This document shows positions 1 through 64,000 of a stretch of DNA of 64,000 bases, one piece after another. Numbering within the stretch: position 1 is the stretch's first letter; each line of letters opens with the position of its first letter. Source of the DNA: Sulfodiicoccus acidiphilus (GTDB lineage Archaea; Thermoproteota; Thermoprotei_A; Sulfolobales; Sulfolobaceae). The notes under the pieces are model-generated. The model ran no database searches and was not told where the DNA came from. It was given only the letters and a program-made list of their open reading frames with translations. Made by a program: the position numbers and the translations under genes. The stretch is taken from positions 744,001-808,000 of the forward strand of contig NZ_AP018553.1 in the NCBI RefSeq assembly GCF_003967175.1, given 5' to 3'.

Positions 1-1050
1 AAGGGCCGAAGAGAAAGTGAGGACCTCTACGATTCAGCGCGGAGCCGACTAGAGGAGGTAGTGAGGGGTGATAAATTGATCGTGGTGGGGGGCGGACAGG
101 AAAGACTTCCCTGACTAGGGTGTCCCTCAACGAAACGGAACTTCCTTTTCTATTCCTCGATCCGCGGTTCTCAGAGAACCCTAAGATAAGCGATGTAGGT
201 AGGGTGCCCAAGGACGAACTAGATCGGTTCCTCAAGAATTACGGGGGACCTGATAGCTTCCTGAGGTGAGTCCTTAACAAAGTGAGGGGATAAAGGTGAA
301 CTCAAGTGGATTGGAGGTTGAGCTCAAATGGAGGGGTGAGGATTCACTTAGTTTCGGAGACCTACTTTGAGCGTTAAACGAGTTAGGTGAGAGCGAAGGT
401 ACGCCAGTTATTCTTGAGATAGACGAGGCACAGGAGCTTAGGAGGGTAGGCTGGATAGACTTCAGGAGAGTTATGGCGTATTCTTACGACAACCACAGGT
501 GGTTCAGATTACTCCTCGCCGGCTCTGAGGTGGGAGTACTATACCAGTTCCTGAAGATATGAGGACACTTCTTCCCCGCTCTTTGGACGCGCGAGGGTCG
601 AGGTGAGTACTAGGAGGTTCAGCAAGGAGGGGATCGAGTTCCTTGAGATCGGCGTCACACAGTCCAGAGTCGCGCCTAACATGAAGGAGCTAGAGGAAGC
701 AGCTGAGAGTCTTGGAGGACGTAGCTGGGTGGATTACTTACTTCGGGAGGAACTACGTTGGGGATCGAAGAGGAGGTGTTTAGGTCGGCCATTACGTTAG
801 CGTCGAATGAACTGAAGAAGTTCCTGAGTGGGAGGTGGAGTTCTCGGTACGCCACAGTGTTGAGGGACCCCTCTGTCCCGAGGAGTTTGGACCGAAGTGA
901 AGAGGTGGTTGGAGGAGGTAGAGGGAGGAACTATTAACGAGAGGACGCTCGACGAGATCCTTTCCACTCTAGCGGGAGTAGTTGAGAGGACTGAAAAGGG
1001 TACACCATCCCAGGTCCTGTAACGAGGATAGCCGCTTCCATGTTGTTAAG
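1..1050 (+). pseudogene. Decayed archaeal AAA ATPase (PF01637-like), 5' end outside window
   Basis: Remnant of the archaeal ATPase family that occurs in many copies in crenarchaea. Pieces are readable only by changing frame: a start-proximal piece EDLYDSARSRLEEV (about 20-65), a Walker A piece RTGKTSL (about 97-115), a Walker B piece VILEIDEAQELRR followed by RRVMAYSYDN and LLAGSEVGVLYQF (about 405-560), then FGRARVEV and RRFSKEGIEFLEIG (575-655) and a helical tail with ELKKFLSGRW (about 810-845). In-frame stops at about 267, 368 and 560 and several frame changes separate them, so no full product can be made. The order of motifs matches the family, which makes the identification firm although the gene is dead. 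It may mark an old mobile or plasmid-derived segment. Confidence 0.75.
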
Positions 1051-1522
1051 CCGGCCTAACTCAGACTAGAAAAGGAGGCTAGTATTACTGATTGAGGATA
1101 TTACTTGGAGTCCAAGGGGGAAACAGTCGACCTAAACTTCCACTGGAGAAGGCTTGTGAAGATTTCTCTTAATGAAATCTCCTCACTTCGTCGGTAAAGA
1201 TAACTCCCAGTTATCTCTACTTGAGGAGGTACTGAAGATAGGCGTCAACTTTAGGGGACCGCGAGAATTCTGAGGACAGGCAGGTCGACTGAGAACTTCC
1301 AGTGGAACCTAGCATAAATACCGGATGCCTTGATTTTTATTCTTTTCAGCTCATTAAATGTAGGCTCAATGTGTTAATATCCACATAACTGTGAAAAACA
1401 CAATTATACCCAATACGAGGCCGAGATAGTGAAAGAAAATGGGGAAAATGACGTGAGTCTCGAGGGTCTCTAGACTCTGGGCTCTAGAGGCTGTAAAGTT
1501 AATAATAATATTATATTTTTTC
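1051..1522. other. Gene-free stretch between two broken genes
   Basis: No open frame with coding character is visible. The sequence turns AT-rich after 1310. The only structure seen is the inverted repeat at 1468-1489, listed separately. Confidence 0.5.
1468..1489 (-). terminator. Stem-loop downstream of the surface-protein gene
   Basis: Perfect 7-bp arms CTCTAGA and TCTAGAG around an 8-base loop lie about 35 bases past the stop codon at 1523, separated from it by a T/A-rich run. It could end or protect the transcript of the leftward gene. Archaeal termination usually relies on T-runs rather than hairpins, so this is only a candidate. Confidence 0.3.
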
Positions 1523-2979
1523 TTATTTACGAATATAATAAACTATAGCAGCAATTAACACCACCACAATTCCCACTAGGACGTAAAGCAGGTACCCTTG
1601 GGCCGCGCTAAGTGCGGAAGATTGAGATGGAACTGGGATGACGGAAACTGGAGTCTGAGAGTACACTACAAAGTAGGTAGAGACTGGGTCGTTTATCACG
1701 AAGACCCTCCCAGATGACAGGAAGTACTGAGAGTCGTTGAGGAACCTGAAACCGTGGTCGGTCTCAGCTGCGACATAAATGTAGTTGGTGTGATTTAGTA
1801 GAGAGACGTTGAACACTGAAGGCAAAGTGGAGTTAACCACAACCTCCTGTGATGTATAGTTCCTTCCGTCCAAACGTAGCGAGATTACTTTCTCAATTGT
1901 AGGAGAGACTCTAGGGAGTTGCACGGAAGAGCCGTTGTGGTAGACTGCGAGGAAGGTCGAGCTATAATTCAGGGAAACAAGGACTAGCGTAGCCGTCCCT
2001 CTGACGTAGATCGGGTGAGTGAGGTTAACGTAGGCCGTAGACTCCACTTGCCCGTCCTTTGTAAACACTAACAACACCTGAACACCCATCATATCGCTGA
2101 GAAGTGAATCGTAAGAAGTCACCTTGGAGGAGTTAGGCCAGGTGAATGTATCCTATGGAGGTTCCATTCACTCCGAAGAACTCTAGGGTGGTGAAACCTG
2201 TCACCACTGACTGACTGAAGCTTTCTCCAAGAATTCCAGGAAGATGAACTGAGGAGGCGAAAGAGCCGATCCCTTCCCCTCGCCACTCGAGGGCCGGTAC
2301 GTAGGTCCCGTTAAAGTAGGCCACAGTCGCATTGTACCTCGCAAAGGTAGAGGAATTGAATGTCTGAGACTCCTCGATTAACGGAGCGTACCTACGCGGC
2401 TCTTGGAACTGAACCGACAGGCTCCTTTGGACCCTATAGATTACGGAGGCGTTAGTCGGAATGAGAGTTAGGGATATTCGTTCCGTTGAGGAACCTGAGC
2501 TTAGGTTCAATGGAACCTCCACTGTTGCCATGGAGGAACCGTTAATGAACTGAAGCTCTACCGTGGCTGTCCCATTAACGTAGGAGTACCCTCCCACCTT
2601 ACCACCTCCCGAGAGTCCGGCCCACACCACCTGGAGTCCAGGTGAACCGTTGACAACCACCCTGGCCAGTTGAGGGAGATCCGTGTAGACTGTGATGTTG
2701 AAGGCGCTAGCGTTGACTTGAATAGTGCCGTTATATCTAGTGGGCGTGCCAGTGGGAGACAACTTGTAAAGGGTGATGTTGAGAGTGGTCAGCGTCCGAT
2801 GAACTGGTGTGAATTTATAAATTGAAGACTCTACATAGTAGAAAACTCCTTGGCGACCTAGAAAGGAGAACACCCTGAGGTCCGATACGTACCTCTGAAA
2901 TATTGCTTGACCTTGAGTCTGTTGCGGAGAGGCCATAGCTCCCAAGGAAAGCGAGACCAAAAACAACGGGAGTAGTAAT
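1523..2979 (-). pseudogene. Membrane-anchored extracellular protein, frameshifted and 5'-interrupted
   Basis: Two open frames, 2133-2979 and 1523-2122, read as one long secreted protein when a single base is removed near 2152 (CC pair): the joined text runs NGTSIDTFTWPNSSKVTSYD. The product is rich in Ser, Thr, Asn and Val with many N-x-S/T sequons, as in glycosylated Sulfolobales surface proteins, and ends in one membrane helix (LYVLVGIVVVLIAAIVYY) plus a short basic tail RK. The front is a hydrophobic signal core LLLLPLFLVSLSLGAMA that begins directly at the end of the mobile element at 2982-3325, so the native start and the charged n-region are missing. Downstream in-frame TTG codons could serve as a new start, but with the frameshift the gene is probably inactive. 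The 14378-15151 gene has the same general architecture. The ligand and family name are unknown. Confidence 0.6.
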
Positions 2980-2981
2980 AG

Positions 2982-3325
2982 CTGACTTCCTCCCCGCCCT
3001 GGAAGGGCGATGGTTCCCTCCCAGAGGGCTCGTCGTTCCCACCATCGGTTCGGGTTTACATGTCTCGTTTGGTGGGCAGTCGAGTGGATCAGAGATCCAC
3101 TCCCATTTGAAGAGGAGGGGACTTTCACCCATTACGTCTAGTCCCTTAAGAGAAGGAGATAATAGCTGCTCCTCCCTCAGTCCCATTAAACCTTAGATCG
3201 AGCTGGGGAGGAGCGTCGTTAGTACCACTAAGAGAAATTTTAACAAAGAAGTATAAATATGAGGGGGCTATCCGTCCCGCCGTGAAGGGCGAGACTTTAC
3301 GCCCCCTCAACCCCGACTTTGTAAC
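2982..3325 (-). mobile_element. Solo IS200/IS605-like element with RNA-like core (copy D)
   Basis: Read on the minus strand the element opens with a left-end hairpin (arms GAGGGGGC and GCCCCCTC, 3262-3308) closely resembling the left ends of the copies at 28.3, 49.3 and 49.7 kb, then an AT-rich box with a TATA-like TTTATAC, then about 240 bases with strong hairpins (arms GAGTGGATC/GATCCACTC at 3081-3101; CCCACCA/TGGTGGG flanking 3037-3075) and ends with a right-end hairpin CGCCCT/AGGGCG at 2995-3009 followed by the junction with the host gene. The text near the end, which can be read as RKSAITTP in one frame and NHRPSRAGR in another, resembles the tail of TnpB genes where omega RNA overlaps the coding sequence. 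No tnpA or tnpB is present. Boundaries are approximate. Confidence 0.55.
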
Positions 3326-3339
3326 TTCTCATGTGATAG

Positions 3340-3368
3340 AAATCCTTATTCAAAATATATAAGGATTT
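3340..3368. repeat. 10-bp inverted repeat between the element and treT
   Basis: Arms AAATCCTTAT (3340-3349) and ATAAGGATTT (3359-3368) are perfect complements around a 9-base AT-rich centre. The remaining sequence up to the treT stop at 3661 has no gene; an imperfect CCCTTTTC/GGAAAAAGGG stem lies near 3416-3443. It could be a transcript end signal for treT or a protein site. Confidence 0.4.
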
Positions 3369-3660
3369 TCAGAGGAACTGTAGGAACCTGATGTAACTAG
3401 AGCAAAGAGGCTGTACCCTTTTCTGTACGTGACGGAAAAAGGGAAACGAAACGCTCCGGCTCAACAACACTTCGTCTGTATTCCGTCATATTCCTTAAGG
3501 CGCGGCACGTTCTTCTCACGAGGGAACAAGTGGGTGTAATTCCTTTAGCGCAATAACACCAATATTACTCTCCTAGCCTAATCCCCGCCTCCGGTAGGAG
3601 TTTGGCCTAACTCTTGGGAAAGAGATCCCGGGATCCCAGTCTACTTTTCAATACATCGAC

Positions 3661-4857
3661 TTACCTCACTCCCAAAACGTAGGTCATCACCATCAAGTAG
3701 TCCCTTATGTGTCTAGGCAGGAGGAAGTTCTGCCTCACGTGCTCCCTACCGTTGGCCCCCAATCTCTCAGCCACCTGTCTCCACCTCAGGAGGTACAGTG
3801 CGTAGTGGGCGGCTTCCTCTGGAGTGTTAACTAGGTATCCAGTAACATTGTTCACGACTTGGAGCGGTATTCCTCCGGTATTGCCGCCTATTACGGCCTT
3901 CCCCTTCCACAAGGCCTCGCTCACTGTTAACCCAAAGCCCTCCCTTACTGACTTCTGCATCACAACGTCAGAGCCACTCTGGAAGGCATTTATCTCTAGG
4001 TCGCTGTTTGGAGGCAGCATGAGTAGGTGGATGTCGCTATCGTCTCCCGCCTCCGCCACCGTCTTTCTGTAGACCTCCTCTCCTTCTGGGTCGTCCGAGG
4101 CGGGACTTCCAACGTAGGCGAGCTGCACGTCAACATGTCTTTTCAGCATCTTATACGTCCTTATTACCCCCACCGGGTCCTTGGCATAGTCGAACCTCGA
4201 AATTTGGGTTATGATGGGCCTGTCAGTATCGAGTCCAAACTTCCTGAGAACCCTCTCCGCTGTGACGCTGTGGATCTTCCTGTTCTTGATACTTAGGGGG
4301 TCTATTGAGGGAGGAACAACGAACTGAGGCACGCTCAAGTCCTCCCTACCGAATATGGGAACCGAAATTATGGCGGCGTCGTACTTCTCTATTCTCCTCT
4401 TCAGAAACTCCCACGTTGGGGGATATGGGGAGGAGATGTCTATGTGACACCTCCATATCCACCTTCCCCTCCTCTTGAAATTTATGAGGCCTGCGGGCTG
4501 TGGATCGTGCACGAAGACTACGTCGTAGTCCGTGTTGAGCTCTGAGGCATTGATGGTCTGCCACTTGTCGTAAGTCTCAAAGGCACCCTGAGGCAACCAA
4601 GTGCTTTGACCTTGAAGTGAGTTGTGGAAGCTCTTGGTCACCCTGAAGAACTCCCCGTCTCCCCTTATCACCTTCCACTCCACGTTGAGCCCCAACTCCC
4701 TCATCAGTGGAACCATTTTGTTCAAGATCTCCGCCACCCCACCTCCCTCCTTCGTGGAGTTGACGTGTAGGACGGAAATTCCATGTAGTTTCTGAGCTAT
4801 CCTGAAAAGACTATCTAAGGACTCTTCCCCCACGAACTCTGCGTACTTCTCTATCAC
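3661..4857 (-). CDS. treT: Trehalose glycosyltransferring synthase TreT
   Basis: A 398-residue GT-B fold glycosyltransferase of family GT4. TreT joins NDP-glucose and glucose to trehalose in one reversible step and supplies a compatible solute in hyperthermophiles. The opening LHVNSTKEGGGVAEIL is the characteristic TreT N-terminal motif that binds the acceptor; the C-terminal donor domain shows QISRFDYAKDP, the phosphate-binding stretch SVREGFGLTVSEALWKGKA and GGNTGGIPLQV, all as expected. Length is typical for the family. The start overlaps the stop of the preceding gene (4854-5522) by four bases, so the two are translated from one message that starts at the promoter near 5560. The protein has no signal peptide and should be cytoplasmic. 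Identification is firm because of the N-terminal motif and the partner gene. Confidence 0.88.
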   Translation of the reverse strand: MIEKYAEFVGEESLDSLFRIAQKLHGISVLHVNSTKEGGGVAEILNKMVPLMRELGLNVEWKVIRGDGEFFRVTKSFHNSLQGQSTWLPQGAFETYDKWQTINASELNTDYDVVFVHDPQPAGLINFKRRGRWIWRCHIDISSPYPPTWEFLKRRIEKYDAAIISVPIFGREDLSVPQFVVPPSIDPLSIKNRKIHSVTAERVLRKFGLDTDRPIITQISRFDYAKDPVGVIRTYKMLKRHVDVQLAYVGSPASDDPEGEEVYRKTVAEAGDDSDIHLLMLPPNSDLEINAFQSGSDVVMQKSVREGFGLTVSEALWKGKAVIGGNTGGIPLQVVNNVTGYLVNTPEEAAHYALYLLRWRQVAERLGANGREHVRQNFLLPRHIRDYLMVMTYVLGVR

Positions 4858-5522
4858 TTCAACAACTCACCTCTGAGCACGTTTAGGACGTCCTCCCTCA
4901 TCCTCTCCTCGTCGGTGTACGTCTGCGGGTCTATCTTGGAGAGTTTGATGGAAACCTCGTCTAGGCCGAAGTTTTCTGTCAGCCACTGGGAGAAGTCGTT
5001 GGTCTTACTGTAGCCCATAACTCTCCTGAAAACGAAGTGATAAACGAGGGCCCTAGCTGGCATCATGGCAACCTGGTCTAAGAGTTGTCCCAGTGTGCTC
5101 AATTTCACATCTATTGGGTACACCACGGGAACACATGTAAGGAAGGAGAACGGCCTCTTGGCCTTCCTTTGACGCAGCTCCTCGCTAGCCCCAGAGAGGA
5201 TCTTTATCAGGTCTCTCCTCACGTCCTCTACGGTCCTGGGCTCTTCTCCAGGCACGTCAGAGACCAAGTGCGCCAACGTAGAGTCCCCTAGTTCGTCCCG
5301 TATCCAGAAGGCGAAGTCGTTGTGCACGTCGTCGGGGATGATGTGACTGGAGAAAATTGGGTGGAAGACGTGATAGAACACGGAAAGTCCGTCTACCCTC
5401 TCGAGACCTCTTAATAGTCCCTCAACATCTAAGGCCTTCACGCCAGTGTAAATAGGTGGGTAGTACGCTCCGTAAAGTTCGAGCTCGACTCCTTTACCTC
5501 GACTGTCAAGGAGTTCCAGCAT
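4854..5522 (-). CDS. Conserved protein of the treT operon (DUF5752-like)
   Basis: A soluble 222-residue protein with no signal peptide or membrane helix. It starts with LLDSRGKGVELELYGAYYPP and carries the stretch FYHVFHPIFSSH rich in His and aromatic residues and a later LVYHFVFRRVMGYSKTNDFSQW. I recall proteins of this kind (DUF5752) as steady neighbours of trehalose synthase genes in Sulfolobales; the exact activity is unknown to me. The four-base overlap with treT implies coupled translation and a role in trehalose metabolism, perhaps as regulator or accessory subunit. The first gene of the operon, with two TATA boxes just upstream. Family assignment is from memory and is moderately sure. 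Confidence 0.65.
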   Translation of the reverse strand: MLELLDSRGKGVELELYGAYYPPIYTGVKALDVEGLLRGLERVDGLSVFYHVFHPIFSSHIIPDDVHNDFAFWIRDELGDSTLAHLVSDVPGEEPRTVEDVRRDLIKILSGASEELRQRKAKRPFSFLTCVPVVYPIDVKLSTLGQLLDQVAMMPARALVYHFVFRRVMGYSKTNDFSQWLTENFGLDEVSIKLSKIDPQTYTDEERMREDVLNVLRGELLK

Positions 5523-5547
5523 AGTTGTAAGTGATTTTCCTCGTCTG

Positions 5548-5570
5548 TTATAAAGGAGTGTGTTATAAAG
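5548..5570 (-). promoter_or_regulatory. Tandem TATA boxes before the treT operon
   Basis: On the minus strand the sequence CTCCTTTATAACA occurs twice, 15 bases apart (TATA cores at 5563-5570 and 5548-5555). The nearer core lies about 26 bases before the ATG at 5522, giving a leaderless or nearly leaderless transcript; the farther one would start about 15 bases earlier. The exact repetition of the whole box suggests a small tandem duplication. Confidence 0.55.
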
Positions 5571-5795
5571 GAGGAGGTTCTTCCTCTAAGGCCTTCTCCC
5601 TTATGAGAGGCTTCCCTCGAAAAGGAGGGCCCATGTAGATGTACAAATTTGGGGACAAAGAAGGGTTCCAGCCACTCAGAGGAAGTTTGGCTCCTCGTAA
5701 ACTGAACCGACAGGCGTTTAGGGCAAGAAAACGACGGCTCGACACGTGAGTTCTCCAATTCATAGCGTCACGTCAGGACGTCAGCAAGGAGTTGC
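5571..5795. other. Intergenic, no supported gene
   Basis: Short open frames here lack coding character. A stretch on the minus strand (about 5590-5760) is C/T-rich and may be old insertion-element debris, but I cannot identify it. Confidence 0.35.
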
Positions 5796-6941
5796 TTAGT
5801 CCTTTGGTTCTCCTTGAGAGTTCTCGAAATCCAAGGGTAACCTCCAAAAAAGGAAAGCGGAGGAAAATGCGAAGATGGCGACAGCGCCCCATAAAACGAG
5901 ACCGTCATAAGGGAACCACCCCATCAAGCCCGCACTGATGGAAGTCCCTATTGTCCTTCCCAGGGAGGTGGTGAGACCGAAGGCACCCATGTACTTTCCC
6001 CTGTTGGACTTATCGGCTAGGTAGTTGGCCAGTGCATTGATTAGCGGGGAGGCAATCATCTCGGCCGTAGTTACCCCCACCACACAGACCATTCCATCAA
6101 GAAAATTTCTAACCAACGAGAACGAGAAGTATGATATCCCATAACCTATCATTGCTAGGGACAGCCCAAGGACCGGATTGAACTTCGCAAGGAACCTTCC
6201 CACAGGTTCCTGGAAAGCCACTATTAGAACCCCGTTCAAGGTGAAGAGTAATCCAGCGAATGTAGTCGATACCCTCACGGTGGACAGGTACTCTATGAGG
6301 GGAAAGCCCAGTTGTCCCATGACCGTGGCTGCGAGGAAGTTAGGCAATAGAAATCTTACGTAACTCCTGTTCACCCTTAAGGATAAGACTCTTATCCCCC
6401 CTACCTCTACCCTGGGAACTAAGGGTACTGAGGCTAGGGTAATCGCCGCGGAAGCTAGTAGACAAAGAGAGAAATTATAGTGAAACAATAATCCACCTAA
6501 GGCAGGACCAGCGGCCCAGCCTATGTTTATGCCAACGCGAACCCTGCTAAATGCCCTTATTAGGTTCCCGATCTCTGACGTGGTGTCCCCCACGGCTGCC
6601 GTGTTGGCCACTTGGTAGACGCTGTTGAAAAAGGTCTGAAAAAGGAGAAAAAACGTCACCCATTTTCCCTCCTCAACAATGAACCCCGCTAAGAGGGCCA
6701 GAGCTGACAACATAGCTGAGACCTGCATAGCCTTCTTTCTCCCTAAGTAGTCCGCGAGAAGACCCCCGATCAGATAGGCCACGGAAGTGACTCCTCCCTG
6801 AGCCGCGTAGAAGATCGCCACATCGATGAGTGATAGATGATAAACTGTGTTAAGCGCAACTCCCACGAATGGCCAAACCACGGAACCACCAAAAGCTCTC
6901 ATGCCTCCCAATACGGAGAGCCTGTTTACGGGAGAGACCAC
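5796..6941 (-). CDS. Major facilitator superfamily transporter
   Basis: A 381-residue polytopic membrane protein with about twelve hydrophobic segments in two halves. The loop after the second helix reads LADYLGRKKAM, the classic MFS motif A, and the central loop is short. A second charged loop, LADKSNRGKYMG, sits at the matching place in the C-terminal half. MFS proteins move small solutes with or against protons; nothing in the sequence or neighbours tells the substrate. The start at 6941 is followed by another ATG 13 codons later (MRAFGGSVVWPF), which could equally be used because the hydrophobic segment starts right after it. It is transcribed alone, leftward, with no close partner. Confidence 0.8.
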   Translation of the reverse strand: MVSPVNRLSVLGGMRAFGGSVVWPFVGVALNTVYHLSLIDVAIFYAAQGGVTSVAYLIGGLLADYLGRKKAMQVSAMLSALALLAGFIVEEGKWVTFFLLFQTFFNSVYQVANTAAVGDTTSEIGNLIRAFSRVRVGINIGWAAGPALGGLLFHYNFSLCLLASAAITLASVPLVPRVEVGGIRVLSLRVNRSYVRFLLPNFLAATVMGQLGFPLIEYLSTVRVSTTFAGLLFTLNGVLIVAFQEPVGRFLAKFNPVLGLSLAMIGYGISYFSFSLVRNFLDGMVCVVGVTTAEMIASPLINALANYLADKSNRGKYMGAFGLTTSLGRTIGTSISAGLMGWFPYDGLVLWGAVAIFAFSSAFLFWRLPLDFENSQGEPKD

Positions 6942-7126
6942 AGATCGAAGTGCCCTCCTTAATCTTTAACGGTGACCCTCAGCGAGTGAGCTCTTTACAT
7001 TCTCATGAAAACGACAAAACAAAGGATCCCACCTAATCTCTATTCGGTAGCTGAGTCTTTTTGCGTGAGCTGGCCGTGTACCTAGCCTCTATCTTGTGAT
7101 CTAAGCCCTCCAGGGGATCGGTGTCG

Positions 7127-8044
7127 TCAATGGCTGGTAGTTTCCTTCTGAATCTGTTTCACTGTCCTCATTAAGACCTTAATTACCTCACTCCTCACCG
7201 GCTCTTCGTAGTTCGTCTGGCACATAGTATCAACTGCCAGAACGTAGGTAGTTTGGCTCGTGTCGAGTATCTTTATTGAGGGTTCCTCAACTACGAAGTC
7301 CAGTTCCTTTACAGCTTCCTTCACTCTTGGTATCACGATGTCTGGGTCCAAATCCTTGGATACCTCGTACTTAGTCCTCACTTTTCTCAGTTCTTGGCTA
7401 CTGTGCACGAAAATCGCGGCCTGAACCATAATGCTGTTAGGTATCTTTATTGGGACATTCTCGTCGGTTACGAACGTGGTGTAAAGGAGCGAGATATCGA
7501 CAATAACTCCAGTGTAGCCAGGGATGAGGAAGTCAGCCGACCAGAACTTGGGTGGGTAGGTGGGAGCGAGCAAGCCGTACTGCCAAGTGGAAATCGTCAC
7601 CCTGTCCCCTATTTTATATGGTCTTGAAACAAGGATCATGATTCCACCGAACACGTTGGAAAGAACGTCCTGGGACGCCAAACCTAGGACTAGCCCTGCG
7701 AAGCCTCCGGCTGCTAGTGCGGCTCCCAGTCCAATCTTCAGTAGAACGAAGAACCCAGCTATGGCCAAGACGTAACCTACTAACCTGACTACGAAACTCA
7801 AGGTAGACGCATTAGGGGCCCCAAGTACCGAAGACGCCTTCCTCTGTATGAAAGTAGAAAGAAGATACGTTATCACTATTACTCCGGCCACCCAAATCGC
7901 CGCGTAGTAGTACTCTGAGTAAACGTCAGGGAGTACACCTAGCTTGGCAAGGAAGTAAACAGCTGCACCAACGACTAATGTTCCAGCTATTGCGGTAAGG
8001 ACGAGCGCTAGAACTTCCCTTTCACTCAGCTTCCTTACGGACAT
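7127..8044 (-). CDS. mscS: Small-conductance mechanosensitive channel, MscS family
   Basis: A 305-residue membrane protein with four hydrophobic segments followed by a soluble beta-rich part, the layout of MscS channels that open under membrane tension to release solutes. The pore-lining helix and its exit carry the family pattern AGLVLGLASQDVLSNVFGG, followed by the beta-domain opening YKIGDRVTI. The C-terminal cytoplasmic part includes the usual YTTFVTDENVPIKIPNS type stretch, in which an exact match to the family's ...PN motif is seen. I place the start at the ATG coding MSVRKLSER; the frame stays open a few codons further upstream. It is convergent with nothing and stands alone. Confidence 0.87.
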   Translation of the reverse strand: MSVRKLSEREVLALVLTAIAGTLVVGAAVYFLAKLGVLPDVYSEYYYAAIWVAGVIVITYLLSTFIQRKASSVLGAPNASTLSFVVRLVGYVLAIAGFFVLLKIGLGAALAAGGFAGLVLGLASQDVLSNVFGGIMILVSRPYKIGDRVTISTWQYGLLAPTYPPKFWSADFLIPGYTGVIVDISLLYTTFVTDENVPIKIPNSIMVQAAIFVHSSQELRKVRTKYEVSKDLDPDIVIPRVKEAVKELDFVVEEPSIKILDTSQTTYVLAVDTMCQTNYEEPVRSEVIKVLMRTVKQIQKETTSH

Positions 8045-8098
8045 GAAACATCGATGAAGTAACAAGAACCCTTAAATTTAAACCGAAATCCGATGCAC

Positions 8099-8860
8099 TT
8101 AGATTATCCCAGAGTTCAAGAGTATTGCCACCACAGTCAGGATGGAAAAGAGTTGGTGGAGCGCGATAGAGGCACCTGGCTTCTCTGGGTTCGAGTTGAC
8201 CGTCCTGTACACCAGTAGACCAACTAGGCCCTCTAGTACGGCTACTCCTAACGTTAACCAGTAGTGAAGCAAGATCAGGCTTATCACAAATATCCCAGCC
8301 GCTAACCCGTGGACCACCCAAACCCACTGGAGTCTTCCCTTTGGCCTTCGCACGTCCCCTATGGGCTTCCTCATCTTCCTTGTCCCAGTCACCCATCCTC
8401 CCATGAAAATCACGAAGTAGAGGAAGTGAGGTGGAAGGACAGCCTGTTCGAAGAAGGTAAGAAGGTTTCCCCTGAAGCCGGCGAAGAGCAGGAGATATAT
8501 AACGAAAGTCGTGTAGGCGGCTATATCGTGGAGACCCTGGAACAGGGAAGGAAGCTTACCCGCTAAGACGTAGAGGGTTGCCATGCCCAACAGAGCAGTG
8601 GCAGCAACTGCGACGAGACCCAAAACCGTCGTCAAGCCCGGGTCCAGTATCAAAGCGACTAGGGCTAGTATCCCTGTTAACGTGGCGGTTATCCTGTGAA
8701 TGGCCTCCGGATCGCCCTTTCTAGCGACGTCTATCATGTTGTTCGTATAAGGCCAGTTGGTTCCCAAGGAAAGCCCGTATCCGTACCCCTCAACTATGCC
8801 CCCAAGGACTATGGTACTACCCGCAAGTAGGGACGTCACAAGGGCAATCTCCTGAATCAT
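8099..8860 (-). CDS. CtaA/COX15-like heme A synthase family membrane protein
   Basis: A 253-residue protein with seven to eight hydrophobic helices. Two His-bearing helices (EAIHRITATL near residue 55 and LFQGLHDIAAY near 110) and further His residues in the second half (VVHGLAAG, LHQLFS) resemble the heme-binding histidines of CtaA, which converts heme O to heme A for terminal oxidases; the pattern GxVxGYGxG at the first helix also fits. Sulfolobales respire with heme-A-type (As) oxidases, so such a protein is expected. No oxidase genes are nearby. It could instead be a divergent cytochrome assembly protein of the same fold. Confidence 0.55.
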   Translation of the reverse strand: MIQEIALVTSLLAGSTIVLGGIVEGYGYGLSLGTNWPYTNNMIDVARKGDPEAIHRITATLTGILALVALILDPGLTTVLGLVAVAATALLGMATLYVLAGKLPSLFQGLHDIAAYTTFVIYLLLFAGFRGNLLTFFEQAVLPPHFLYFVIFMGGWVTGTRKMRKPIGDVRRPKGRLQWVWVVHGLAAGIFVISLILLHYWLTLGVAVLEGLVGLLVYRTVNSNPEKPGASIALHQLFSILTVVAILLNSGII

Positions 8861-9095
8861 AGGCGGGTAGTGGCGAAGGGCAACTTAAACCTTTGTAAAG
8901 ATGAGATTTGGAGAAGTGAACGAGGAACGAGAAGTTAAACTTGTCCAGAAGCCAGCTTGTTCGTTTAAATATAAACCGCTCCACGAGGGCTCACTGCTCC
9001 TAGTATCTTCACATAATTACGTTTGTAGGCCTGTTCCTGGTTGGAGTGGGATTCTATAGAGCTCAGAAAAAGGACAGACAATCCGTCACGTCACC

Positions 9096-9797
9096 TCACT
9101 TCCTGAGTTCCTTTAGGAGAGGAACTTCATCCATCAGCTCCGAGGTTACATAGTTCCAGATGATGCCTCTAGGCTTTTGAGGTGGAGTATGAGACTTCAA
9201 CGCTGCTGAAGGTGTGAAAGTCTCGTCCACTCCGATGTCGAAGGGCTCTACGGGGAGCGAATCCTCGACCAACTGAAGATCGTGGACTGAGGTCAAGATA
9301 GGTACCCCTGGGTTAACTAGTCCATAGTGAGAGAGTATTCCCCATTCAAGCTCGGCATAACCGTGTCCCTTTCCCAACCTGGTTCCATCCCTGTGGTTTA
9401 CTGCTACCGACCCTACCACAACCACCTCCACGGGCGGTAAGGAAGATGGATGTACTCTTTCCCCACTCCTGAAGGCTCCCGCGATCGTGGAGGCCTCCCG
9501 AGGATCTAGTGAGTTGCCCTCGAGCACAAGGAAACCTTGTCTGAGACGTGGAGTCGCCATTACCAACGTTGAACCCTTCCTGAGGGCTCTCTCCCTGCAC
9601 TTGGTCTGAGGTGCGTCTGGATTGACCTTTATTACTCTTGCCCTAACGAAGTCATCAGAGGAGGCTAACCTTGCACATGCGTCAGCACTCCCGACGAAGT
9701 TGGGTATCCTTCCGTGAGGGGGTAAAGGGAAGGTGGCTATCCTAGATTCTTCCATCCTGTCCCATATCCTTTTTCTGATCACCTCTTTCCTCTCCAC
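9096..9797 (-). CDS. 5-formyltetrahydrofolate cyclo-ligase family protein
   Basis: About 233 residues. The protein follows the cyclo-ligase layout: an N-terminal helix with KEVIRKRIWDRMEE, a central stretch VEVVVVGSVAVN, then the loop GTRLGKGHGYAELEWGIL which corresponds to the GxGGGYYD ATP/folate-binding signature of the family, and a C-terminal VHDLQLVEDSLPVEPFDIGVD. The enzyme recycles 5-formyl-folate to the methenyl form; archaeal members are divergent and may act on the modified pterin of Sulfolobales or in another ATP-dependent ligation. The frame opens at a TTG (9818), but a GTG at 9797 gives the more typical N-terminus. It is divergent from the arnA operon with only about 90 bases between starts. 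Confidence 0.72.
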   Translation of the reverse strand: MERKEVIRKRIWDRMEESRIATFPLPPHGRIPNFVGSADACARLASSDDFVRARVIKVNPDAPQTKCRERALRKGSTLVMATPRLRQGFLVLEGNSLDPREASTIAGAFRSGERVHPSSLPPVEVVVVGSVAVNHRDGTRLGKGHGYAELEWGILSHYGLVNPGVPILTSVHDLQLVEDSLPVEPFDIGVDETFTPSAALKSHTPPQKPRGIIWNYVTSELMDEVPLLKELRK

Positions 9798-9886
9798 TAT
9801 CGATCCGTTCCTGTCCAACCTTCTATCCTCGGTGAGGAGCGAGGGGAGTAGTCCTTATAAGTATTACCAGAAGCAAGCTAAGGGTC

Positions 9887-10333
9887 ATGAGTTGGACTTG
9901 CTCCATATGTGGAGGGGAGAACGAGGGAGACAGCCCCGCCTGCACCTCTTGCGGGGTAAGCAGGGTGGAGGGTACAAAGAACCTTCCCAAACAATCCTCG
10001 CCCCCACCAAGTAAACTTAAGGTTGAATTCATTAATGGACCCAGCACGCTCCCTGGCTCCAAAGTAGAATTGGAACTGTCCACTTTTCCAAAGGTTACAA
10101 TAGGAAGGGGTACAGAGAACGTGATAATAGTTCCAGATCCAGAGGTCTCGAGGAAACACGCCACGCTTTACATGGAGGGCGATGAACTCTTTCTCGAGGA
10201 CTCCTCGAGCACTAACGGAACTTACGTTTACGACGGCGAATCCTTCAAGAAGGTAGAAAAGAAGACCAAGCTCCCTCAGGGAGCTGTAGTGAAGCTAGGT
10301 AGCTTTACCACGCTGAAGTTCACAGCGGAGTGA
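9887..10333 (+). CDS. arnA: FHA-domain zinc-ribbon protein ArnA
   Basis: 148 residues with an N-terminal zinc ribbon (CSICGG...CTSCG, residues 5-22), a flexible linker, and a forkhead-associated domain from about residue 48 to the end. The FHA phosphopeptide pocket is intact: IGRG, SRKHA and NGTYV are all present. In Sulfolobus acidocaldarius ArnA binds the vWA protein ArnB in a phosphorylation-dependent way and the pair represses archaellum expression. Here the next gene is exactly that vWA protein, overlapping by four bases, and a kinase follows, which supports the assignment. The protein should be cytoplasmic. The start ATG-AGT-TGG follows an AT-rich stretch with TATA-like CTTATAAG at about 9853, giving a short leader. 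Confidence 0.85.
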   Translation: MSWTCSICGGENEGDSPACTSCGVSRVEGTKNLPKQSSPPPSKLKVEFINGPSTLPGSKVELELSTFPKVTIGRGTENVIIVPDPEVSRKHATLYMEGDELFLEDSSSTNGTYVYDGESFKKVEKKTKLPQGAVVKLGSFTTLKFTAE

Positions 10334-11457
10334 TGAAATTGAGCATCTCCCTCTCCCTCGAGACCAGTCATAGGCATCCCTATACGCAAGACGTCGCAAT
10401 GAAGTTCAGACTCAACGTCGTCCCAGAGAAAGTGGTTCCCACCAACGACATGCACTACATGGTTCTCCTAGATGTGAGCGGTTCAATGGAAGGAGTGAAG
10501 TTGGAAACTGCGAAGAAGGGGGTAGAGTCTCTTTTGGCCAAGATCCCAGAAGGTAATAGGGCTACTATCCTAACCTTCTCTGACGACGTCAGAACAGTTG
10601 CAAACTTCGAGGAACCACGAAACGTCAACCTAGAGTTTAAGGCTGGAGGAGGAACTCAGTTGTACGCCGCTCTCAGAACAGCTTACGCGAAGTTCAGGGA
10701 GAGGGGAAAGCCAGGATACATGATCCTTCTCACTGACGGCAAACCAACTGACGTTCACGAGTCCGAGGCCTATTCTAAAATAGAGGTCCCCAGCTCACTC
10801 ACAGTTTACGCCTTCGGAGTAGGTGAGGACTACAACGAATCCATTTTGAAGTCCGTGGTAGACTCCTGCGGCGGTAAGTTGTACCACCTGGAAGACCCGG
10901 AGACTATATCCCAGGAGCTCCCTAAGGCCACCGTAACGTACGTTGCGGCCAAGGACTTGACGGTGGAATTCAGGTGGCCTAGGGAAGTCAAGATCCTCAA
11001 CTACCAAGGTCCTCCAGTCAGGATATCGGCCGTCCAAGAGGTCGTAAAAATATACGGTGAGACAGTTCTTCCCGCCAATGCCAGTGGTGAGTCCCTGAAG
11101 GCGGTGGTGAGTTATAGGGACCCCACTGACGGATCAGTTAGGATAGAGGAGGAATCCGTCCGACTGGACGATGGAGACTTCCTAAGTGGTCTCAATAAGG
11201 ACCTCATGAGGGAGTATAGGTACTATGAACTTCTTAAGAAGTATGGAGACGAGGTAATGACAGGTGAACTCGATCAGGCGACCAAGACTTTGGACATGAT
11301 GAAGAAGGTGGCTGAGGAAACTAGAAGGGTCGAGCTGGTGGAGGCTACCAGAAGGCTAACAAGGAGTTTCGAGTCGACGAGAAGGCTTGAAAGCACAAAG
11401 AGGACGAGTAGGCTCTCCAAGGAAGTAGCAAGCGAAGTAACGAAGGCCCTGAGGTAA
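10330..11457 (+). CDS. arnB: von Willebrand factor A domain protein ArnB
   Basis: 375 residues. A vWA domain occupies about residues 35-205 with a complete MIDAS: DVSGSMEG, then TFSDD/GGGTQLY and LLTDGKPTDVHE. After it comes a beta-rich region and a helical tail extremely rich in Arg, Thr and Ser (RRLTRSFESTRRLESTKRTSRLS), a plausible phosphorylation region that the ArnA FHA domain could read. In S. acidocaldarius ArnB is phosphorylated by Hanks-type kinases and partners with ArnA in control of archaellum genes. Overlap with arnA (ATGA) and a five-base gap to the kinase indicate one operon. The first codons lie inside the end of arnA. Confidence 0.85.
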   Translation: MMKLSISLSLETSHRHPYTQDVAMKFRLNVVPEKVVPTNDMHYMVLLDVSGSMEGVKLETAKKGVESLLAKIPEGNRATILTFSDDVRTVANFEEPRNVNLEFKAGGGTQLYAALRTAYAKFRERGKPGYMILLTDGKPTDVHESEAYSKIEVPSSLTVYAFGVGEDYNESILKSVVDSCGGKLYHLEDPETISQELPKATVTYVAAKDLTVEFRWPREVKILNYQGPPVRISAVQEVVKIYGETVLPANASGESLKAVVSYRDPTDGSVRIEEESVRLDDGDFLSGLNKDLMREYRYYELLKKYGDEVMTGELDQATKTLDMMKKVAEETRRVELVEATRRLTRSFESTRRLESTKRTSRLSKEVASEVTKALR

Positions 11458-11462
11458 TACAA

Positions 11463-13382
11463 TTGAGGTCCCTCGTGTTCAAGATTGGAGACAGAGGGTA
11501 TGTCTACCGAGGCTCCTTGTACTACGTGAAGACCGACTTCCAGGTAAAGAACGAGGTTGTAGGGTACGTGGAGGAAAACGGGAAGAGGAAAGGGGTCGTG
11601 ATAGACCTAGGTAAGGTGAGGGAAGCGAGGGACCTCTTCGTCGATGGTTACGTAGACGATCTGAGTTCGAACCTACTGGCTGACGGTAAGGGTAACGTTT
11701 ACGTCTGGGTCAACTCCCCACGATTGCCGATGGGTTCCAGGTTCGATGTAGTGGAGGGAGTTCCAATTAGAAAAGGGGATACTCGCTCTCTAATCAAGGT
11801 AATGTCTCTAGGGGAAACTTTCGTGAAGTACGCTCTATCGGTGAGCCAAAACGAGGAAGTTCTTATGGAGGCTGTAAGGAAATCCAGCGAATGTAGAACG
11901 GTTCTGCAAGTGTTCAATAAGTTACAAAGTTTCGGAAGGGAGGAGGCGTTGGCCGCAGCCTCCTGCATGGAGAAGGAGGGGATGCTGAGAGAAGCGGCCC
12001 GACTCTACGAAAGGTTCGATGAGGTCAAGGCCAACGAGCTCAGAAGGAAGTTGAGGGAAGAGGCCGATAGACTGATCTCGAGCGGGGACCTTAAAGCAAT
12101 GGCCAAGGCGATGGAGCTGTGTCCAGACTACCCAGAACCAGCGGTGAAGATCGGACTGGAACTTATGAGAAGAGGGAAGACTAAGGAAGCTATAGATTAC
12201 CTCATCGAAGCGGTGAAAAGAGGAGAATCCTTAAGGAACCTTTCTATACTGGGCTGGGCCCTCCTTAAGGCTGGGAAGGAGGAGGAAGCGTTGAGGGTCC
12301 TAGACAGGGCTGACGCACTCCGAAGGACACCAGGTATAGCGTTTCTTAGAGGGATAATCCTAGAAAAGGTTTCTCCATCAAAGGCATCGAAAGAGTTCGC
12401 CTTCGCGTGTAGTGAGGGGATAGCGGAGGCGTGTACCAGGGTGGTAGACGTAGATGACGAGTTAGAAGGTACAACCCTTTACGGGTACCATCTGAGAAAG
12501 TTGGTGGGAGATGGTGGAATGGGGAAAGTGTATTTGGCCGAAAGAAAGAGCAGGAAGTTCGCGATGAAAGTGATGAAGGAGGACTCCAAACCTAGGGAAA
12601 CGCTACAGGAGGTGGCCAAGCTGCAACAGCTTTCACAACACCCTAATGTCATAAGGATTGTCGGGAGTTATATAAACGATGAATACGACCCAAACTTCCC
12701 GCCTGCCATAGTGACAGAGTACATGGAGGGGGGAGACCTCACTAACATTCTTGTGTCAAAGGAATATGCTACACTCAGAGGCTCGGTGAGCTGGCCTCAA
12801 GTCGTGTCCCACGTTTTCAAAGAACAGGCCGCTGCTCTAATTCACCTCCATAGTAATGGCTACGTTCATTGTGACTTCAAACCATCCAACGTACTCTTCA
12901 ACGTTCCTCTCCCATACTACGGTGTTGAGGCATTGGATTCCCTGTCCACGGGCAAGGTCGTGAGTAAGCTCTCCGACCTAGGCTCCTCGGTGAGAATAGG
13001 AGAGCCGGTGATCCATTATACTCCTTTTTACGCGCATCCGCTTCAAAGGTTCGGAGTGAGGGCCGATACCACGCTAGATATCTATTCGCTAGGCGTCTCA
13101 CTTTACGTGTCCCTTACGGGGAAGTATCCCACTCCTGACTGGCTAGAGAGGGAACTTGAATCCGCTGCGTCAGGAAAGTTGGACAAAAGCGAGGCGCTGA
13201 GAGAGTTCCATAGGGCAGAGCCGGAACTCTCTCAAGTCCCTCCAGAACTTCGGACAGTAGTCTACGGTGCCTTAAAACAGGAATTAACAATGGAGGAGAT
13301 ACACAGGGAACTCAAGTCCTTCTCGGAATATGAGTTCCCAGTAGAGTTGTCGAAATATCCCTCCTCTAACAAAGTTCTCTAG
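11463..13382 (+). CDS. TPR-containing Hanks-type Ser/Thr protein kinase
   Basis: 639 residues. The N-terminal 110 residues are beta-rich and unassigned; residues about 135-330 are helical repeats with TPR character (AAARLYERFDEV, AIDYLIEAVKRG, ALLKAGKEEEALRVLDRAD). The C-terminal 300 residues are a protein kinase domain: glycine loop GDGGMGKVYLA, VAIK lysine in FAMKVM, catalytic loop HCDFKPSN (HCD instead of HRD) and DLGSS in place of DFG, then an APE-like region. Catalytic Lys, Asp and Asn are all present, so it should be active. Third gene of the operon with arnA and arnB, five bases after arnB; the obvious inference is that it phosphorylates the ArnB tail. I cannot say which numbered Sulfolobus kinase it corresponds to. 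Confidence 0.85.
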   Translation: MRSLVFKIGDRGYVYRGSLYYVKTDFQVKNEVVGYVEENGKRKGVVIDLGKVREARDLFVDGYVDDLSSNLLADGKGNVYVWVNSPRLPMGSRFDVVEGVPIRKGDTRSLIKVMSLGETFVKYALSVSQNEEVLMEAVRKSSECRTVLQVFNKLQSFGREEALAAASCMEKEGMLREAARLYERFDEVKANELRRKLREEADRLISSGDLKAMAKAMELCPDYPEPAVKIGLELMRRGKTKEAIDYLIEAVKRGESLRNLSILGWALLKAGKEEEALRVLDRADALRRTPGIAFLRGIILEKVSPSKASKEFAFACSEGIAEACTRVVDVDDELEGTTLYGYHLRKLVGDGGMGKVYLAERKSRKFAMKVMKEDSKPRETLQEVAKLQQLSQHPNVIRIVGSYINDEYDPNFPPAIVTEYMEGGDLTNILVSKEYATLRGSVSWPQVVSHVFKEQAAALIHLHSNGYVHCDFKPSNVLFNVPLPYYGVEALDSLSTGKVVSKLSDLGSSVRIGEPVIHYTPFYAHPLQRFGVRADTTLDIYSLGVSLYVSLTGKYPTPDWLERELESAASGKLDKSEALREFHRAEPELSQVPPELRTVVYGALKQELTMEEIHRELKSFSEYEFPVELSKYPSSNKVL

Positions 13383-13786
13383 GTCCTTGCTAGCTCTCTA
13401 GAGACCTCCTCCAACTTCTTAGCTGACCCAGCTAAGAGGTTCCTGAGGAACCGCCTAGCGAAGTACTCCATCGGACCTTCGTACTCGGCCCTTAATACGC
13501 ATCTCCTCCCGAGAAGGAAGACTGAAAGTCGTAGAAGTAGCCTGGGAGAGTTAGAGTGACCTTCGTGGATCACCCCGTCCACGTTTAGGGACTTCCTCAC
13601 CAGCACCTTCGCTAAGGGCACCGGCACTCCAGGCAGTTGGACAGTAGCTGTATACTCGTCCTCTCCTATCGGTTGAACCTCCTTGACTATGGCCCATAGC
13701 TGTGGGGAGTTCCTCTCGTCGTAGAGATACTTCAGTAGCGCTATCCTATCGACATCAACCTCCACTGCTCTTTCTTCTGTTATCAA
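13379..13786 (-). CDS. Conserved hypothetical protein, possible SRPBCC fold
   Basis: 135 residues, soluble. The pattern of strands with a final long helix (YFARRFLRNLLAGSAKKLEEVSREL) and the opening VEVDVDRIALLKYLYDE are like the small START/SRPBCC (CoxG, polyketide cyclase) proteins that bind hydrophobic ligands, but no diagnostic residue is visible. The gene ends tail to tail with the kinase (four-base overlap of the two ends). It precedes nothing on its own strand closely: the next leftward-running gene upstream is the PriX-like one. Function unknown. Confidence 0.6.
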   Translation of the reverse strand: MITEERAVEVDVDRIALLKYLYDERNSPQLWAIVKEVQPIGEDEYTATVQLPGVPVPLAKVLVRKSLNVDGVIHEGHSNSPRLLLRLSVFLLGRRCVLRAEYEGPMEYFARRFLRNLLAGSAKKLEEVSRELART

Positions 13787-13864
13787 TAACCTCTATTCAT
13801 AGAATAGAATGTAACACTTTTTAAAGGAAACTTCTGAAAAGATGCCCAAAGTCTTCTACGATGA

Positions 13865-14338
13865 TTATGTACTTTCGCGACTCTTAGCCCTTGGACCTAA
13901 GGAAAGCACACTCTGGATTTGAGAGAAGAGGTCTGGATCGTCCCTCTTCACTCTAGAAAGGCTCCATGGCTTAAGTCCCCTGCTTTTAACTCCACGTATA
14001 ACCGACCTCAACCAGGCATCGTAGACCACCCCTCCTCCTATCTCGTAGAATTTCCTCAACACGTCCAATGCAGTCTCCTCGTCCATCGACTTTACGTTGA
14101 CGAGATACCTGCTTGCTACGTATAAAATGAACCTCTTTCTCCCATCACCAAGTCCTTTCTCTAACACTTTGTCTATCCATGAGTAATCCACTGTAGGAGG
14201 TGGGAAGATCCCGCGAACTTGGAAGAGGAGCTTCTTCCTACCCTCGTCTATCTGATAGACCTTAGTGGAGCTACCGTCGTAGACAGCGTAACCAGCAAGG
14301 GTACCATCTGGATAGTGGAGTTTGATCCTCCTGTCCAA
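13865..14338 (-). CDS. priX: Probable primase accessory subunit PriX
   Basis: 157 residues, basic. The middle shows GDGRKRFILYVASRYLVNVK followed by a helical part ending in LRSVIRGVKSRGLKPWSLSRV, the pattern I associate with PriX, the third subunit of the Sulfolobus primase that resembles the C-terminal domain of PriL without an iron-sulfur cluster. Indeed no Cys is present. The N-terminal 60 residues form a short beta-rich part (YAVYDGSSTKVYQID) less typical for PriX. PriX with PriS and PriL makes primers in crenarchaea; those genes are not in this window. Alternatively it may be a stand-alone protein of the same superfamily. Confidence 0.55.
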   Translation of the reverse strand: MDRRIKLHYPDGTLAGYAVYDGSSTKVYQIDEGRKKLLFQVRGIFPPPTVDYSWIDKVLEKGLGDGRKRFILYVASRYLVNVKSMDEETALDVLRKFYEIGGGVVYDAWLRSVIRGVKSRGLKPWSLSRVKRDDPDLFSQIQSVLSLGPRAKSREST

Positions 14339-14377
14339 GAGTCTCTAAAATAGGTAGGGAGAAGTAAAGAAAAAAGC

Positions 14378-15151
14378 TCACATGAACTTCCTTGCCAAGA
14401 TGTAGCCTACAACTACCACAGCCACAGTGGCTGGAACTATGTATATCACGTAGTCGGGTGAAGGATCGCCTATTAGGTTAGTTGAAACCAGCCTTATTTC
14501 CATGCTTAAAGTGTGTACACTACCCTGGTCAGAGAACTGGGCACCCATGAAATCTGCGCCGTGAGTACTATTCGAAGTACCGGTGAGCTGAGCCGAATAG
14601 AGCAAACCATCCTGAAGGACCTCCACATAACCTTTAGCGCCAGCTTCAAGGGAATAACTTAGCTCTACTGGTGTCCCGAATACTGACTTGTTGTAATTTA
14701 AGTAGACGTGAAGGTAGGCCGATAGGTTATGGAGATTGGCCTTCAAAGACTGTCCGTTCACTTGAACCTCTCTTACACCACCTTGACCATAGCGAATACT
14801 AAGGTTGTAAGTGAGGTTTCCTAAGACACCATTCCTCATGACATCTATAGTCTTGTTGAGCAGAGTTGATAAGTTGGACGAGAGTAATTGTTGTATTAGG
14901 CTGTAGTTTGCGTTATAGAATGTAGAGTAGTCTATTTTAGTTGTGGAGTTGAAAACATTTAGCTCGCCCACAAGCGTAAAGGTGTTATTGAATGGATGTC
15001 CAGGAGACGTCTGTATGGTAAGTAGGGCAGTTCCGTTGACATCTCCAGATGTAAAGTTGATGCTGTAAATTACGTACTGTGTCCCACTTGAGGAACTTAG
15101 GGCTAGCGGCGCCAATAGTAACGATATCAGAAGAAGGGCAACATACTTCAT
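14378..15151 (-). CDS. Secreted membrane-anchored protein
   Basis: About 257 residues. The start at 15151 gives a clean signal peptide, MKYVALLLISLLLAPLALSS, while the frame extends seven codons further. The body is Ser/Thr/Asn-rich with many N-x-S/T sequons and beta character, and one helix (YVIYIVPATVAVVVVGYIL) followed by ARKFM anchors it near the C-terminus. So the bulk should be outside the cell and glycosylated. It shares this plan, but no evident alignment, with the broken gene at 1523-2979. Ligand and role unknown. Confidence 0.7.
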   Translation of the reverse strand: MKYVALLLISLLLAPLALSSSSGTQYVIYSINFTSGDVNGTALLTIQTSPGHPFNNTFTLVGELNVFNSTTKIDYSTFYNANYSLIQQLLSSNLSTLLNKTIDVMRNGVLGNLTYNLSIRYGQGGVREVQVNGQSLKANLHNLSAYLHVYLNYNKSVFGTPVELSYSLEAGAKGYVEVLQDGLLYSAQLTGTSNSTHGADFMGAQFSDQGSVHTLSMEIRLVSTNLIGDPSPDYVIYIVPATVAVVVVGYILARKFM

Positions 15152-15192
15152 GCATTCTGACCTCGTGCCCAACGTTAAAAACTTTAGTTTAG

Positions 15193-15425
15193 GTGATCAA
15201 AAAAGGCTCGTCCCGGCGTTCGGTCTTCATTGAATTTTCACGAATTAGTGCCCGATCCCCGGCCCTTGGGCTTCACCGAACTCCCTGGGAACGTTCGCCT
15301 CTCTCAGCCCCATTTGCGAGATCATCTCACCCAAACGAGTGTTACTATCAGAGGAGGAAAACCCCGCACGTCCTCAGTTCACCGCCATACCTCGTCTGGA
15401 TATCTTCGCCCCACCTGGTGTTACT
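15193..15425 (-). repeat. Noncoding repeat F, related to 50185-50335
   Basis: The motif CTTSGGCTTCACCGAA followed by CTCCCTGGGAACG at 15262-15296 recurs at 50197-50225 as CTTCGGCTTCACCGAAG then CTCTGGAAACG. On the minus strand it reads as a C/G-rich hairpin preceded by a variable part and an upstream ATATATAC box, the look of an insertion-element right end or structured RNA. No coding frame is convincing. The rest of the gap up to 15791 is AT-rich and otherwise empty. Confidence 0.4.
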
Positions 15426-15791
15426 GCATTTTGTTTAAACCTCGAAATATATACTTCTCGACTACTCGGAAACTGTTGTCAACGGCGCTAACGGGAGATT
15501 CAGGGGTCCTTTGCGAATTCAGTTTATTCAGAAAAATAAAATGAATTTAATTGAATACCCCCGCACGGACTAGGTAGGGATTCACGCTTAACGATATCCC
15601 TTATTTAATCTATCTTTGCTATAATTACAATTCGCAATTGAAACCTGAATCGCCCGCGCTAACCCCTTTTGGTATTTTACAGGCTTTAACTAAGAGCCGC
15701 GAGAGAGTCCCCTTAAGCGAATAGTTGATATAGAAGTCTAACCGAGAGAAAGCAAAGATTATTTTACCAGTAGCTATAGAAGATTTAACGA

Positions 15792-18770
15792 ATGATTGTA
15801 GAGGAGTTAAGGGACAGGTTCGGAGACAATTTCAGTACTGAACTATCCGAAAGGTTCTCCCATTCGTCAGATATGGGGTTCGTTCCTCACATCGTGTGGG
15901 CTGGAGTTAAGATAAACAATATCCCAGATTACGTAGTTTATCCTAAGACCGCCGACGATGTAATTGACTTAGTCAGGATAGCGCGAAAGTACAAGGTACC
16001 CTTAACACCATACGGTAGGGGAACAAATAGATATGGAAACGCCATCCCCACAGAGGGAGGTATAGTGGTAGACTTCTCCAAGATGGACTTCGTCGAGGTG
16101 AACGCCGGTGACAAACTAGCCACGGTTGGGCCGGGCGCCACATGGAAGGTTGTCGACATGCATTCGCAGCAGAAGGGAATGCAGTTGAGGACGTTTCCCT
16201 CCTCCTACGACTCCACTGTTGGAGGAGGAATAGCCGGGGATGCGTTGGGCATAGGCTCCTACGAGTACGGATTCGTATCTGACAACGTAGCCTTCGTGGA
16301 AATGGTGAGTCCAAGAGGCGAACTGGTCAGACTTCAGGGAGGGGACCTAGCCGTAGCCTGCGGAGCAGAGGGAACCACTGGAATTATAGTAAAGGCGGGG
16401 ATAAGGCTGAGGCCTTTCTCAGCGACCGAGGCTGTTACGCTCTCTTACGATTCCTTTGACGAGGTGATAAAAGCGATAGGGGAGTTCTATAAACAACTCA
16501 TACCGGCGTGGCACGTCCAAGTGAGAGGGAAGGCGATCTCCACGTACATGGCCGAGAAGTACAAGGCACCTGTCGAGCCGAACAAATGGAACTTAGTGAT
16601 CCTTTACCCGTCCACCAGAGCGGCGCTAGTGGAGCCAAAATTGAAGAGGCTTTCCTTAGACACTGGAGGTAAATTAACCACGGGGGAGTGGACGGGTTGG
16701 TGGTCCTTCAACCACGGAGTGATCGCGGCGATGAGAACTAAGGGGCTCCTCATACACCAACATGGACTGGTGGAATACACTAAACTGAAGGAACTGATAG
16801 AAAGGTTAGGGAGACATTTGGGGGAATTGGGCAGATTGGAAGAGGACGGTGGCTTCGATGTTGACGTAGCTTTGGAGAGGAGAGAGACTCTCCTTGTTAA
16901 CGCATTTACAATGAGCTACCTGAGGCCTTACGACAAGAAACTCATCTACGAACTGGCCAAGAACACCTTAATGATGGAGGAGATGATTGCGGTAGGGGGT
17001 TCTATGCTTGCCGTGGGAATGTTCGTTCATCAATACGCTAAGAATAGACTCAATGTGACAAGCAAGACCTTCACACAGCTAGGAGTGGACAGGTACGAGG
17101 CGATGAGGCAGTATAAGCAACAAAACGACCCAGACGAACTGATGAATCCTGGCAAGGTTTTCGAACCCAAAGAGAGGGGCAGGGGAGTGATGGATATAGC
17201 CAGAAAGCAGAGGGACGCACTTTCCTTCAGATTTGCCATAGGACTGGCAAAGGCCCTGACTTCTGGAGGAGAAGTAAGTGGTTATCAAGCAGTAAAAAGA
17301 TACATGGACGTGTTTGTGGACTACGGGATGGAGTGTATAGACTGTGCCATGTGTATCACTGTGTGTCCGCAGTACAGACTAATTCCCCAGTACCCTTACG
17401 CTCCAAAGGGGATGTTTGACTTCGTTAAGGGGGCAATCTCGAGTTACCACATAAAAGGGGCCGTAGATGTTCCACTATCAGCCATAGCTGAGATATCTGG
17501 GTGTCACAAGTGCGGTCTCTGTGACGGTGTGTGCCCCGCTAAGATACCTATATCCACCCTTCTGGTCAAGCTAAACAACTTGGTGGCCAAGAAGATCCCT
17601 GAGGAGAAACCGGTGAGCCTGAAGTTAGTAGACGAGTCGGTTCAGGAGGTAGTGGATCCTAGTTCGGACATAGCTTTGTGGGTAGGGAAGAGCGGGATAG
17701 AGAACCTAGAGAATGCCCTAGTTACTCTGAAGGTACTTAAGACCTTGGGAATAAAAGTCAGGCTAATAGGGACTGAGGGAGACAGTGGCTTCCTGGACTA
17801 TATCAGCGGTAATGGTTCATCGCTTCAAAGGAAGGTGAGGAAGAACGTGGAGTCGCTCTCAAGCGTAAACGAGATCCTAACCGTGGCGCCTGAGGACTAC
17901 AAACTATTCTCTGAGGTCTACATGGATTACTCCAAGGTCCTGGGCACTGAGTTCAGGGCAGTAGTCACGCCATTGGACTCTAGGCTACTCGAAATAGTCG
18001 ACATCAAGGGAGAGGAGGAAGTTCCGTTGCACGTAGCCTGCTTCTCCCAGGAATATGCCGACGAAATCTTAAGGAAGTTAAGAGAGAGGGGATTCAAGGT
18101 AAGGAAAGTCGAAGGATGTTCGGGGGCTCAACTTGAGGCCAATCTCGGCAGAAGGGCAGATATGATGGCCAGAACGATAGGAGAGAAGTATAAAAGAGTA
18201 GTAACTCTTTGTCCCTTTGCCGCCGCCAAATTTAGAAAAGTGGGCATAGAGGCAGTTACTCTGACGGAGTTCATAGCCTCTAAATTGGGGATCTCCATGG
18301 AGAAAAGACCTGAGGTCGCCCTCACTCCACAGGTGAGAGACGGCCTCAGGGATGTACTGATTAACTCACTGCGTAATAACGTTCTAGCAGTAGACCAGTT
18401 AGTGGCCGACACAGTGGCCTTCGCGACTGACGAGGAGGAATATAAGAAAATGATAGACCCTGTGCTAGCTCAGGCCGTAGATAAAGTCGCTGAAGATGTG
18501 CTGAAGTACATGGAAAAAGTAGTGGAGTCTACTAAAGGATCCTCAGACGCATCGATGCTCCTAACGAGAAAGGCACTCGTGGATGTGGTCTTATCCTCGC
18601 TCTCCTCTATAAATAGTGAACCTCTAGCCAGAGAACTCGTGGAAAAGGTGAAGGAGAAGGCCACCGACTCGTTCGATGAACAGGTGGTACTTAGGACCTT
18701 ACTCTCCCTTATAACTGACAAGTACAACGATTTACGGGTGAAGATAGCCTCGTCGATGAACTATTCATAG
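15792..18770 (+). CDS. FAD-linked oxidase / Fe-S fusion protein (D-lactate or glycolate dehydrogenase type)
   Basis: 992 residues with GlcD-like and GlcF-like parts in one chain. Residues about 40-215 form the FAD-binding PCMH domain (YPKTADDVIDLVRIARKY, PYGRGTNRYG, FPSSYDSTVGGGIAGDALG); about 215-460 the substrate-side FAD-oxidase C domain; about 515-620 a dicluster ferredoxin module CIDCAMCITVCP and CHKCGLCDGVCP; then a CCG-like part reduced to single Cys clusters (ACFSQEY, EGCSGAQLE, TLCPFAAAKF). The last 170 residues are helical and unassigned. Such enzymes oxidise 2-hydroxy acids and feed electrons to quinone or another carrier. Several Cys of the normal CCG domains are missing, so the last electron-transfer step may differ. 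It stands alone behind a long gap; a purine-poor TATA-like TATTTTACC lies 30 bases upstream. Confidence 0.78.
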   Translation: MIVEELRDRFGDNFSTELSERFSHSSDMGFVPHIVWAGVKINNIPDYVVYPKTADDVIDLVRIARKYKVPLTPYGRGTNRYGNAIPTEGGIVVDFSKMDFVEVNAGDKLATVGPGATWKVVDMHSQQKGMQLRTFPSSYDSTVGGGIAGDALGIGSYEYGFVSDNVAFVEMVSPRGELVRLQGGDLAVACGAEGTTGIIVKAGIRLRPFSATEAVTLSYDSFDEVIKAIGEFYKQLIPAWHVQVRGKAISTYMAEKYKAPVEPNKWNLVILYPSTRAALVEPKLKRLSLDTGGKLTTGEWTGWWSFNHGVIAAMRTKGLLIHQHGLVEYTKLKELIERLGRHLGELGRLEEDGGFDVDVALERRETLLVNAFTMSYLRPYDKKLIYELAKNTLMMEEMIAVGGSMLAVGMFVHQYAKNRLNVTSKTFTQLGVDRYEAMRQYKQQNDPDELMNPGKVFEPKERGRGVMDIARKQRDALSFRFAIGLAKALTSGGEVSGYQAVKRYMDVFVDYGMECIDCAMCITVCPQYRLIPQYPYAPKGMFDFVKGAISSYHIKGAVDVPLSAIAEISGCHKCGLCDGVCPAKIPISTLLVKLNNLVAKKIPEEKPVSLKLVDESVQEVVDPSSDIALWVGKSGIENLENALVTLKVLKTLGIKVRLIGTEGDSGFLDYISGNGSSLQRKVRKNVESLSSVNEILTVAPEDYKLFSEVYMDYSKVLGTEFRAVVTPLDSRLLEIVDIKGEEEVPLHVACFSQEYADEILRKLRERGFKVRKVEGCSGAQLEANLGRRADMMARTIGEKYKRVVTLCPFAAAKFRKVGIEAVTLTEFIASKLGISMEKRPEVALTPQVRDGLRDVLINSLRNNVLAVDQLVADTVAFATDEEEYKKMIDPVLAQAVDKVAEDVLKYMEKVVESTKGSSDASMLLTRKALVDVVLSSLSSINSEPLARELVEKVKEKATDSFDEQVVLRTLLSLITDKYNDLRVKIASSMNYS

Positions 18771-18948
18771 ACTAAAGTTTTTACAGAATCTTCTCGAACT
18801 TAGATGTTTTCGACTTGTCTTTCCCTTCATTATCGTAGAGGTTACGTCTATTATGCCATAATAGAGCCCCGTAAGGACGTGCGTCAATTTACGGACCTTT
18901 GAGTTTAACCCTTATCTCTATAACTCCTCCCCTTTACAAATTCCGATC

Positions 18949-19776
18949 ATGGCTAAAGTGTTTCTAGGGCCAGCCGGTGTTCCTATAGCGGCCCAAGGTA
19001 AGGGAACTGAGGAAGGAATTAGGAAGGTGAAAGAACTAGGGCTCAACGCTATGGAAGTCGAGTTCGTGCAAGGAGTTAGGATGAACCAGACTACTGCCTC
19101 GAGAGTGGGTGAAGTAGCTAGGGAAATGGGAGTTCGCCTATCAGTTCACGCTCCCTACTTCATAAACTTATGCTCTGACGAAAATGAGAAGGTTGAGGCT
19201 TCTAAAAAGAGACTACTCGACACAGCGGATAGAGCGGAAAGGATGGGAGCAGACGCCATAGCGATTCACATAGCGTTCTACGGTAAGCGAGGCCCAGAGA
19301 AATGTCTACGATTCGTAGAAAGTCAGTTGGGTGACGTAGTTGACAAAGCGAGGAGTGCTGGAGCATACAGCGTCAAGTTCGGCGTAGAGACAATGGCTAA
19401 GGAGACTGCAGTTGGAACGTTAGACGAGGTCATAGAGTTGGCAAAACAAATTAAGGGGGTTATACCCTACATCGACTGGGCTCATACCTTCGCCAGACAA
19501 GGGGGACAAATAAACTACGGCGACATCATAGACCGACTTGTGCGCGAACTTGGACTGCAACATATAAATTCCCACTTCGAGTCAGTGACGCCAAGGAAGG
19601 GTAAGTTTGTAGACGTACATAGGCCGATTGAATACGAGACACCGCCCTTTCAGCCATTGGCGGAAGCCCTGGTTAGAAGGGACGTATCAATATCTCTTAT
19701 ATGTGAGAGTCCAAAGCTTGAGGAGGACGCCCTGAAGATGAAGGAGGTGCTTGAGAGAGTTGGAATCAAGATTTAG
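18949..19776 (+). CDS. nfo: Endonuclease IV-like TIM-barrel protein
   Basis: 275 residues. The metal-ligand positions of endonuclease IV are all occupied in order: HAPYF, AIHIAFYG, VET, DWAH, NSHFE, and ICESP near the end, with DVH for the late pair. The family cleaves DNA at abasic sites using three zinc ions. Archaeal sequences of this type sometimes group with uncharacterised sugar isomerase-like proteins, so the DNA-repair role is likely but not certain. The following gene starts five bases after the stop, and two more follow closely, forming an operon of 18.9-21.5 kb. Confidence 0.75.
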   Translation: MAKVFLGPAGVPIAAQGKGTEEGIRKVKELGLNAMEVEFVQGVRMNQTTASRVGEVAREMGVRLSVHAPYFINLCSDENEKVEASKKRLLDTADRAERMGADAIAIHIAFYGKRGPEKCLRFVESQLGDVVDKARSAGAYSVKFGVETMAKETAVGTLDEVIELAKQIKGVIPYIDWAHTFARQGGQINYGDIIDRLVRELGLQHINSHFESVTPRKGKFVDVHRPIEYETPPFQPLAEALVRRDVSISLICESPKLEEDALKMKEVLERVGIKI

Positions 19777-19780
19777 GATA

Positions 19781-20431
19781 ATGGTGGCTTCCGACTTCGA
19801 TCGGACCCTGTCGTCAGAGAAGGACGGCTTCGTCATGAGGAGAGAGGTGGTGGAGGAAGTCAATAGGTTCTCCAAGTCATATCACTTCGTGGTGGTGACA
19901 GGTAGGGAAAGGAAGTATATGGAAGTCCTAGCTCCAGGACTCAATCCCACGGCCTGGGTAATGGAGAACGGTGCCCTCCTAGTTCACAAAGTGATCGATG
20001 TAAACGCGCCTTCGAACTGGCCATCGGTGAGGACACTGGTGGAACAGACCTTAAGAAGGAGAGGTGTCAGATACAGTAGAGGAGAGGTCATAATCTACGT
20101 TGACGGGGGAAGATCTCAAAAGTTAGAACTAGACGTGAAAGGAGCGAGTATAGAGTGGAACAGGAACGACGCAATGATAATGCCGACCGGCGTTAACAAA
20201 GGTACTGGACTCACGAAATTGAAGGAGGCCCTGAACTTCCAAGGCAAAGTAATAGCGGTTGGAGACAGTGAGAACGACTTCGCCCTATTCAAGGTTGCCG
20301 ATTTCAAAGTAGCGGTGGGAAATGCTCTCCCTGAGGTGAAGCGAGAAGCAGACCTAGTCTTAGATGAGGATGACGGTGAAGGTGTGAAGAAACTGCTTAA
20401 GATGATAGAGGAAGACGAATTGAAGATCTGA
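19781..20431 (+). CDS. HAD-family phosphatase (archaeal phosphoglycolate phosphatase type)
   Basis: About 216 residues from the ATG at 19781 (the frame is open from a TTG at 19751, which would overlap the preceding gene). HAD motif I is ASDFDRTLS, motif II VVTGR, motif III includes GVNKGTGLTKL with its lysine, and motif IV is GDSENDFALF, with GNA after it. This is the Cof-type (C2 cap) arrangement found in archaeal phosphoglycolate phosphatases and mannosyl-3-phosphoglycerate or sucrose phosphatases. Cytoplasmic. The neighbours do not fix the substrate. Confidence 0.75.
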   Translation: MVASDFDRTLSSEKDGFVMRREVVEEVNRFSKSYHFVVVTGRERKYMEVLAPGLNPTAWVMENGALLVHKVIDVNAPSNWPSVRTLVEQTLRRRGVRYSRGEVIIYVDGGRSQKLELDVKGASIEWNRNDAMIMPTGVNKGTGLTKLKEALNFQGKVIAVGDSENDFALFKVADFKVAVGNALPEVKREADLVLDEDDGEGVKKLLKMIEEDELKI

Positions 20432-20449
20432 AGGGACCAATTTCAGGTA

Positions 20450-21196
20450 GTGAGAATGATAGCAGTCACGGATGAGGGACCTTTCAGTAGGGCAATCACG
20501 TCTGACTTAGAAGACGAGGTGAGAGTAGTCGACACTCCGTGGCGAGTGAGGGAACTCAACCCCGACTTCCTCATCCACACATACGAGGTAGGATATTATT
20601 CACGGAACAGGGCTGAAATTTGGAACGTCAACGTATGGCGCGTTCTGAATATGGCCCGAGCCGCGAATTCCGTCGGGGCAACCAACATCTTCATTTCGTC
20701 CTTCATGATCTTCGATGGAAACAAGGGAATGTACACCGAGAACAGTCCACCGTCTCCCTTGAATTACTACGGAGTGAGCAAGCTCGCAGGAGAGGCGGCA
20801 GTGGCTGCCCTAGGGAACTACCTCATACTGCGATTAGGGTTACTTTACGGATCACAGATTCACTCTATTCTTTCAGGAATGTTGAGGAACATGACGATTG
20901 GTAGGAGAACCTTATGTCCTCAAGGGTTCTACGTGAGTCCCATAGGCGTGAAGAGTCTATCTAAGATAATAAGTGAGCTAGTGAAAGCTAGAATCAAGGG
21001 TATATTTAACGTCGCAACACAGCGAATAGACCTTTACGAGTTTTGCAGGAAATTGGGTGAACTTTTTGGAGCTGAGCCCTCGCCAGTTCACGTGAGGAAG
21101 AGGGACTTCTCCCTAGACACCTGGCTACTAGGGACGCTTGGAATAAAAGTCTCAGTCAACTACGATATAAAGACTACCTTTGGAGCTGACGACTAG
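20450..21196 (+). CDS. NAD-dependent sugar epimerase/dTDP-4-dehydrorhamnose reductase-like protein
   Basis: 248 residues of the extended short-chain dehydrogenase fold. The catalytic triad region is visible as IFISSFMIFDG and NYYGVSK (YxxxK), followed by AGEAAVAAL and LRLGLLYG as in RmlD. The N-terminal nucleotide-binding motif is unusual (TDEGPFSRAI instead of GxxGxxG), so cofactor binding may be altered. RmlD-like enzymes reduce or epimerise sugar nucleotides for glycans; a role in S-layer glycosylation would be reasonable but is inferred. The end overlaps the start of the next gene. Confidence 0.65.
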   Translation: MRMIAVTDEGPFSRAITSDLEDEVRVVDTPWRVRELNPDFLIHTYEVGYYSRNRAEIWNVNVWRVLNMARAANSVGATNIFISSFMIFDGNKGMYTENSPPSPLNYYGVSKLAGEAAVAALGNYLILRLGLLYGSQIHSILSGMLRNMTIGRRTLCPQGFYVSPIGVKSLSKIISELVKARIKGIFNVATQRIDLYEFCRKLGELFGAEPSPVHVRKRDFSLDTWLLGTLGIKVSVNYDIKTTFGADD

Positions 21197-21485
21197 GGAA
21201 AGGATATATGAGCTTTTAAGAGCCTCTCCAAAGGCTCTAACCGGAAGGGAGATTGCTAGGAGAGTGAAAACTCGGGAAAGGGACGTGTACGAACACATCC
21301 TCCACATAGCTCTATCCTCTAGGAGAAGGGGAGAGGTAGTGGTGATCTTCCCGGCCAAATGCGAGGAATGCGGATTCGCGTTCGAACCTGAAAAGGTTAG
21401 GAAGCCCGGAAGATGCCCAGTTTGCCATAGCACCAAAATAGACGGACCTAGGTTCTTGGTTAGAGAGAGTGAATGGAGCCCGTAA
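21180..21485 (+). CDS. HTH and zinc-ribbon transcriptional regulator (COG3357 type)
   Basis: 101 residues. An N-terminal winged-helix part (RERIYELLRASPKALTGREI) is followed by a zinc ribbon with CEECG and CPVC pairs. This two-part layout is that of the archaeal COG3357 regulators, small DNA-binding proteins of unknown target. Its start lies 17 bases inside the end of the reductase gene, so it is co-transcribed with the 18.9-21.2 kb genes. The stop is directly followed by the small element at 21486. Confidence 0.7.
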   Translation: MELTTRERIYELLRASPKALTGREIARRVKTRERDVYEHILHIALSSRRRGEVVVIFPAKCEECGFAFEPEKVRKPGRCPVCHSTKIDGPRFLVRESEWSP

Positions 21486-21611
<126 letters not shown>

Positions 21612-21634
21612 TCGAAGTCACTCTAAGGTCCTTT

Positions 21635-22291
21635 ATGAAGGCCGTTTACGTCGATATGGGAGAGACTCTAGTGAGCTTTAAGCCAAGGTACCACTATCCA
21701 ATCTACTCTAAGCTAAGAGAAATGGGATACGACGTCACTGAAAGACAAGTGTTCAGGGCAGTCTCGAGGCAACTTGGATCAAGGTACTTCCCTAACATGG
21801 ACGGACTTTCTGAGCTTGATTACTGGGAGTTGTTGACTGACATGAGGATATTGCCGAGGAGAGAGGTGGTACAGGAACTCGAGAAGCTCAACCTCTTATC
21901 CAACAGCTACGAACTGTTTCCAGATTCAATCGACTTCCTAAATTACGTGAGGAAAAGAGGAGCTAGGGTAATTATGGTCACCAACGCTACGAGTTCGTTT
22001 AAGAGGATCGTGAAAAGTCTGGGCTTAGAGGAGCACCTAGACGGTATCGTTGCGTCGTGCGAGGTGGGCTATATGAAGCCACATCCACGAATATTTAGGA
22101 AGGCCGTGGATGTAGGAGGAGAGGGAATCTTTATAGGTGACGTCTATGAGATAGACTACGTGGGGGCGCTCAGAGCAGGACTCACTCCGATCCTAATAGA
22201 CAGGGAGAACTACTACGAAGATCTTAATGTCAGGAAGGTGAGGGATCTATCGGAGGCAAAGGAGTTAGTAGACGAGATGTTGAAAGAGTAG
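21635..22291 (+). CDS. HAD-superfamily hydrolase
   Basis: 218 residues with a C1-type helical cap. Motif I is VDMGETLVSF, in which the first Asp is present but the second catalytic Asp position is Glu-shifted (DMGET rather than DxDxT); motif II is VTNAT, motif III CEVGYMKPHPRIFRKA, motif IV FIGDVYEIDYVGA. This is the pattern of HAD hydrolases of the phosphoglycolate phosphatase/haloacid dehalogenase group; substrate unknown. The odd motif I (Gly in place of the third residue, Glu instead of general-acid Asp) might mean a different reaction. The stop codon overlaps the GTG start of the methylase gene that follows. Confidence 0.72.
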   Translation: MKAVYVDMGETLVSFKPRYHYPIYSKLREMGYDVTERQVFRAVSRQLGSRYFPNMDGLSELDYWELLTDMRILPRREVVQELEKLNLLSNSYELFPDSIDFLNYVRKRGARVIMVTNATSSFKRIVKSLGLEEHLDGIVASCEVGYMKPHPRIFRKAVDVGGEGIFIGDVYEIDYVGALRAGLTPILIDRENYYEDLNVRKVRDLSEAKELVDEMLKE

Positions 22292-22860
22292 TGAGTGAGG
22301 TAAGAGGCTTTCACAAACCTAATTTGGAACTGGAACAGTACGTCACACCCCCAGAGATAGTGTCTCAGTTAGTCTGGACCGCGTTCCTTAGAGGAGAAGT
22401 AGCGGGTAAGAAGGCAGTTGACCTAGGTTGTGGAACTGGTAGGTTCTGCGCGGCCCTATCTTACTTGGGTGCTGAGTGTATCTGTGTAGACGTGGATCCC
22501 ACGACAGCATTGAGGTCTAACCCGAAGGTCTCTAGCAGAGTTAACGTTGTCCAGGCGGAAGTCCCTCACGTGGAGATTAGGGCCGACGTAGTGTTCCAGA
22601 ACCCTCCCTTCGGAGTTCACAGGAGACATGCAGACCTCATGTTTCTTAAAAACGCGCTCAAAATAGCCCCTGTAGTCTATTCCATTCATAAAAGCGATCA
22701 AGGCCTCAGGAATATTGTCATACAATTAGTAGAAAACGAGGGGTTATTCTGGGAATACATAACTCAAAGTTACCCATTGAGGGCACAGTACTCGCATCAC
22801 ACTAGAAAATCAGTTCCCATCTTGGTTGACATCTTCTACTTCAAAAGAAAGGGAAAATAA
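22291..22860 (+). CDS. METTL5-like RNA N6-adenine methyltransferase
   Basis: 189 residues. Motif I is DLGCGTGRFC, the acidic motif II CVDVDP, and the catalytic motif IV NPPFGVHRR, characteristic of N6-adenine methylases; the N-terminal LEQYVTPPEIVSQL is typical of the COG2263 group that includes METTL5, the 18S rRNA m6A enzyme. An archaeal homologue would modify 16S rRNA. It starts at a GTG within the stop of the HAD gene (TAGTGA), indicating translational coupling. Confidence 0.75.
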   Translation: MSEVRGFHKPNLELEQYVTPPEIVSQLVWTAFLRGEVAGKKAVDLGCGTGRFCAALSYLGAECICVDVDPTTALRSNPKVSSRVNVVQAEVPHVEIRADVVFQNPPFGVHRRHADLMFLKNALKIAPVVYSIHKSDQGLRNIVIQLVENEGLFWEYITQSYPLRAQYSHHTRKSVPILVDIFYFKRKGK

Positions 22861-22967
22861 CAGGAACTCAAGGTGGAGAGCGCGACTGGTCATGAGACTC
22901 GTTGCTAAGCGGTTTCATATGTTTATCGAAGAAAGTTATATCCCTTTGTTCCGCGTGACTTCTCCAA

Positions 22968-24281
22968 ATGAGGAAAACTAAGATTATAGCGACGCTTGGT
23001 CCGGCCAGCGAGAGATTAGTTGGAAATCTATCCAGGTACGTCGACGTGTTTAGGGTAAACATGGCGCACGGAACGCAGGAGAGTAGAAGGAAGTATGTAG
23101 AGCTCGTAAGGACCACAAAGGCCGCTCTTCTGATGGATCTTCCTGGGCCGAAGCTGAGGGTTGGGGACATTAAGGGGATGGTTAAGCTTAGACGCGGTCA
23201 GACAGTGGTCTTCTCAAAGAAGGGTGAAGGGATTCCTGTAACTGAAGATCTCTTCTATCGTTCCCTCAAGGAAGGCAGCGTAGTTCTCCTCGCGGACGGA
23301 ATCATCAGGGTTAGAGTAAAGTCGGTCACTCCGGAGGAGGTCAAGGCCACTGTGGTCGACGGAGGGATCCTCACCTCTAGGAAGGGAATTAATATTCCAG
23401 ATTTGAAGACCGCTCCCGGACTGACAGAGACCGACTTGGAGATGCTTAAGGAAGCCAACACCTTAGGAGCGGATATGATAGGCCTTTCTTTCATTATGTC
23501 GCCTAAAGAGGTGCAGGAGGCTAAGGGACTAACCAAGAGTTTCATCGTGGGCAAAATAGAAAAAAAAGGGTCATTGAAGGAATTGGAGGGGATAGTAAAA
23601 GAAGCGGATGCGATAATGGTAGCCAGGGGAGATTTGGGAGTGGAGGTCGGCCTAGAGATGCTTCCCCTAGTTCAGGAAAAAGTCATAAGGACGGCCAGAA
23701 CTTACGGGAAGCCCGTTATCTTAGCAACACAAGTCTTCGAATCAATGATGTCGAGTCCTACCCCAACTAGAGCCGAGGTAGTCGACGTTGCGAACTCAAT
23801 AATAAAGGGGGTGGATGCTATAATGCTGAGTGATGAGACGGCCATTGGCTCAAACCCCCTGAGAGCCGCGTTCTATCTAGACAGGACCATAAGGAAACTG
23901 GAGAAAGTGGTAAGGCCTAATGGAATAAGGCCAGCGGACGTCGGTGATGCAATAGCCTACTCCGCAGTCGACGCAGCCAACTTGTCGGGAGCAAGGGCAA
24001 TCGTGGCCCACGGAGGCGAAGGAAACGCAGCCCTTAAGGTCGCTAAGTTCAGACCTAGAGTTCCAATAGTGACGTTAGTGTCGCAGGGTGCTCAGAGGTT
24101 CAAGACAGTTTGGGGGACGATACCTGTGCAAGTTAATGGAGGGGAAGGAGACATGTCTTCGTTCATCGATTCCAAGTTGAAGGAACTAAAGATCTGTAGG
24201 TCAGGGGACGTTGTGATAATAGTCTCCAGCGAAGAGGGCACTGCAGAAGCAGATGTAATGAAGATACATAAAGTGAAGTGA
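22968..24281 (+). CDS. pyk: Pyruvate kinase
   Basis: 437 residues, cytoplasmic, last step of glycolysis: phosphoenolpyruvate + ADP to pyruvate + ATP. Conserved stretches are all present: KIIATLGPAS at the start, VNMAHG, LMDLPGPKLRVG, the active-site lysine block VGKIEKKGSL, MVARGDLGVE and AIMLSDETAIG. The chain is slightly short with a compact B domain (about residues 65-140) and a normal C-terminal domain (GGEGNAALKVAKFRP). It has its own TATA-like box (GTTATATCCC, 22935) about 27 bases upstream of the ATG. Neighbours are not glycolytic. Confidence 0.93.
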   Translation: MRKTKIIATLGPASERLVGNLSRYVDVFRVNMAHGTQESRRKYVELVRTTKAALLMDLPGPKLRVGDIKGMVKLRRGQTVVFSKKGEGIPVTEDLFYRSLKEGSVVLLADGIIRVRVKSVTPEEVKATVVDGGILTSRKGINIPDLKTAPGLTETDLEMLKEANTLGADMIGLSFIMSPKEVQEAKGLTKSFIVGKIEKKGSLKELEGIVKEADAIMVARGDLGVEVGLEMLPLVQEKVIRTARTYGKPVILATQVFESMMSSPTPTRAEVVDVANSIIKGVDAIMLSDETAIGSNPLRAAFYLDRTIRKLEKVVRPNGIRPADVGDAIAYSAVDAANLSGARAIVAHGGEGNAALKVAKFRPRVPIVTLVSQGAQRFKTVWGTIPVQVNGGEGDMSSFIDSKLKELKICRSGDVVIIVSSEEGTAEADVMKIHKVK

Positions 24282-24297
24282 GATTAGATCATTCTGG

Positions 24298-24963
24298 CTA
24301 ACTTTTCCATTCCTTGATTATCCCCGCTGTGGAGAGCAGAACGCCCTGCACTCCAGCGTGTTTCATAGAGTCTAATACGTCAGGGACCTCGTCCATTGAG
24401 ATGAAGGGTTGCCCAACTGCCTCCAACGACTCAGCGTTCCTAGCAGTCTTTATAATCAGATAGGGAATGAGCTTAGACTTGTCTAAGTCTACGAGGTCCG
24501 CCGGGCTTCTAGCTCTCAACACTAGGAAGAAGTCGCTTGAAATGTTCATTCTCCTTTGAACTTCGTTCCTAGGGTAACGAAGACTAAGGAGTAGCCCGAC
24601 GCTCACCTTCGGCTCCACTGCCTTCATGGTCTTAAGTCCCTCTTCTGAGGTCAGCGAACTGAACCTTTTTCCTAACTTGGGTAGATCGCCACGAGTGAGG
24701 ACTACGTCGAGCCTCCAGAATCTCGCACTGAGTGCTAGGGACGCAAGGAAGAGTTCTCCCACATCGGAGACCCTTTGGTTGACAATGATCCTTTTGTCAG
24801 ACGCTACAGTCCTAACTAGCGGGGCCAAAGAAAGCGGGTGCACCGCAGGGAGGCCCATGGGTCCGTCAGGAAAGTTGAATCCATCGAAGTTAGATATGGT
24901 AGAAATAAACCTTACAGTCTTCTCCATGGTTGATTTCGGGTGAATTTCGGCGAGTATCTGCAT
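24298..24963 (-). CDS. Methylenetetrahydrofolate reductase-like TIM-barrel protein
   Basis: 221 residues. The start LAEIHPKSTMEK and the following NFPDGPMG, VNQRVS and LVLTRGDLPKLG resemble archaeal short forms of the MetF/MTHFR fold, which are often annotated as methylene-folate reductase-like. Only part of the usual 290-residue barrel is present; the FAD-binding residues of MetF cannot be recognised with certainty. Sulfolobales use a modified pterin carrier, so a C1-transfer role is possible. The gene is convergent with pyk and lies alone. The alternative is an uncharacterised barrel protein. Confidence 0.45.
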   Translation of the reverse strand: MQILAEIHPKSTMEKTVRFISTISNFDGFNFPDGPMGLPAVHPLSLAPLVRTVASDKRIIVNQRVSDVGELFLASLALSARFWRLDVVLTRGDLPKLGKRFSSLTSEEGLKTMKAVEPKVSVGLLLSLRYPRNEVQRRMNISSDFFLVLRARSPADLVDLDKSKLIPYLIIKTARNAESLEAVGQPFISMDEVPDVLDSMKHAGVQGVLLSTAGIIKEWKS

Positions 24964-25066
24964 TTCACGTTACCACATTCTGATCAATTAAAAGAAGAAC
25001 TGACTTTGATTCTACTCAAAAATTCCCGGTGGGATTAGAGGGCGGTTAAGAAGTTTTACCTTGAAG

Positions 25067-26602
25067 TCACTCTGGAGGAATCTCCTTATAAACTAGGGAC
25101 AAATCTATTCCCTTCTTGGCGTTACTGAACCTAGCGTACAAATAGACCGCCAGGCTGCCAACTAGTGTTACACTTACGAACAGGGCTGTTATTGGATTTA
25201 CGCTTGTACCTGTGAAGAAGCCGAACGCGGGGTTAACCCCTGCTTCTATGGTCAGAAACAGGAAATATATAGCCGAAAGGACTCCCGCTATCTTTAAGCC
25301 GCTGTGGCCGTTCTTCCTACCGTAGAATACGGCGGCGATGCTAACAACGAGGAAGTACAGGGAACCAAGAATGGTAGCTCCATACAACGCTACCGCACCC
25401 TGAGTTGACAACACCGGAATGGCTAAGAAGAACAGCGTAACGGCCAAATCTAAGAGGTGCGCGTAAACTGGAGAGCCCTTTGAGTTGACTTGCGAAAACC
25501 TTTCTGGAAGGACTCTGTCGAAGGACATCGCAAAGACGTACCTAGAGAAGACTATCACGCCGTAAGCTAGAATGTAGACCTCCCACGCAAAGAGTCCTAG
25601 CCCCAAGAACCACTGGACAACTGGATTGCCCGCAAGGGTAATTGCTGCTGTCCAGAAGTTGTATATCCCAGTAGGATATAACGAGGCGTTGAAGCCGTAC
25701 CCTGCTACGACGTCCATAAGGAGGAAGGAACCGGTAACCACAAGTGCGGTCAAGACGAGCGAAATGATAACGTTGTACTTGAGTGTCCTCTTGCCCTTAA
25801 ACTCTGAGGCTACAGCGGGGCCGGCTTGCATCCACGGATAGGTGAAAAGGGCGAAGAAAGGCAACATCAAGAGGGTGGCGACAAAGCTGAAGGAGGGACC
25901 TGTGTAGGGCTGGACTGTAACCCCAGTGGCCTTTATTGCGTTAACTAGAGGGAGAATAGAGGAAGAGAAATGCCCCGCTGAAGCCGCTATCACTATTATA
26001 GCACCTATAGTAGATGCTATGGAGAAAGTCCCCAGAGCCGTTACAATACTGTATCCCCACTTGGCCTTGACGATGTTGAGGCCGATAATTACTCCAAATA
26101 TAGCGGCCGAGACTCCGTAAATGATCATTGATTGTCCTAATGTCGGTGTAACAGCGAATGGATTAACGATCACGTTGTTGGCGAGGTAAAGCAATGAAGT
26201 TGACTTATCCAAGGTCCCTATAGTCCAGAACACTGTATTTAGAGCCGAGGACGCGAAGTAGGCCGTGATGGCGAAGTAAGCTAAAGACTCTATCATTACG
26301 GCAAGCGCCATAACTGTTCCTATTCCCCCTCCTAGGGTCCTAGATATCCAAACGTAGTCTCCGCCGGTTCTTGGGATCCTCTTCGATAACACGGTATAGA
26401 TGAAAGCCTGGGGTAGGGCGAGGACGAAGCCTATTAGAGAGGCAAGCCAGAGGACGGACCCCTGTTGAATGTAGGGCGAGATCGAAGTGAAAAGAGCTAG
26501 ACCGGCTGACATGTTTCCTACATTGAGCATCACTGCGTCAACCATTGAAACATCCTTAACTAACCCCGAAGATTCCCTAACGAAGAGCTTAGACCGCTCC
26601 AT
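25067..26602 (-). CDS. APC-family amino acid/polyamine permease
   Basis: 511 residues with about twelve hydrophobic helices. The cytoplasmic loop after helix 2 reads SKRIPRTGGDYVWISRTLGG, the APC signature that is well preserved in archaeal amino acid permeases, and helix 1 is broken by GNMSAG as expected for the substrate site. Members import amino acids or polyamines with protons. Substrate cannot be told. A TATA-like box TTATATG lies around 26636 about 30 bases before the ATG. It stands alone. Confidence 0.85.
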   Translation of the reverse strand: MERSKLFVRESSGLVKDVSMVDAVMLNVGNMSAGLALFTSISPYIQQGSVLWLASLIGFVLALPQAFIYTVLSKRIPRTGGDYVWISRTLGGGIGTVMALAVMIESLAYFAITAYFASSALNTVFWTIGTLDKSTSLLYLANNVIVNPFAVTPTLGQSMIIYGVSAAIFGVIIGLNIVKAKWGYSIVTALGTFSIASTIGAIIVIAASAGHFSSSILPLVNAIKATGVTVQPYTGPSFSFVATLLMLPFFALFTYPWMQAGPAVASEFKGKRTLKYNVIISLVLTALVVTGSFLLMDVVAGYGFNASLYPTGIYNFWTAAITLAGNPVVQWFLGLGLFAWEVYILAYGVIVFSRYVFAMSFDRVLPERFSQVNSKGSPVYAHLLDLAVTLFFLAIPVLSTQGAVALYGATILGSLYFLVVSIAAVFYGRKNGHSGLKIAGVLSAIYFLFLTIEAGVNPAFGFFTGTSVNPITALFVSVTLVGSLAVYLYARFSNAKKGIDLSLVYKEIPPE

Positions 26603-26834
26603 TTAATTGCCCAATGGAAAAATGAGGATACAAGATTATATGTTTTTCGCAGATCTTATGAGTTTGATTTACTTCTTCATGTAAAGCCATTTTGTGATCT
26701 GAGACACAACATTCTTATCAAACCATAAACGTGTCGATTCCCTTTTCACTCAGTAAGTGTGATAGAAACTACCAGTACGTAGTACCAAGGGAGTCACCGT
26801 AAAGTTAATTACTGTGTCAGTTGTCACAATCATT

Positions 26835-27017
26835 ATGCCTACCGTAAAGTTCAAGTACAAGGGAGAAACAAAAGAGGTCGATATTTCAAAGGTAAAGAAG
26901 GTATGGAAAGTAGGAAAGATGATATCATTCACTTACGACGACAACGGAAAAACAGGCAGAGGAGCAGTGTCAGAGAAAGATGCTCCGAAAGAGCTAGTTA
27001 GCAAGCTTGGTAAGTGA
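26835..27017 (+). CDS. sul7d: Sul7d-type chromatin protein
   Basis: 60 residues starting [11 protein letters not shown]; an upstream ATG in frame (26814) would add seven residues and is not needed. The sequence follows Sul7d (Sso7d/Sac7d) throughout: [41 protein letters not shown]. The protein is an SH3-like barrel that kinks DNA by intercalation and stabilises it at high temperature; Sulfolobales cells hold it in huge amounts. Trp in VWKVG and the Val/Met pair of the wedge are present. The family is limited to Sulfolobales, so this gene is the strongest marker for the host. Confidence 0.95.
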
Positions 27018-27129
27018 AGGGCTGGAATGGGCTTTAAATAAAGAAGTGAACCGTTTTTAGTTTCATCTGGGATAGCTATGGATTTACTGCTAAGTCTATA
27101 GGGTTTAGCAAGGAGAATCCAGTTCAGGG

Positions 27130-28010
27130 AGAAGAATTTCGCCCTTTAGGGTTTGAGATGGATAGGGCTCCCACCTATAGTTCCTGTTCCTCACTAGTTG
27201 GTGGCCTGCCCTGACAGCGGCCTCAGAGAGGACCTGCACTGCCTCCCTGACCTCTGGAGACTAGGCTAACTCGGTGTGTCTCAACTGGGCACCCACCACG
27301 ACTGTGGAACTGCTCCTCTCTGTCTTCCTGATCTCCCACATCCTTTTGAGATCCATGAGACAGGAGGCCCGGCAAGTCCGAACCTCGTGGTAGGAATCAG
27401 TGTCTATCCCCCAGCCAAGTACCTGAAGTCTTCTCCCGTGGATTCTGCCACCTCCACCACCTCCTCGGGAGAGGGAGGCGCGACGTACTAGAAGGGTGCA
27501 GGGATCACGAGATAATTGAGCCAACTGCGGTTAATAGCTTTGCCTCACAACTTCAGAAGCCGCTCCACGTTGAAGTGGAACACTTTCTCTGCGTCCTCCT
27601 CCGGAGAGTCAAGTGGCTTACCATCGACGTTGGAGAGGACCTGCACACCCAACAGTCCTAGGTCCTTCACGCACCTCCTGACCTCGTCTACGGCCTAGCC
27701 AACCGCGGACAGGGTGATCGTGTTCACCGCCCTGAAACGTTCGCTCTACCTCTTCTGCAGGGAGGCGATCCCGTCGTTGGCTGTGCTCATCACCCTCACT
27801 GTTCTCATAATAGAGGTGAATGTCGTCTATTGTTGACGTAACGAGGGAGAGCACCTTCACTTCCACTCCGTACTTTTCCATTGCCTTGAACCTCACATCT
27901 AGGTCCGCCAGCTGGGGTGACTGTCTGACTAGGTCGGACACCCGAGTTAAGGAACCAACCAAATGAAGGTACTCCCTTGGGTAAACGTGGTTAAAGACGT
28001 CTATTTTCAT
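27130..28010 (-). pseudogene. Decayed amidohydrolase (metal-dependent, ACMSD-like)
   Basis: The first 60 codons are intact and read MKIDVFNHVYPREY, then DVRFKAMEKYGVEVKVLSL, the front of amidohydrolase_2 proteins, with a metal-site-like NHVYP. After about 27830 the frame breaks repeatedly; later pieces such as CVKDLGLLGVQVLSNVDGKP (27600-27670) and VFHFNVERLL (to 27545) belong to the same family in another frame. Debris continues to about 27130 with SPEEVVEVAE and REAVQVLSEAA. Several stops exclude expression of the full enzyme. Confidence 0.6.
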
Positions 28011-28134
28011 TGAGAGTACTTCGGTGAATCAATAAAGAAGTTCTCTGCAATTGAAGTGAAGTTTACGGTCCTGGTAACTCCCAGGCTAATTCCCTCCCGA
28101 GAGGTCCTCAGTTGTTCTAACTCACCCTGAGGGA

Positions 28135-28316
28135 ATGTCGGGGAGGTTGGAGGCCTCAAGTTTAGGTTCATCACCACAGAACCTCTGCGCACTTCTCGTG
28201 GTTCTTATGGCAAATGTCATTGAGATTCACCTTTCCATCAACAATTGTGATTTCCTCCCGTACCACCTTGTCGATCAGTTTGGAAGATGTGCCAGTGAGT
28301 TTCTTCGACTTCCTTA
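28135..28316 (-). other. Possible gene fragment next to copy A
   Basis: A short frame on the minus strand reads SSKLIDKVVREEITIVDGKV and DICHKNHEKCAEVL and looks coding in character, but it has no start of its own and runs out of the solo element into unique sequence. It may be the tail of a gene cut by the element. I do not recognise it. Confidence 0.3.
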
Positions 28317-28619
28317 GTGAACTACCCCGCCCTCGCGGACGGGGCATCTCCCGGTGGGGATTTCCTGCTTCCCGGAGGAACCTAGATCCCCTTCCGTAGC
28401 GGAGGTTCAGTGGAACCTTTCTGTGAACAGTACGGAAGGGGGATCGCGGAGGGTTTCCTCTCCACGGGCGTGAGTTCCCCCAGTCCAGAGGGTGCGACCC
28501 AGCTCTCACAGTAGAGGTCGTAGAAATAGTATTTTGACAACCGTAAAGAGGTTTACATAAGGAAGCTGTCCGTCCCCACGGAAGGGGACTTCCGCCCCCT
28601 CAATCTCCTTTAAGTTAAA
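28317..28619 (-). mobile_element. Solo IS605-like element with omega-RNA-like core (copy A)
   Basis: Minus strand order: TTTAAC (28614-28619), left-end hairpin (GGGGGCGGAAGTCCCC side at 28575-28600), promoter-like box CTTTACGG (28543-28551), then from about 28519 a 200-base RNA-like segment, then right-end hairpin CCCGTCCGCGAGGGCGGGG (28325-28343) and GTAGTTCAC at the right border. Inside, GATCCCCTTCCGTA (28386-28399) pairs perfectly with TACGGAAGGGGGATC (28431-28445), enclosing a hairpin AGGTTC/GAACCT. The same layout with changed but still pairing bases is seen in copies B and C. No tnpA or tnpB. Confidence 0.65.
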
Positions 28620-28898
28620 GAATGAAGCCGGTCATGTTGTGACAGTTCAGAGGAGTTTTAGACGTTAGTACTCTAAACATTTTAGCAAATCTACTGGCCC
28701 CCCAACTCTATAGGGGGCTTCGGCAGGACCGGTGGGGGGAGATTACGATCGCCCATAGCTGGACCTATAGAGGATGAGGGTGGGGGAATCGATTCAGAAC
28801 TTCATAGTGAAGAGTGTATTTCTCCTACTGCCCTCCTAAAGGTACACGGGTCGACGAAGTGAACGATGAGTTCGCGAGATGATTGGAACAGAAGGAAA
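28620..28898. other. Gene-free stretch
   Basis: No coding frame. A C-run/G-run pair at 28700-28730 (CCCCCC... GGGGGG around CTTCGGCAGG) could fold into a strong stem. Nothing else recognised. Confidence 0.3.
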
Positions 28899-29393
28899 TC
28901 AGATCAGGGTGAGTTGTCCCCTGAGATATAGGGAAAGGAGCATGAGCAAAACGCCAGTAATAATCGCGGCACCGTTAGCAAAGGGGTTGTTATAGCGAAA
29001 GTGAGCTAAAGCATATCTGGTCCACCTTCCTCCATTCTTAACGTAAATCCCTTTCTCAGTGAAGGCGTCTAACAACAGGTGTGAGGGGCCTGCTACAATT
29101 CCCATCGAAAGGATCTGGAAGAGTAGGCCACCACTTACGAGAAACAGAAAAAGGAAAATAAAAAAAGAAGGTATGAGTCCCCACAGTATACTCCTGCCTA
29201 ACGTATGAGTCCTAGGAGTTCTCCTGACGTAGCCACCCCTCACTTCATGTCCCAATCTATCAATGATAGTATTAGAAGAGAGAGATATCAAGGAGGCGAG
29301 GATCAGTCCATAGTAAAAATTGGTCCCCCAACCCAGAATTGAAAGCATCCCCGTCGTGAACACGTAATGGGTGCTCAATCTCATTGTAACCAT
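28899..29393 (-). CDS. DUF1286 membrane protein
   Basis: About 164 residues with four hydrophobic segments. It contains the DUF1286 hallmarks: MRLSTHYVFTTG at the start, IDRLGHEVRGGYVRRTPRTH in the middle and GPSHLLLDAFTEKGIYV near the end. The conserved His and Asp residues recall membrane metal-dependent hydrolases of the YdjM kind. DUF1286 genes are known from Sulfolobales chromosomes, viruses and plasmids; role unknown. The ATG at 29393 gives the natural N-terminus. It is divergent from the EVE gene with 44 bases between starts, and copy A lies 280 bases behind it. A paralogue is at 58215-58692. Confidence 0.78.
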   Translation of the reverse strand: MVTMRLSTHYVFTTGMLSILGWGTNFYYGLILASLISLSSNTIIDRLGHEVRGGYVRRTPRTHTLGRSILWGLIPSFFIFLFLFLVSGGLLFQILSMGIVAGPSHLLLDAFTEKGIYVKNGGRWTRYALAHFRYNNPFANGAAIITGVLLMLLSLYLRGQLTLI

Positions 29394-29437
29394 ATACCCT
29401 CCACGCCTTTTTAAAGGGGGACGTCTCACACATTGAT

Positions 29438-29884
29438 GTGAACTACTGGTTGGTCCCTATACAGGAGGACGTATGGGAAGTGGTAAGGGAGATGAAGATC
29501 TATGGAGCCGATAGAGATCTAAGCGATGTAATTAAGGTAGGGGACCAACTCTTACTATACGTCACTAAGTATTACGCTAAAATGTATGGCGGAAAGATCG
29601 TCGCGATAATGGAGGTAGAGTCGGATTGGTTCCAAGATAACACCCCAATATTTCCGGCCGAAAGGGCCAGGAACAGAGCCATATACGTCTATAGGATTAG
29701 ACTAAGGGAGAGAGAACTAGGAGTTTGCGACCTGAGGTCCATACTAAAGGAACTCTCGTTCGTGGAGGAAAAGGACCAATTAGCGAAGTACCTTAGGAGG
29801 GTACCCGCTAACTTAGGAAGGCCGATCCCCGAGAGGGACGTTAAGGTGATCCAAGAGTGCATGAAAGAAGAGGAGTTCCCCTAA
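29438..29884 (+). CDS. EVE (PUA-like) domain protein
   Basis: 148 residues. The opening NYWLVPIQEDVWEVVREMKIYG and the following VGDQLLLYVTKYYAKMYGGKI, WFQDNTPIFPAERA match the EVE fold, which is related to PUA and YTH domains and binds modified bases in RNA or DNA. Stand-alone EVE proteins in prokaryotes are linked to recognition of modified nucleic acid and sometimes to defence. Here the neighbour is a divergent DUF1286 gene. Start ATG is preceded by GTTTAAAGG-type TATA (minus reading of the CTTTTTAAAGG stretch at 29407), shared by both divergent genes. Confidence 0.75.
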   Translation: MNYWLVPIQEDVWEVVREMKIYGADRDLSDVIKVGDQLLLYVTKYYAKMYGGKIVAIMEVESDWFQDNTPIFPAERARNRAIYVYRIRLRERELGVCDLRSILKELSFVEEKDQLAKYLRRVPANLGRPIPERDVKVIQECMKEEEFP

Positions 29885-29931
29885 TTCGATGTGGGCTTGG
29901 AGTCCGGAGTAAGGACATGGTTATTCTGATT

Positions 29932-30963
29932 TTAACGATAAATATCGATTCTACTCTTCCTACCTTTGGCGTTTATTATTAATGAAAAGGCCACAAAGGA
30001 AACTAACGTGATAAGCGAAGCGGTCTGTCTAGTTCCCAGAAGCGACGACGCCACCGGTACACCAAGTCCACCTAAAGCTGCCAAGTTGAGAGCGATACCA
30101 ATTCCCTCCGGTTTGGCACCAAGTTCCGAGGCTAGGATGGGGGCCAACGAACTCAGACCTAGCCCCCCGAAAGTGAAGAGCACTAGAAACGCTGGGTTGC
30201 GAGTGACGAAGAACGCCACGCCTGACACCCCCTGTAGGGCCACAAGAGACGTGAGACCGAGTCTAGACTTGGAGTAAAGCCAAGGTAGGGCGAAATACAT
30301 GGGAACCGCTGAACCATAGGACGCCATCATCCACGGAAGTACATCAGCTCCCTCCTGTTCCAACAACGTCGGAGCTAGCTGAAGTGCGAAGGCAGGCTCG
30401 AAAGCTGCGAATGCGACGAGGATGGAGAAGAGAGGTGGTATAGAGTATCTCGTTTCAGATTGAGGAGACTCCACAGTTAGAGGAGCGAGGGGGATCGCTA
30501 TTAATCCAGCAAACGCTAAGAGACTCCAAAAGTGGACTAACGAGTAAGCTACGGCCGCCCCTAACCATCCGAAGGCCCATCCTGCCATCACTAGCCCCAT
30601 GACCTTTCTGTTGCCAGTTGACGCAGCTGCCGCAACAGCGATGGACGTGGTGACGCCAAACGCAACTCCGACGAGAAATCTTTCAGCTAGAAGTAACACC
30701 AAACTTTGTTGGAGGCCGCTCACAGCAGATAGAGCCCCCAGAGCTACCATGGATAGGAGATAGCCTTTTCTCACTCCAACGACCCTATTTAGGGGCTGAT
30801 ATATCATTGAACCTATCACTCTCCCGGTGAATGGAATTGAGAGGAACGTGAAGGCCTCCCATTGGGTAAGATGCAGTTGATTCAAGACAAACGAGGGGGC
30901 AACAAGGACGAACGTAGGTATAGTGTAACCTAGAGCGACGCTCAATCTGTGATTAACTTTCAT
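29932..30963 (-). CDS. Major facilitator superfamily transporter
   Basis: 343 residues, about eleven to twelve hydrophobic helices. The loop between helices 2 and 3 reads RVVGVRKGYLLSM, a weak motif A, and helix 4 begins AERFLVGVAFGVTTS, the motif usual in sugar-porter-like MFS proteins (RxxxGxxxG). It is shorter than most MFS carriers (about 400) with very tight loops. Substrate unknown. Not closely related in sequence to the MFS protein at 5796-6941. The start lies opposite an AT-rich stretch (30964-31020). Confidence 0.75.
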   Translation of the reverse strand: MKVNHRLSVALGYTIPTFVLVAPSFVLNQLHLTQWEAFTFLSIPFTGRVIGSMIYQPLNRVVGVRKGYLLSMVALGALSAVSGLQQSLVLLLAERFLVGVAFGVTTSIAVAAAASTGNRKVMGLVMAGWAFGWLGAAVAYSLVHFWSLLAFAGLIAIPLAPLTVESPQSETRYSIPPLFSILVAFAAFEPAFALQLAPTLLEQEGADVLPWMMASYGSAVPMYFALPWLYSKSRLGLTSLVALQGVSGVAFFVTRNPAFLVLFTFGGLGLSSLAPILASELGAKPEGIGIALNLAALGGLGVPVASSLLGTRQTASLITLVSFVAFSLIINAKGRKSRIDIYR

Positions 30964-31562
30964 GTCTGCTTACTTTTACCTATAAGACGAGATATAAGCA
31001 TAACGAACGAATTGTATAAACATGACTTAAGGGGCAGGGGAAAAATGACCATGCTGGAAGGTAATAATTTTAGAATCGAACTGTTAGGAGTAGTTTTGCG
31101 AATATTCTCCGAGAGCGTTAAGAGTAGTGAACATGTGAACGTGAGGAATACCGCGTGTTTACCTATGGTGCCTCTTGCTAATGTTCTTTTAGATCCTCCT
31201 CACTACTCAACGGGAGCAATCGGCCAGTGAGATCTCCTGCCTTGAAAGGGACCTACTGTTTCACGTCCTCCACCTAAGATTCTGCTCATTAGTACGTATT
31301 CACTATTCTACGTCACTGCTGGGATGGAGGGCCTCCAAGACTAGGTGGCACTCCCTACTCGCAGTGAGGAGAATGCCATATATTATAGATAAATAGTATA
31401 AGGATACTCCCCTTAGTGTCCCTCCCAAGCCCGCCAGGGTCTAGGATTGGCCAAGCTCGTTTTGAGCTCGCACGAGTGAAGCTACCTATCTTTCCGTTGT
31501 ATTCTATCAAGGGAGAGTGTTCCCCGCTACTCCCGTAAGGCCCGAGGTGAGGGTTGAGTAAA
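30964..31562. other. Gene-poor stretch
   Basis: A frame at 30949-31230 ends in DPPHYSTGAIGQ but lacks coding character overall. The right part (31380-31560) is C/G-rich on both strands and sits just downstream, in minus orientation, of the TnpB-like tail at 31563-31748, where a right end and omega RNA would be expected. No other gene seen. Confidence 0.35.
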
Positions 31563-31748
31563 CTACTCCAGTTCTGACTGGACTTCCCGCTTCGTCACCT
31601 CGTCCGAAGATTGAGGGTCGAGCTCCACAGGAGAGGGTCTTCCTGGCCCTACGCTGAACCGATCTTCGCCCACGAAGTGCCGGGTGGGGAGGCCCACCAC
31701 GTTAGGCCCCAGCTTAGGCTTCTTGGTGGAGTTCACCACGCGAACCAC
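31563..31748 (-). pseudogene. tnpB: Possible TnpB (IS605 OrfB) C-terminal remnant
   Basis: 61 residues with the poor-complexity tail text NSTKKPKLGPNVVGLPTRHF and VGPGRPSPVELD, which resembles the Pro/Gly-rich C-terminal tail of Sulfolobales TnpB proteins, where the coding end overlaps the guide RNA. No catalytic RuvC part or zinc ribbon is present, so at best it is a tail fragment. Assignment is by memory of such tails and is uncertain. Confidence 0.4.
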
Positions 31749-31966
31749 TATCGCTAGTTAACGGTATTTAGCGAATTCGTGCAAATATGGGCCATTAAGG
31801 GAAAGTCGCCCGTCCCCATTGAGATAGAGAACTACCTCACTCTGGCGGATGGGGGTCACAGATGCCAGAAGATGTGGCCAGAACCTTAGAGGTAGCTCGG
31901 CCAGCTAGTTTTTCATGATCTCCATTTTTTATAAGGGAAGAGGGAGGGTTGCTCACAGGTGCTAGG

Positions 31967-32854
31967 TTGAAGATAGCCATCGTCCACGATTCACCTAGGG
32001 TCACTGATTCCTCAAAACGGTTGCTAATGGAAGTGAAGTCGACTGGAAACAACGCTTACTACCTTAGAATATCGAAAATGGGACTGAAAGTTGGAGACTA
32101 TGGATGTAAGTTCACATACGGCAGCAAAGAACTCCCTAAACTGGACGGGGCCATAATTAGAAACCTAGGGTTTTTACTGACAATAGAGCAGATGGCGAAA
32201 AGGATGGACGTACTGAGGGAACTAAAAGACGAAGGTACTTACGTAATCAACGACCCAGACTCTATGACCTTGGCTAGAGACAAGTTGGGGAGCATCCTAA
32301 GACTGAGGAGGGCAGGAATACCTGTTCCTGAGACTGCGGTGGCGGAGGATCCTTTCGACGTCATGAGGTTGGTAGAGGAGTGGGGAGAGGTAGTCATAAA
32401 ACCCATCATGGGTAGCCTGGGCCTCGGAGCGATAAAGGTCTCTGACCCTGACGTGGGGTTCAGGGTCGCCAAGTCGGTCTTAGCTGTGAACCAGCCTCTC
32501 TACGTTCAAAGGTATATCAGAAAGCCAGACAGGGACATAAGGGTGTTCGTGGTGGGAGACGAAGTAGTGGGTGGAATTTACAGAGTCAACAAGTCCCACT
32601 GGAAAACCAACATAGCACAAGGGGCCACAGCTCAACTGATAGAGCCCGCTGTCGAACTCTACGAGTTCTCCATAAAGGTGACAAAGGCGATGGGTCTTGA
32701 CTACGCTGGAGTTGATATAGTCGAGGACGTTGATGGAACCCGTAGAGTACTGGAGGTTAACGCGTCGCCACTCTGGGAAGGGATAGAGAGTGCCACCAAG
32801 AAAAACGTAGCTAGACATATTGTGGACTATCTCCTTAAAAAAACGAGGAAGTGA
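31967..32854 (+). CDS. RimK-family ATP-grasp ligase (glutamate-ligase type)
   Basis: About 295 residues. The ATP-grasp domain is complete: ARDKLGSILRLRRAGIPVPET, VVIKPIMGSLGLGA for the nucleotide lid, VQRYIRKPDRDIRVFVVGD, and the metal site DIVEDVDGTRRVLEVNASP. RimK-family members add amino acids, usually glutamate, to a carboxyl group: ribosomal protein S6, coenzyme F420, tetrahydromethanopterin (MptN) or the LysW carrier. The full lysine gene set is not here, so modification of the pterin carrier is a fair guess. A TATA box TTTTTTATAA at 31925-31934 places the transcript start near 31957, making the TTG at 31967 the best start; an earlier TTG at 31949 is in frame. Confidence 0.78.
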   Translation: MKIAIVHDSPRVTDSSKRLLMEVKSTGNNAYYLRISKMGLKVGDYGCKFTYGSKELPKLDGAIIRNLGFLLTIEQMAKRMDVLRELKDEGTYVINDPDSMTLARDKLGSILRLRRAGIPVPETAVAEDPFDVMRLVEEWGEVVIKPIMGSLGLGAIKVSDPDVGFRVAKSVLAVNQPLYVQRYIRKPDRDIRVFVVGDEVVGGIYRVNKSHWKTNIAQGATAQLIEPAVELYEFSIKVTKAMGLDYAGVDIVEDVDGTRRVLEVNASPLWEGIESATKKNVARHIVDYLLKKTRK

Positions 32855-32918
32855 GGAGATGAGGAGCAGGCAAACCGTCTGAGGAGTGATGACGAGCTCT
32901 CGCATCCGATCCTCAGGT

Positions 32919-33371
32919 TCAGAACTCTATTACCTTGTTTTCCTTTACTATCCTGAGGACGAACATTGTATAGGTAGAAATCACCCCGTCTATGTTACCT
33001 ATGTTGTCCAAGACTTTCGCCAGTTCCTCCCTCGTTCCCACTCGAACTTTTGCCAAGGCATAATATTCGCCGGTGACGTCGTAGACCTCTGTGACTTCCT
33101 TCATCGCAACGATTGTCTTGAGTATCTCCTCGTACTTCTTGGGTTCGGCCTTAATTAGGACGAAACCTAAAACACCTCTCCCCGCCCTCTCTGGATCAAC
33201 GTCCGCATAGAAGCCGCGGAGGATACCTTGGTTTCTGAGTCTCTTTATCCTTATGTGAATGGTGGCCTCGCTCAAGTTCAAGGTTTTTGCTATTTTAGAG
33301 AATGGTGTCCTAGCGTCCTCCTGAAGGATAGCCAAGATTTTCTTGTCAACTTCGTCTATGTCGTAAGTCAT
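32919..33371 (-). CDS. Lrp/AsnC-family transcriptional regulator
   Basis: 150 residues: N-terminal winged helix ([23 protein letters not shown], with recognition helix [15 protein letters not shown]) and a C-terminal RAM effector domain ([46 protein letters not shown]). Such proteins sense amino acids and act as repressors or activators. The GD-like glycine (TGEYY) for effector binding is present. Its ATG overlaps the stop of the FAD reductase gene (33368), so both belong to one leftward operon with the membrane gene at 34369-34863. Confidence 0.85.
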
Positions 33372-34363
33372 AGAATCATCCGTCCAAAGAGCCTCAGCAG
33401 GTCTATCTTTCCGAAGTCCCCCAGGGCCACCCGCAACACCAGTTCTGGATCTGACCTAGTGAGGGCCTTGGACAGACCGGAGAGTTTAGCGTCACCTGAC
33501 TTCACTCTCTTCACTATCTCTGCGTGCACCTGAAGTGTCCAGTACAGTTTGGACTTCTTGACTTCGGTGGTGAAGTCCTTACCAGAGAGTATGGAGTCTG
33601 CCTTAATCTTAGCCGACAGGATGGAGGGCCTTATCCCTTCTCCAGTCATGGCGTAAACAAAGCCTGCCGCCTCCCCTATACTGGTGGCGAGCTTCTCCGT
33701 TATCACGCCTGAGTCCGACACCCTTGCCCCTTGCAGGAGCCTGGGCTTCTTCCCCTCAACGAGGGGAGAGAGCCTTTTCTTTAGAGAGTCCACAGAGTCG
33801 TAGCCTCCGATACCAATCTTTGCCCCTTCTCTATCAGGAAAAACCCAGGCGTAGCCGAGGAGACCTGAGTAGAAGTAAAAGTCTACGGTCTCTTGGTCTG
33901 CCTTGGCGTCGGTCAGATATTGTATGGCTGGTATAGTGTCGTCCTTAGAGAGGGAGTAGTGACCTGAGGCGATGACTACCTCGTCAGCCTCCAATGGTTT
34001 CTCGTCGACGAGGTACTTGCTTTCCTTTCTGACTACCTTACTCGAGAACTTCACGTCTACCCTCTGAGCGACGTCGTAAAGCATGGCAGGCTTGTCCACT
34101 ATGTAACCTAACGTTCTGTTGGTCCTTATGTCGTGCACTAGTTTGTTATCGAGGAATATCCTGAAACCCCTTATCTCACTTATGAGGGATGCTCTGCTCA
34201 CGGGCAACATTTTCTCCACTCCCTCCATCACTCCCCAAGCGCAGGGCTTCTTCCCCACCTGATCTAGGGCCTCGTAAACGGTGGCATCGTATTTGGTGCC
34301 CTTCAGAAACCACGCTAGAGCCAAACCTGCGGGGCCCGCCCCCACGATGGCGACCCGAGGCAA
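33368..34363 (-). CDS. Geranylgeranyl reductase-like flavoprotein (short form)
   Basis: 331 residues. N-terminal FAD site [17 protein letters not shown]; then [14 protein letters not shown] (in the place of the PCG/GGG loop of geranylgeranyl reductases) and later [18 protein letters not shown], which matches the family motif that contacts flavin. These enzymes saturate the isoprenoid chains of archaeal lipids or related polyprenyl compounds. It is about 120 residues shorter than the full enzyme at 37084-38439, so it is a second, different member. Four-base overlap with the Lrp gene. Cytoplasmic or membrane-associated. Confidence 0.72.
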
Positions 34364-34368
34364 AGGTC

Positions 34369-34863
34369 TTACCCCCTCGCGTAAAGGTACGCCAAGGACG
34401 CTATAATTACGGATCCTGCGTATATAGTTATTTCCTGATAGAAATTTGAAAAGAAACGACCTGCTATGGCCCCCAATAATACTATTAAGAGAAAAGCAAA
34501 CATCCCCTCACCCTCCTTGAATATGGAGAGACCTATGTTGGGCCTCAATTGGTAAACAGAGAGTAAGAAAATGGCAATGGTTGGCAAAAGCTCTACTGCT
34601 CCTAAGGTAGCAATTCCTTTGGGATCTAATGGGAGAATGAGGAATATACCAACGACCACTCCTAGGGCGTAGGCTGCAGAGAAGAACAGAGCTGCCAAGG
34701 ATGATCTAGGAGAAGTCCAAGGCTTACTGACGTAAATTAGGTAAAGCAGTACGGCGAGTCCTACTAAGGAGGCAGGAGCGTAGACGGATAACCTGTCTAC
34801 CAATGCTGTAAGCGGCAAAAGGAAGAGCACGAACGACAGCGCCACCACTTGCCAATCCTTCAT
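34369..34863 (-). CDS. Small polytopic membrane protein
   Basis: 164 residues with five hydrophobic helices, few charges outside the ends and a C-terminal stretch SVIIASLAYLYARG. No family motif recognised. It is the first gene of the leftward operon with the FAD reductase (5 bases between stop and start) and the Lrp regulator. A role in lipid or quinone metabolism would suit the context but is only inferred. Confidence 0.6.
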   Translation of the reverse strand: MKDWQVVALSFVLFLLPLTALVDRLSVYAPASLVGLAVLLYLIYVSKPWTSPRSSLAALFFSAAYALGVVVGIFLILPLDPKGIATLGAVELLPTIAIFLLSVYQLRPNIGLSIFKEGEGMFAFLLIVLLGAIAGRFFSNFYQEITIYAGSVIIASLAYLYARG

Positions 34864-34947
34864 CTTCTCGCGTAGTTTCGCACGCCGGGAATTAAAACAC
34901 TATCGTCAAGTTATTTATTAGGCACTCGAGGCTTAGAAGATGATATC

Positions 34948-35759
34948 ATGAAGTACACAAGACCAGTCATCCTGATTCACGGGGGAGCCGGAGACTGGAC
35001 CAGCAGAGACTCAGATACTGCACTAAGAGAACTCTCAAACGCCTTAGACAGGGGTTTCGAGCAACTAACGAAGGGTTCTTCCCTCGAGGCCGTAGTAGAG
35101 GCTGTGGCCTACATGGAGGACTCTGGGGCTTTCGACGCGGGTAGAGGTAGCGTCCTCAACGCCAAGGGGGAGGTGGAGATGGACGCTGGGGTGATGTCTG
35201 GGAAGGACCTGAGGGTGGGTGCTGTAGCTGCGGTAAAAGCGAGGAATCCTGTGAAGGAGGCATTGAAGGTCCTAAGAGACGGGAGACACGTCCTAATGGT
35301 GGGCGGGGGAAGGGAGGAGATGATAAACCAGACCGAAGTGTCTGGTGACACTGTTGGCGCGGTAGCGTTAGACATGGAGGGAAGCTTGGCCGCAGCCACC
35401 AGCACTGGGGGATACGGGGAAAGTTGCCTGGGAGGGTAGGTGACTCTCCAATACCTGGAGCCGGGTACTACGCGACGACTAACGTGGCAGTTTCGAGCAC
35501 TGGGATAGGAGAGCTGATCCTGCGGGTCCTCCCAGCAAAGGAAGTAGACATGTTAGTATCTATGGGGTTTCCCCTCGAGAGTTCATTGGAAGCCGTCCTA
35601 GGGAAGATGACCTCCCTCTTCGGAGAAGGAATCGTGGGCATGATAGGGTTAGACAAGCAAGGGAATGGACACGCAGTCTTCAACACGAAGGGAATGGCCA
35701 GGGGAGTTATGTCTAAGGACGTGAAGAAGGTGGCGGTGTTTCAAGGGGATAGGATTTGA
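34948..35759 (+). pseudogene. Isoaspartyl peptidase/L-asparaginase, Ntn-hydrolase family, single-base frameshift
   Basis: Two frames, 34948-35439 and 35424-35759, join into a normal 270-residue type 2 asparaginase if one G is added to the run of five at 35407-35411; the joined text then reads STGG followed by [19 protein letters not shown], exactly the family pattern. Front motifs are IHGGAGDW and DAGRGSVLN; the autocatalytic cleavage site is [12 protein letters not shown], where the Thr after Asp becomes the nucleophile. The enzyme removes isoaspartyl dipeptides and splits asparagine. As written, the chain stops 12 residues after the nucleophile region. Followed without gap by the phosphoesterase gene. 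Confidence 0.8.
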
Positions 35760-36277
35760 AGATCTTGGTGATGGGGAACATACGGTTCCCCGAACCTCAC
35801 GTGGAGGGAGTACTTTCTTCCATAATAAAGAAGGAGGAGCCCGACGCCATATTGCTCAACGGAGACACAACCCAATGCTACTGGGATTACGAGTGCCCGA
35901 GAGTGATAGATGTTCTCTACGTCATACGTAGTATAGCTCCTTGGGCACAGATAGTTTACATACAAGGAGACATGGATCCTCACGCCATAAAGTGCATAAT
36001 GGCTGAACCTAGGTATAGGGAGGAGATCCTAGGTACTACTATGTACGTTACAGAGATCTCCTCGTCCAAATACTTCGTAGTTCACGGCCACCAGGCCGAA
36101 ATAGACCAGCTGAGGAGAAATGTAGCGGCTGGTCCGTGGGACTGGCTTGTAGTGGCCCAACATAGAAGACTGGAGATTGATAAGCTCGCCAGAGTGATAT
36201 ATAATGGTGGTATAACAAGCGACTTCCCCCAGAGGCCAGGGGATACCTTGTCATATCTGACTCTGGCCACTACATAA
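35756..36277 (+). CDS. Divergent calcineurin-like metallophosphoesterase
   Basis: 173 residues. Motifs NGDTTQ, QGDMDPH and VVHGHQAE correspond to the second, third and last metal-binding motifs of MPE enzymes (GD, GN/D, GH). The first motif (D-x-H) is absent: the start reads [13 protein letters not shown]. With a metal ligand missing, activity may be altered. It overlaps the end of the asparaginase gene by four bases, which supports a shared operon. Substrate unknown. Confidence 0.6.
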
Positions 36278-36304
36278 GGCAACTGATGGGGTCGGAGAGA
36301 CACC

Positions 36305-36541
36305 TCAGGAGCTAGCGGAGGGAACTATCTCGGAGAGCTTTACGGAAACGGCGAACTCGTATATCGAGTCCTCAGGGGTCCCCCTGTCGTCCTCGTCCCA
36401 GACCTTTACAGAGTCCGCCACCACTTGGTTCCTTCTTCCCCTACTCACTATAACGTCAGTCACGAAGGGTATGTCCTTGAGGGACTTGACAAGCTCTAAA
36501 ACCTCAGCGGTCCATTCTCTAATGAAAACTTGAACTATCAC
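36305..36541 (-). CDS. Small conserved-looking protein, unknown
   Basis: 78 residues from a GTG start: VQVFIREWTAEVLELVKSL, then DVIVSRGRRNQVVADSVKVWDED and a C-terminal FAVSVKLSEIVP. Alternating strands and helices suggest a small ferredoxin-like or ACT-like fold. A T-rich run (36543-36551) precedes the start and the upstream region has a TTAAGTTAG box. No motif known to me. Confidence 0.5.
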   Translation of the reverse strand: MIVQVFIREWTAEVLELVKSLKDIPFVTDVIVSRGRRNQVVADSVKVWDEDDRGTPEDSIYEFAVSVKLSEIVPSASS

Positions 36542-36647
36542 ATTATTTTTTTAGTTAGCCTAACTTAAAACGGAATCATTCTAACTTGATGGTATTTCTC
36601 CTTGGTTTCCAGATATGCATATTAACTCTCATGGAATTCGATAATCC

Positions 36648-37034
36648 GTGAAAAGAGACCTTAGACCTATCGTCGTAATCTCGGCAGTTAAGAACGAAGA
36701 GCTCGTCGAATTTGTGAGGAGGACATTTAAGGACGCCAGGACGTTCGGGGCGAGGAAGGTGATAATACACAGCTTCAGTGGACCCAACTACTGGGACTTC
36801 TTCAGGGACTCGAGAGAAGCCATACTGGACAATATAGAGCTGGGGGTAGAGATATATACATGGGGTAGGGACGAAGTAGAGAAGATGCTGAAGATCCTTC
36901 CGAGGCCCGAGGAAATCAAAGGCATAGTGTTCCACTGTAGCGACGACGAGAAAATGTTTATTCGGAGGGTGCAGGACGTAATCCCAACTCAATACAAAGC
37001 ATCTCTACTCAAGGACTACTGCCGTCAATCGTAA
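36648..37034 (+). CDS. Hypothetical protein, unknown
   Basis: 128 residues, GTG start, soluble. It begins [22 protein letters not shown] and contains [17 protein letters not shown] and [16 protein letters not shown]; alternating strands and helices suggest a Rossmann-like or phospholipase-D-like fold, but no catalytic motif is clear. About 50 bases before the geranylgeranyl reductase gene, same strand, so they may be co-transcribed. Its codon pattern is like that of its neighbours. Confidence 0.5.
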
Positions 37035-37083
37035 GAAGGAAGGCAACATTTATTTGCCACGTGGGATCAACAACTCAGATCCT

Positions 37084-38439
37084 ATGAAGGAATCGTCGTA
37101 TGACGTCTTAATAGTAGGAGGGGGATTCGCGGGCTCGACTACAGCTTGGTTTCTGTCAAACAGGGGATACCGTGTCCTTCTCATAGACAGTAAACCCTGG
37201 AACAGAATTGGAGATAAGCCCTGTGGGGACGCTGTGAGTAAAGATCACTTCGATGACCTCGGTATGCCGTACCCTCAGGGGGAGGAATTGGAACAGACGG
37301 TTCAGGGCATAAAAATCTACAGTCCAGATATGAAGACAGTGTGGACGGTGAAAGGAGAGGGTTTCGAGCTCAACGCTCCGGCCTATAACCAGAGAATATT
37401 GAAGGAGGCGTTAAAGAGGGGAGTAGAAGTTATGGACATGACGACGGCTTCATCTCCTATATTAGAAGGAGGAAGAATGAAAGGTGCGGTGATATTCAAC
37501 AGAAGGACTAACGAGACGATAAGGGTCGAGGCCAAGGTGACGGTGGACGCCACAGGTAATGCTAGGAGTCTCAGGATGAAGTTGCCTCCTGGGATACCAG
37601 TAACAGAGGACTTAGACGATAAGGATGCTGACGTGGCGTATAGGGAGGAGGCGATAACTGCTGAACCTATAGAAGATCCCCACTTTCTAAGGATATTTGT
37701 GTCCCAGAGAGCAGCACCTGGAGGCTACTGGTGGTACTTCCCTAAGGGAGAGCAGAAGGTGAACGTCGGACTCGGAATACAGGGGGGGATGGGTTACGGA
37801 TCGGTTCACGAATACTACAGGAAGTACTTGGGAGTCTATGCTCCCGACGTCAAGGAAGTCGTACTGAGAGGTGGAGCACTAGTCCCAACCAGGAGACCCC
37901 TGACTAGCTTAGTGTGGGACGGTATGGTAGTGGTGGGAGACTCCGCCTTCACCGTCAACCCAGTTCACGGGGGAGGCAAGGGCTCCGCAATGATCTCTGG
38001 GTTCTGTGCAGCCAAGGCTATAATGAAGGCAATGGAAGTAGGAGATTTCAGCAAACAGACGCTGTGGGACATGAATCTCTGTTACGTCTCTAAGTACGGC
38101 CAAAAACAGGCTAGCCTAGAACTCTTCAGGAAATTCCTTCAAAAACTCCCTGACGAAGATATAGACTTCGGCATGAGAAAGGGCCTCATAAAAGAGGAGG
38201 ACCTCGTGGAGGTAAGCGTCAAAGGTACGTTGAAACTCTCAGTCGCAGAAAAGGCAATCAGACTCATTTCGGGACTCTCCAGGCCGTCCCTACTTATGAA
38301 ACTAAAGACCGTGGCATCATACATGACGAAGGTGAAAGAAGTGTACAACAACTATCCTACTACCTTCTCCGAGCTAGAGAGGTGGAAGGCCGCTCTAAAC
38401 GACATGTATGCCCAGTTCGATGCCGCCTTGGATCAGTAG
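37084..38439 (+). CDS. Geranylgeranyl reductase (archaeal lipid saturation)
   Basis: About 451 residues, the usual length of Sulfolobus geranylgeranyl reductase. FAD site [19 protein letters not shown]; the PCG-type motif [12 protein letters not shown] with the redox-active-looking Cys; YWWYFPKG of the substrate channel; and [21 protein letters not shown] near the flavin. The enzyme hydrogenates the double bonds of digeranylgeranyl glycerolipids to give saturated archaeol and caldarchaeol. I set the start at the ATG of MKESSYD; the frame is open ten codons further from a TTG. Its end overlaps the end of the convergent DUF2070 gene by 45 bases. Confidence 0.87.
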
Positions 38440-40008
38440 GACAAGGACCATTATAGCCAACGGTGAGAAGATAGGTATCCATATTGTCTTAGTGGTGAAG
38501 GCTCCCACTTCCTCCAGAGCTTTTGTCAAGGAAGAAATCACTTTACCTATAACTCGCACAGAGTTGATTGTGAACACCTTCATCGATGCTTGTACCTGCT
38601 CCATATGATTCAATGCGTTAAGAATGGCGCTCCTCACGGCCCTAGAGAGCTCTGGGGAATATGACACAGGATAATATAGTGATTCTACGGACACTCCAGT
38701 ACAGGAATGATCATCCGGAGTTACCAATAGAACATCCTCAGCTAAGTCGGCATTTTCCTCCCTAAGCTTAGAGTTTAGGGTATCTTCGGCGTTGTTCCCA
38801 TAAAGGTACACTAGAACTAACCTTTTAGTGCCATCAGATAGAGCGAAGGCTTTCACCTTCTCACTGCAGAGTCCTCGACTCTTTCCTTCCACGAGCCCCT
38901 CTCCGTAGCCCAGGAAGAGTCGACTTTCACTACCGGTTGCCCTGATAAGTAGGGCCTCTAGATCACCGAGTTCACCTTCTTCTATCTCCTCCTTGAGAGA
39001 TTGATTGTGGGAGTCCACGAGGAACGAATTACGAGAGATCATTGTAGTCCAGAGGCTGAGCGGTAAGTCGTCTATGCCTAAACCCGGCCTTGTTAGGAAG
39101 CTCAACTTGGCTTCGTTGAAGTTCATGGACCAAGCAGAGAAATTCCCAGAGGTTTCCCTTGTGAGGCCGAGGAACTTCAGCTTGCTCCACCCAGCGTTGA
39201 CTTCCCTCTCTATTCTCTTTGCAACCGCCTCAGCTTCAGAAGAAGAAACCATGTCTATCTCGTGACTGCCTGGGCCGTGGAAGACAGTAGCGTTAGGTAA
39301 AACCTCCTCCACTTGATAGACAAATCTGGAGCTGCCCACGGAGCCAAATAGACCGAAATGGATCTTTGGGATTACCCAGTAATGAGTAGAACTCCCTTCG
39401 AACCTGAAGAGTACGACCTGAAGGTCCATGTTAGTTCCTACGCTCTTCAGGAACTCCTCCACTAAGCCCACTTTACCGTCAGTGAAGGACGATATGAAGG
39501 GCCTAGCCACTTTAAGAGCGGGTATACCTATCACCTTAACGCCCTTGCCGTTCAGGGCCTTGGAGTAAAGGTAGGTGACGATACCAACTACGACCAGATA
39601 CACCACTACAAAGGGGAGGTCCCTAGCCAACACTAAGGAGCCTACCAGGGCCGGGACTGTGGCTAGTGAGACGGAAACTACTTCTCTATGGTAAGGAATC
39701 AGCGAGAATGACATCAGCGGTGCCAAGACACCAAATGCATAACTCGGCGCAACCGGGAGGAAGGTGAAAATAATATAGATAGCAACTGTCCCTATGCTGA
39801 AGAAAAGGGAAACCTTCATGTGACGCTTAAACACGAGGAAGGAAGTTACAACATAGGCTAACACTGCCAAGAAGGTCGGTAGTCCCACTTGTAGACTCCT
39901 TAGGAAAACGCCAACAAGCTCAAACGACAGTAGGGCGAACAAGGTTCGCTGCTTAGGTAGCTTTATTAATTTTCCGTAGTACTTTCTTACTACTTGCTCT
40001 GAGTTCAA
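38395..40008 (-). CDS. DUF2070-type archaeal membrane protein
   Basis: 537 residues. About six hydrophobic helices in the first 160 residues, a large soluble middle part (with [22 protein letters not shown], and [14 protein letters not shown], and later SHNQSLKEE), and a last hydrophobic pair at the C-terminus. This plan and the H-P-G-x-H and H-N motifs resemble DUF2070, an archaea-specific family related to AMMECR/GTPase-like metal phosphatases but with unknown function. Its tail overlaps geranylgeranyl reductase by 45 bases in antisense. Starts 30 bases from the divergent gene at 40039. Confidence 0.6.
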
Positions 40009-40038
40009 CGAACTCGTGGTTCATGCGAGGGATTTAAA

Positions 40039-40323
40039 ATGTTGTTGAAGCCCGAACAGTTGGGAATAGAGAAGTTAATTCGTGTAGATGGTGGGGAGTG
40101 TTGGAAGTACATCGGAGAAGCGGGGGAAGAAGTCTTCACCCTTTACGTCTATAAGGGGGACCTCTCTCTATACTTTAAGGTCATACGGAATTCCACAGGA
40201 GAGGAGGGATGCAGAGGAGCTCTACTATCTCCTGTGGGGCTTTACGGTTTCGTGAAAAGTGAGGAAGAGTTGCCTAATGCAGTTAAGGAAAAATTGAGGA
40301 GGATGATCGACCGTGAAGCTTGA
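40039..40323 (+). CDS. Small hypothetical protein
   Basis: 94 residues: LLKPEQLGIEKLIRVDG, then CWKYIGEAGEEVFTLYVYKG and a helical end NAVKEKLRRMIDRE. Soluble, mixed alpha/beta, no known motif. It overlaps the start of the HAD gene by 11 bases and should be translated together with it. A GATTTAAAATG box at its own start codon implies a very short leader. Confidence 0.55.
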   Translation: MLLKPEQLGIEKLIRVDGGECWKYIGEAGEEVFTLYVYKGDLSLYFKVIRNSTGEEGCRGALLSPVGLYGFVKSEEELPNAVKEKLRRMIDREA

Positions 40324-41113
40324 GGACTACGACCTAATCTTCTCAGACGTCGACGGAGTTTTAATGAAAGACGGTGATCCAATAGAAGGAAACCTTTCAG
40401 TTATAAGGAGATTGATTAGGGCTGGAAAGAGAGTCATTCTAATTACAAACAACTCCGGATTTAGCAGGGTCCTTCTCTCTAGGCAGTTAAGCGCAATGGG
40501 GGTCGAAATTCCTCCCACCGACATAGTTACGTCGGGGGTGGCAGCCGCAGTTTACTTAAAGGACAGGCTAAAAGTTAGGGACGCCTTCGTGGTGGGGGAG
40601 GAGGGATTGGTAGAGGAGCTTAGAGCGAGGGGCATAAGGGTATTGAGTCAAGAGGAAGTGAAGGAGTCCACCCCAGAGAGCGTGGTAGTAGGCCTAGACA
40701 GGTTCTGCACCTACGAGAAACTCTCGTTGGCCATGCACTCCATAATGATGGGAGCTAAGTTCGTCGTGACAAACATGGATAGACTATGGCCGTCCAAGAA
40801 AGGTTTCAAGCTAGGTGCTGGCGCTCTCGCTAGCAGTATAATCTTCTCTTTGAGAAGGGAGCCAGACTTCGTAGCGGGGAAACCGAACCCTTGGATCATA
40901 GAGGCCGCCAGATCTAGCCTTGGAATAGACGGTGAGGGGAAGATGATAATGATCGGAGATCAACTTGAAATAGATGTCAGAATGGGTAAGGAGCTAGGAA
41001 TAGACACATTACTTGTCCTCACTGGAGTGTCAAAGCAGGAGGACATCAAAGGTTCATCAATAAAGCCGGACGTGGTGGTTCAGGATCTAACACATCTATA
41101 CGACGAGGCGTAA
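40313..41113 (+). CDS. HAD-family phosphatase, NagD/4-nitrophenylphosphatase type
   Basis: 266 residues. Motif I FSDVDGVLMKDG, motif II ILITNNSGFSR, the C2 cap with GVAAAVYLKDR and VVGLDRFCTYEKL, motif III AGKPNPWIIEAA and motif IV IGDQLEIDVRMGKELG. All catalytic positions are in place. NagD-like enzymes hydrolyse sugar phosphates, nucleotides or phosphoglycolate; no clue to the substrate here. Co-transcribed with the small gene before it and perhaps with the NRAMP gene 31 bases later, which however has its own TATA box. Confidence 0.82.
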   Translation: MKLEDYDLIFSDVDGVLMKDGDPIEGNLSVIRRLIRAGKRVILITNNSGFSRVLLSRQLSAMGVEIPPTDIVTSGVAAAVYLKDRLKVRDAFVVGEEGLVEELRARGIRVLSQEEVKESTPESVVVGLDRFCTYEKLSLAMHSIMMGAKFVVTNMDRLWPSKKGFKLGAGALASSIIFSLRREPDFVAGKPNPWIIEAARSSLGIDGEGKMIMIGDQLEIDVRMGKELGIDTLLVLTGVSKQEDIKGSSIKPDVVVQDLTHLYDEA

Positions 41114-41144
41114 TTTTTTTAAACGGACAATGTAGCTCGATACG

Positions 41145-42341
41145 ATGAGTCGTAAATATCACACAGTCCTCAGATTTTTCGGCCCCGCGTGGCTGGTGAT
41201 GATGGCCGACATGGACGCCAGTAGCACTATTGGAGCGGCGCAGACTGGAGTTGAGTTCAGGTATGGGCTAATATGGTTCCTTCTCCTTCTAACGATCCCT
41301 TTATTCATAGTGCAGGAGGTCTCTGGTAGAATAGGAGTAGCCACGAGCAAAGGACTGGGAGAGTTAGTGCGGGAGCGCTATGGCCCCAAAGTAGCATACC
41401 TAACGGCGATCCCCATGGCACTCACAGACGTCGTAACATACGCTATAGAGTACGCCGGAGGCGCAATAGGGTTCGAGATGCTTGGCGTTCCACCTATGGT
41501 GAGCCTACCCGTAATTTACATCCTTCATCTACTAATCGTTACAAAGAGAAAGTATGCCGAAGCCGAGAAAGTTCTCCTTGGAGTATCGGGACTTCTGATC
41601 TTGGGCTTTACGGTTGCTCTATTAGAGAGAGGCCTAGAGCACTACTCGCCTATATTGTTTAGCGCCTCTCCCAAGTTCCTCCTGATTCTAGCCGTTAACG
41701 TGGGGGCAGTTGTAATGCCATTCATGTTGTTCTTCCAAGCGTCTGCCACAGCAGATAAAATCAATACAATAGGAGAATTGAGGAATGAAAGTAAGGAAAA
41801 ACTACTCAAGCTCATGAGGTGGGAGACCCTAGTTGGGGCGCTTGTAACAGAACTGCTCATGGTAGTGGTCGAAATGGTATCCTCTGGCCTGCCTCAGACT
41901 ACGAACTTCGCATCGGCGCGCGTCCTTTCTCAACTACTGTCCTCCGTAGCTGGGAAGTACTCGCCACTTCTATTCGGAGTGGGATTAATTGGCGCTGCCT
42001 TTCTAGCTCTAGTAGCGATTTCTATGGGCAGTGCGTGGGGGGTGGTGGAGGCCATAGGTGTAACTAGAGACAAGAGCTACTGGATCTACGTTATAGAGAG
42101 TTTACCCGCATTGATAGCTGTGACATTGATACCAAGCGAACAACTTGTGAATGCTGTGTTGTACCTTTTGGTGGTCTTCGTCTTCGTGCTAATAGGTCCC
42201 CTCCTAACCATGGGCATCGTATCCAGGGATAAGGGAGTAATGAAAGAGTATGCTAGTAGCAAAGGTTTAGAACTGGCTTACTGGGCCAGTGCTATCTTCC
42301 TTATATCTTTCGGTTTACTAGCGTTAGCTGCATCGCTATGA
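41145..42341 (+). CDS. NRAMP-like divalent metal ion transporter
   Basis: 398 residues with eleven hydrophobic helices. Helix 1 carries GPAWLVMMADMDASSTIGA, the place of the DPGN metal site of NRAMP proteins (here DMDASS), and helix 6 FFQASATADK matches the second metal-binding stretch. The family imports Mn, Fe or other divalent ions with protons. The change from DPGN to DMDAS is common in archaeal relatives and may shift selectivity. A TATA box TTTTTTTAAAC at 41115-41125 lies about 25 bases before the ATG. Confidence 0.82.
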   Translation: MSRKYHTVLRFFGPAWLVMMADMDASSTIGAAQTGVEFRYGLIWFLLLLTIPLFIVQEVSGRIGVATSKGLGELVRERYGPKVAYLTAIPMALTDVVTYAIEYAGGAIGFEMLGVPPMVSLPVIYILHLLIVTKRKYAEAEKVLLGVSGLLILGFTVALLERGLEHYSPILFSASPKFLLILAVNVGAVVMPFMLFFQASATADKINTIGELRNESKEKLLKLMRWETLVGALVTELLMVVVEMVSSGLPQTTNFASARVLSQLLSSVAGKYSPLLFGVGLIGAAFLALVAISMGSAWGVVEAIGVTRDKSYWIYVIESLPALIAVTLIPSEQLVNAVLYLLVVFVFVLIGPLLTMGIVSRDKGVMKEYASSKGLELAYWASAIFLISFGLLALAASL

Positions 42342-42552
42342 AAAATTGCGGATGAAACTGTAGTCCAGACTGAAAAAGGAGACAGGCGAAACATACTTAG
42401 ATTTTCTCAGGTCCGCTTGACGGTCCGACATCTCCATTGAGCATCTCCATTGAGTGCAGAACCTCGTTGACCTTAAGATCCTTATACTGAAGGCTAGGTT
42501 ACCTAAGCTTTTGTCAAAAAGCTTTAAAACGAATAAGGAAGAGCTATCAAAT

Positions 42553-42643
42553 AGCGGGGTAGGGTAGCCTGGTTAGCCCGCGGGGCTCATAGCCTCAAAG
42601 GCGAGAGACCCCGAGGTCCCTGGTTCAAATCCAGGCCCCGCTA
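42553..42643 (+). tRNA. tRNA-Met(CAT), initiator type, with 16-base intron
   Basis: Acceptor AGCGGGG pairs with CCCCGCT, discriminator A; T-arm CCTGG/CCAGG with TTCAAAT; anticodon stem CGGGG/CCCCG with loop CTCATA...A. The three G-C pairs next to the loop and the A1-T72 pair identify the initiator tRNA. Between positions 37 and 38 lies a 16-base insert, 42592-42607, which contains its own small hairpin GCCT/AGGC and lets CTC (42586-42588) pair with GAG, a relaxed bulge-helix-bulge site. CCA is not encoded. Confidence 0.9.
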
Positions 42644-42645
42644 CT

Positions 42646-42700
42646 ACAATGATGAGTTCTTCGAAATGGATAGGTGACGTTAGCGGGCAGCCACTGAACC
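42646..42700 (+). ncRNA. Candidate C/D box small RNA
   Basis: Three bases after the tRNA the sequence has a C box ATGATGA (42649-42655), a weak C'-like GGTGACG (42673-42679) and a D box CTGA (42694-42697), total about 52 bases, the size of archaeal methylation guides. D' is not convincing. It may be processed from the tRNA transcript. Confidence 0.3.
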
Positions 42701-42733
42701 TTTGGAAAATTTTATGTGTAAGTTAGACCAAAC

Positions 42734-42793
42734 CATTCACCCTGAGGACTGACAGGGGAGCGGACTCCTCCAATGGGTCCTTCGGAGTGAATG
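42734..42793 (+). ncRNA. Long imperfect hairpin, possible structured RNA
   Basis: CATTCAC (42734-42740) pairs with GTGAATG (42787-42793); next to it CTGAGGAC pairs roughly with GTCCTTCGG, and GGAG/CTCC closes an inner loop CGGA. The stem is about 17 bp with few mismatches. The following 150 bases up to 42950 are open in one frame but without coding character. Confidence 0.3.
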
Positions 42794-42950
42794 AAGAATG
42801 GCGAACCTGCATTGCCTGGGGATAGAAAAGGGAGACGTGCAACCACCTAACACCGTCAGTAGAGCAACTCCTCAGAAAGTCTGCGTAGGTGGGAACCACT
42901 CGCCGAAAAAGATCGCATGCTTTCCCTCCCCTTTTCTTGACATCGAAGCA

Positions 42951-43648
42951 ATGAACGAGGAATTATCGTGGATTCCTTTTCAGTTTCAGTATCTCGACTA
43001 TGACGAGTACACCGAGCCCAAGCCAGCGGGATTTCTATGGTTAGAGATCAAACGAGGTCTTATCGTAGAGGGGGATGAGATTCGTCAAATAGGAAAAAAG
43101 AGAGGAGACCCAAGGACTTAATCGCGATATTCCAAGACCTCCTAGACAGGGTGAGAGACTTAGCCTTCAAGGATAGAGCCGAATACCACGAGACCGCCAA
43201 TAGAATAATGGAGATCGGAATAAAAATGGTTGAGTCTGACCTATCGGCGTCGGTGGAGCAGTGGTTGAGAAGAGCGTCATTGATAAAGGAACTTAGGTCT
43301 CTAGGTTACTCGATAATTCCATTGGATGCACTCATGAATCCTAACGCCGACGGAAAGGACGCTAGTGCGGTGGGTACGAAGACTGGGGGCTTCCTCTCAG
43401 CGAGAGGATACGAAGTGTCGTTCTTGGCAGACGTTGTTCAACTCATGATCGCCGGTTCTAGCGTTCATCTAATCAACGACAGTAAAGAGTTGAGGCTCAC
43501 GATCGTGATGCCTACTGGTTCTACGTCAGCACTCCTGGAGTTCACGTGTCACTTCGTCGATGGGTTCCTCTCCTCTTACGGCTACAGGAAGCTGGAGGAA
43601 CAGAAGGTCTCGACGGACTTCGTTAGTTTAAAATACGCTAAATCCTAG
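42951..43648 (+). pseudogene. Hypothetical helical protein, single-base frameshift
   Basis: Two frames, 42951-43121 and about 43100-43648, join into one protein of about 230 residues if one A is added to the run of six at 43094-43099; then GKKERRPKDLIAIFQDLLDR continues into VRDLAFKDRAEY. Front part: MNEELSWIPFQFQYLDYDEY, LWLEIKRGLIVEGDE; rear part helical with MVESDLSASVEQWLRR and a beta end VMPTGSTSALLEFTCHFVDG. No family recognised. It lies 9 bases before the RHH-like gene and heads the 43-47 kb operon. The stretch before 42951 is in frame but looks noncoding. Confidence 0.5.
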
Positions 43649-43656
43649 CCTATGAA

Positions 43657-44184
43657 GTGCCCCGTCGTAAGAAAGGTACCAAGAAAGACAGATGTAACAC
43701 CTGGGTTGAATGTGAGATCTATGAAAGGCTCAAGGAACTGTCTAGGAGAAGGGGTAGCAGTGTTTACAACTACATTAACGAACTTGTAGAAACGTCAATA
43801 GAGCTAGAAGATAGGGGCGTCACGGCATCGGCTGCTGGAGAGGTACTCATAGCGTGGAACTTACTCAAAGCAGCGGGGCTGATAGTGAGCCCGATCCTCG
43901 GAGGCTCGTTAAATGAGTGGAAAGGAGCGGGGGTGAGACTAGGGACTCTGATAAAGCACAATTCACTCGACGTCAACATGGCTATAAAGGTGTTCTCCAT
44001 GATTATGGAGTGTTTGGGACATGTGGAGGTGCAGGGCGACAGAGTTATAGTGGCAGGAATACGGAGTAATGAGGATACCATAAAGTCCACGGTCGAAATG
44101 ATTAACGCAGCGTCTAGCACTGCGGGAATCAAACTAGAAGTCAAGTACGAAAACGGGGTAGTTTTGTTGGAAAGGAAGGAGTAA
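43657..44184 (+). CDS. Putative ribbon-helix-helix-like regulator
   Basis: 175 residues, GTG start. The basic N-terminus PRRKKGTKKDR is followed by TWVECEIYERLKELSRRRGSS and VYNYINELVETSIE, a strand-helix-helix pattern as in ribbon-helix-helix DNA-binding proteins. The rest (LIAWNLLKAAGLIVSPILGG and VNMAIKVFSMIMECLG) forms an unknown C-terminal domain, with a beta end VQGDRVIVAGI and VKYENGVVLLE. It follows a broken hypothetical gene and precedes the DUF1464 gene by 15 bases, so it may regulate or serve the operon. Not assigned to a named family. Confidence 0.5.
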   Translation: MPRRKKGTKKDRCNTWVECEIYERLKELSRRRGSSVYNYINELVETSIELEDRGVTASAAGEVLIAWNLLKAAGLIVSPILGGSLNEWKGAGVRLGTLIKHNSLDVNMAIKVFSMIMECLGHVEVQGDRVIVAGIRSNEDTIKSTVEMINAASSTAGIKLEVKYENGVVLLERKE

Positions 44185-44199
44185 CCTATAGGTGGAATC

Positions 44200-44991
44200 T
44201 TGAGGTTCGCTGGAGTGGACCCAGGGAGCGGGACTTACGCGATCGCCACAGTTGATGAGTTGGGAGAAGTTATAGACTACTTCGAGGTACCGACAAATGT
44301 AGTGGAGAAAGATGCGTTGAGGCTGGTGAAGTACGTGGAAGACGAGAGGCCCTACCTAGTTGCTATTCCCTCAGGTCACGGACTACCCCTGTTGTCCACT
44401 AGGGAGCTAACCGAGAAGGAGTTTGGACTCTTGGCTCTAGCTGATCCGTGGGGCGCTGGGCACCTTAGATCGTTCCTAAGGGCGGCTAAAATGCTCAATG
44501 GATTCACCGTGCCAGGTGTGGTGGAACTTGAGTCTGTACCCGAAGCGAGGAAGGTGAATAAATTGGACATGGGTACTGCTGACAAGGTAGCCTCAGCCTT
44601 CTTCTACAGGACTATGATGGAGAATTTCGTCTTACTGGAGGTAGGAACAAAGTTTACCTCCCTAATAGTAGTCAAGGACGGGGTGATAATTGATGGTTAT
44701 GGAGGCACTTTACTCCCTGGACCCTCCTCTCCTGGTGCCCTAGATGGGGAAATAGCCTATCTCCTCTGCAGGTTCTCGAGGATCACGAAGGAAACCATAT
44801 ACGAGGGTGGGAACAGTGACTTGACAGTAGCGCTAGCCTTAGCTGAATACTACTCGAGGAAGTTAGATGTTCCTATAGTGGTCTCGGGAAAGAGAAAATG
44901 GGAAGTTCCCGTGGGCGTGAAAATGGAATTCAAGTTCAAAGAGGCGGCCGTGGGAGCGGCGTTAATAGCGAACGCTGTGGGAGGGGGATAA
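44200..44991 (+). CDS. DUF1464 family ASKHA-fold protein (butyrate kinase-like)
   Basis: 263 residues. The N-terminal phosphate loop FAGVDPGSGTYAIATVD is typical of the actin/hexokinase/acetate kinase superfamily, and the second half has LEVGTKFTSLIVVKDGVII for the second phosphate site and EAAVGAALIANAVG at the end. DUF1464 is predicted to be butyrate-kinase-like; its substrate is unknown. A close relation to proteins of C1-carrier biosynthesis has been suggested for other archaeal ASKHA proteins, not for this one. Its TAA shares an A with the ATG of the next gene. Confidence 0.7.
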   Translation: MRFAGVDPGSGTYAIATVDELGEVIDYFEVPTNVVEKDALRLVKYVEDERPYLVAIPSGHGLPLLSTRELTEKEFGLLALADPWGAGHLRSFLRAAKMLNGFTVPGVVELESVPEARKVNKLDMGTADKVASAFFYRTMMENFVLLEVGTKFTSLIVVKDGVIIDGYGGTLLPGPSSPGALDGEIAYLLCRFSRITKETIYEGGNSDLTVALALAEYYSRKLDVPIVVSGKRKWEVPVGVKMEFKFKEAAVGAALIANAVGGG

Positions 44992-45955
44992 TGAGGAGGT
45001 ACGTGGAAATGCTCAAAAGTTCAGGGACTCCTCTATCCCACGTGAGGCTCAAGGGATGGGAAGAGGTCACTTCTTCGATAGAGACGTACTGGTCTCGAGG
45101 GATGGTTCAATTTACGTCGTGATAGGAAACGCACATCCTCCAGGCTACGTTCTAGCTTACTTGAAATACGTGAGGGGTGAAGGGCCTTGGAGAGGTTACA
45201 GGAGGGTGCTGAAACAATACGGCGTTAAGAACCTCATCTCCTCACCTCAAACCATGAGCTTAGAGCCCTGCTACGACGTGACTTTTCCCATACTGCCAGT
45301 GAGCCAACTTGAGTCACACCTCCTCCCCGAGGAGGGTTTTCTGAAACTCCTGAGCAGGGCCGCGGACAGACAAGGAGAAGCGTTAATGGAACTCGCGCTC
45401 TCTTTAGGAACGAAGGAACTGGGTGTAACTGGGTCTCTCCTCACTGGGACCTATCACATGGACTCCGACGTAGATGTACTGGTTTACGGATGCAGGAGAG
45501 CCATACAGGTAATGGAGGAGTTCAAGGGATTTCAAGAGGACGTAGAGTGGATATCTCAGACCGCTAGAACTTACGGACTTTCGATCGGGGACGCTAAGGC
45601 ACTCTACGACGTGAGAAGGAGAGGAAAAGTCAAGGGGGTAGGGTACTCGGTCGGTTTCGTTGATGATAGACCACACAAGTACTGCGAGAGGACTTGCAGA
45701 AAGTTGGGACCTAGGGAGGCGGTAGTGGAGGTGGAGGGTTGGTGTGATGCGCTCTTCTACCCAGCTTCAGCTCAGGTTATTAGAGGCGTAGAAGGTAAGG
45801 TCCCATCTAAGGTCTTGAGTTACGAGGGAGTGTTCTCCCCTCTACTTTTCGGAAGGAGAAAACTAAAGGTGGTCGGCATGTCAATGGATTGTGAAGGGGA
45901 GGACGTACTTGTCCTAGGTGACAGGGAGGTGACGGGATATGTCAAGGAAGTGTGA
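44991..45955 (+). pseudogene. Nucleotidyltransferase-domain protein, single-base frameshift
   Basis: The ATG at 44991 opens MRRYVEMLKSSGTPLSHVRL and breaks near 45053; if one G of the GGG at 45053-45055 is removed the frame continues as KDGRGHFFDRDVLVSRDG and stays open to 45955, total about 320 residues. The centre has the nucleotidyltransferase signature GSLLTGTYHMDSDVDVLVYG (GS with D-x-D), so a nucleotide is probably transferred to an acceptor. C-terminal part with CERTCRKLG and WCDALFYPAS is unassigned. It overlaps DUF1464 at one end and the CitG-like gene at the other. Confidence 0.65.
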
Positions 45956-46742
45956 TTTAATAGGTGCTTTAATGTCCTCCGCCACCCAGATAGAAGCCTC
46001 CACCTGGAAGCCAGGGAACACTTCACTGGAACAGATAGCTAGAGGTGTGCCGCTGAGTGAGTTATTGACGGCCGCTGCAATAACCAGAAGATACTATTCC
46101 CTCGCCTGCAAGGGCGTGAAACCTACATTCTCAAACCTCAGGGTAGCAGTGAGCGAAGCGCTGGCCCGGGGTTTGAAGTACGCCATTTTTGGAACAGCAT
46201 TGACCCTGCTGCCCATGGCTGCTTCGAAGGTGGAGGATCCCTCTCAGCTTAGAGAAGTAACAGAGACGTTAAGAACTATGGGAGAGGATGAGGCTAGGGA
46301 CTTCCTGAGGGCCTTGGAGCTAGTCTCACCCTCCTACCTAGGCCGCATGAAAAGGCAGGACTATAGGGAGTATTCGGGTACGCTTTGGGACCTCCTAGTT
46401 GCGTCCTCTCCGTTCGACTCAGTGAGCAGGAACCTGACGAGTGGCTACAAGTACACCGAGATGGCCTACGCCGAGATCGCTAACTCCAGGAACCTCGAGG
46501 AGGGAACTCTTAGGGCGTTCCTCAGGGTTCTAGCGGCTGTCCCAGACGGCCTGATATACAGAAGACATGGAGGCAGGGTCGCTATGTGGGTGTCGGAGAG
46601 GGCCTCCGAACTGTTCTCCTCTGGTACGGAACAGGAACTCGAGAGTTTTAACCAAACCCTGTTAGAGCGTGGATGGAACCCTGGGTCAACGGCCGACGTG
46701 GTAGCGAGCGGGATATACCTATACCTGGTGAGTTCCAAATGA
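45939..46742 (+). CDS. CitG-like triphosphoribosyl-dephospho-CoA synthase family protein
   Basis: 267 residues, almost fully helical. Family features: a start SATQIEASTWKPGNTS (the KPGN motif of CitG), RGLKYAIFGTALTLLPMAAS, and a C-terminal LLERGWNPGSTADVVASGIYLYL (the PGSxADxxA motif). CitG makes the prosthetic-group precursor of citrate lyase in bacteria; archaea lack citrate lyase, and their homologues are thought to ribosylate a precursor of C1 carriers or other cofactors. The start lies 17 bases inside the preceding gene and the end overlaps the next by four. Confidence 0.75.
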   Translation: MSRKCDLIGALMSSATQIEASTWKPGNTSLEQIARGVPLSELLTAAAITRRYYSLACKGVKPTFSNLRVAVSEALARGLKYAIFGTALTLLPMAASKVEDPSQLREVTETLRTMGEDEARDFLRALELVSPSYLGRMKRQDYREYSGTLWDLLVASSPFDSVSRNLTSGYKYTEMAYAEIANSRNLEEGTLRAFLRVLAAVPDGLIYRRHGGRVAMWVSERASELFSSGTEQELESFNQTLLERGWNPGSTADVVASGIYLYLVSSK

Positions 46743-47227
46743 AGGTGGTGATGGTATCTAGCGGCTGGTGCGAGTTGTCGGTGATGAGAACCCTATCTAA
46801 GCTAGAGGTCGATCTGTTCGTTGGCCTCGGAGACCTGGAGTGCCCTAACCTCTTACCTAGGTTCCTTGGAATCCTCGGAGAGAAAGATGGGGTCTTCGTA
46901 AAACACTTCTTGGACCAAGGGAGGTACCTGATTTCAAACCGAGAGCTCTCTTCCGATTTCTCGACCGACGTATGGATAAGTCATTTGGCACCTCGCGGCT
47001 CGTCAACAGGACTGATAGCGGGGTTGGAGGTCGGGGATTCGAAACTGACGGAGAAGGCCTTAATGCTGAGACCTAAACTGATCTTTCACGGCCATAGCGA
47101 GGTACAAGCAGTGAATACTCTCGGAGAGACAACTGTGGTGTCTCCAGGTCCTCTAAGTAGGGGACTGTTCGCACTTTACGATAGCTCCAGTAGGGAGTTC
47201 TGGTTGAGCTCCCTAGCCATTAGGTAA
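46739..47227 (+). CDS. Metallophosphoesterase-like protein
   Basis: About 162 residues from the ATG at 46739, which overlaps the CitG stop (ATGA). VGLGDLECP and ISHLAPRG, then FHGHSEV resemble three metal-binding motifs of small MPE proteins (GDxE, NH/SH, GHxH); the first D-x-H is replaced (VSSGWCE). Such proteins hydrolyse phosphodiesters or monoesters of small molecules. Last gene of the 43-47 kb operon; its end overlaps the convergent ard1 gene by about 50 bases. Confidence 0.6.
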   Translation: MKVVMVSSGWCELSVMRTLSKLEVDLFVGLGDLECPNLLPRFLGILGEKDGVFVKHFLDQGRYLISNRELSSDFSTDVWISHLAPRGSSTGLIAGLEVGDSKLTEKALMLRPKLIFHGHSEVQAVNTLGETTVVSPGPLSRGLFALYDSSSREFWLSSLAIR

Positions 47228-47697
47228 GCGTCCTCTCCATCCATGTAGTAATGTCTTAGCGTTTTCACTCTTCTGAAACCGAGCCTCTCGTAGACGGATA
47301 TGGCAGGATAGTTGGTGATCCTTACCTCCAAGTAAACCTCATCTGCTCCATACGCCACTCTCATTCCCTTCATTGAAGCCTTCAGCAAGTTCGTGCCTAT
47401 TCCGTTCTTCCTGAACGGTTCCAACACAGCTATGGAAACTACGTGGCCCTTCTTAACTAGAGACGGAAGTTGCCTCACTTCACTGAAACCCCACTCTATC
47501 CTAGGCATAACGTAGCCTATTACATCGTTCTCTATTTCAGCAACGAAGAACGCTTGACCGTAGTCCCTCAGGAGCTCGGAGAAGACGTAATAGGGATAGT
47601 TCTCGGGGAGAGTGGCCCTATTAATCTGCATTATTCTCTCTAAGTCATCCTCCTTAGCGTTCCTGAGAGTGTACTGCCTTCGCTCCTGAAGCTCCAT
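47176..47697 (-). CDS. ard1: N-alpha-acetyltransferase Ard1
   Basis: 173 residues from [11 protein letters not shown]; the open frame extends further upstream but into the coaBC leader. It follows Sulfolobus Ard1 closely: [39 protein letters not shown], the acetyl-CoA loop [15 protein letters not shown] (RxxGxG/A) and [20 protein letters not shown], ending [12 protein letters not shown]. It acetylates N-termini of cellular proteins, including Alba in S. solfataricus. Divergent from coaBC with 46 bases between starts. Confidence 0.9.
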
Positions 47698-47743
47698 CTT
47701 GCCACCAACAACCGTTAATAGCGGACGCTTAAATGTACTTCTG

Positions 47744-48969
47744 ATGATCCACCCCTCAAAGGCCATAATCGGCGAAATCTCCAGTGAGCTGAAGGGTAGG
47801 ACGATAGCACTTGGAGTGACTGGGAGCATATCTCTCTACAAGAGCATAGATCTGGCGAGGGCAATGATGAGGCGGGGGGCAGAGGTACGAGTAGTCATGA
47901 CTGAGGCGGCCACTAAGCTGATATCGTCAGAGGTGTTTAGGTGGGCCACCGGAAATCCGGTGGTGACGGACCTCACAGGTGAACTGGAGCACGTTACCTT
48001 AGCTAAGGAGTCCAGCTCCATGGTGGTGGCCCCCGCTTCGGCAGACGCCCTGAATAAGATGGCCTTGGGAGTGGCCGACAACTCCCTCGTGGCTACTTTC
48101 CTAAATGTAGTAGGTTCGGGAAAGCCGGCCCTAGTTGCACCCGCAATGCATGGTCCAATGTACTCTGCACCGCAAGTCAGAGACTCCATCAGGAGGCTCA
48201 AGGAAATGGGGGTTAAAGTGGTGGAACCTTTAATGGTTCGGGACGTAGCTCACTACCCAGAGCTCGATCACCTTGTTACTCTAGTAACTTCGTACACCTT
48301 GAGGGGTGACGATCTGGATGGAGTCAGGATCCTCGTTACAGCAGGCCCTACTAGGGAGTACTTAGATCCGGTGAGATTCCTCTCTAACCCTAGCAGTGGC
48401 CTTATGGGAATATCTATAGCCAACGAGGCCACAGCCAGGGGGCCGAGGTTACGGTAGTGAAGGGTCCTACGGAGCTTAGATCCTTCGCACAAGAGGAGAT
48501 CAGCGTGGAGACCACAGACGAGATGACCAAGGAAGTGAATGGGGCATTGAGTTCTAAGCCTTATCACGCTGCGATCCTAGCCGGAGCTCCAGCGGACTTC
48601 AGGTTCCAAGGTGTAAGAAACTCTAAGGTAGATAGCCACAGCGAGGTCCCAGAGGTGAAGCTAGAGAGGACTCAGAAAGTGTCAGAAGTCCTCAGGAAGT
48701 ACGACCTCTTGAAGGTGGGATTTTCCGCCGAAACTGTGAGTTCAGAGGAAGAGTTAAGAGAAAGAGCAGTAAGGAAGATGGACAGACACGGATTTGATGT
48801 AGTCGTGGCCAACAACGTAGCCAGGAGGGATATAGGCTTCTCATCTAAGGAAAACGAGGTAATAATTATAACTCCAAAGAGAACAATAAAGGTTGAAAAG
48901 GCTCCTAAGTGGGTAGTTGCAAGAACCTTAATAGACGTTGTGAAGGAAGAGCTTAAATCTCGGGGATGA
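47744..48969 (+). pseudogene. coaBC: CoaBC (phosphopantothenoylcysteine synthetase/decarboxylase), single-base frameshift
   Basis: The CoaC half ([48 protein letters not shown] with the active-site His) and the CoaB half ([26 protein letters not shown], then after the break [10 protein letters not shown] and NNVARRDIGF) are both complete, but the frame slips at five G (48438-48442); with six G the text reads [17 protein letters not shown]. The fusion makes 4'-phosphopantetheine from 4'-phosphopantothenate, cysteine and nucleotide, in coenzyme A synthesis, and should be essential. Either the sequence has an error or the gene is expressed by frame slippage. The tRNA-His gene follows 14 bases later. 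Confidence 0.85.
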
Positions 48970-48983
48970 AGTAGCGAGATGGT

Positions 48984-49058
48984 GGCTCGGGTAGCTTAGA
49001 TTGGTAGAGCGCCGGGCTGTGGACCCGGAGGTCCCGGGTTCAAATCCCGGCCCGAGCC
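48984..49058 (+). tRNA. tRNA-His(GTG)
   Basis: G-1 is encoded and pairs with C73, the mark of tRNA-His; acceptor GCTCGGG/CCCGAGC; D-arm GCTTAGATTGGTAGAGC; anticodon stem CCGGG/CCCGG with loop CTGTGGA (anticodon GTG); T-arm CCCGG/CCGGG. No intron. The bases after C73 are CCA, so the 3' end appears encoded (49059-49061). It directly follows coaBC. Confidence 0.95.
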
Positions 49059-49061
49059 CCA

Positions 49062-49287
49062 CTTTTAGGTTCTTCTTCCACGGATATCCTTAGATTTTCA
49101 TATAACGTATAATATTGAGTGTTAAACGTTATTGCTTTCGTTCATTTTCTTTTACAGATGACTTCTCGTCGGAGGTGAGCGATATTCCTAAGGCGATAGA
49201 TGTGTGAAAAAGAGTGAACGTTACTTACAGAGGTTTGGAAAAAGACGTAGGGTCTCTTTTTCGTTGACCGATGTTCCTTGTACAACT
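49062..49287. other. Intergenic after tRNA-His
   Basis: AT-rich, no gene seen. It runs into the block of solo elements. Confidence 0.4.
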
Positions 49288-49580
49288 GTGAACTACCACG
49301 CCCTCACGGACGGGGCGTCCTAGCGGTGAGTCCCGCACCTCGGAGCGATATCGTCCCCGTCCGTAGCGGAGGTTCCGTGGAACCGTCCTGTGAACAGTAC
49401 GGGAGAGGGGTCACGGAGCGTTTGCCCTCCACGGGCGTAAGTTCCCACAGTTCCTAGGGTGCCCAGCCGTCACGGCCGAGGTCTGAGGATCGCTTTTCCT
49501 TACGTAAAAACCTTATCTATAGACGGGCTATCCGTCCTCACGGAAGGGCTCTTCCGCCCCTTAACCCCACTCAAGTTAAA
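49288..49580 (-). mobile_element. Solo IS605-like element with omega-RNA-like core (copy B)
   Basis: Same order as copy A on the minus strand: TTTAAC border (49575-49580), left-end hairpin (49525-49560), promoter-like box GGTTTTTAC (49504-49512), RNA-like core from about 49483, right-end hairpin (49299-49317) and GTAGTTCAC border. The main stem is formed here by CCCCGTCCGTA (49356-49366) with TACGGGAGAGGGG (49398-49410) and the inner hairpin by GGTTCC/GGAACC, different bases from copy A but still paired. No coding sequence. Confidence 0.65.
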
Positions 49581-49654
49581 CGCCCTCGAAAGATTCCTTC
49601 AACTATATTAGCGTTATAATTCGATCGAATAACGGGTCCAGGGAGAGTAGAGTA

Positions 49655-49978
49655 GTGAACTACCCCGCCCTCACGGACGGGCATCCCCACCTCGTGGTGG
49701 GGATTTCCTGCTTCCCGGAGGAACCTCGATCCCCCATACACCCACAGCGGAGGTTCCATCGAACGGAACCGTCCTGTAATGCCCCGTGTGGAAGAGGGGT
49801 CACGGAGGGTTTCCTCTCTACAGGCGTGAGTTCCCCCAGTCCCGAGGGTGCGACCCAGCTCTTACAGCCGAGGTCTAGGAATATTATAGTTTTCTGGTAT
49901 AAAAGGTTTCTATAAGGGGGCTATCCATCCCCTCCCTTACGGAAGGGGACTTTCGCCCCCTTAACCCCGTTAAGTTAA
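49655..49978 (-). mobile_element. Solo IS605-like element with omega-RNA-like core (copy C)
   Basis: Begins 75 bases after copy B, same orientation. Left border ATTAAC; left-end hairpin with GGGGG/CCCCC arms at 49916-49960; best promoter of the set, CCTTTTATA (49898-49906), 23 bases before the conserved GACCTCGGC (49867-49875); core of about 220 bases; extra perfect hairpin CCCCACC/GGTGGGG (49685-49702); right-end hairpin at 49664-49682; border GTAGTTCAC. The inner hairpin GGTTCC/GGAACC has a longer loop. No transposase gene. Confidence 0.65.
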
Positions 49979-50425
49979 TTTGCTTATAGAAGACGGACTG
50001 ATTACGGATTCCCCCGAGATCCTCGAGTCCCTTTGAGTGAAGAGTCTCTGAACAATCCACCTTTCCGACCGAGACGTTAGTCTCGTACCTATGACGAGAA
50101 CCACCCTGGAGGAGGAACCCTCAATTGTGAGAAGGAAGTTAGAAGGGGTTTGAGCTTCACAGGATTTCACAATATTTGAGATCGATCCTCCCCTTCGGCT
50201 TCACCGAAGTCTCTGGAAACGCTCAACTCTATTGACAGGGCGGTCTAGACTCATCGGACCGTTGACCATAGATGGGGAACGCACGCCCTCTACCCCACGT
50301 GGTCGGGGTGAGAGTTTACCCATCTAATGTGACTGTACTTTATTTCGACTTCAAAAACTTCCCTGGTTAAGGGAACTGTAGACAGAGGCAAAGGAATTTT
50401 GTCTCGTGGCTTGTTTCGTTTACAT
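49979..50425 (-). repeat. Noncoding stretch holding repeat G
   Basis: Contains at 50197-50225 the CTTCGGCTTCACCGAAG stem and following CTCTGGAAACG shared with 15262-15296, and an ACCCCACGTGG/CCACGT-type C/G hairpin at 50293-50312. It looks like a second kind of insertion-element right end, here on the minus strand. No gene. Confidence 0.4.
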
Positions 50426-50893
50426 ATGGAGGAACTTAGGATGATAATGAGGGAGTTACCCCTCCCAGTTGTAATAGTTACAGTGAACTGGAGGGGTAAT
50501 CAAACGGGGATGACGGTGAACACGTTTAACTCGCTTTCTCTTCGACCTCCCCTCATACTATTCTCTGCAGACCGCAGCAAAGGGAACCACTTGCCTTTCA
50601 TCGAAGCCGACTCCTTCGTAGTTAACTTCGTCGAGGACGAGAAACTCTCTGACCGCTTCGCTAACGTTCCTCCTGAGGATAGGTTCACCGGACTGAAATT
50701 CCACAGAGGTGTGACGGGAGCGCCCATCTTGGAAGACGCTTACGCTTATATCGAGGCCAAAAAGTCCAAGGTAATAGACGAGGGTGATCACTCGATTTTG
50801 ATAGGGGAGGTGTTGGAAGGAAAGATCGTGAGGGATGGCCGGCCCCTTCTCTATTACAGGAGGAGATACTGGAGACTCAACGAGTTCGCTTAG
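50426..50893 (+). CDS. Flavin reductase-like FMN-binding protein
   Basis: About 155 residues from MEELRMIMRELPLPV; the frame is open from 50399. PVVIVTVNWRGNQTGMTVNTFNSLSLRPPLI is the standard front of the flavin reductase-like (split beta-barrel) family with its GMT/NTF stretch, followed by LFSADRSKGNH and FVVNFVEDE, and ILIGEVLEG. Such proteins bind FMN and reduce it or act with monooxygenases. Its last codons overlap the end of cbiF (convergent). Whether it takes part in cobalt reduction for cobalamin is possible but only suggested by position. Confidence 0.78.
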   Translation: MEELRMIMRELPLPVVIVTVNWRGNQTGMTVNTFNSLSLRPPLILFSADRSKGNHLPFIEADSFVVNFVEDEKLSDRFANVPPEDRFTGLKFHRGVTGAPILEDAYAYIEAKKSKVIDEGDHSILIGEVLEGKIVRDGRPLLYYRRRYWRLNEFA

Positions 50894-51671
50894 GCGCCTT
50901 CCTAGGCCTGAAGGTGTGTGCGTGGGAGGGGTCGTAAACACTGGACCTTACTTCTCCCTTGTACTTCTCGGGCTCCACTACTTTCCCAACTAATATAATG
51001 CTATCTTTACTAATCTTCCTCTTGCGTACCTGGTTAACCAGTTCGCTTAACCGGCACTTGAAACTCAGCTGTTCAGGCCAGGTTGCTTTGTAGACTATAG
51101 CTACAGGCGTATCGTCGGCTAATCCTGCCTCTCTTAACTCTCTCACCACCTTCTCCACCACATGAATTCCGGTATATATGGCCAGGCAGGCACCCTTATT
51201 GACCAAAGGTGCAAAATCCCTAAGAGAGCCCTCCATGGGAACGGCGACAGAGGCCCTTGTAATTATAACCGTCTGGGAGATCTTGGGCAAAGTCAGCTCT
51301 ATTCCTAAGGCACTAGCTGCCCCCAGTGCTGCGGTGATCCCAGGAACTAACTCGTAGTCGATACCTGCGTCCTGAAGGGACCATAGCTCCTCCATGAGCG
51401 CACCGTATATGGAGAAGTCCCCCGACTTCACCCTCACTACCAGCTTACCTTCCTTCGCCCTTTCTACCATTATCCTGGATATTTCCTCCTGTGTCAGGCT
51501 GGCAGTGTCTATAATTTCCGCCTCCCTCCTGGCATATTTCAGGATCTCCCTGTTCACAAGTGAGCCAGCGTAGAGAACTACGTCCGCGTCCTCCAAATAG
51601 TTCCTTCCCTTTACCGTGATGAGTTCTGGGTCTCCAGGGCCCGCTCCTACGAACACCACCCTACCTCTCAC
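50877..51671 (-). CDS. cbiF: Cobalt-precorrin-4 C11-methyltransferase CbiF
   Basis: 264 residues of the tetrapyrrole methylase fold: FVGAGPGDPELITVKG for SAM binding, VLYAGSLVNREIL (the CbiF/CobM hallmark), VRVKSGDFSIYGALMEEL and PGITAALGAASALG. It adds the C11 methyl group in the anaerobic cobalamin route. Last gene of the leftward operon, overlapping cbiL by 11 bases. The C-terminal extension after VEPEKYKGEV is short and basic. Confidence 0.88.
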   Translation of the reverse strand: MRGRVVFVGAGPGDPELITVKGRNYLEDADVVLYAGSLVNREILKYARREAEIIDTASLTQEEISRIMVERAKEGKLVVRVKSGDFSIYGALMEELWSLQDAGIDYELVPGITAALGAASALGIELTLPKISQTVIITRASVAVPMEGSLRDFAPLVNKGACLAIYTGIHVVEKVVRELREAGLADDTPVAIVYKATWPEQLSFKCRLSELVNQVRKRKISKDSIILVGKVVEPEKYKGEVRSSVYDPSHAHTFRPRKAPKRTR

Positions 51672-52326
51672 GGTGCCTCACACCTATTAGCATCGAGAAG
51701 TAGTCTCGTTCGTGGGTTCCATCCCATTTCTTGAGGACCTCCTCAGTCATGTAACACCTCCTTGCGTAAAATAGATCGAACTCCCTAGCTAGAGAACTCG
51801 CTATGTCCCCCAAATCCTCGTTGCCCTTCAGGATCACGACCGTATCAACTAGCTCGAGCGTGTTTAGCTCCCTCGCTTTGGCAGCAGGGACGAGTAAGAC
51901 AACCTGATCTCCCATCGCAAGAGGCAAATTCAGCCTACAGGCACAGGCCGTTATAGAACTCACACCTGGTATTAGCTCTACTTCAACATTCGCTAAGAAA
52001 TCTGCCAGTCTGAAATAGGTGCTGTACAGTGTTGGATCTCCCAGCGTAACGAACGCGCCGACCCCACTGACTTTGAGCCCTTCTTCGAGCTCGCGAGCTA
52101 ATTGTTGCAGGGACTCGGTCTTTACGGTCCTCCCCATTGGAAAGCCTAGGAACTTCAGTTGAGTTCTGGGCTGGATATACGGAGAGATCACCTCCAATGC
52201 TAGGCTCCTATTAGTACCTGTCGAGTACGGGACGAAGATCACTCTGACCTGGGACAAAACTTCCACGGCCCTCACCGTTAACAGCTTCGGATCCCCAGGC
52301 CCTAACCCCAGGACGTACAACTTCAA
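51661..52326 (-). CDS. cbiL: Cobalt-precorrin-2 C20-methyltransferase CbiL
   Basis: 221 residues, tetrapyrrole methylase fold: LYVLGLGPGDPKLLTVRAVEV, the long insert VIFVPYSTGTNRSLA seen in C20 enzymes, GDPTLYSTYFRLADFL and IPGVSSITACACRLNLPLA. It methylates C20 of cobalt-factor II. Its start overlaps the cbiT stop by four bases. Confidence 0.88.
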   Translation of the reverse strand: MKLYVLGLGPGDPKLLTVRAVEVLSQVRVIFVPYSTGTNRSLALEVISPYIQPRTQLKFLGFPMGRTVKTESLQQLARELEEGLKVSGVGAFVTLGDPTLYSTYFRLADFLANVEVELIPGVSSITACACRLNLPLAMGDQVVLLVPAAKARELNTLELVDTVVILKGNEDLGDIASSLAREFDLFYARRCYMTEEVLKKWDGTHERDYFSMLIGVRHRER

Positions 52327-52919
52327 GGCTTTTCCGCCCCCACCACGAATATCGGGTTCCTCGCCATCATAGCGTGCCCTCTTCCTGTCTTAAGCGACTT
52401 AGCTACAATTAGCTCCGTCACCTCCAGGTTCGTGAAACCCAACTCTTCCAGCGTCGAGATTGCTTCCACGACAGTTTGAAGTAGAATCGCATCCACCACC
52501 ACTTTTCCTCCATTTACTAACAGGGACCTAAGTGTCGTCAAGGTTTCCCTCAACTTGTCGGAACCCCCAACGAAGGCCCTGTCGACCTGCCCCGGTATGG
52601 AAAGGAGGGCCTGTGGGGCCTCGCCCAAGGAGACAGCCGTCCTGTGAACAAGGTTAAACCTACTTAAGTTCACTTTCGTGAGCTCTACCGCCTTGGGGTC
52701 CTTATCTAGGGCGTAAACCATACCCTCGTTCCCCACTGCATTGGCGAATTCCACGGTAGTGCTCCCAGAGCCACATCCGACATCTATCACCCTTTGCCCC
52801 CTCCTGAGCCTCATCTTGGAGACTACTACAGCCCTCACTTCCTCCTTGGTCATGGGCACCCTCTCCTCCCTAACGAAGAGTTCGTCCGGGATGCCAGGTA
52901 CGTCGAACGGCCAGCTCAA
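52323..52919 (-). CDS. cbiT: Cobalt-precorrin-6B C15-methyltransferase/decarboxylase subunit CbiT
   Basis: 198 residues. A class I SAM methyltransferase: KEEVRAVVVSKMRLRRGQRVIDVGCGSGSTTVE, then YALDKDPKAVELTKVNL, AFVGGS and VVDAILLQTVVEA. The start DELFVREERVPMTKEEVR is the CbiT signature. It decarboxylates the acetate side chain and methylates C15. Overlaps cbiD and cbiL by four bases each. Confidence 0.88.
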   Translation of the reverse strand: MSWPFDVPGIPDELFVREERVPMTKEEVRAVVVSKMRLRRGQRVIDVGCGSGSTTVEFANAVGNEGMVYALDKDPKAVELTKVNLSRFNLVHRTAVSLGEAPQALLSIPGQVDRAFVGGSDKLRETLTTLRSLLVNGGKVVVDAILLQTVVEAISTLEELGFTNLEVTELIVAKSLKTGRGHAMMARNPIFVVGAEKP

Positions 52920-53971
52920 GCGTCACCCACCTTAGCCAATACTGCTCCCTCCTCGTCGCACGCTACGACACCCAATGAGGCGCTTCCCAGTTCTCTTAAC
53001 CTCGCTAAGGCCCTCTCTGCAACGATCCTCATCACCACCTCCTTCTTCTCACCCAGAAAAGTGAGGGCTTCTCCCACGGTCTTGGAGGAAGCGACCCTCA
53101 GCAGAGTTTCGCCCTCAACTCCAGCTAGAACTGACGCGTGTGTTATAGTCTCCACCCGAGCGTCCCCGAACCTGTTGTGCGTGTTCATAATTCCTGAGGC
53201 CAGCTTCACCAGTTTACCCGGCATACTGACTACCACGATTCTCTTGAAGCCGCGCGCTATGGCCTCTGAAACGGACTCTCCAATCCTGTCCCCCACCTTC
53301 ACAACCACGTCACCATAAATGGCCCTTCCTACCCGAGCACTCGTGTTCCCTGGCGCTAAGACGGCCAGCTCAGAGGAAAATCTCAACGAGCAGAGCTCGA
53401 CCCTAATGTGGTCGAGGTAATCTTCGTCACTCACAGGAACCTCCACTCCCGTTGTACCGAGTATGGATACTCCTCCTTCTATTCCAACTGCCGGGTTCAT
53501 TGTGTTTGCTGCCAAGGACGGGCCGTCTGGCACTTCCACCACTACTCTCACGCCCTGGTCCCTCCCAGCTAGGGCCTCCTTTACGCTCTGCTCTATCATC
53601 TGTTTCGCGGTGGGGCTTATGGCTGTCTCGCCTACCTTACCTCTGAGGCCTTGTCTTACTACCCTGCCCACTCCGTGTCCTCCTTCCACGTGTACACCGC
53701 TTCCCTCAAACTTACTACAACATGCCATGACTTCGGCTCCGTCTAATACGTCGGGATTATCCCCTGCCACTTTCCTGACGCTGGCGCAACTCTCCTGATC
53801 CCTCGCCAAATACCTCTCTATGGGTATCTCCAGTCTCAGTCCTATAGGTGTAGGGACCACCACCGCCATTGGTTTCGCGCCGTCCAAGAGACTACAAGTG
53901 GCTGCCTTAGCTGCGGCGGCTGCGGCGGCTCCAGTAGTGATGCCGAACCTCTTGAGGCTTAATACGATCAA
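52916..53971 (-). CDS. cbiD: Cobalt-precorrin-5B C1-methyltransferase CbiD
   Basis: 351 residues. Front RFGITTGAAAAAAAKAAT is the CbiD opening (GxTTGxxAAxAAKAA); further VDVP-type VVVPTPIGLRLEIPIER, DNPDVLDGAEVMA with a Cys pair, and GTTGVEVPVSDEDYLDHI, ending in SMPGKLVKLASG and NTHNRFGDARVE. It transfers the C1 methyl group in the cobalt-early route. TTG start overlapping the TGA of cbiH. Confidence 0.9.
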   Translation of the reverse strand: MIVLSLKRFGITTGAAAAAAAKAATCSLLDGAKPMAVVVPTPIGLRLEIPIERYLARDQESCASVRKVAGDNPDVLDGAEVMACCSKFEGSGVHVEGGHGVGRVVRQGLRGKVGETAISPTAKQMIEQSVKEALAGRDQGVRVVVEVPDGPSLAANTMNPAVGIEGGVSILGTTGVEVPVSDEDYLDHIRVELCSLRFSSELAVLAPGNTSARVGRAIYGDVVVKVGDRIGESVSEAIARGFKRIVVVSMPGKLVKLASGIMNTHNRFGDARVETITHASVLAGVEGETLLRVASSKTVGEALTFLGEKKEVVMRIVAERALARLRELGSASLGVVACDEEGAVLAKVGDA

Positions 53972-54714
53972 AACCGATACCTCCTATCGTAGCCTCTGGG
54001 GGTTATCATCCTACCGTTGCACACGTAAGTTCTCGAGTTACCCACTATCAATGTGGTCACCATGTTTACCTCGTTCAGATGACTCTGCCACTCTCCCAAC
54101 GTTGTGAGGATCACCTTCTCTTCAGGTCTGTAAACCCCTCTAACTAGTCCCACCGGCGTCGATGGGACCCTGTACTTGGACACCACCTGCATTGCCTCCT
54201 TAAGAAGCGAGTGACTGATCGGGTTGTAGAAGACTAACTCGAAGTCTGCCTCAGCTGCCCTGTCCACCTTCCTCAGGATTTCCTCCCTCGGAGTAAGGAG
54301 GTCGCTCAAGCTCACCGCGGCGAAGTCCATAGCCAAGGGAGCTCCCAGTTTGGCAGCCGCCGCTGTCGCCGCGGTCACGCCTGGAACCACCTCTACGTCC
54401 AGGTCGACTCCTCTCCTGCACATCATCTCCATGGTGGGACTCGCCATTCCGTAGACCTGGGGATCTCCGCTAGAAACTAGGGAGACCACCTTCCCTTCCT
54501 GTGCCTTCTCGATAGCGATCCTCGCCCTGAAGAGTTCCTCCTTCATGTCTGCCGTCACCACCTCCTTTCCACCAAGCAAATCGCCTATGAGTTGGGCGTA
54601 GGTTCTGTAAGTCACCACAACGTCGCTTTCCTTCAGTGCCTCTACAGTCCTCAGGGTCCTAAGGTCAGGGGATCCCGGCCCAGTGCCTAGGAGATATATC
54701 TTACCCCTCTTCAA
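53968..54714 (-). CDS. cbiH: Cobalt-precorrin-3B C17-methyltransferase CbiH
   Basis: 248 residues, tetrapyrrole methylase fold: IYLLGTGPGSPDLRTLRTVEAL, VTYRTYAQLI, VVSLVSSGDPQVYGMAS, VVPGVTAATAAAAKLGAPLA, FYNPISHSLLKEAM and VGLVRGVYRPEE (the C17 enzyme pattern FYNPxS and VxxAYR). It contracts the ring and methylates C17. TTG start overlapping the end of the cbiX-cbiC gene. Confidence 0.88.
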   Translation of the reverse strand: MKRGKIYLLGTGPGSPDLRTLRTVEALKESDVVVTYRTYAQLIGDLLGGKEVVTADMKEELFRARIAIEKAQEGKVVSLVSSGDPQVYGMASPTMEMMCRRGVDLDVEVVPGVTAATAAAAKLGAPLAMDFAAVSLSDLLTPREEILRKVDRAAEADFELVFYNPISHSLLKEAMQVVSKYRVPSTPVGLVRGVYRPEEKVILTTLGEWQSHLNEVNMVTTLIVGNSRTYVCNGRMITPRGYDRRYRF

Positions 54715-55734
54715 CTGAACTCACCCTCTTGACAACATAATTAAAGGCCGCTACAGCCAAATTGCTCCCACCGTAAGATCCCCTTACTACTATCGAAGGT
54801 AAACCAGACTCAACTAGTTCCTCCTTTACCAATGCTGAATTGGTGAAACCCGGGGAGATGCCACCACGAAAGGAACCTCGACACCTCTACGCAAGGCCCT
54901 TAAAACCTCCAGCAGAGCGGTAGGAGCGTTACCTACCACTGGGACCTTTGGACCACCCTCAGTTAGTCCCTTCCTCATTCCCAATTGTGCCCTGGTCAAT
55001 CCATTCCTTTTGGACTCCATTACGACGTCTGGATCTCTGATGTGCAACTCCACTTTACTCCATCTGAGTCCTGTTGCCACCATACCGATGTCGGCCACAA
55101 CGGCCACACCCCTCTGAAGGGACTCCCTAGCTACAGTCCAGAGCTCCTTGGACACATGAACCACGTCCGCGATCTCTGGATTACCGCTGGCATATACTAA
55201 CCTGGCAACTAACTCCAACATCTCTTCTGCGAGCCCACCGTTCCTTTTGGTAACTATTTCCTTGGCAAACTCTAAGCTCCTCTCCTCTATCTCCATCGGA
55301 TCTTCAACGTACTCCTCCTTCCTTCCTCCCAGGGCCCTAGATATCCTCAGGGAGAGAGCCAGCTTTACCAATTGGGAGTCCGCCAGTGGCTTCGTGAAGT
55401 AAGCCTCGAACTTCTTCCCATGGAAGTTGGCTTCCTCCCATCTCTCGAACTCTTGGACACCCAAGAACCCCATTACGTCCCTGGCAACGTGATTTCCTCT
55501 ACCCAAGAAAGCCAAGGCAAAGACAACCCTCCTCATGCCAGAAGAGAGGAGTGAGGCGAGAGCATCCCTCCAGTTGGGATAGGAGAACTCGTTGTGGGCC
55601 AAGATGACCTCCGATTGAAGTTGGTTACTCAGGTAATCTGAAAGCCCACCCAAATCGTCCAAGAAAGTCTCCCGCCTAGAACCGTGCGTTATCACCACAA
55701 TTGCCAAGTCTCGCCCTCGCGTTGAAGTATCCAC
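54701..55734 (-). pseudogene. cbiX-cbiC: CbiX-CbiC fusion, single-base frameshift near the C-terminus
   Basis: The N-terminal 120 residues are a small CbiX-type cobaltochelatase: VVITHGSRRETFLDDLG and VILAHNEFSYPNWRDAL and FLGRGNHVARDV carry the two His positions for cobalt. From about residue 145 follows CbiC, precorrin-8X methylmutase: DPMEIEERSLEFAKEI, RLVYASGNPEIADVVHVS, ADIGMVATGLR. The frame breaks at a run of four G (54852-54855); with five, the end reads ASPPGFTNSALVKEEL and continues to 54701 with VRGSYGGSNLAVAA, the normal CbiC end. The fusion joins the first and the last ring-forming steps in one protein. GTG start five bases after cbiE. Confidence 0.8.
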
Positions 55735-55738
55735 CTTC

Positions 55739-56410
55739 TCACCTCCTCACGAACATAATGACGAGGTCACTGAAGCTCTCGCCGGTCTGAATTAGGGCCT
55801 CCGCCGTCGTCTTAACGATCCTCTGGTCGGGATAGGTAACTTTCTCCAAAACGTAAACGTCCCCTTTATGTCCTAACTCAACTAGCCTCCTAGCTACCGA
55901 CCTCACACCATCCCTGCGGGGTGGAGGTATCACCATGAGGGATCTCCCCAAGCACCAGGCCGAGTCGAGTTGAGATAACAGTTCACTCTCGTCACCCCTA
56001 ACGTGCAGTGTAACGAACACTACGTTGGCCATATCTTCCTGCACTAAGGCAAGAGAGGTGAGCAAGGAGGATACGCCAGAGACAACCTGTACTTCAGTTC
56101 CAACCTCGTTGGCCGCAGCCCTTATTTTTCTTATAAATTGAAAGTCGGAGACCGAGGGATCCCCGTGATCCAAAATAGCCACGTCGAAGTGTTTGGAAAG
56201 GCCTGTCAACCTCTTAATCTCTTCAACTTCGTTTTCATACCTAAGCGGGACGATTTCCTTAGAGTGAAAATATTTCGTAAACCTAGATAAAACGCTCTCC
56301 CATCCACTCACGACCTTCGCCCCCTCAATGATCTCTAATCCCTTAAGGGTAAGGTAAGATGGATCCCCTGGACCCACTCCCACAATGTAGATCCTCCCCA
56401 TTCCTCTCAC
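55739..56410 (-). CDS. cbiE: Cobalt-precorrin-7 C5-methyltransferase CbiE
   Basis: 223 residues, tetrapyrrole methylase fold: IYIVGVGPGDPSYLTLKG, then KVVSGWESVLSRF (typical CbiE, where others have YxxY), LDHGDPSVSDF, VSGVSSLLTSLALVQ and the C-terminal SFSDLVIMFVRR. It methylates C5 and works with CbiT. Start is the GTG of GGTGA, overlapping the cbiG stop, or the ATG three codons later. Confidence 0.8.
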   Translation of the reverse strand: MRGMGRIYIVGVGPGDPSYLTLKGLEIIEGAKVVSGWESVLSRFTKYFHSKEIVPLRYENEVEEIKRLTGLSKHFDVAILDHGDPSVSDFQFIRKIRAAANEVGTEVQVVSGVSSLLTSLALVQEDMANVVFVTLHVRGDESELLSQLDSAWCLGRSLMVIPPPRRDGVRSVARRLVELGHKGDVYVLEKVTYPDQRIVKTTAEALIQTGESFSDLVIMFVRR

Positions 56411-57392
56411 CCATAAGCGGCTGCCGCCACTGTCATCTGGCCCCTGTAGGGGATCTTCCGCATTAGAAGTCGAGACCCAGGACCTGCAGCCATTAGCGCG
56501 CAGGCCTCTGCCACTCCCCTCACGCCAATTTCCCTCAACTTACGGGAGGGGGAGTTAAACAGGTCCAATCAACTGATTCCAATTGTTCCGTCGTGAAGAG
56601 CATGAAAGGAACTCCGAACTTCTCGGCCACCTCACTCACTACTCTCCTGATAGACGAGAGTTTCGTGACTCTAGACCAGCTCAAGCCTAACCTAGCGAGG
56701 ACGTGTGTCAGTCCTTCCTCCACCACGTCAGCAGTAGTCTCCTCCTTCGCTCCAACTCCAAGAGATACGTTCAAGAACTTGAGGTAGACAGTATTGGGGT
56801 CATCGCTTTCTTCATCGCTCACTCTTATCCTGTATTCACACTGGTCCCCAGAGAAGTCAAAGTTTCCCCTCAAAGCTTCTCTGGGTAGTCCCGGTACGTC
56901 AACACAGACTCTCTCGCCCCTCACTATTGCTCCGTTGACCTTGACGGCAGCTCTCAGGTTAAGGATCTTGGCCACCGCGAGCTTAGCTATGTCCTCCACA
57001 CTGCTGTATCCGAATTCCTCGGCAGCTGTGGTGATGACAGCGGTCGCTCCGAGAATTTCCGCCACTTCCCTTGCTGCGCTATTGGCTCCCCAATGAGCAC
57101 CTAGAACGGGTACTACATACTTTCCTGAGTCGTCTACAACTAAGACTGGAGGATCGACCTCCTTTCCCTTAGCGAACCTGCAGACCGTCCTCACGGCACC
57201 GCTCACTGCCATCACGAAAACGATACAGTCCACACACTCCCAGAGCCTCTCGAGGTCGGTATCGGCATACTGAAGAAGTATTGTGGGAACCTCTTTCGAT
57301 CTCAATTCGTTTTCAATACGTTCGGCCGTGGAGAGCCCCATTGGGTTTGCGTAAACAACAGCCACTCCTCTCCAAGCGCCTTCTATAATCAT
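56407..57392 (-). pseudogene. cbiG: CbiG cobalt-precorrin-5A hydrolase, single-base frameshift near the C-terminus
   Basis: First gene of the operon. GVAVVYANPMGLSTAERI, IVFVMAVSGAVRTVCRFAKGKE, VVDDSGKYVVPVLGAHWGAN and VITTAAEEFGYSSVEDIA are the CbiG N-terminal and central motifs; it opens the delta-lactone of cobalt-precorrin-5A. The frame ends early at 56535, but a one-base change near 56565-56570 gives DLFNSPSRKLREIGVRGVAE and the normal CbiG end MAAGPGSRLLMRK up to the stop at 56407. As written the last 40 residues are lost. Preceded by a TATA box and inverted repeat. Confidence 0.8.
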
Positions 57393-57434
57393 TTGGATAA
57401 CCTATCCTGGTTAGCCTATCCAAATATATAAAAC
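57391..57434 (-). promoter_or_regulatory. Promoter and candidate operator of the cobalamin operon
   Basis: Minus strand: TATA box TTTTATATATTT (57423-57434), then ATTTGGATA (57417-57425) and its perfect complement TATCCAAAT (57391-57399) with a 17-base spacer that itself holds a GGATAGG/CCTATCC-type repeat. The right arm touches the cbiG ATG, so a protein bound there would cover the transcript start and start codon. Confidence 0.6.
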
Positions 57435-57539
57435 TTGATCTCGGTGGATTGTCAGAACTCGAGATAGACGCGATTAGTAGGAGTCCAATCGTATAGTGGA
57501 CTCCAATTCCCCTCAGCGAAATTAGCTTGGTTTGACCGA

Positions 57540-57767
57540 TCAGGCCCAGACTAGGACCGCGTAACCCTTCTTGAAGTCCCCCATGTCAGGATCCACGTCT
57601 ACAGCAACATACTTGTCCTCAGGATCCTCCAAGTTGAGGATCCTAGTATTGAACCCCACATAAAGGGAACTCACACGCTCCAAGTCTAATCGAGCCTGAG
57701 CTAAGTCCTGAGACACTGAAAATATCGCGGCAGACTGCAATATGCTGCTTCCCAAGAAGGATTTCAA
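57540..57767 (-). CDS. Small hypothetical protein
   Basis: 75 residues: KSFLGSSILQSAAIFSVSQDLAQ, ARLDLERVSSLYVGFNTR, ending KKGYAVLVWA. A TTAAAAG box (57797-57803) lies about 30 bases before the ATG, supporting expression. Divergent from the gene at 57824 with under 60 bases between starts. No family recognised. Confidence 0.5.
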   Translation of the reverse strand: MKSFLGSSILQSAAIFSVSQDLAQARLDLERVSSLYVGFNTRILNLEDPEDKYVAVDVDPDMGDFKKGYAVLVWA

Positions 57768-57823
57768 TTCAATAATATTGGGAAGTAGCCTCTTTTAAGC
57801 CTTGTTCGACCTAATGCAATCTC

Positions 57824-58138
57824 GTGGAAAGCCTCAGGGTGAAGGTAATATACGGTCCATCGGGAGACCTAGGTTTGCTGCCCTTGGTTTACAGCATAGC
57901 TAAGATGGTTCCTGGAGTTGACGTCGAACCAGAATTCGACTTGATGGAGGAGGAGGCGTTAGTAGAGGTGAACGGTGTGAGGATAATTTACGATGCATCG
58001 ACCTACAGTGAAGATGTCATAAGAGCCTTAATATTTAAAGGGACGTTGGGAGCGGCTCACATCCTAAGGAGGGAGGATGGTGGTTCGACTTACTTTCTAA
58101 AGAGAGATCCTTCCATGCAGGACGGTGCTTTGAGTTAA
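57824..58138 (+). CDS. Small hypothetical protein
   Basis: 104 residues: LRVKVIYGPSGDLGLLPLVYS, then VDVEPEFDLMEEEALVEVNG, RIIYDASTYSEDVIRALI and a tail GGSTYFLKRDP. The strand-helix-strand front recalls a thioredoxin-like fold but lacks a CxxC. Shares a promoter region with the divergent gene at 57540. Unknown function. Confidence 0.55.
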   Translation: MESLRVKVIYGPSGDLGLLPLVYSIAKMVPGVDVEPEFDLMEEEALVEVNGVRIIYDASTYSEDVIRALIFKGTLGAAHILRREDGGSTYFLKRDPSMQDGALS

Positions 58139-58171
58139 GTCTTTAGGACTCTGAATCCGAATCCATCCGAG

Positions 58172-58205
58172 TAAACTACCCCGACCTAACGGACGAGGTC
58201 TCTGG
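58172..58205 (-). repeat. IS605-like right-end remnant
   Basis: Plus-strand text TAAACTACCCCGACCTAACG matches the right border and hairpin of copies A-C (GTGAACTACCCCGCCCTCACG) with a few changes. No left end or core is nearby. It sits directly before a DUF1286 gene, as copy A does on the other side of the 28.9-kb one. Confidence 0.5.
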
Positions 58206-58214
58206 TGTTAAAAG

Positions 58215-58692
58215 ATGAAAGCTAGCTACTCACTTCGTCTTCCCGACGGGCCTCCTCACCCTTTTCTCCACGCCCTTCCTGGGCCCCTTCAACTCCCTCC
58301 TCCTGTCCTCCCTGCTCTCCTCCCTCTCCAACTCCCTCGTAGATGGGCTGGGGCACGAGGTCAGGGGAGGCTTCGTGAGGAGGACCCCCAGGACCCACAC
58401 CCTCCCCCGCTCCGTGCTCTGGGGACTCCTCCCCTCCCTACCTTTCCTCTTCCTGTTCCGGGATCCCCTACCCCTGGCCCTAGGCCTCCTAGTGGGCCCC
58501 TCCCACATGTTCCTGGACGTCTTCAAGGAGAGGGGGATATACGTTAAGAAGGGCGGTAGGAGGAGGATCGCGTTGGCCCACTTCTCCTACGACGACCCCC
58601 TGGTGAACGGTTTAGCGGTACTGTTAGGAGCGTTAATGTTGTTTGCATCAATGCGGCTACACACTTATCACTATTACAACTATTATTCCTAA
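58215..58692 (+). pseudogene. DUF1286 paralogue, frameshift right after the start
   Basis: Read from the second codon in the shifted frame the protein is a complete DUF1286 member: ATHFVFPTGLLTLF, LVDGLGHEVRGGFVRRTPRTH, GPSHMFLDVFKERGIYV and ALAHFSYDDPLVNG, about 158 residues with four hydrophobic segments, matching the protein of 28899-29393 along its length. The ATG at 58215 leads into it only if one A of the AAA at 58218-58220 is removed. Its coding strand is extremely C-rich in the first half (runs of CTC and CCC codons), unlike its paralogue, which suggests long separate history or transfer. Confidence 0.65.
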
Positions 58693-58716
58693 TGAGATAA
58701 TAAAGGAGAAGAGAAA

Positions 58717-58802
58717 AATTTTTAAATCTCTTTTCTACATCTCATATCGTGGTTTGTGAGAAGTGGGAATTGAAGTTCGTGTTTAGGAATGAGGATAACT
58801 AA
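58717..58802 (+). promoter_or_regulatory. Promoter and short leader frame of the toxin-like gene
   Basis: TATA box AATTTTTAAATC (58717-58728) is about 25 bases before a GTG (58749) that opens an 18-codon frame (VVCEKWELKF..., stop at 58802) overlapping the ATG of the toxin-like gene at 58789. The leader could be a translated short peptide or the remains of an antitoxin. Confidence 0.35.
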
Positions 58803-59043
58803 TCTAGAAGAGCTGTCAGAATTTTTGGCTAAAGAATTTTCTCATGAGGAAGTTGTAATGTTAATTTTTGATAAATTGTATTTTCTCAGAGAGGACCCTA
58901 AAAAGTATGCTAGGGAGAAATTGAAGAATCAAACAGATAGGGACGGAAGGCCTTTATTCTCTATAGAAGTAACTGGAGATATAAGGATGATTTATAGCTT
59001 TGAGCCAAAAAATTGTACTGTATTCATTTGGAGGATCGGGTAG
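58789..59043 (+). CDS. RelE/ParE-like toxin candidate
   Basis: 84 residues. Helical start RITNLEELSEFLAKEF, a basic middle DPKKYAREKLKNQ, then the strand pattern LFSIEVTGDIRMIYSF and CTVFIWRIG, which is the end of RelE/ParE/HigB proteins (two strands with a central basic residue, here R of DIRMIY). Such proteins cut mRNA at the ribosome or poison gyrase and are neutralised by a neighbour. No classical antitoxin is visible upstream; a 46-residue frame lies on the other strand over its end. The surroundings (58700-59340) are clearly more AT-rich than the rest. Confidence 0.55.
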   Translation: MRITNLEELSEFLAKEFSHEEVVMLIFDKLYFLREDPKKYAREKLKNQTDRDGRPLFSIEVTGDIRMIYSFEPKNCTVFIWRIG

Positions 59044-59164
59044 CATAAGAAAGCTTACCGTTTCTAGCCCTAATCTTCTTAAGCGTTAATTCCTTCAACT
59101 TCTCTAATTCTTCATCACTTTCAATTGTTACGAAATAATATTCGCCGTCTTTTCCGCTCTTCAT
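59024..59164 (-). CDS. 46-residue protein convergent to the toxin-like gene
   Basis: ATG at 59162-59164, stop at 59024-59026. The product begins MKSGKDGEYYFVTIESDEEL and continues with a charged helix LEKLKELTLKKIRARNG. A TTTAATAAC box lies about 28 bases before the start. It overlaps the last 20 bases of the toxin-like gene on the other strand. Size and charge would suit an antitoxin, but the arrangement is unusual. Confidence 0.4.
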   Translation of the reverse strand: MKSGKDGEYYFVTIESDEELEKLKELTLKKIRARNGKLSYATRSSK

Positions 59165-59358
59165 ATGTGTAGACTTCTCACAGAGGTTATTAAAGGTGTA
59201 GTCTAGAATAAACTCCCCAGTTAACTGAATAGAAATTCAAAGTAGTTAATCCTGTCTAGATCTCAAAAATTTTTAGTGAAAGAGCTCGCTCTCGTGATAA
59301 TGAAGTTTGGTTTCCAGAAGCTCGACTTCTTTATGTGTAACGACGTACTCCAAAGCGT

Positions 59359-60204
59359 ATGGATTTGGTAATCGGGGGAGGAATAGCCGGACTCGTTGTG
59401 GGGAAAAGAACAAGGGGGTTAGTAATAGAGGAGCAACCTAGGTTGGGAGGGGTGTTCGCGATTGAGGAATTGATGGATCTCAAGGTCCCCACAATTGCCC
59501 CAGTAGTCTGGAATCCGAGCTGTGCCGACGTGCTTCAGGAGAAATTGAGGGTGCAAGAGGTAGAAGCCGTCTGGACTGGAAAGGGCAAACTAGAACTAGA
59601 TAACGTGGAATGGGCTCCGATCCCCTCCAAGAGATTCTTTCTCATTCAGAACATGGACATGTTCATTGAAGGAAGTTTTAGGGAGGTGCGAACTATGAGA
59701 GCTAGGATAATCAGGTTGACCACCTCCAGGGTAGTACTGTCAAACGGAGCTTCCCTTCCACTTGACTCTGTGTATAACGCTGGTTCCAGGAGGAGGGTCG
59801 GAGAAATGTTGGGAATTAAGGAGGAACTCAGTTCTCTGGCGGTAGGAGTCACATTAATGATTTCTGAGAAACTTCGCACAGATTGGAACGTCGCCATAAT
59901 GAGAGGCACTTCTTTTCAGTATGCCCTGAGAATCGAGGCCCCTAAGTGGGACCTAGTTTTCGCTTACTCCATTTACGAACCAGAGAAGATCCCCCCCGAT
60001 TTACTGCAGAGAGTCGTCTCTGAGGCCAAGAGGAAGTCGTTAGTGGGGACAGTGGTGGCAGTGAGACAAAGAGTTCTGAGGGAAGGAGTATTAAGTGGTA
60101 GTCCAGGAGGACAATTCCCGTCTAACTTCCACCATTGCGGAAGGTTGGGTGAGTGGAAGAACTTGGACCTTTGCTCTACGATAGAGTCGGCAGAGAGTTG
60201 CTGA
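59359..60204 (+). CDS. FAD/NAD(P)-binding oxidoreductase-like protein
   Basis: 281 residues. The N-terminus MDLVIGGGIAGLVVGKRTRG holds the dinucleotide motif GGGxAGL, followed by a short second strand LVIEEQPRLGGVF typical of amine oxidase/protoporphyrinogen oxidase/UDP-galactopyranose mutase relatives. The rest is short for these families and has no recognisable substrate motif; the C-terminal SNFHHCGRLGEW replaces the usual flavin-contact GD motif. Its end overlaps the convergent PfkB gene by 29 bases. Confidence 0.55.
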   Translation: MDLVIGGGIAGLVVGKRTRGLVIEEQPRLGGVFAIEELMDLKVPTIAPVVWNPSCADVLQEKLRVQEVEAVWTGKGKLELDNVEWAPIPSKRFFLIQNMDMFIEGSFREVRTMRARIIRLTTSRVVLSNGASLPLDSVYNAGSRRRVGEMLGIKEELSSLAVGVTLMISEKLRTDWNVAIMRGTSFQYALRIEAPKWDLVFAYSIYEPEKIPPDLLQRVVSEAKRKSLVGTVVAVRQRVLREGVLSGSPGGQFPSNFHHCGRLGEWKNLDLCSTIESAESC

Positions 60205-60928
60205 AGGCCTCTACCAACCACTTTGCCTTTTCCCCTGCCTCCCACAAATCGTAACCGGAGAGCCTGAGAGTGAAGAAGGCAGCCAAGAGAAAGTCCCCAT
60301 TGCCTACAGTTCTTTCCCCCTTCATGTCTGTTCTAACAAACCTAGAGCGCGAGTCGCCGACTAATATAAAGCCGTCAGAGTCGAAGGATAGTAAGACCTC
60401 TCTATTTCCAGCTAAACTGAGCTCTTGAAGTGTAGACTTCAGAGTTGAGTATTCCTCGAAGTTTGAGTGAAGTACCTGACCCAGTGGAGGTATCGGCCTC
60501 AGGCCGCACTGAGGCCTCACGAAACCTTGAACATCCACAGCTAGGGGTGCTTTCACCCCTCGAAGAAACTCCTCCCTCACCTCTCCGCACACCGGGTCAA
60601 CTAACACCCCGTCCGCGTCGACATTCACCTTTTCGGAAATCGAGCCAGCATTACTGAGCACTTCCATCCTCCTTACGCCATCCACGAAGGAAACCCCAAA
60701 GGTCGTTGTGGAAGGACCCCTCTCTCCTATTAATTCGTGAGGAAAACTGAGTATATCCAACGGGTAGTCAGGCCCGTAGTTTCCCAGCAATAACGGGATT
60801 CCACCAGCCGCTACCACCCCCATGCCTGCGTAGAGCGGGGGACCACCGGGATACCTCTTGCCATCTATCAAATCAAAGGTAAAGTTGCCTACAACGAGAA
60901 CTCTAATCTTCTTCCTCCTCTTCGACAT
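60176..60928 (-). CDS. PfkB-family sugar/nucleoside kinase
   Basis: About 250 residues from MSKRRKKIRVLVVGNFTFDL. PfkB features: YPGGPPLYAGMGVVAAGG (front GG motif), the GxxGxD-like GNYGPDYP and, near the end, TVGNGDFLLAAFFTLRLSG in place of the GAGDxFxAG catalytic motif; the base Asp of GD is present. The substrate could be a sugar or nucleoside. The start lies 26 bases inside the preceding gene (60903-61187), so the two are coupled. Confidence 0.72.
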   Translation of the reverse strand: MSKRRKKIRVLVVGNFTFDLIDGKRYPGGPPLYAGMGVVAAGGIPLLLGNYGPDYPLDILSFPHELIGERGPSTTTFGVSFVDGVRRMEVLSNAGSISEKVNVDADGVLVDPVCGEVREEFLRGVKAPLAVDVQGFVRPQCGLRPIPPLGQVLHSNFEEYSTLKSTLQELSLAGNREVLLSFDSDGFILVGDSRSRFVRTDMKGERTVGNGDFLLAAFFTLRLSGYDLWEAGEKAKWLVEAFSNSLPTLS

Positions 60929-61187
60929 CTTGACTCTCTTCCTCCTCCTCTTCATCTGTACGCTCTATCTCGCGAATTTGAGTACGATCGTGGTTCGCCA
61001 GGTGATAGATGGTATCGTCTTGTGTGAAGAAGTAGGTCCCCTTAGTTCTTTCGTCAAATCGAGAATCACAGGGTCTACAGATGGGACACGAGTACAGTCC
61101 CGTTTGGAGATCGTAGCATATGTCGTATTTCCTTCCATTTATCTCAACTCTCTTAATCTCCCACTTTGGCGTCCATCTGGCCGTCAT
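60903..61187 (-). CDS. Small zinc-finger-like protein with acidic tail
   Basis: 94 residues. KWEIKRVEINGRKYDICYDLQ leads to SCPICRPCD, then TYFFTQDDTIYHLANHDR and a purely acidic end of Glu and Asp. The CPIC with a His pair after it could bind zinc. The acidic tail is encoded by a GA-rich tract shared with the PfkB start. The combination recalls small nucleic-acid or ribosome-associated proteins; no family known to me. Confidence 0.6.
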   Translation of the reverse strand: MTARWTPKWEIKRVEINGRKYDICYDLQTGLYSCPICRPCDSRFDERTKGTYFFTQDDTIYHLANHDRTQIREIERTDEEEEEESQDVEEEEED

Positions 61188-61647
61188 TGAGAGGGATTTC
61201 AGGGTGTGAATAAAAAGATGTGGAGTCCCCCACTATTTCTCGTATAGAGGGTAGAAGTTAGTTACAGATTAACAGGCCAAACGAGTATAAAGCTTAATGC
61301 CTCAGGGTGAAGAGATAGTCTCTACGTAGAGTTGGTGTATATTCGTTACCCCTCATGGAGAAAGGGATTCAACGGGAGTGGAAAAAGTAGTCCTTCAGAG
61401 AGGAGTACTTCACATCAATGTAAGTGTACTAGGGGACACCCTCAAATTAATACATGGAAATCCCTCATCGGACACGTCTGGATCTTGGGTGTGTGTTCGT
61501 TGCTCCTCCCTCGCTTCCATTCTTCGACAGAGCTGAGGAAGAGCGCCATTAGCGTCGCTGAGAAGATTTTCTTAAGGACTTCACTATTTTATAGAGTCTA
61601 TACATCTTCGTCGTGAGGTAAGTCTGTTCTCTGGTTAATGCATAACA
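61188..61647. other. Gene-free stretch between two leftward operons
   Basis: No coding frame with proper character. A TATA-like TATAAAGC occurs at 61288-61295. The part 61330-61450 contains AGTACTTCACATC/GTAAGTGTACT, a partly symmetrical stretch. I cannot identify it. Confidence 0.35.
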
Positions 61648-63423
61648 CTAAGACCACCTTTGAGGCACGTCTAGACTGACCCTCATAGGTCTCGGATCAC
61701 CCAGAAATCTAACTAATGCCTCGCCTCTACCCATATACAACAAATGCCTATCTACCTCTTCCTCCGTGAGATTGGCGAATCTAGCTGCTGAACTCCAGAA
61801 CTTCCTGTCTCCGTTGTTTAGAAGGACCATGAGTCCCACGTTGTCTAAAAAGACGTCGGCCTCCTCACCTAGGTCTTCTGGATTTTGTGTTGCTATCATT
61901 GCAAATAAACCGTGACCTCTTCCTCGTTTCACTATGTCGGCCACTAGGGGATAGTCTGGACCTTCTGCCCTCAGAACTGTCCATGCCTCGTCTAAAAGAA
62001 CCCCCATCCTAGGTTCGTCTGGAGTTTCAGAAGAGTACTTGTTCATTAGGTCCACCAAGACGGTAAAGGTAGTCAGTCTCCTCAACTCCTCGCTTTTCAG
62101 GAGAGAGAGGTCTACAACATTAATCCCATCCCCTATGGCATCTACGATAGAGCCCCCCACCTCAAGAAATTTAACTGAATCAACGACCTTCCTGATGTAA
62201 GCGGTGTATCGCACGTCGTTCGACATTACTTTATCCATGACGTGATCCCAGCTAGTTCTATCCGCTTGGGATTCCCTCAAAACGTGAAGAACAGCTTCAT
62301 AAATGATGGAAGAGGTATATTTGTCCAATCTGAACGAGTTTGCCAGAATCCCTTCCACCTGCTGGGCCCTTACTTCGAGAGGGACCCCTTTTACCTCAAG
62401 TAGCCCCAAGCCATTGACTAGCGGGGAAATAACCCTGTGTTGAATCCCGTTCCTCCTGAGCCGCCTCCTCACGTCTCCCTTTACGTCGATAGCCAAGATT
62501 GGGAGTCCGCTTACGACGTTGAGTTTAAAGGAAGTCCACAAGAGGAATTCGGTCTTTCCACTCCCAGTTGGGCCCAAAACCAAGAGGTGAGGATTCTGGG
62601 ACGCGTCGATGTTCCAGAACACCGGAGTCCCATGTTCCATCTCAGTCCCTAGGTAGATACCATTGAGTCTCAGCTCCGCTCTCGGGGTCTTGGGGAAAGA
62701 GAACGGAGCGAGGAAAGGTAATTGAGAGGGTAGGGCGGGCTTACTTCCCCCTTTGAGGTTCATTCCTATCAGCCTGCTAACTTCGTCGGAGGTCGCATTT
62801 CCCAGCCTCATCCCAATTGAACTTAACGCCGATCTTACAACGGAGGAGACGGACCTGACTTCCTCCGCACTCTTCCCGTGTATGACTACGTAAAACTCGA
62901 ACTTGAACGGGGCCTCCCCTTCGTTCAACTTATCGATCATTTTCTGAATTATGTCCAGCTTCCTTCTGGCCTGTTGGTTAGATGGATCTGCCTCGACCGT
63001 TATTCTCAGGTTCTGTGCAGTGTGGAGAAGCTCCTTGAGGTATTCCGACTTATCAACGTGAGTTCTTCTCATCACAAGAGTCACATCGTTCTCCACATTG
63101 ATAGACCTGTAAAACATGTTCACCTTGTCCCTTAGGGCATCTCCCCCCATGTCCCTGTAGTCGAAGGGAACGTCAGTCACCTTCAACACAGCGATGGCAC
63201 CCTTGGGAAATACGGCAAGCCCATCCTCTAGTCTTAATGGACCGTCTGCTCTGGTTATCTTTAGTTTTGACCTTATCCAAGGCCATCCAAGGAAACCCAA
63301 AAGGGCCAAGGCTAGAGCAACGAAGAGCGGGTTTTTTGTTATAACATAGAGGAAAGCCAATGGTAACAGGATAGGTAAGAGGTTCCTCTTCCACTCGTCC
63401 ACGTATGGATGGAGTCCCAACAA
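61648..63423 (-). CDS. cedB: CedB-like DNA-import ATPase (HerA/VirB4 family)
   Basis: 591 residues. Two hydrophobic helices at residues 15-50 (LLPILLPLAFLYVI and PLFVALALALLGFLGW) anchor it; a middle domain follows; the ATPase core has Walker A VLGPTGSGKTEFLL, Walker B RMGVLLDEAWTVL and an arginine-rich VKRGRGHGLFAMIATQNPEDL as in VirB4/HerA motors. This layout is that of CedB, which with CedA imports chromosomal DNA between Sulfolobales cells after UV damage (Ced system). Length matches. cedA is not in the window. It follows the truD gene by 30 bases on the same strand. Confidence 0.82.
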   Translation of the reverse strand: MLGLHPYVDEWKRNLLPILLPLAFLYVITKNPLFVALALALLGFLGWPWIRSKLKITRADGPLRLEDGLAVFPKGAIAVLKVTDVPFDYRDMGGDALRDKVNMFYRSINVENDVTLVMRRTHVDKSEYLKELLHTAQNLRITVEADPSNQQARRKLDIIQKMIDKLNEGEAPFKFEFYVVIHGKSAEEVRSVSSVVRSALSSIGMRLGNATSDEVSRLIGMNLKGGSKPALPSQLPFLAPFSFPKTPRAELRLNGIYLGTEMEHGTPVFWNIDASQNPHLLVLGPTGSGKTEFLLWTSFKLNVVSGLPILAIDVKGDVRRRLRRNGIQHRVISPLVNGLGLLEVKGVPLEVRAQQVEGILANSFRLDKYTSSIIYEAVLHVLRESQADRTSWDHVMDKVMSNDVRYTAYIRKVVDSVKFLEVGGSIVDAIGDGINVVDLSLLKSEELRRLTTFTVLVDLMNKYSSETPDEPRMGVLLDEAWTVLRAEGPDYPLVADIVKRGRGHGLFAMIATQNPEDLGEEADVFLDNVGLMVLLNNGDRKFWSSAARFANLTEEEVDRHLLYMGRGEALVRFLGDPRPMRVSLDVPQRWS

Positions 63424-63452
63424 ACAGGGGGTGAAGACCGAATCTAACTACC

Positions 63453-64000
63453 CTAGGTGTAGAGCCTAGGATCTCCCCGCAAAATTTCCCTCAATACCAC
63501 GGAAGCATACATTCCCCTCTCCAAGGAGAACATGAGGACGTTTCCGATGACCTCCAAATCCCTAACTTCCATGAATGCTCTCCTAACGATTGGCCTGAGT
63601 GACACCTTGAGCTCCTTCACTCTAAATGAGTCCTTCTCGATGCCTTCCTCTAAATATATCTCCCTGCAGTCCTCATCACATTCGTTGAAGTTGGTAGATA
63701 ACCTTAGCGAGGTATCTCTTTTCGATTTATGAATGACTCTCGAGAGATACCTATTAAAGAGGTAACTCTGATAAGCTTCAACGAAGAAAGCGGGAGGAAC
63801 TAAGGATGCCTTGAGGGCCTCTAAACAATTACTGGTTTTCGTGTACCTAGAGAGGACAACCCTTTCCTGCTTGAAGTATGAAGGGATCAGCTCTAGAGCC
63901 TTCTCAAGTTCCCCCCGTTGAACCGCCTCTCTGAAAGCCCTGCCCTGAGGACCTTCTCCCAGGAACGGGCGAGAAACGAGGAAACTCAGAGCTCCACACC
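63453..64000 (-). CDS. truD: tRNA pseudouridine synthase TruD, C-terminal part (runs off the window)
   Basis: The frame on the minus strand enters from the window edge and stays open to the TAG at 63453-63455. Visible text: PFLGEGPQGRAFREAVQRGE, LSRYTKTSNCLEAL, PPAFFVEAYQSYLFNRYLS (a TruD hallmark), then LKVSLRPIVRRAFMEVRDLE and LERGMYASVVLREILRGDP at the end, again typical (YAxxVLRExx). TruD makes pseudouridine 13 in tRNAs and archaeal forms also modify position 35. At least 180 residues are here; catalytic Asp is beyond the edge. Thirty bases separate it from cedB. Confidence 0.85.
   Translation of the reverse strand, partial: CGALSFLVSRPFLGEGPQGRAFREAVQRGELEKALELIPSYFKQERVVLSRYTKTSNCLEALKASLVPPAFFVEAYQSYLFNRYLSRVIHKSKRDTSLRLSTNFNECDEDCREIYLEEGIEKDSFRVKELKVSLRPIVRRAFMEVRDLEVIGNVLMFSLERGMYASVVLREILRGDPRLYT

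Follow-up and report, generated by a model that had tools for sequence, protein, structure and literature searches.

SMN1-type mini-transposons of Sulfodiicoccus acidiphilus as probable stand-alone TnpB guide-RNA genes of ISC1733 descent

Three short elements and their repeats in the genome

The window analyzed here, a stretch of 64,000 nucleotides from Sulfodiicoccus acidiphilus (contig NZ_AP018553.1, positions 744,001 to 808,000), has a G+C content of 49-53%, the published value for S. acidiphilus HS-1 being 51.15% (PMC6647314). It carries on its minus strand three short elements: copy A (28614-28317, 298 bp), copy B (49575-49288, 288 bp) and copy C (49974-49655, 320 bp). Their location and strand had been given correctly in a preliminary description of this DNA, and so had the left border (T/A)TTAAC. 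Each element is preceded by a putative target/TAM sequence, TTTAA at 28615-28619 for A, TTTAA at 49576-49580 for B and ATTAA at 49975-49979 for C, and all three terminate in GTAGTTCAC.

Copy C is a complete element, the first base of which is the C at 49974 and the last one the final base of TTCAC at 49655. It comprises a left-end hairpin (49911-49968) common to ISC1733-type elements, a TATA-like box CCTTTTATA (49906-49898) at the position of the ISC1733-type tnpA promoter and a predicted guide-RNA scaffold (49875-49655), which extends from the 5′ hairpin GACCTCGGCTGTAAGAGCTGGGTC, 23 bases after the box, to TTCAC. The right-end hairpin (49662-49682) corresponds to helix 10 of the structure described below, and the predicted guide TACTCTACTCTCCCTGGACC (49635-49654) follows directly after TTCAC. 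Copy B has diverged (70% identity to C) and contains a TATA-like box GGTTTTTAC (49504-49512), a scaffold predicted from homology to copy C (49288-49483) and the predicted guide AGTTGTACAAGGAACATCGG (49268-49287). Copy A belongs to the largest subfamily in the S. acidiphilus genome; its scaffold, from GACCTCTAC to TTCAC (28317-28519), is predicted from alignment and covariation, and its predicted guide is TAAGGAAGTCGAAGAAACTC (28297-28316). The TATA-like box that had been described for all three copies is clear in C and B and weak in A (CCTCTTTAC), and the motif GACCTCGGC is not conserved as it had been said to be, copy A having GACCTCTAC and other subfamilies varying at that box.

A whole-genome search with copy C (E values 1e-170 to 1e-28) revealed at least 41 full or near-full copies and three short pieces in the single-contig genome of 2,353,189 bp, a lower bound with 40 of 131 candidates scored; the repeat status of A, B and C is far above the chance level. 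The aligned copies have sharp edges and unrelated flanks, with NTTAAC at the left edge in 35 of the 41. The 20-mer downstream of the element, wherever readable, differs from copy to copy, in agreement with the earlier proposal that every copy has a different guide. The genome copies (L001-L030 and L053-L063) are mosaics in which left/promoter parts, the two halves of an internal arm and the right ends are variously combined, a pattern indicating that recombination or gene conversion between copies is frequent.

Identity with SMN1 and descent from ISC1733-type elements

Over 98% of its length copy C shares 89% identity with repeats in the Sulfolobus islandicus plasmids pHVE14 and pARN4, and its identity to a repeat in Acidianus tailed spindle virus is 90%. 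From their size, host and ISC1733 ends, we take the plasmid repeats to be the published element SMN1. SMN1 is described as an ISC1733-dependent MITE of 320 bp from S. islandicus, active in strain REN1H1 (PMC3718332, citing Berkner and Lipps 2007). Copy C and SMN1 are alike in sequence, in the 320 bp length, in their ends, in the lack of an open reading frame and in insertion after NTTAA without duplication, whereas the S. acidiphilus copies differ from SMN1 in comprising diverged subfamilies and in having no intact cognate transposase. Judged by sequence, copies A, B and C belong to this known MITE, present in this genome in more than 40 copies, an identity that the preliminary description had missed; the element is already known, and what is apparently new is the guide-RNA function considered here.

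The limits of the element have been fixed with the help of empty sites. The joined flanks of the pARN4 copy run unbroken in pARN3 (97.7% identity) and in NC_012624 (600 of 600 bases) without target duplication, so the element starts after NTTAA and extends up to TTCAC, and for the pARN4 plasmid copy the presence of empty sites in near-identical DNA establishes that SMN1 is mobile. An empty site was also sought for B and C in relatives; the sequences there are strongly diverged, a tRNA dominates the matches, and the tRNA-linked regions do not contain such an element, which is less than proof of an empty site. Matches to the element are present in 21 of 31 Sulfolobaceae genomes, in part of them to the ends only. 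The copy in Acidianus tailed spindle virus (L123:1001-1314) is partly annotated as a hypothetical protein, and its presence in a virus genome means that viruses can serve as vehicles for the element and its guide. Outside Sulfolobales, Thermocladium modestius JCM 10088 has an SMN1-like element on a contig of 15 kb (L124:1571-1906), where it reflects either horizontal transfer or contamination.

The elements have the traits of non-autonomous IS200/IS605 derivatives, i.e. subterminal hairpins at both ends and insertion 3′ of a short fixed target without duplication. In the IS200/IS605 family the end hairpins serve single-strand transposition. Such a role for the ends, and the known mobilization of this MITE by ISC1733 (PMC3718332), favor the view that A, B and C are plain MITEs: their middle would be what is left of a decaying tnpB 3′ part and right end, the element would be kept for the sake of the ends recognized by TnpA, and a guide RNA would be neither produced nor employed. 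We consider this unlikely, and the features of the middle that bear on it are given below.

In other genomes the ISC1733-type elements encode TnpA and a TnpB of about 410 amino acids (Pfam Y1_Tnp, OrfB_IS605 and Cas12f1-like_TNB), and both ends of SMN1 match theirs at about 90%. The 3′ end of the ISC1733-type tnpB has the skeleton GGGACTGCCC..GCCTGTGGA.AGGAAACC-hairpin-GTTTCCT.GAAGCAGGAAATCC-hairpin-right-end hairpin-TTCAC, and the core common to ISC1733-type TnpB reRNA and SMN1 is GCCTGTGGA..GGAAACC..GGTTTCC..GAAGCAGGAAATCC. The link between the two is provided by L087 (G009:1806952-1807241), a compact solo element of 290 bp without tnpB, the last 134 bases of which match ISC1733-type tnpB 3′ ends from eight genomes (E values down to 4e-33) and the first 100 bases ISC1733-type left ends. 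Three units similar to L087 occur in genome G018, L140 among them. Elements L080 and L098 of genome G008 share with L140 the 5′ hairpin and the start of the reRNA found in L087, and both have in addition the enlarged arm of SMN1. These intermediates make the series from tnpB reRNA through L087 and L080 to SMN1 visible in sequence.

The middle of SMN1 hence descends from a tnpB reRNA, the homology to the tnpB 3′ end being direct for L087 and, for copies A to C, running via L080 and L098. Without the intermediates, the SMN1 middle aligns only weakly with tnpB reRNA, and a profile of the copies used on its own (nhmmer) matched only the ends of the S. acidiphilus tnpB elements. Through L087, the ISC1733-type elements supply an intact relative in which tnpB precedes the same RNA fold; the lack of such a relative had been named in the preliminary description as fatal to its reading. 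Its characterization of the copies as solo guide-RNA units without transposase has turned out right in anatomy and descent, on the strength of the L087 link, the intermediates and the TAM and guide borders.

The promoter region seems to have come from the same source. Behind the left end of ISC1733 comes GAAA..TTTTTA, with the tnpA ATG about 25 bases further on; the solo elements have the same left end and a TATA-like box, with the 5′ hairpin of the RNA at the distance of the tnpA ATG, as in copy C with its box at 49906-49898 and hairpin start at 49875. The simplest origin of the solo elements would be an internal deletion that placed the tnpA promoter before the reRNA, and a transcript would probably start at the 5′ hairpin. 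The fusion of a promoter region immediately before an RNA hairpin speaks against a mere remnant of tnpB, as does the preservation of the right border and the guide register in most of the copies.

RNA structure and the likely TnpB partner

The pHVE14 copy served as the source of a structure of ten helices, the pairs of which were then counted in 35 relatives, as RNAalifold applied to the 35-sequence alignment gave few pairs on account of gaps. In this set 86.5% of cells are paired as compared with 35-52% with slid partners, a fraction that taken alone is biased by the derivation of the structure from a single member. More weight attaches to the double changes: both sides have changed in 22 of 58 pairs versus 12.2 in shuffles, none of 500 shuffles reaching 22, with a covariation score of 0.135 versus 0.104. 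The compensatory changes fall mostly in helices 1, 5, 6, 7 and 9. At the family level the RNA structure is conserved by compensatory change, but in the S. acidiphilus genome it is relaxed. Of the folded middle segments claimed earlier, copy C as a single strand folds moderately better than shuffled sequence (z -2.1), and copy B does no better than shuffles (z -1.4), its fold being probably eroded. Searched at the gathering threshold, Rfam gave no family at these sites, and the reading as a known RNA family has been dropped. A remnant kept only for its ends would not be expected to acquire a covarying 5′ hairpin and an enlarged arm, or to retain compensatory changes across genomes in the internal helices H4-H7.

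A reference for the predicted function is provided by the IS605-type TnpBs of S. islandicus REY15A, in which the reRNA overlaps the gene (PMC11043419). One of them, TnpB7, uses the TAM TTTAA, with NTTAA about equally good, requires an RNA of about 176 nt, takes as guide the bases directly after UUCAC and edits with its own reRNA transcribed from a separate plasmid (PMC11043419). The TAM TTTAA that the preliminary description gave for a Sulfolobus TnpB agrees with these data, and A, B and C have borders identical to the TAM and guide boundary of TnpB7. The reRNA of the ISC1733-type TnpBs (the TnpB1-8 group, TnpB7 included) resembles SMN1 in the right-end hairpin, the TTCAC end, the guide register and the TAM. 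The native reRNA overlaps the coding end of tnpB, whereas the solo RNA is non-coding, has a predicted promoter and a 5′ hairpin of its own and, in SMN1, carries an enlarged arm of about 80 bases. The absence of this extra arm from the tnpB reRNA makes binding of the SMN1 RNA by TnpB uncertain. Together, these features make it probable that A, B and C are ISC1733-derived, SMN1-type MITEs that form promoter-driven stand-alone TnpB guide-RNA genes. We infer, on good grounds, that SMN1 functions as a guide RNA; it would be transcribed, loaded into TnpB and used for cutting.

The 5′ hairpin and the enlarged arm, both unlike native reRNA, and the high copy number would also suit some other structured RNA riding on the element, a regulator or a decoy that binds TnpB and blocks cutting, thereby protecting the host or the element. 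A decoy needs neither an exact TAM nor a guide boundary, and both have been kept, with NTTAA plus guide in each copy, which makes this explanation highly improbable.

The cognate enzymes are represented in S. acidiphilus by debris. An intact ISC1733-type tnpA is absent from the genome, in which tnpA fragments lie at 241015 and 372256 and an ISC1733-type tnpB remnant full of stops lies at 372838 (genome coordinates). A single intact Y1 tnpA is present in the genome, at 430984; it is 34% identical to the ISC1733-type and lies with a tnpB in the element L042/L051 (G000:C1:430774-433962); the right end of this element is a different one (..GGGCGGGGAGGAGGTCAG), of an IS605 subgroup unlike SMN1. The genome contains 44 matches to PF07282 (TnpB zinc-finger domain), which fall into several groups and include many fragments. 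Two complete IS1341-like TnpBs, L031 and L037, show 39-41% identity to ISC1733 TnpB, have related reRNA ends and retain the catalytic D, E and D motifs.

The copies themselves have partly lost their fold. The penultimate hairpin is kept in 4 of 40 S. acidiphilus copies versus 14 of 18 elsewhere, helix H4 is paired in 69% of cells versus 90% elsewhere, and the two halves of the distal arm combine independently of each other (Fisher p = 1), all of which looks like relaxed constraint. The reassorted arm halves and eroded helices in this genome count in favor of a plain MITE. With the cognate tnpA and tnpB fragmentary and the fold partly eroded, many copies may be relics or may use other TnpBs, and present function would need L031 or L037, or else has been lost. 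The reRNA of the L031/L037 type is devoid of the penultimate hairpin, the same one that is missing from 36 of the 40 local copies; as an alternative to relics, these copies might have adapted to TnpBs of this type.

Guides and a possible role in retention

Exact matches of TTAA plus 16 bases of guide were sought in IMG/VR, and the search yielded none for A, one for B and none for C. The single match to the guide of copy B, on one contig, has not been accepted as a target, and this search gave no convincing target for the guides of the three copies. The suggestion that they are domesticated regulators finds no support in these data, as all flanks and guides differ. Guides domesticated for fixed chromosomal targets, regulating in the manner of TldR, i.e. 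of nuclease-dead TnpBs with conserved guide and target, would moreover be at odds with the D/E/D motifs retained by the TnpBs of this genome that have related reRNA, and we give this option almost no credence.

In our preferred reading, that of stand-alone guide-RNA genes, the history would have begun with an internal deletion in an ISC1733-type tnpA-tnpB element, by which the left end and the tnpA promoter region were fused to the reRNA of the tnpB 3′ end and the right end. The resulting SMN1-type MITE would specify a solo RNA with its own starting hairpin, the TnpB reRNA core, the TTCAC end and the next flanking bases as guide, the extra arm having presumably been added to the core later, in SMN1. 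The TnpA of a full-size relative would mobilize the element in trans and insert it 3′ of NTTAA. The TnpB of a relative would load the solo RNA and cut the empty site, NTTAA plus guide, and it is proposed that repair of this cut from the filled copy restores the element. Selfish DNA thus seems to survive by furnishing its own address label to the enzymes of its full-size relatives. A bolder and rather doubtful version makes SMN1 elements guide-only homing parasites, dependent on TnpA for movement and on TnpB for retention, and carrying apart from their ends only a TnpB guide RNA and the tnpA promoter that they captured; having outlived the cognate insertion sequence in S. acidiphilus they would have re-partnered with IS1341-like TnpBs, more than 30 different guides converting empty alleles during DNA exchange.

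Comparable arrangements are known elsewhere. Stand-alone IscB omega-RNAs have reportedly been found in Ktedonobacter, where, as in SMN1, the guide RNA lies apart from the nuclease in many copies with differing guides; they are bacterial and of the IscB/Cas9 lineage, while SMN1 relates to TnpB and is a MITE of archaea that has captured the promoter of a transposase gene. The PATEs of Haloquadratum and its relatives are IS200/IS605-derived MITEs, and they resemble SMN1 as non-autonomous derivatives with hairpin ends; to our knowledge no guide RNA has been demonstrated in them. SMN1 itself has apparently not been described as a guide-RNA gene in the openly readable literature.

MITEs are commonly regarded as deletion debris that needs a transposase alone. 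If the SMN1 guide RNA is functional, TnpB-guided retention would be a selective force sufficient to favor RNA genes that come with no protein, and the element would offer a direct test of the role of TnpB in transposon maintenance, for which S. islandicus, having SMN1 and ISC1733 as well as an active TnpB7, is a ready genetic system. Natural trans-acting guides with a 5′ hairpin may also make better stand-alone scaffolds, and other lineages can be searched for similar units by the signature of this arrangement.

Immediately upstream of copy C, the region 50120-50420 has been considered as a second kind of solo unit and rejected, as this 300-base stretch does not recur as a unit in the genome. 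Its part at 50120-50240 is, on the minus strand, a decayed right end that belongs to a different IS1341-like TnpB group (GGTGAAGCC..GAAATCCTGTGAAGCTCAAACCCC; compare L035, L036 and L038).
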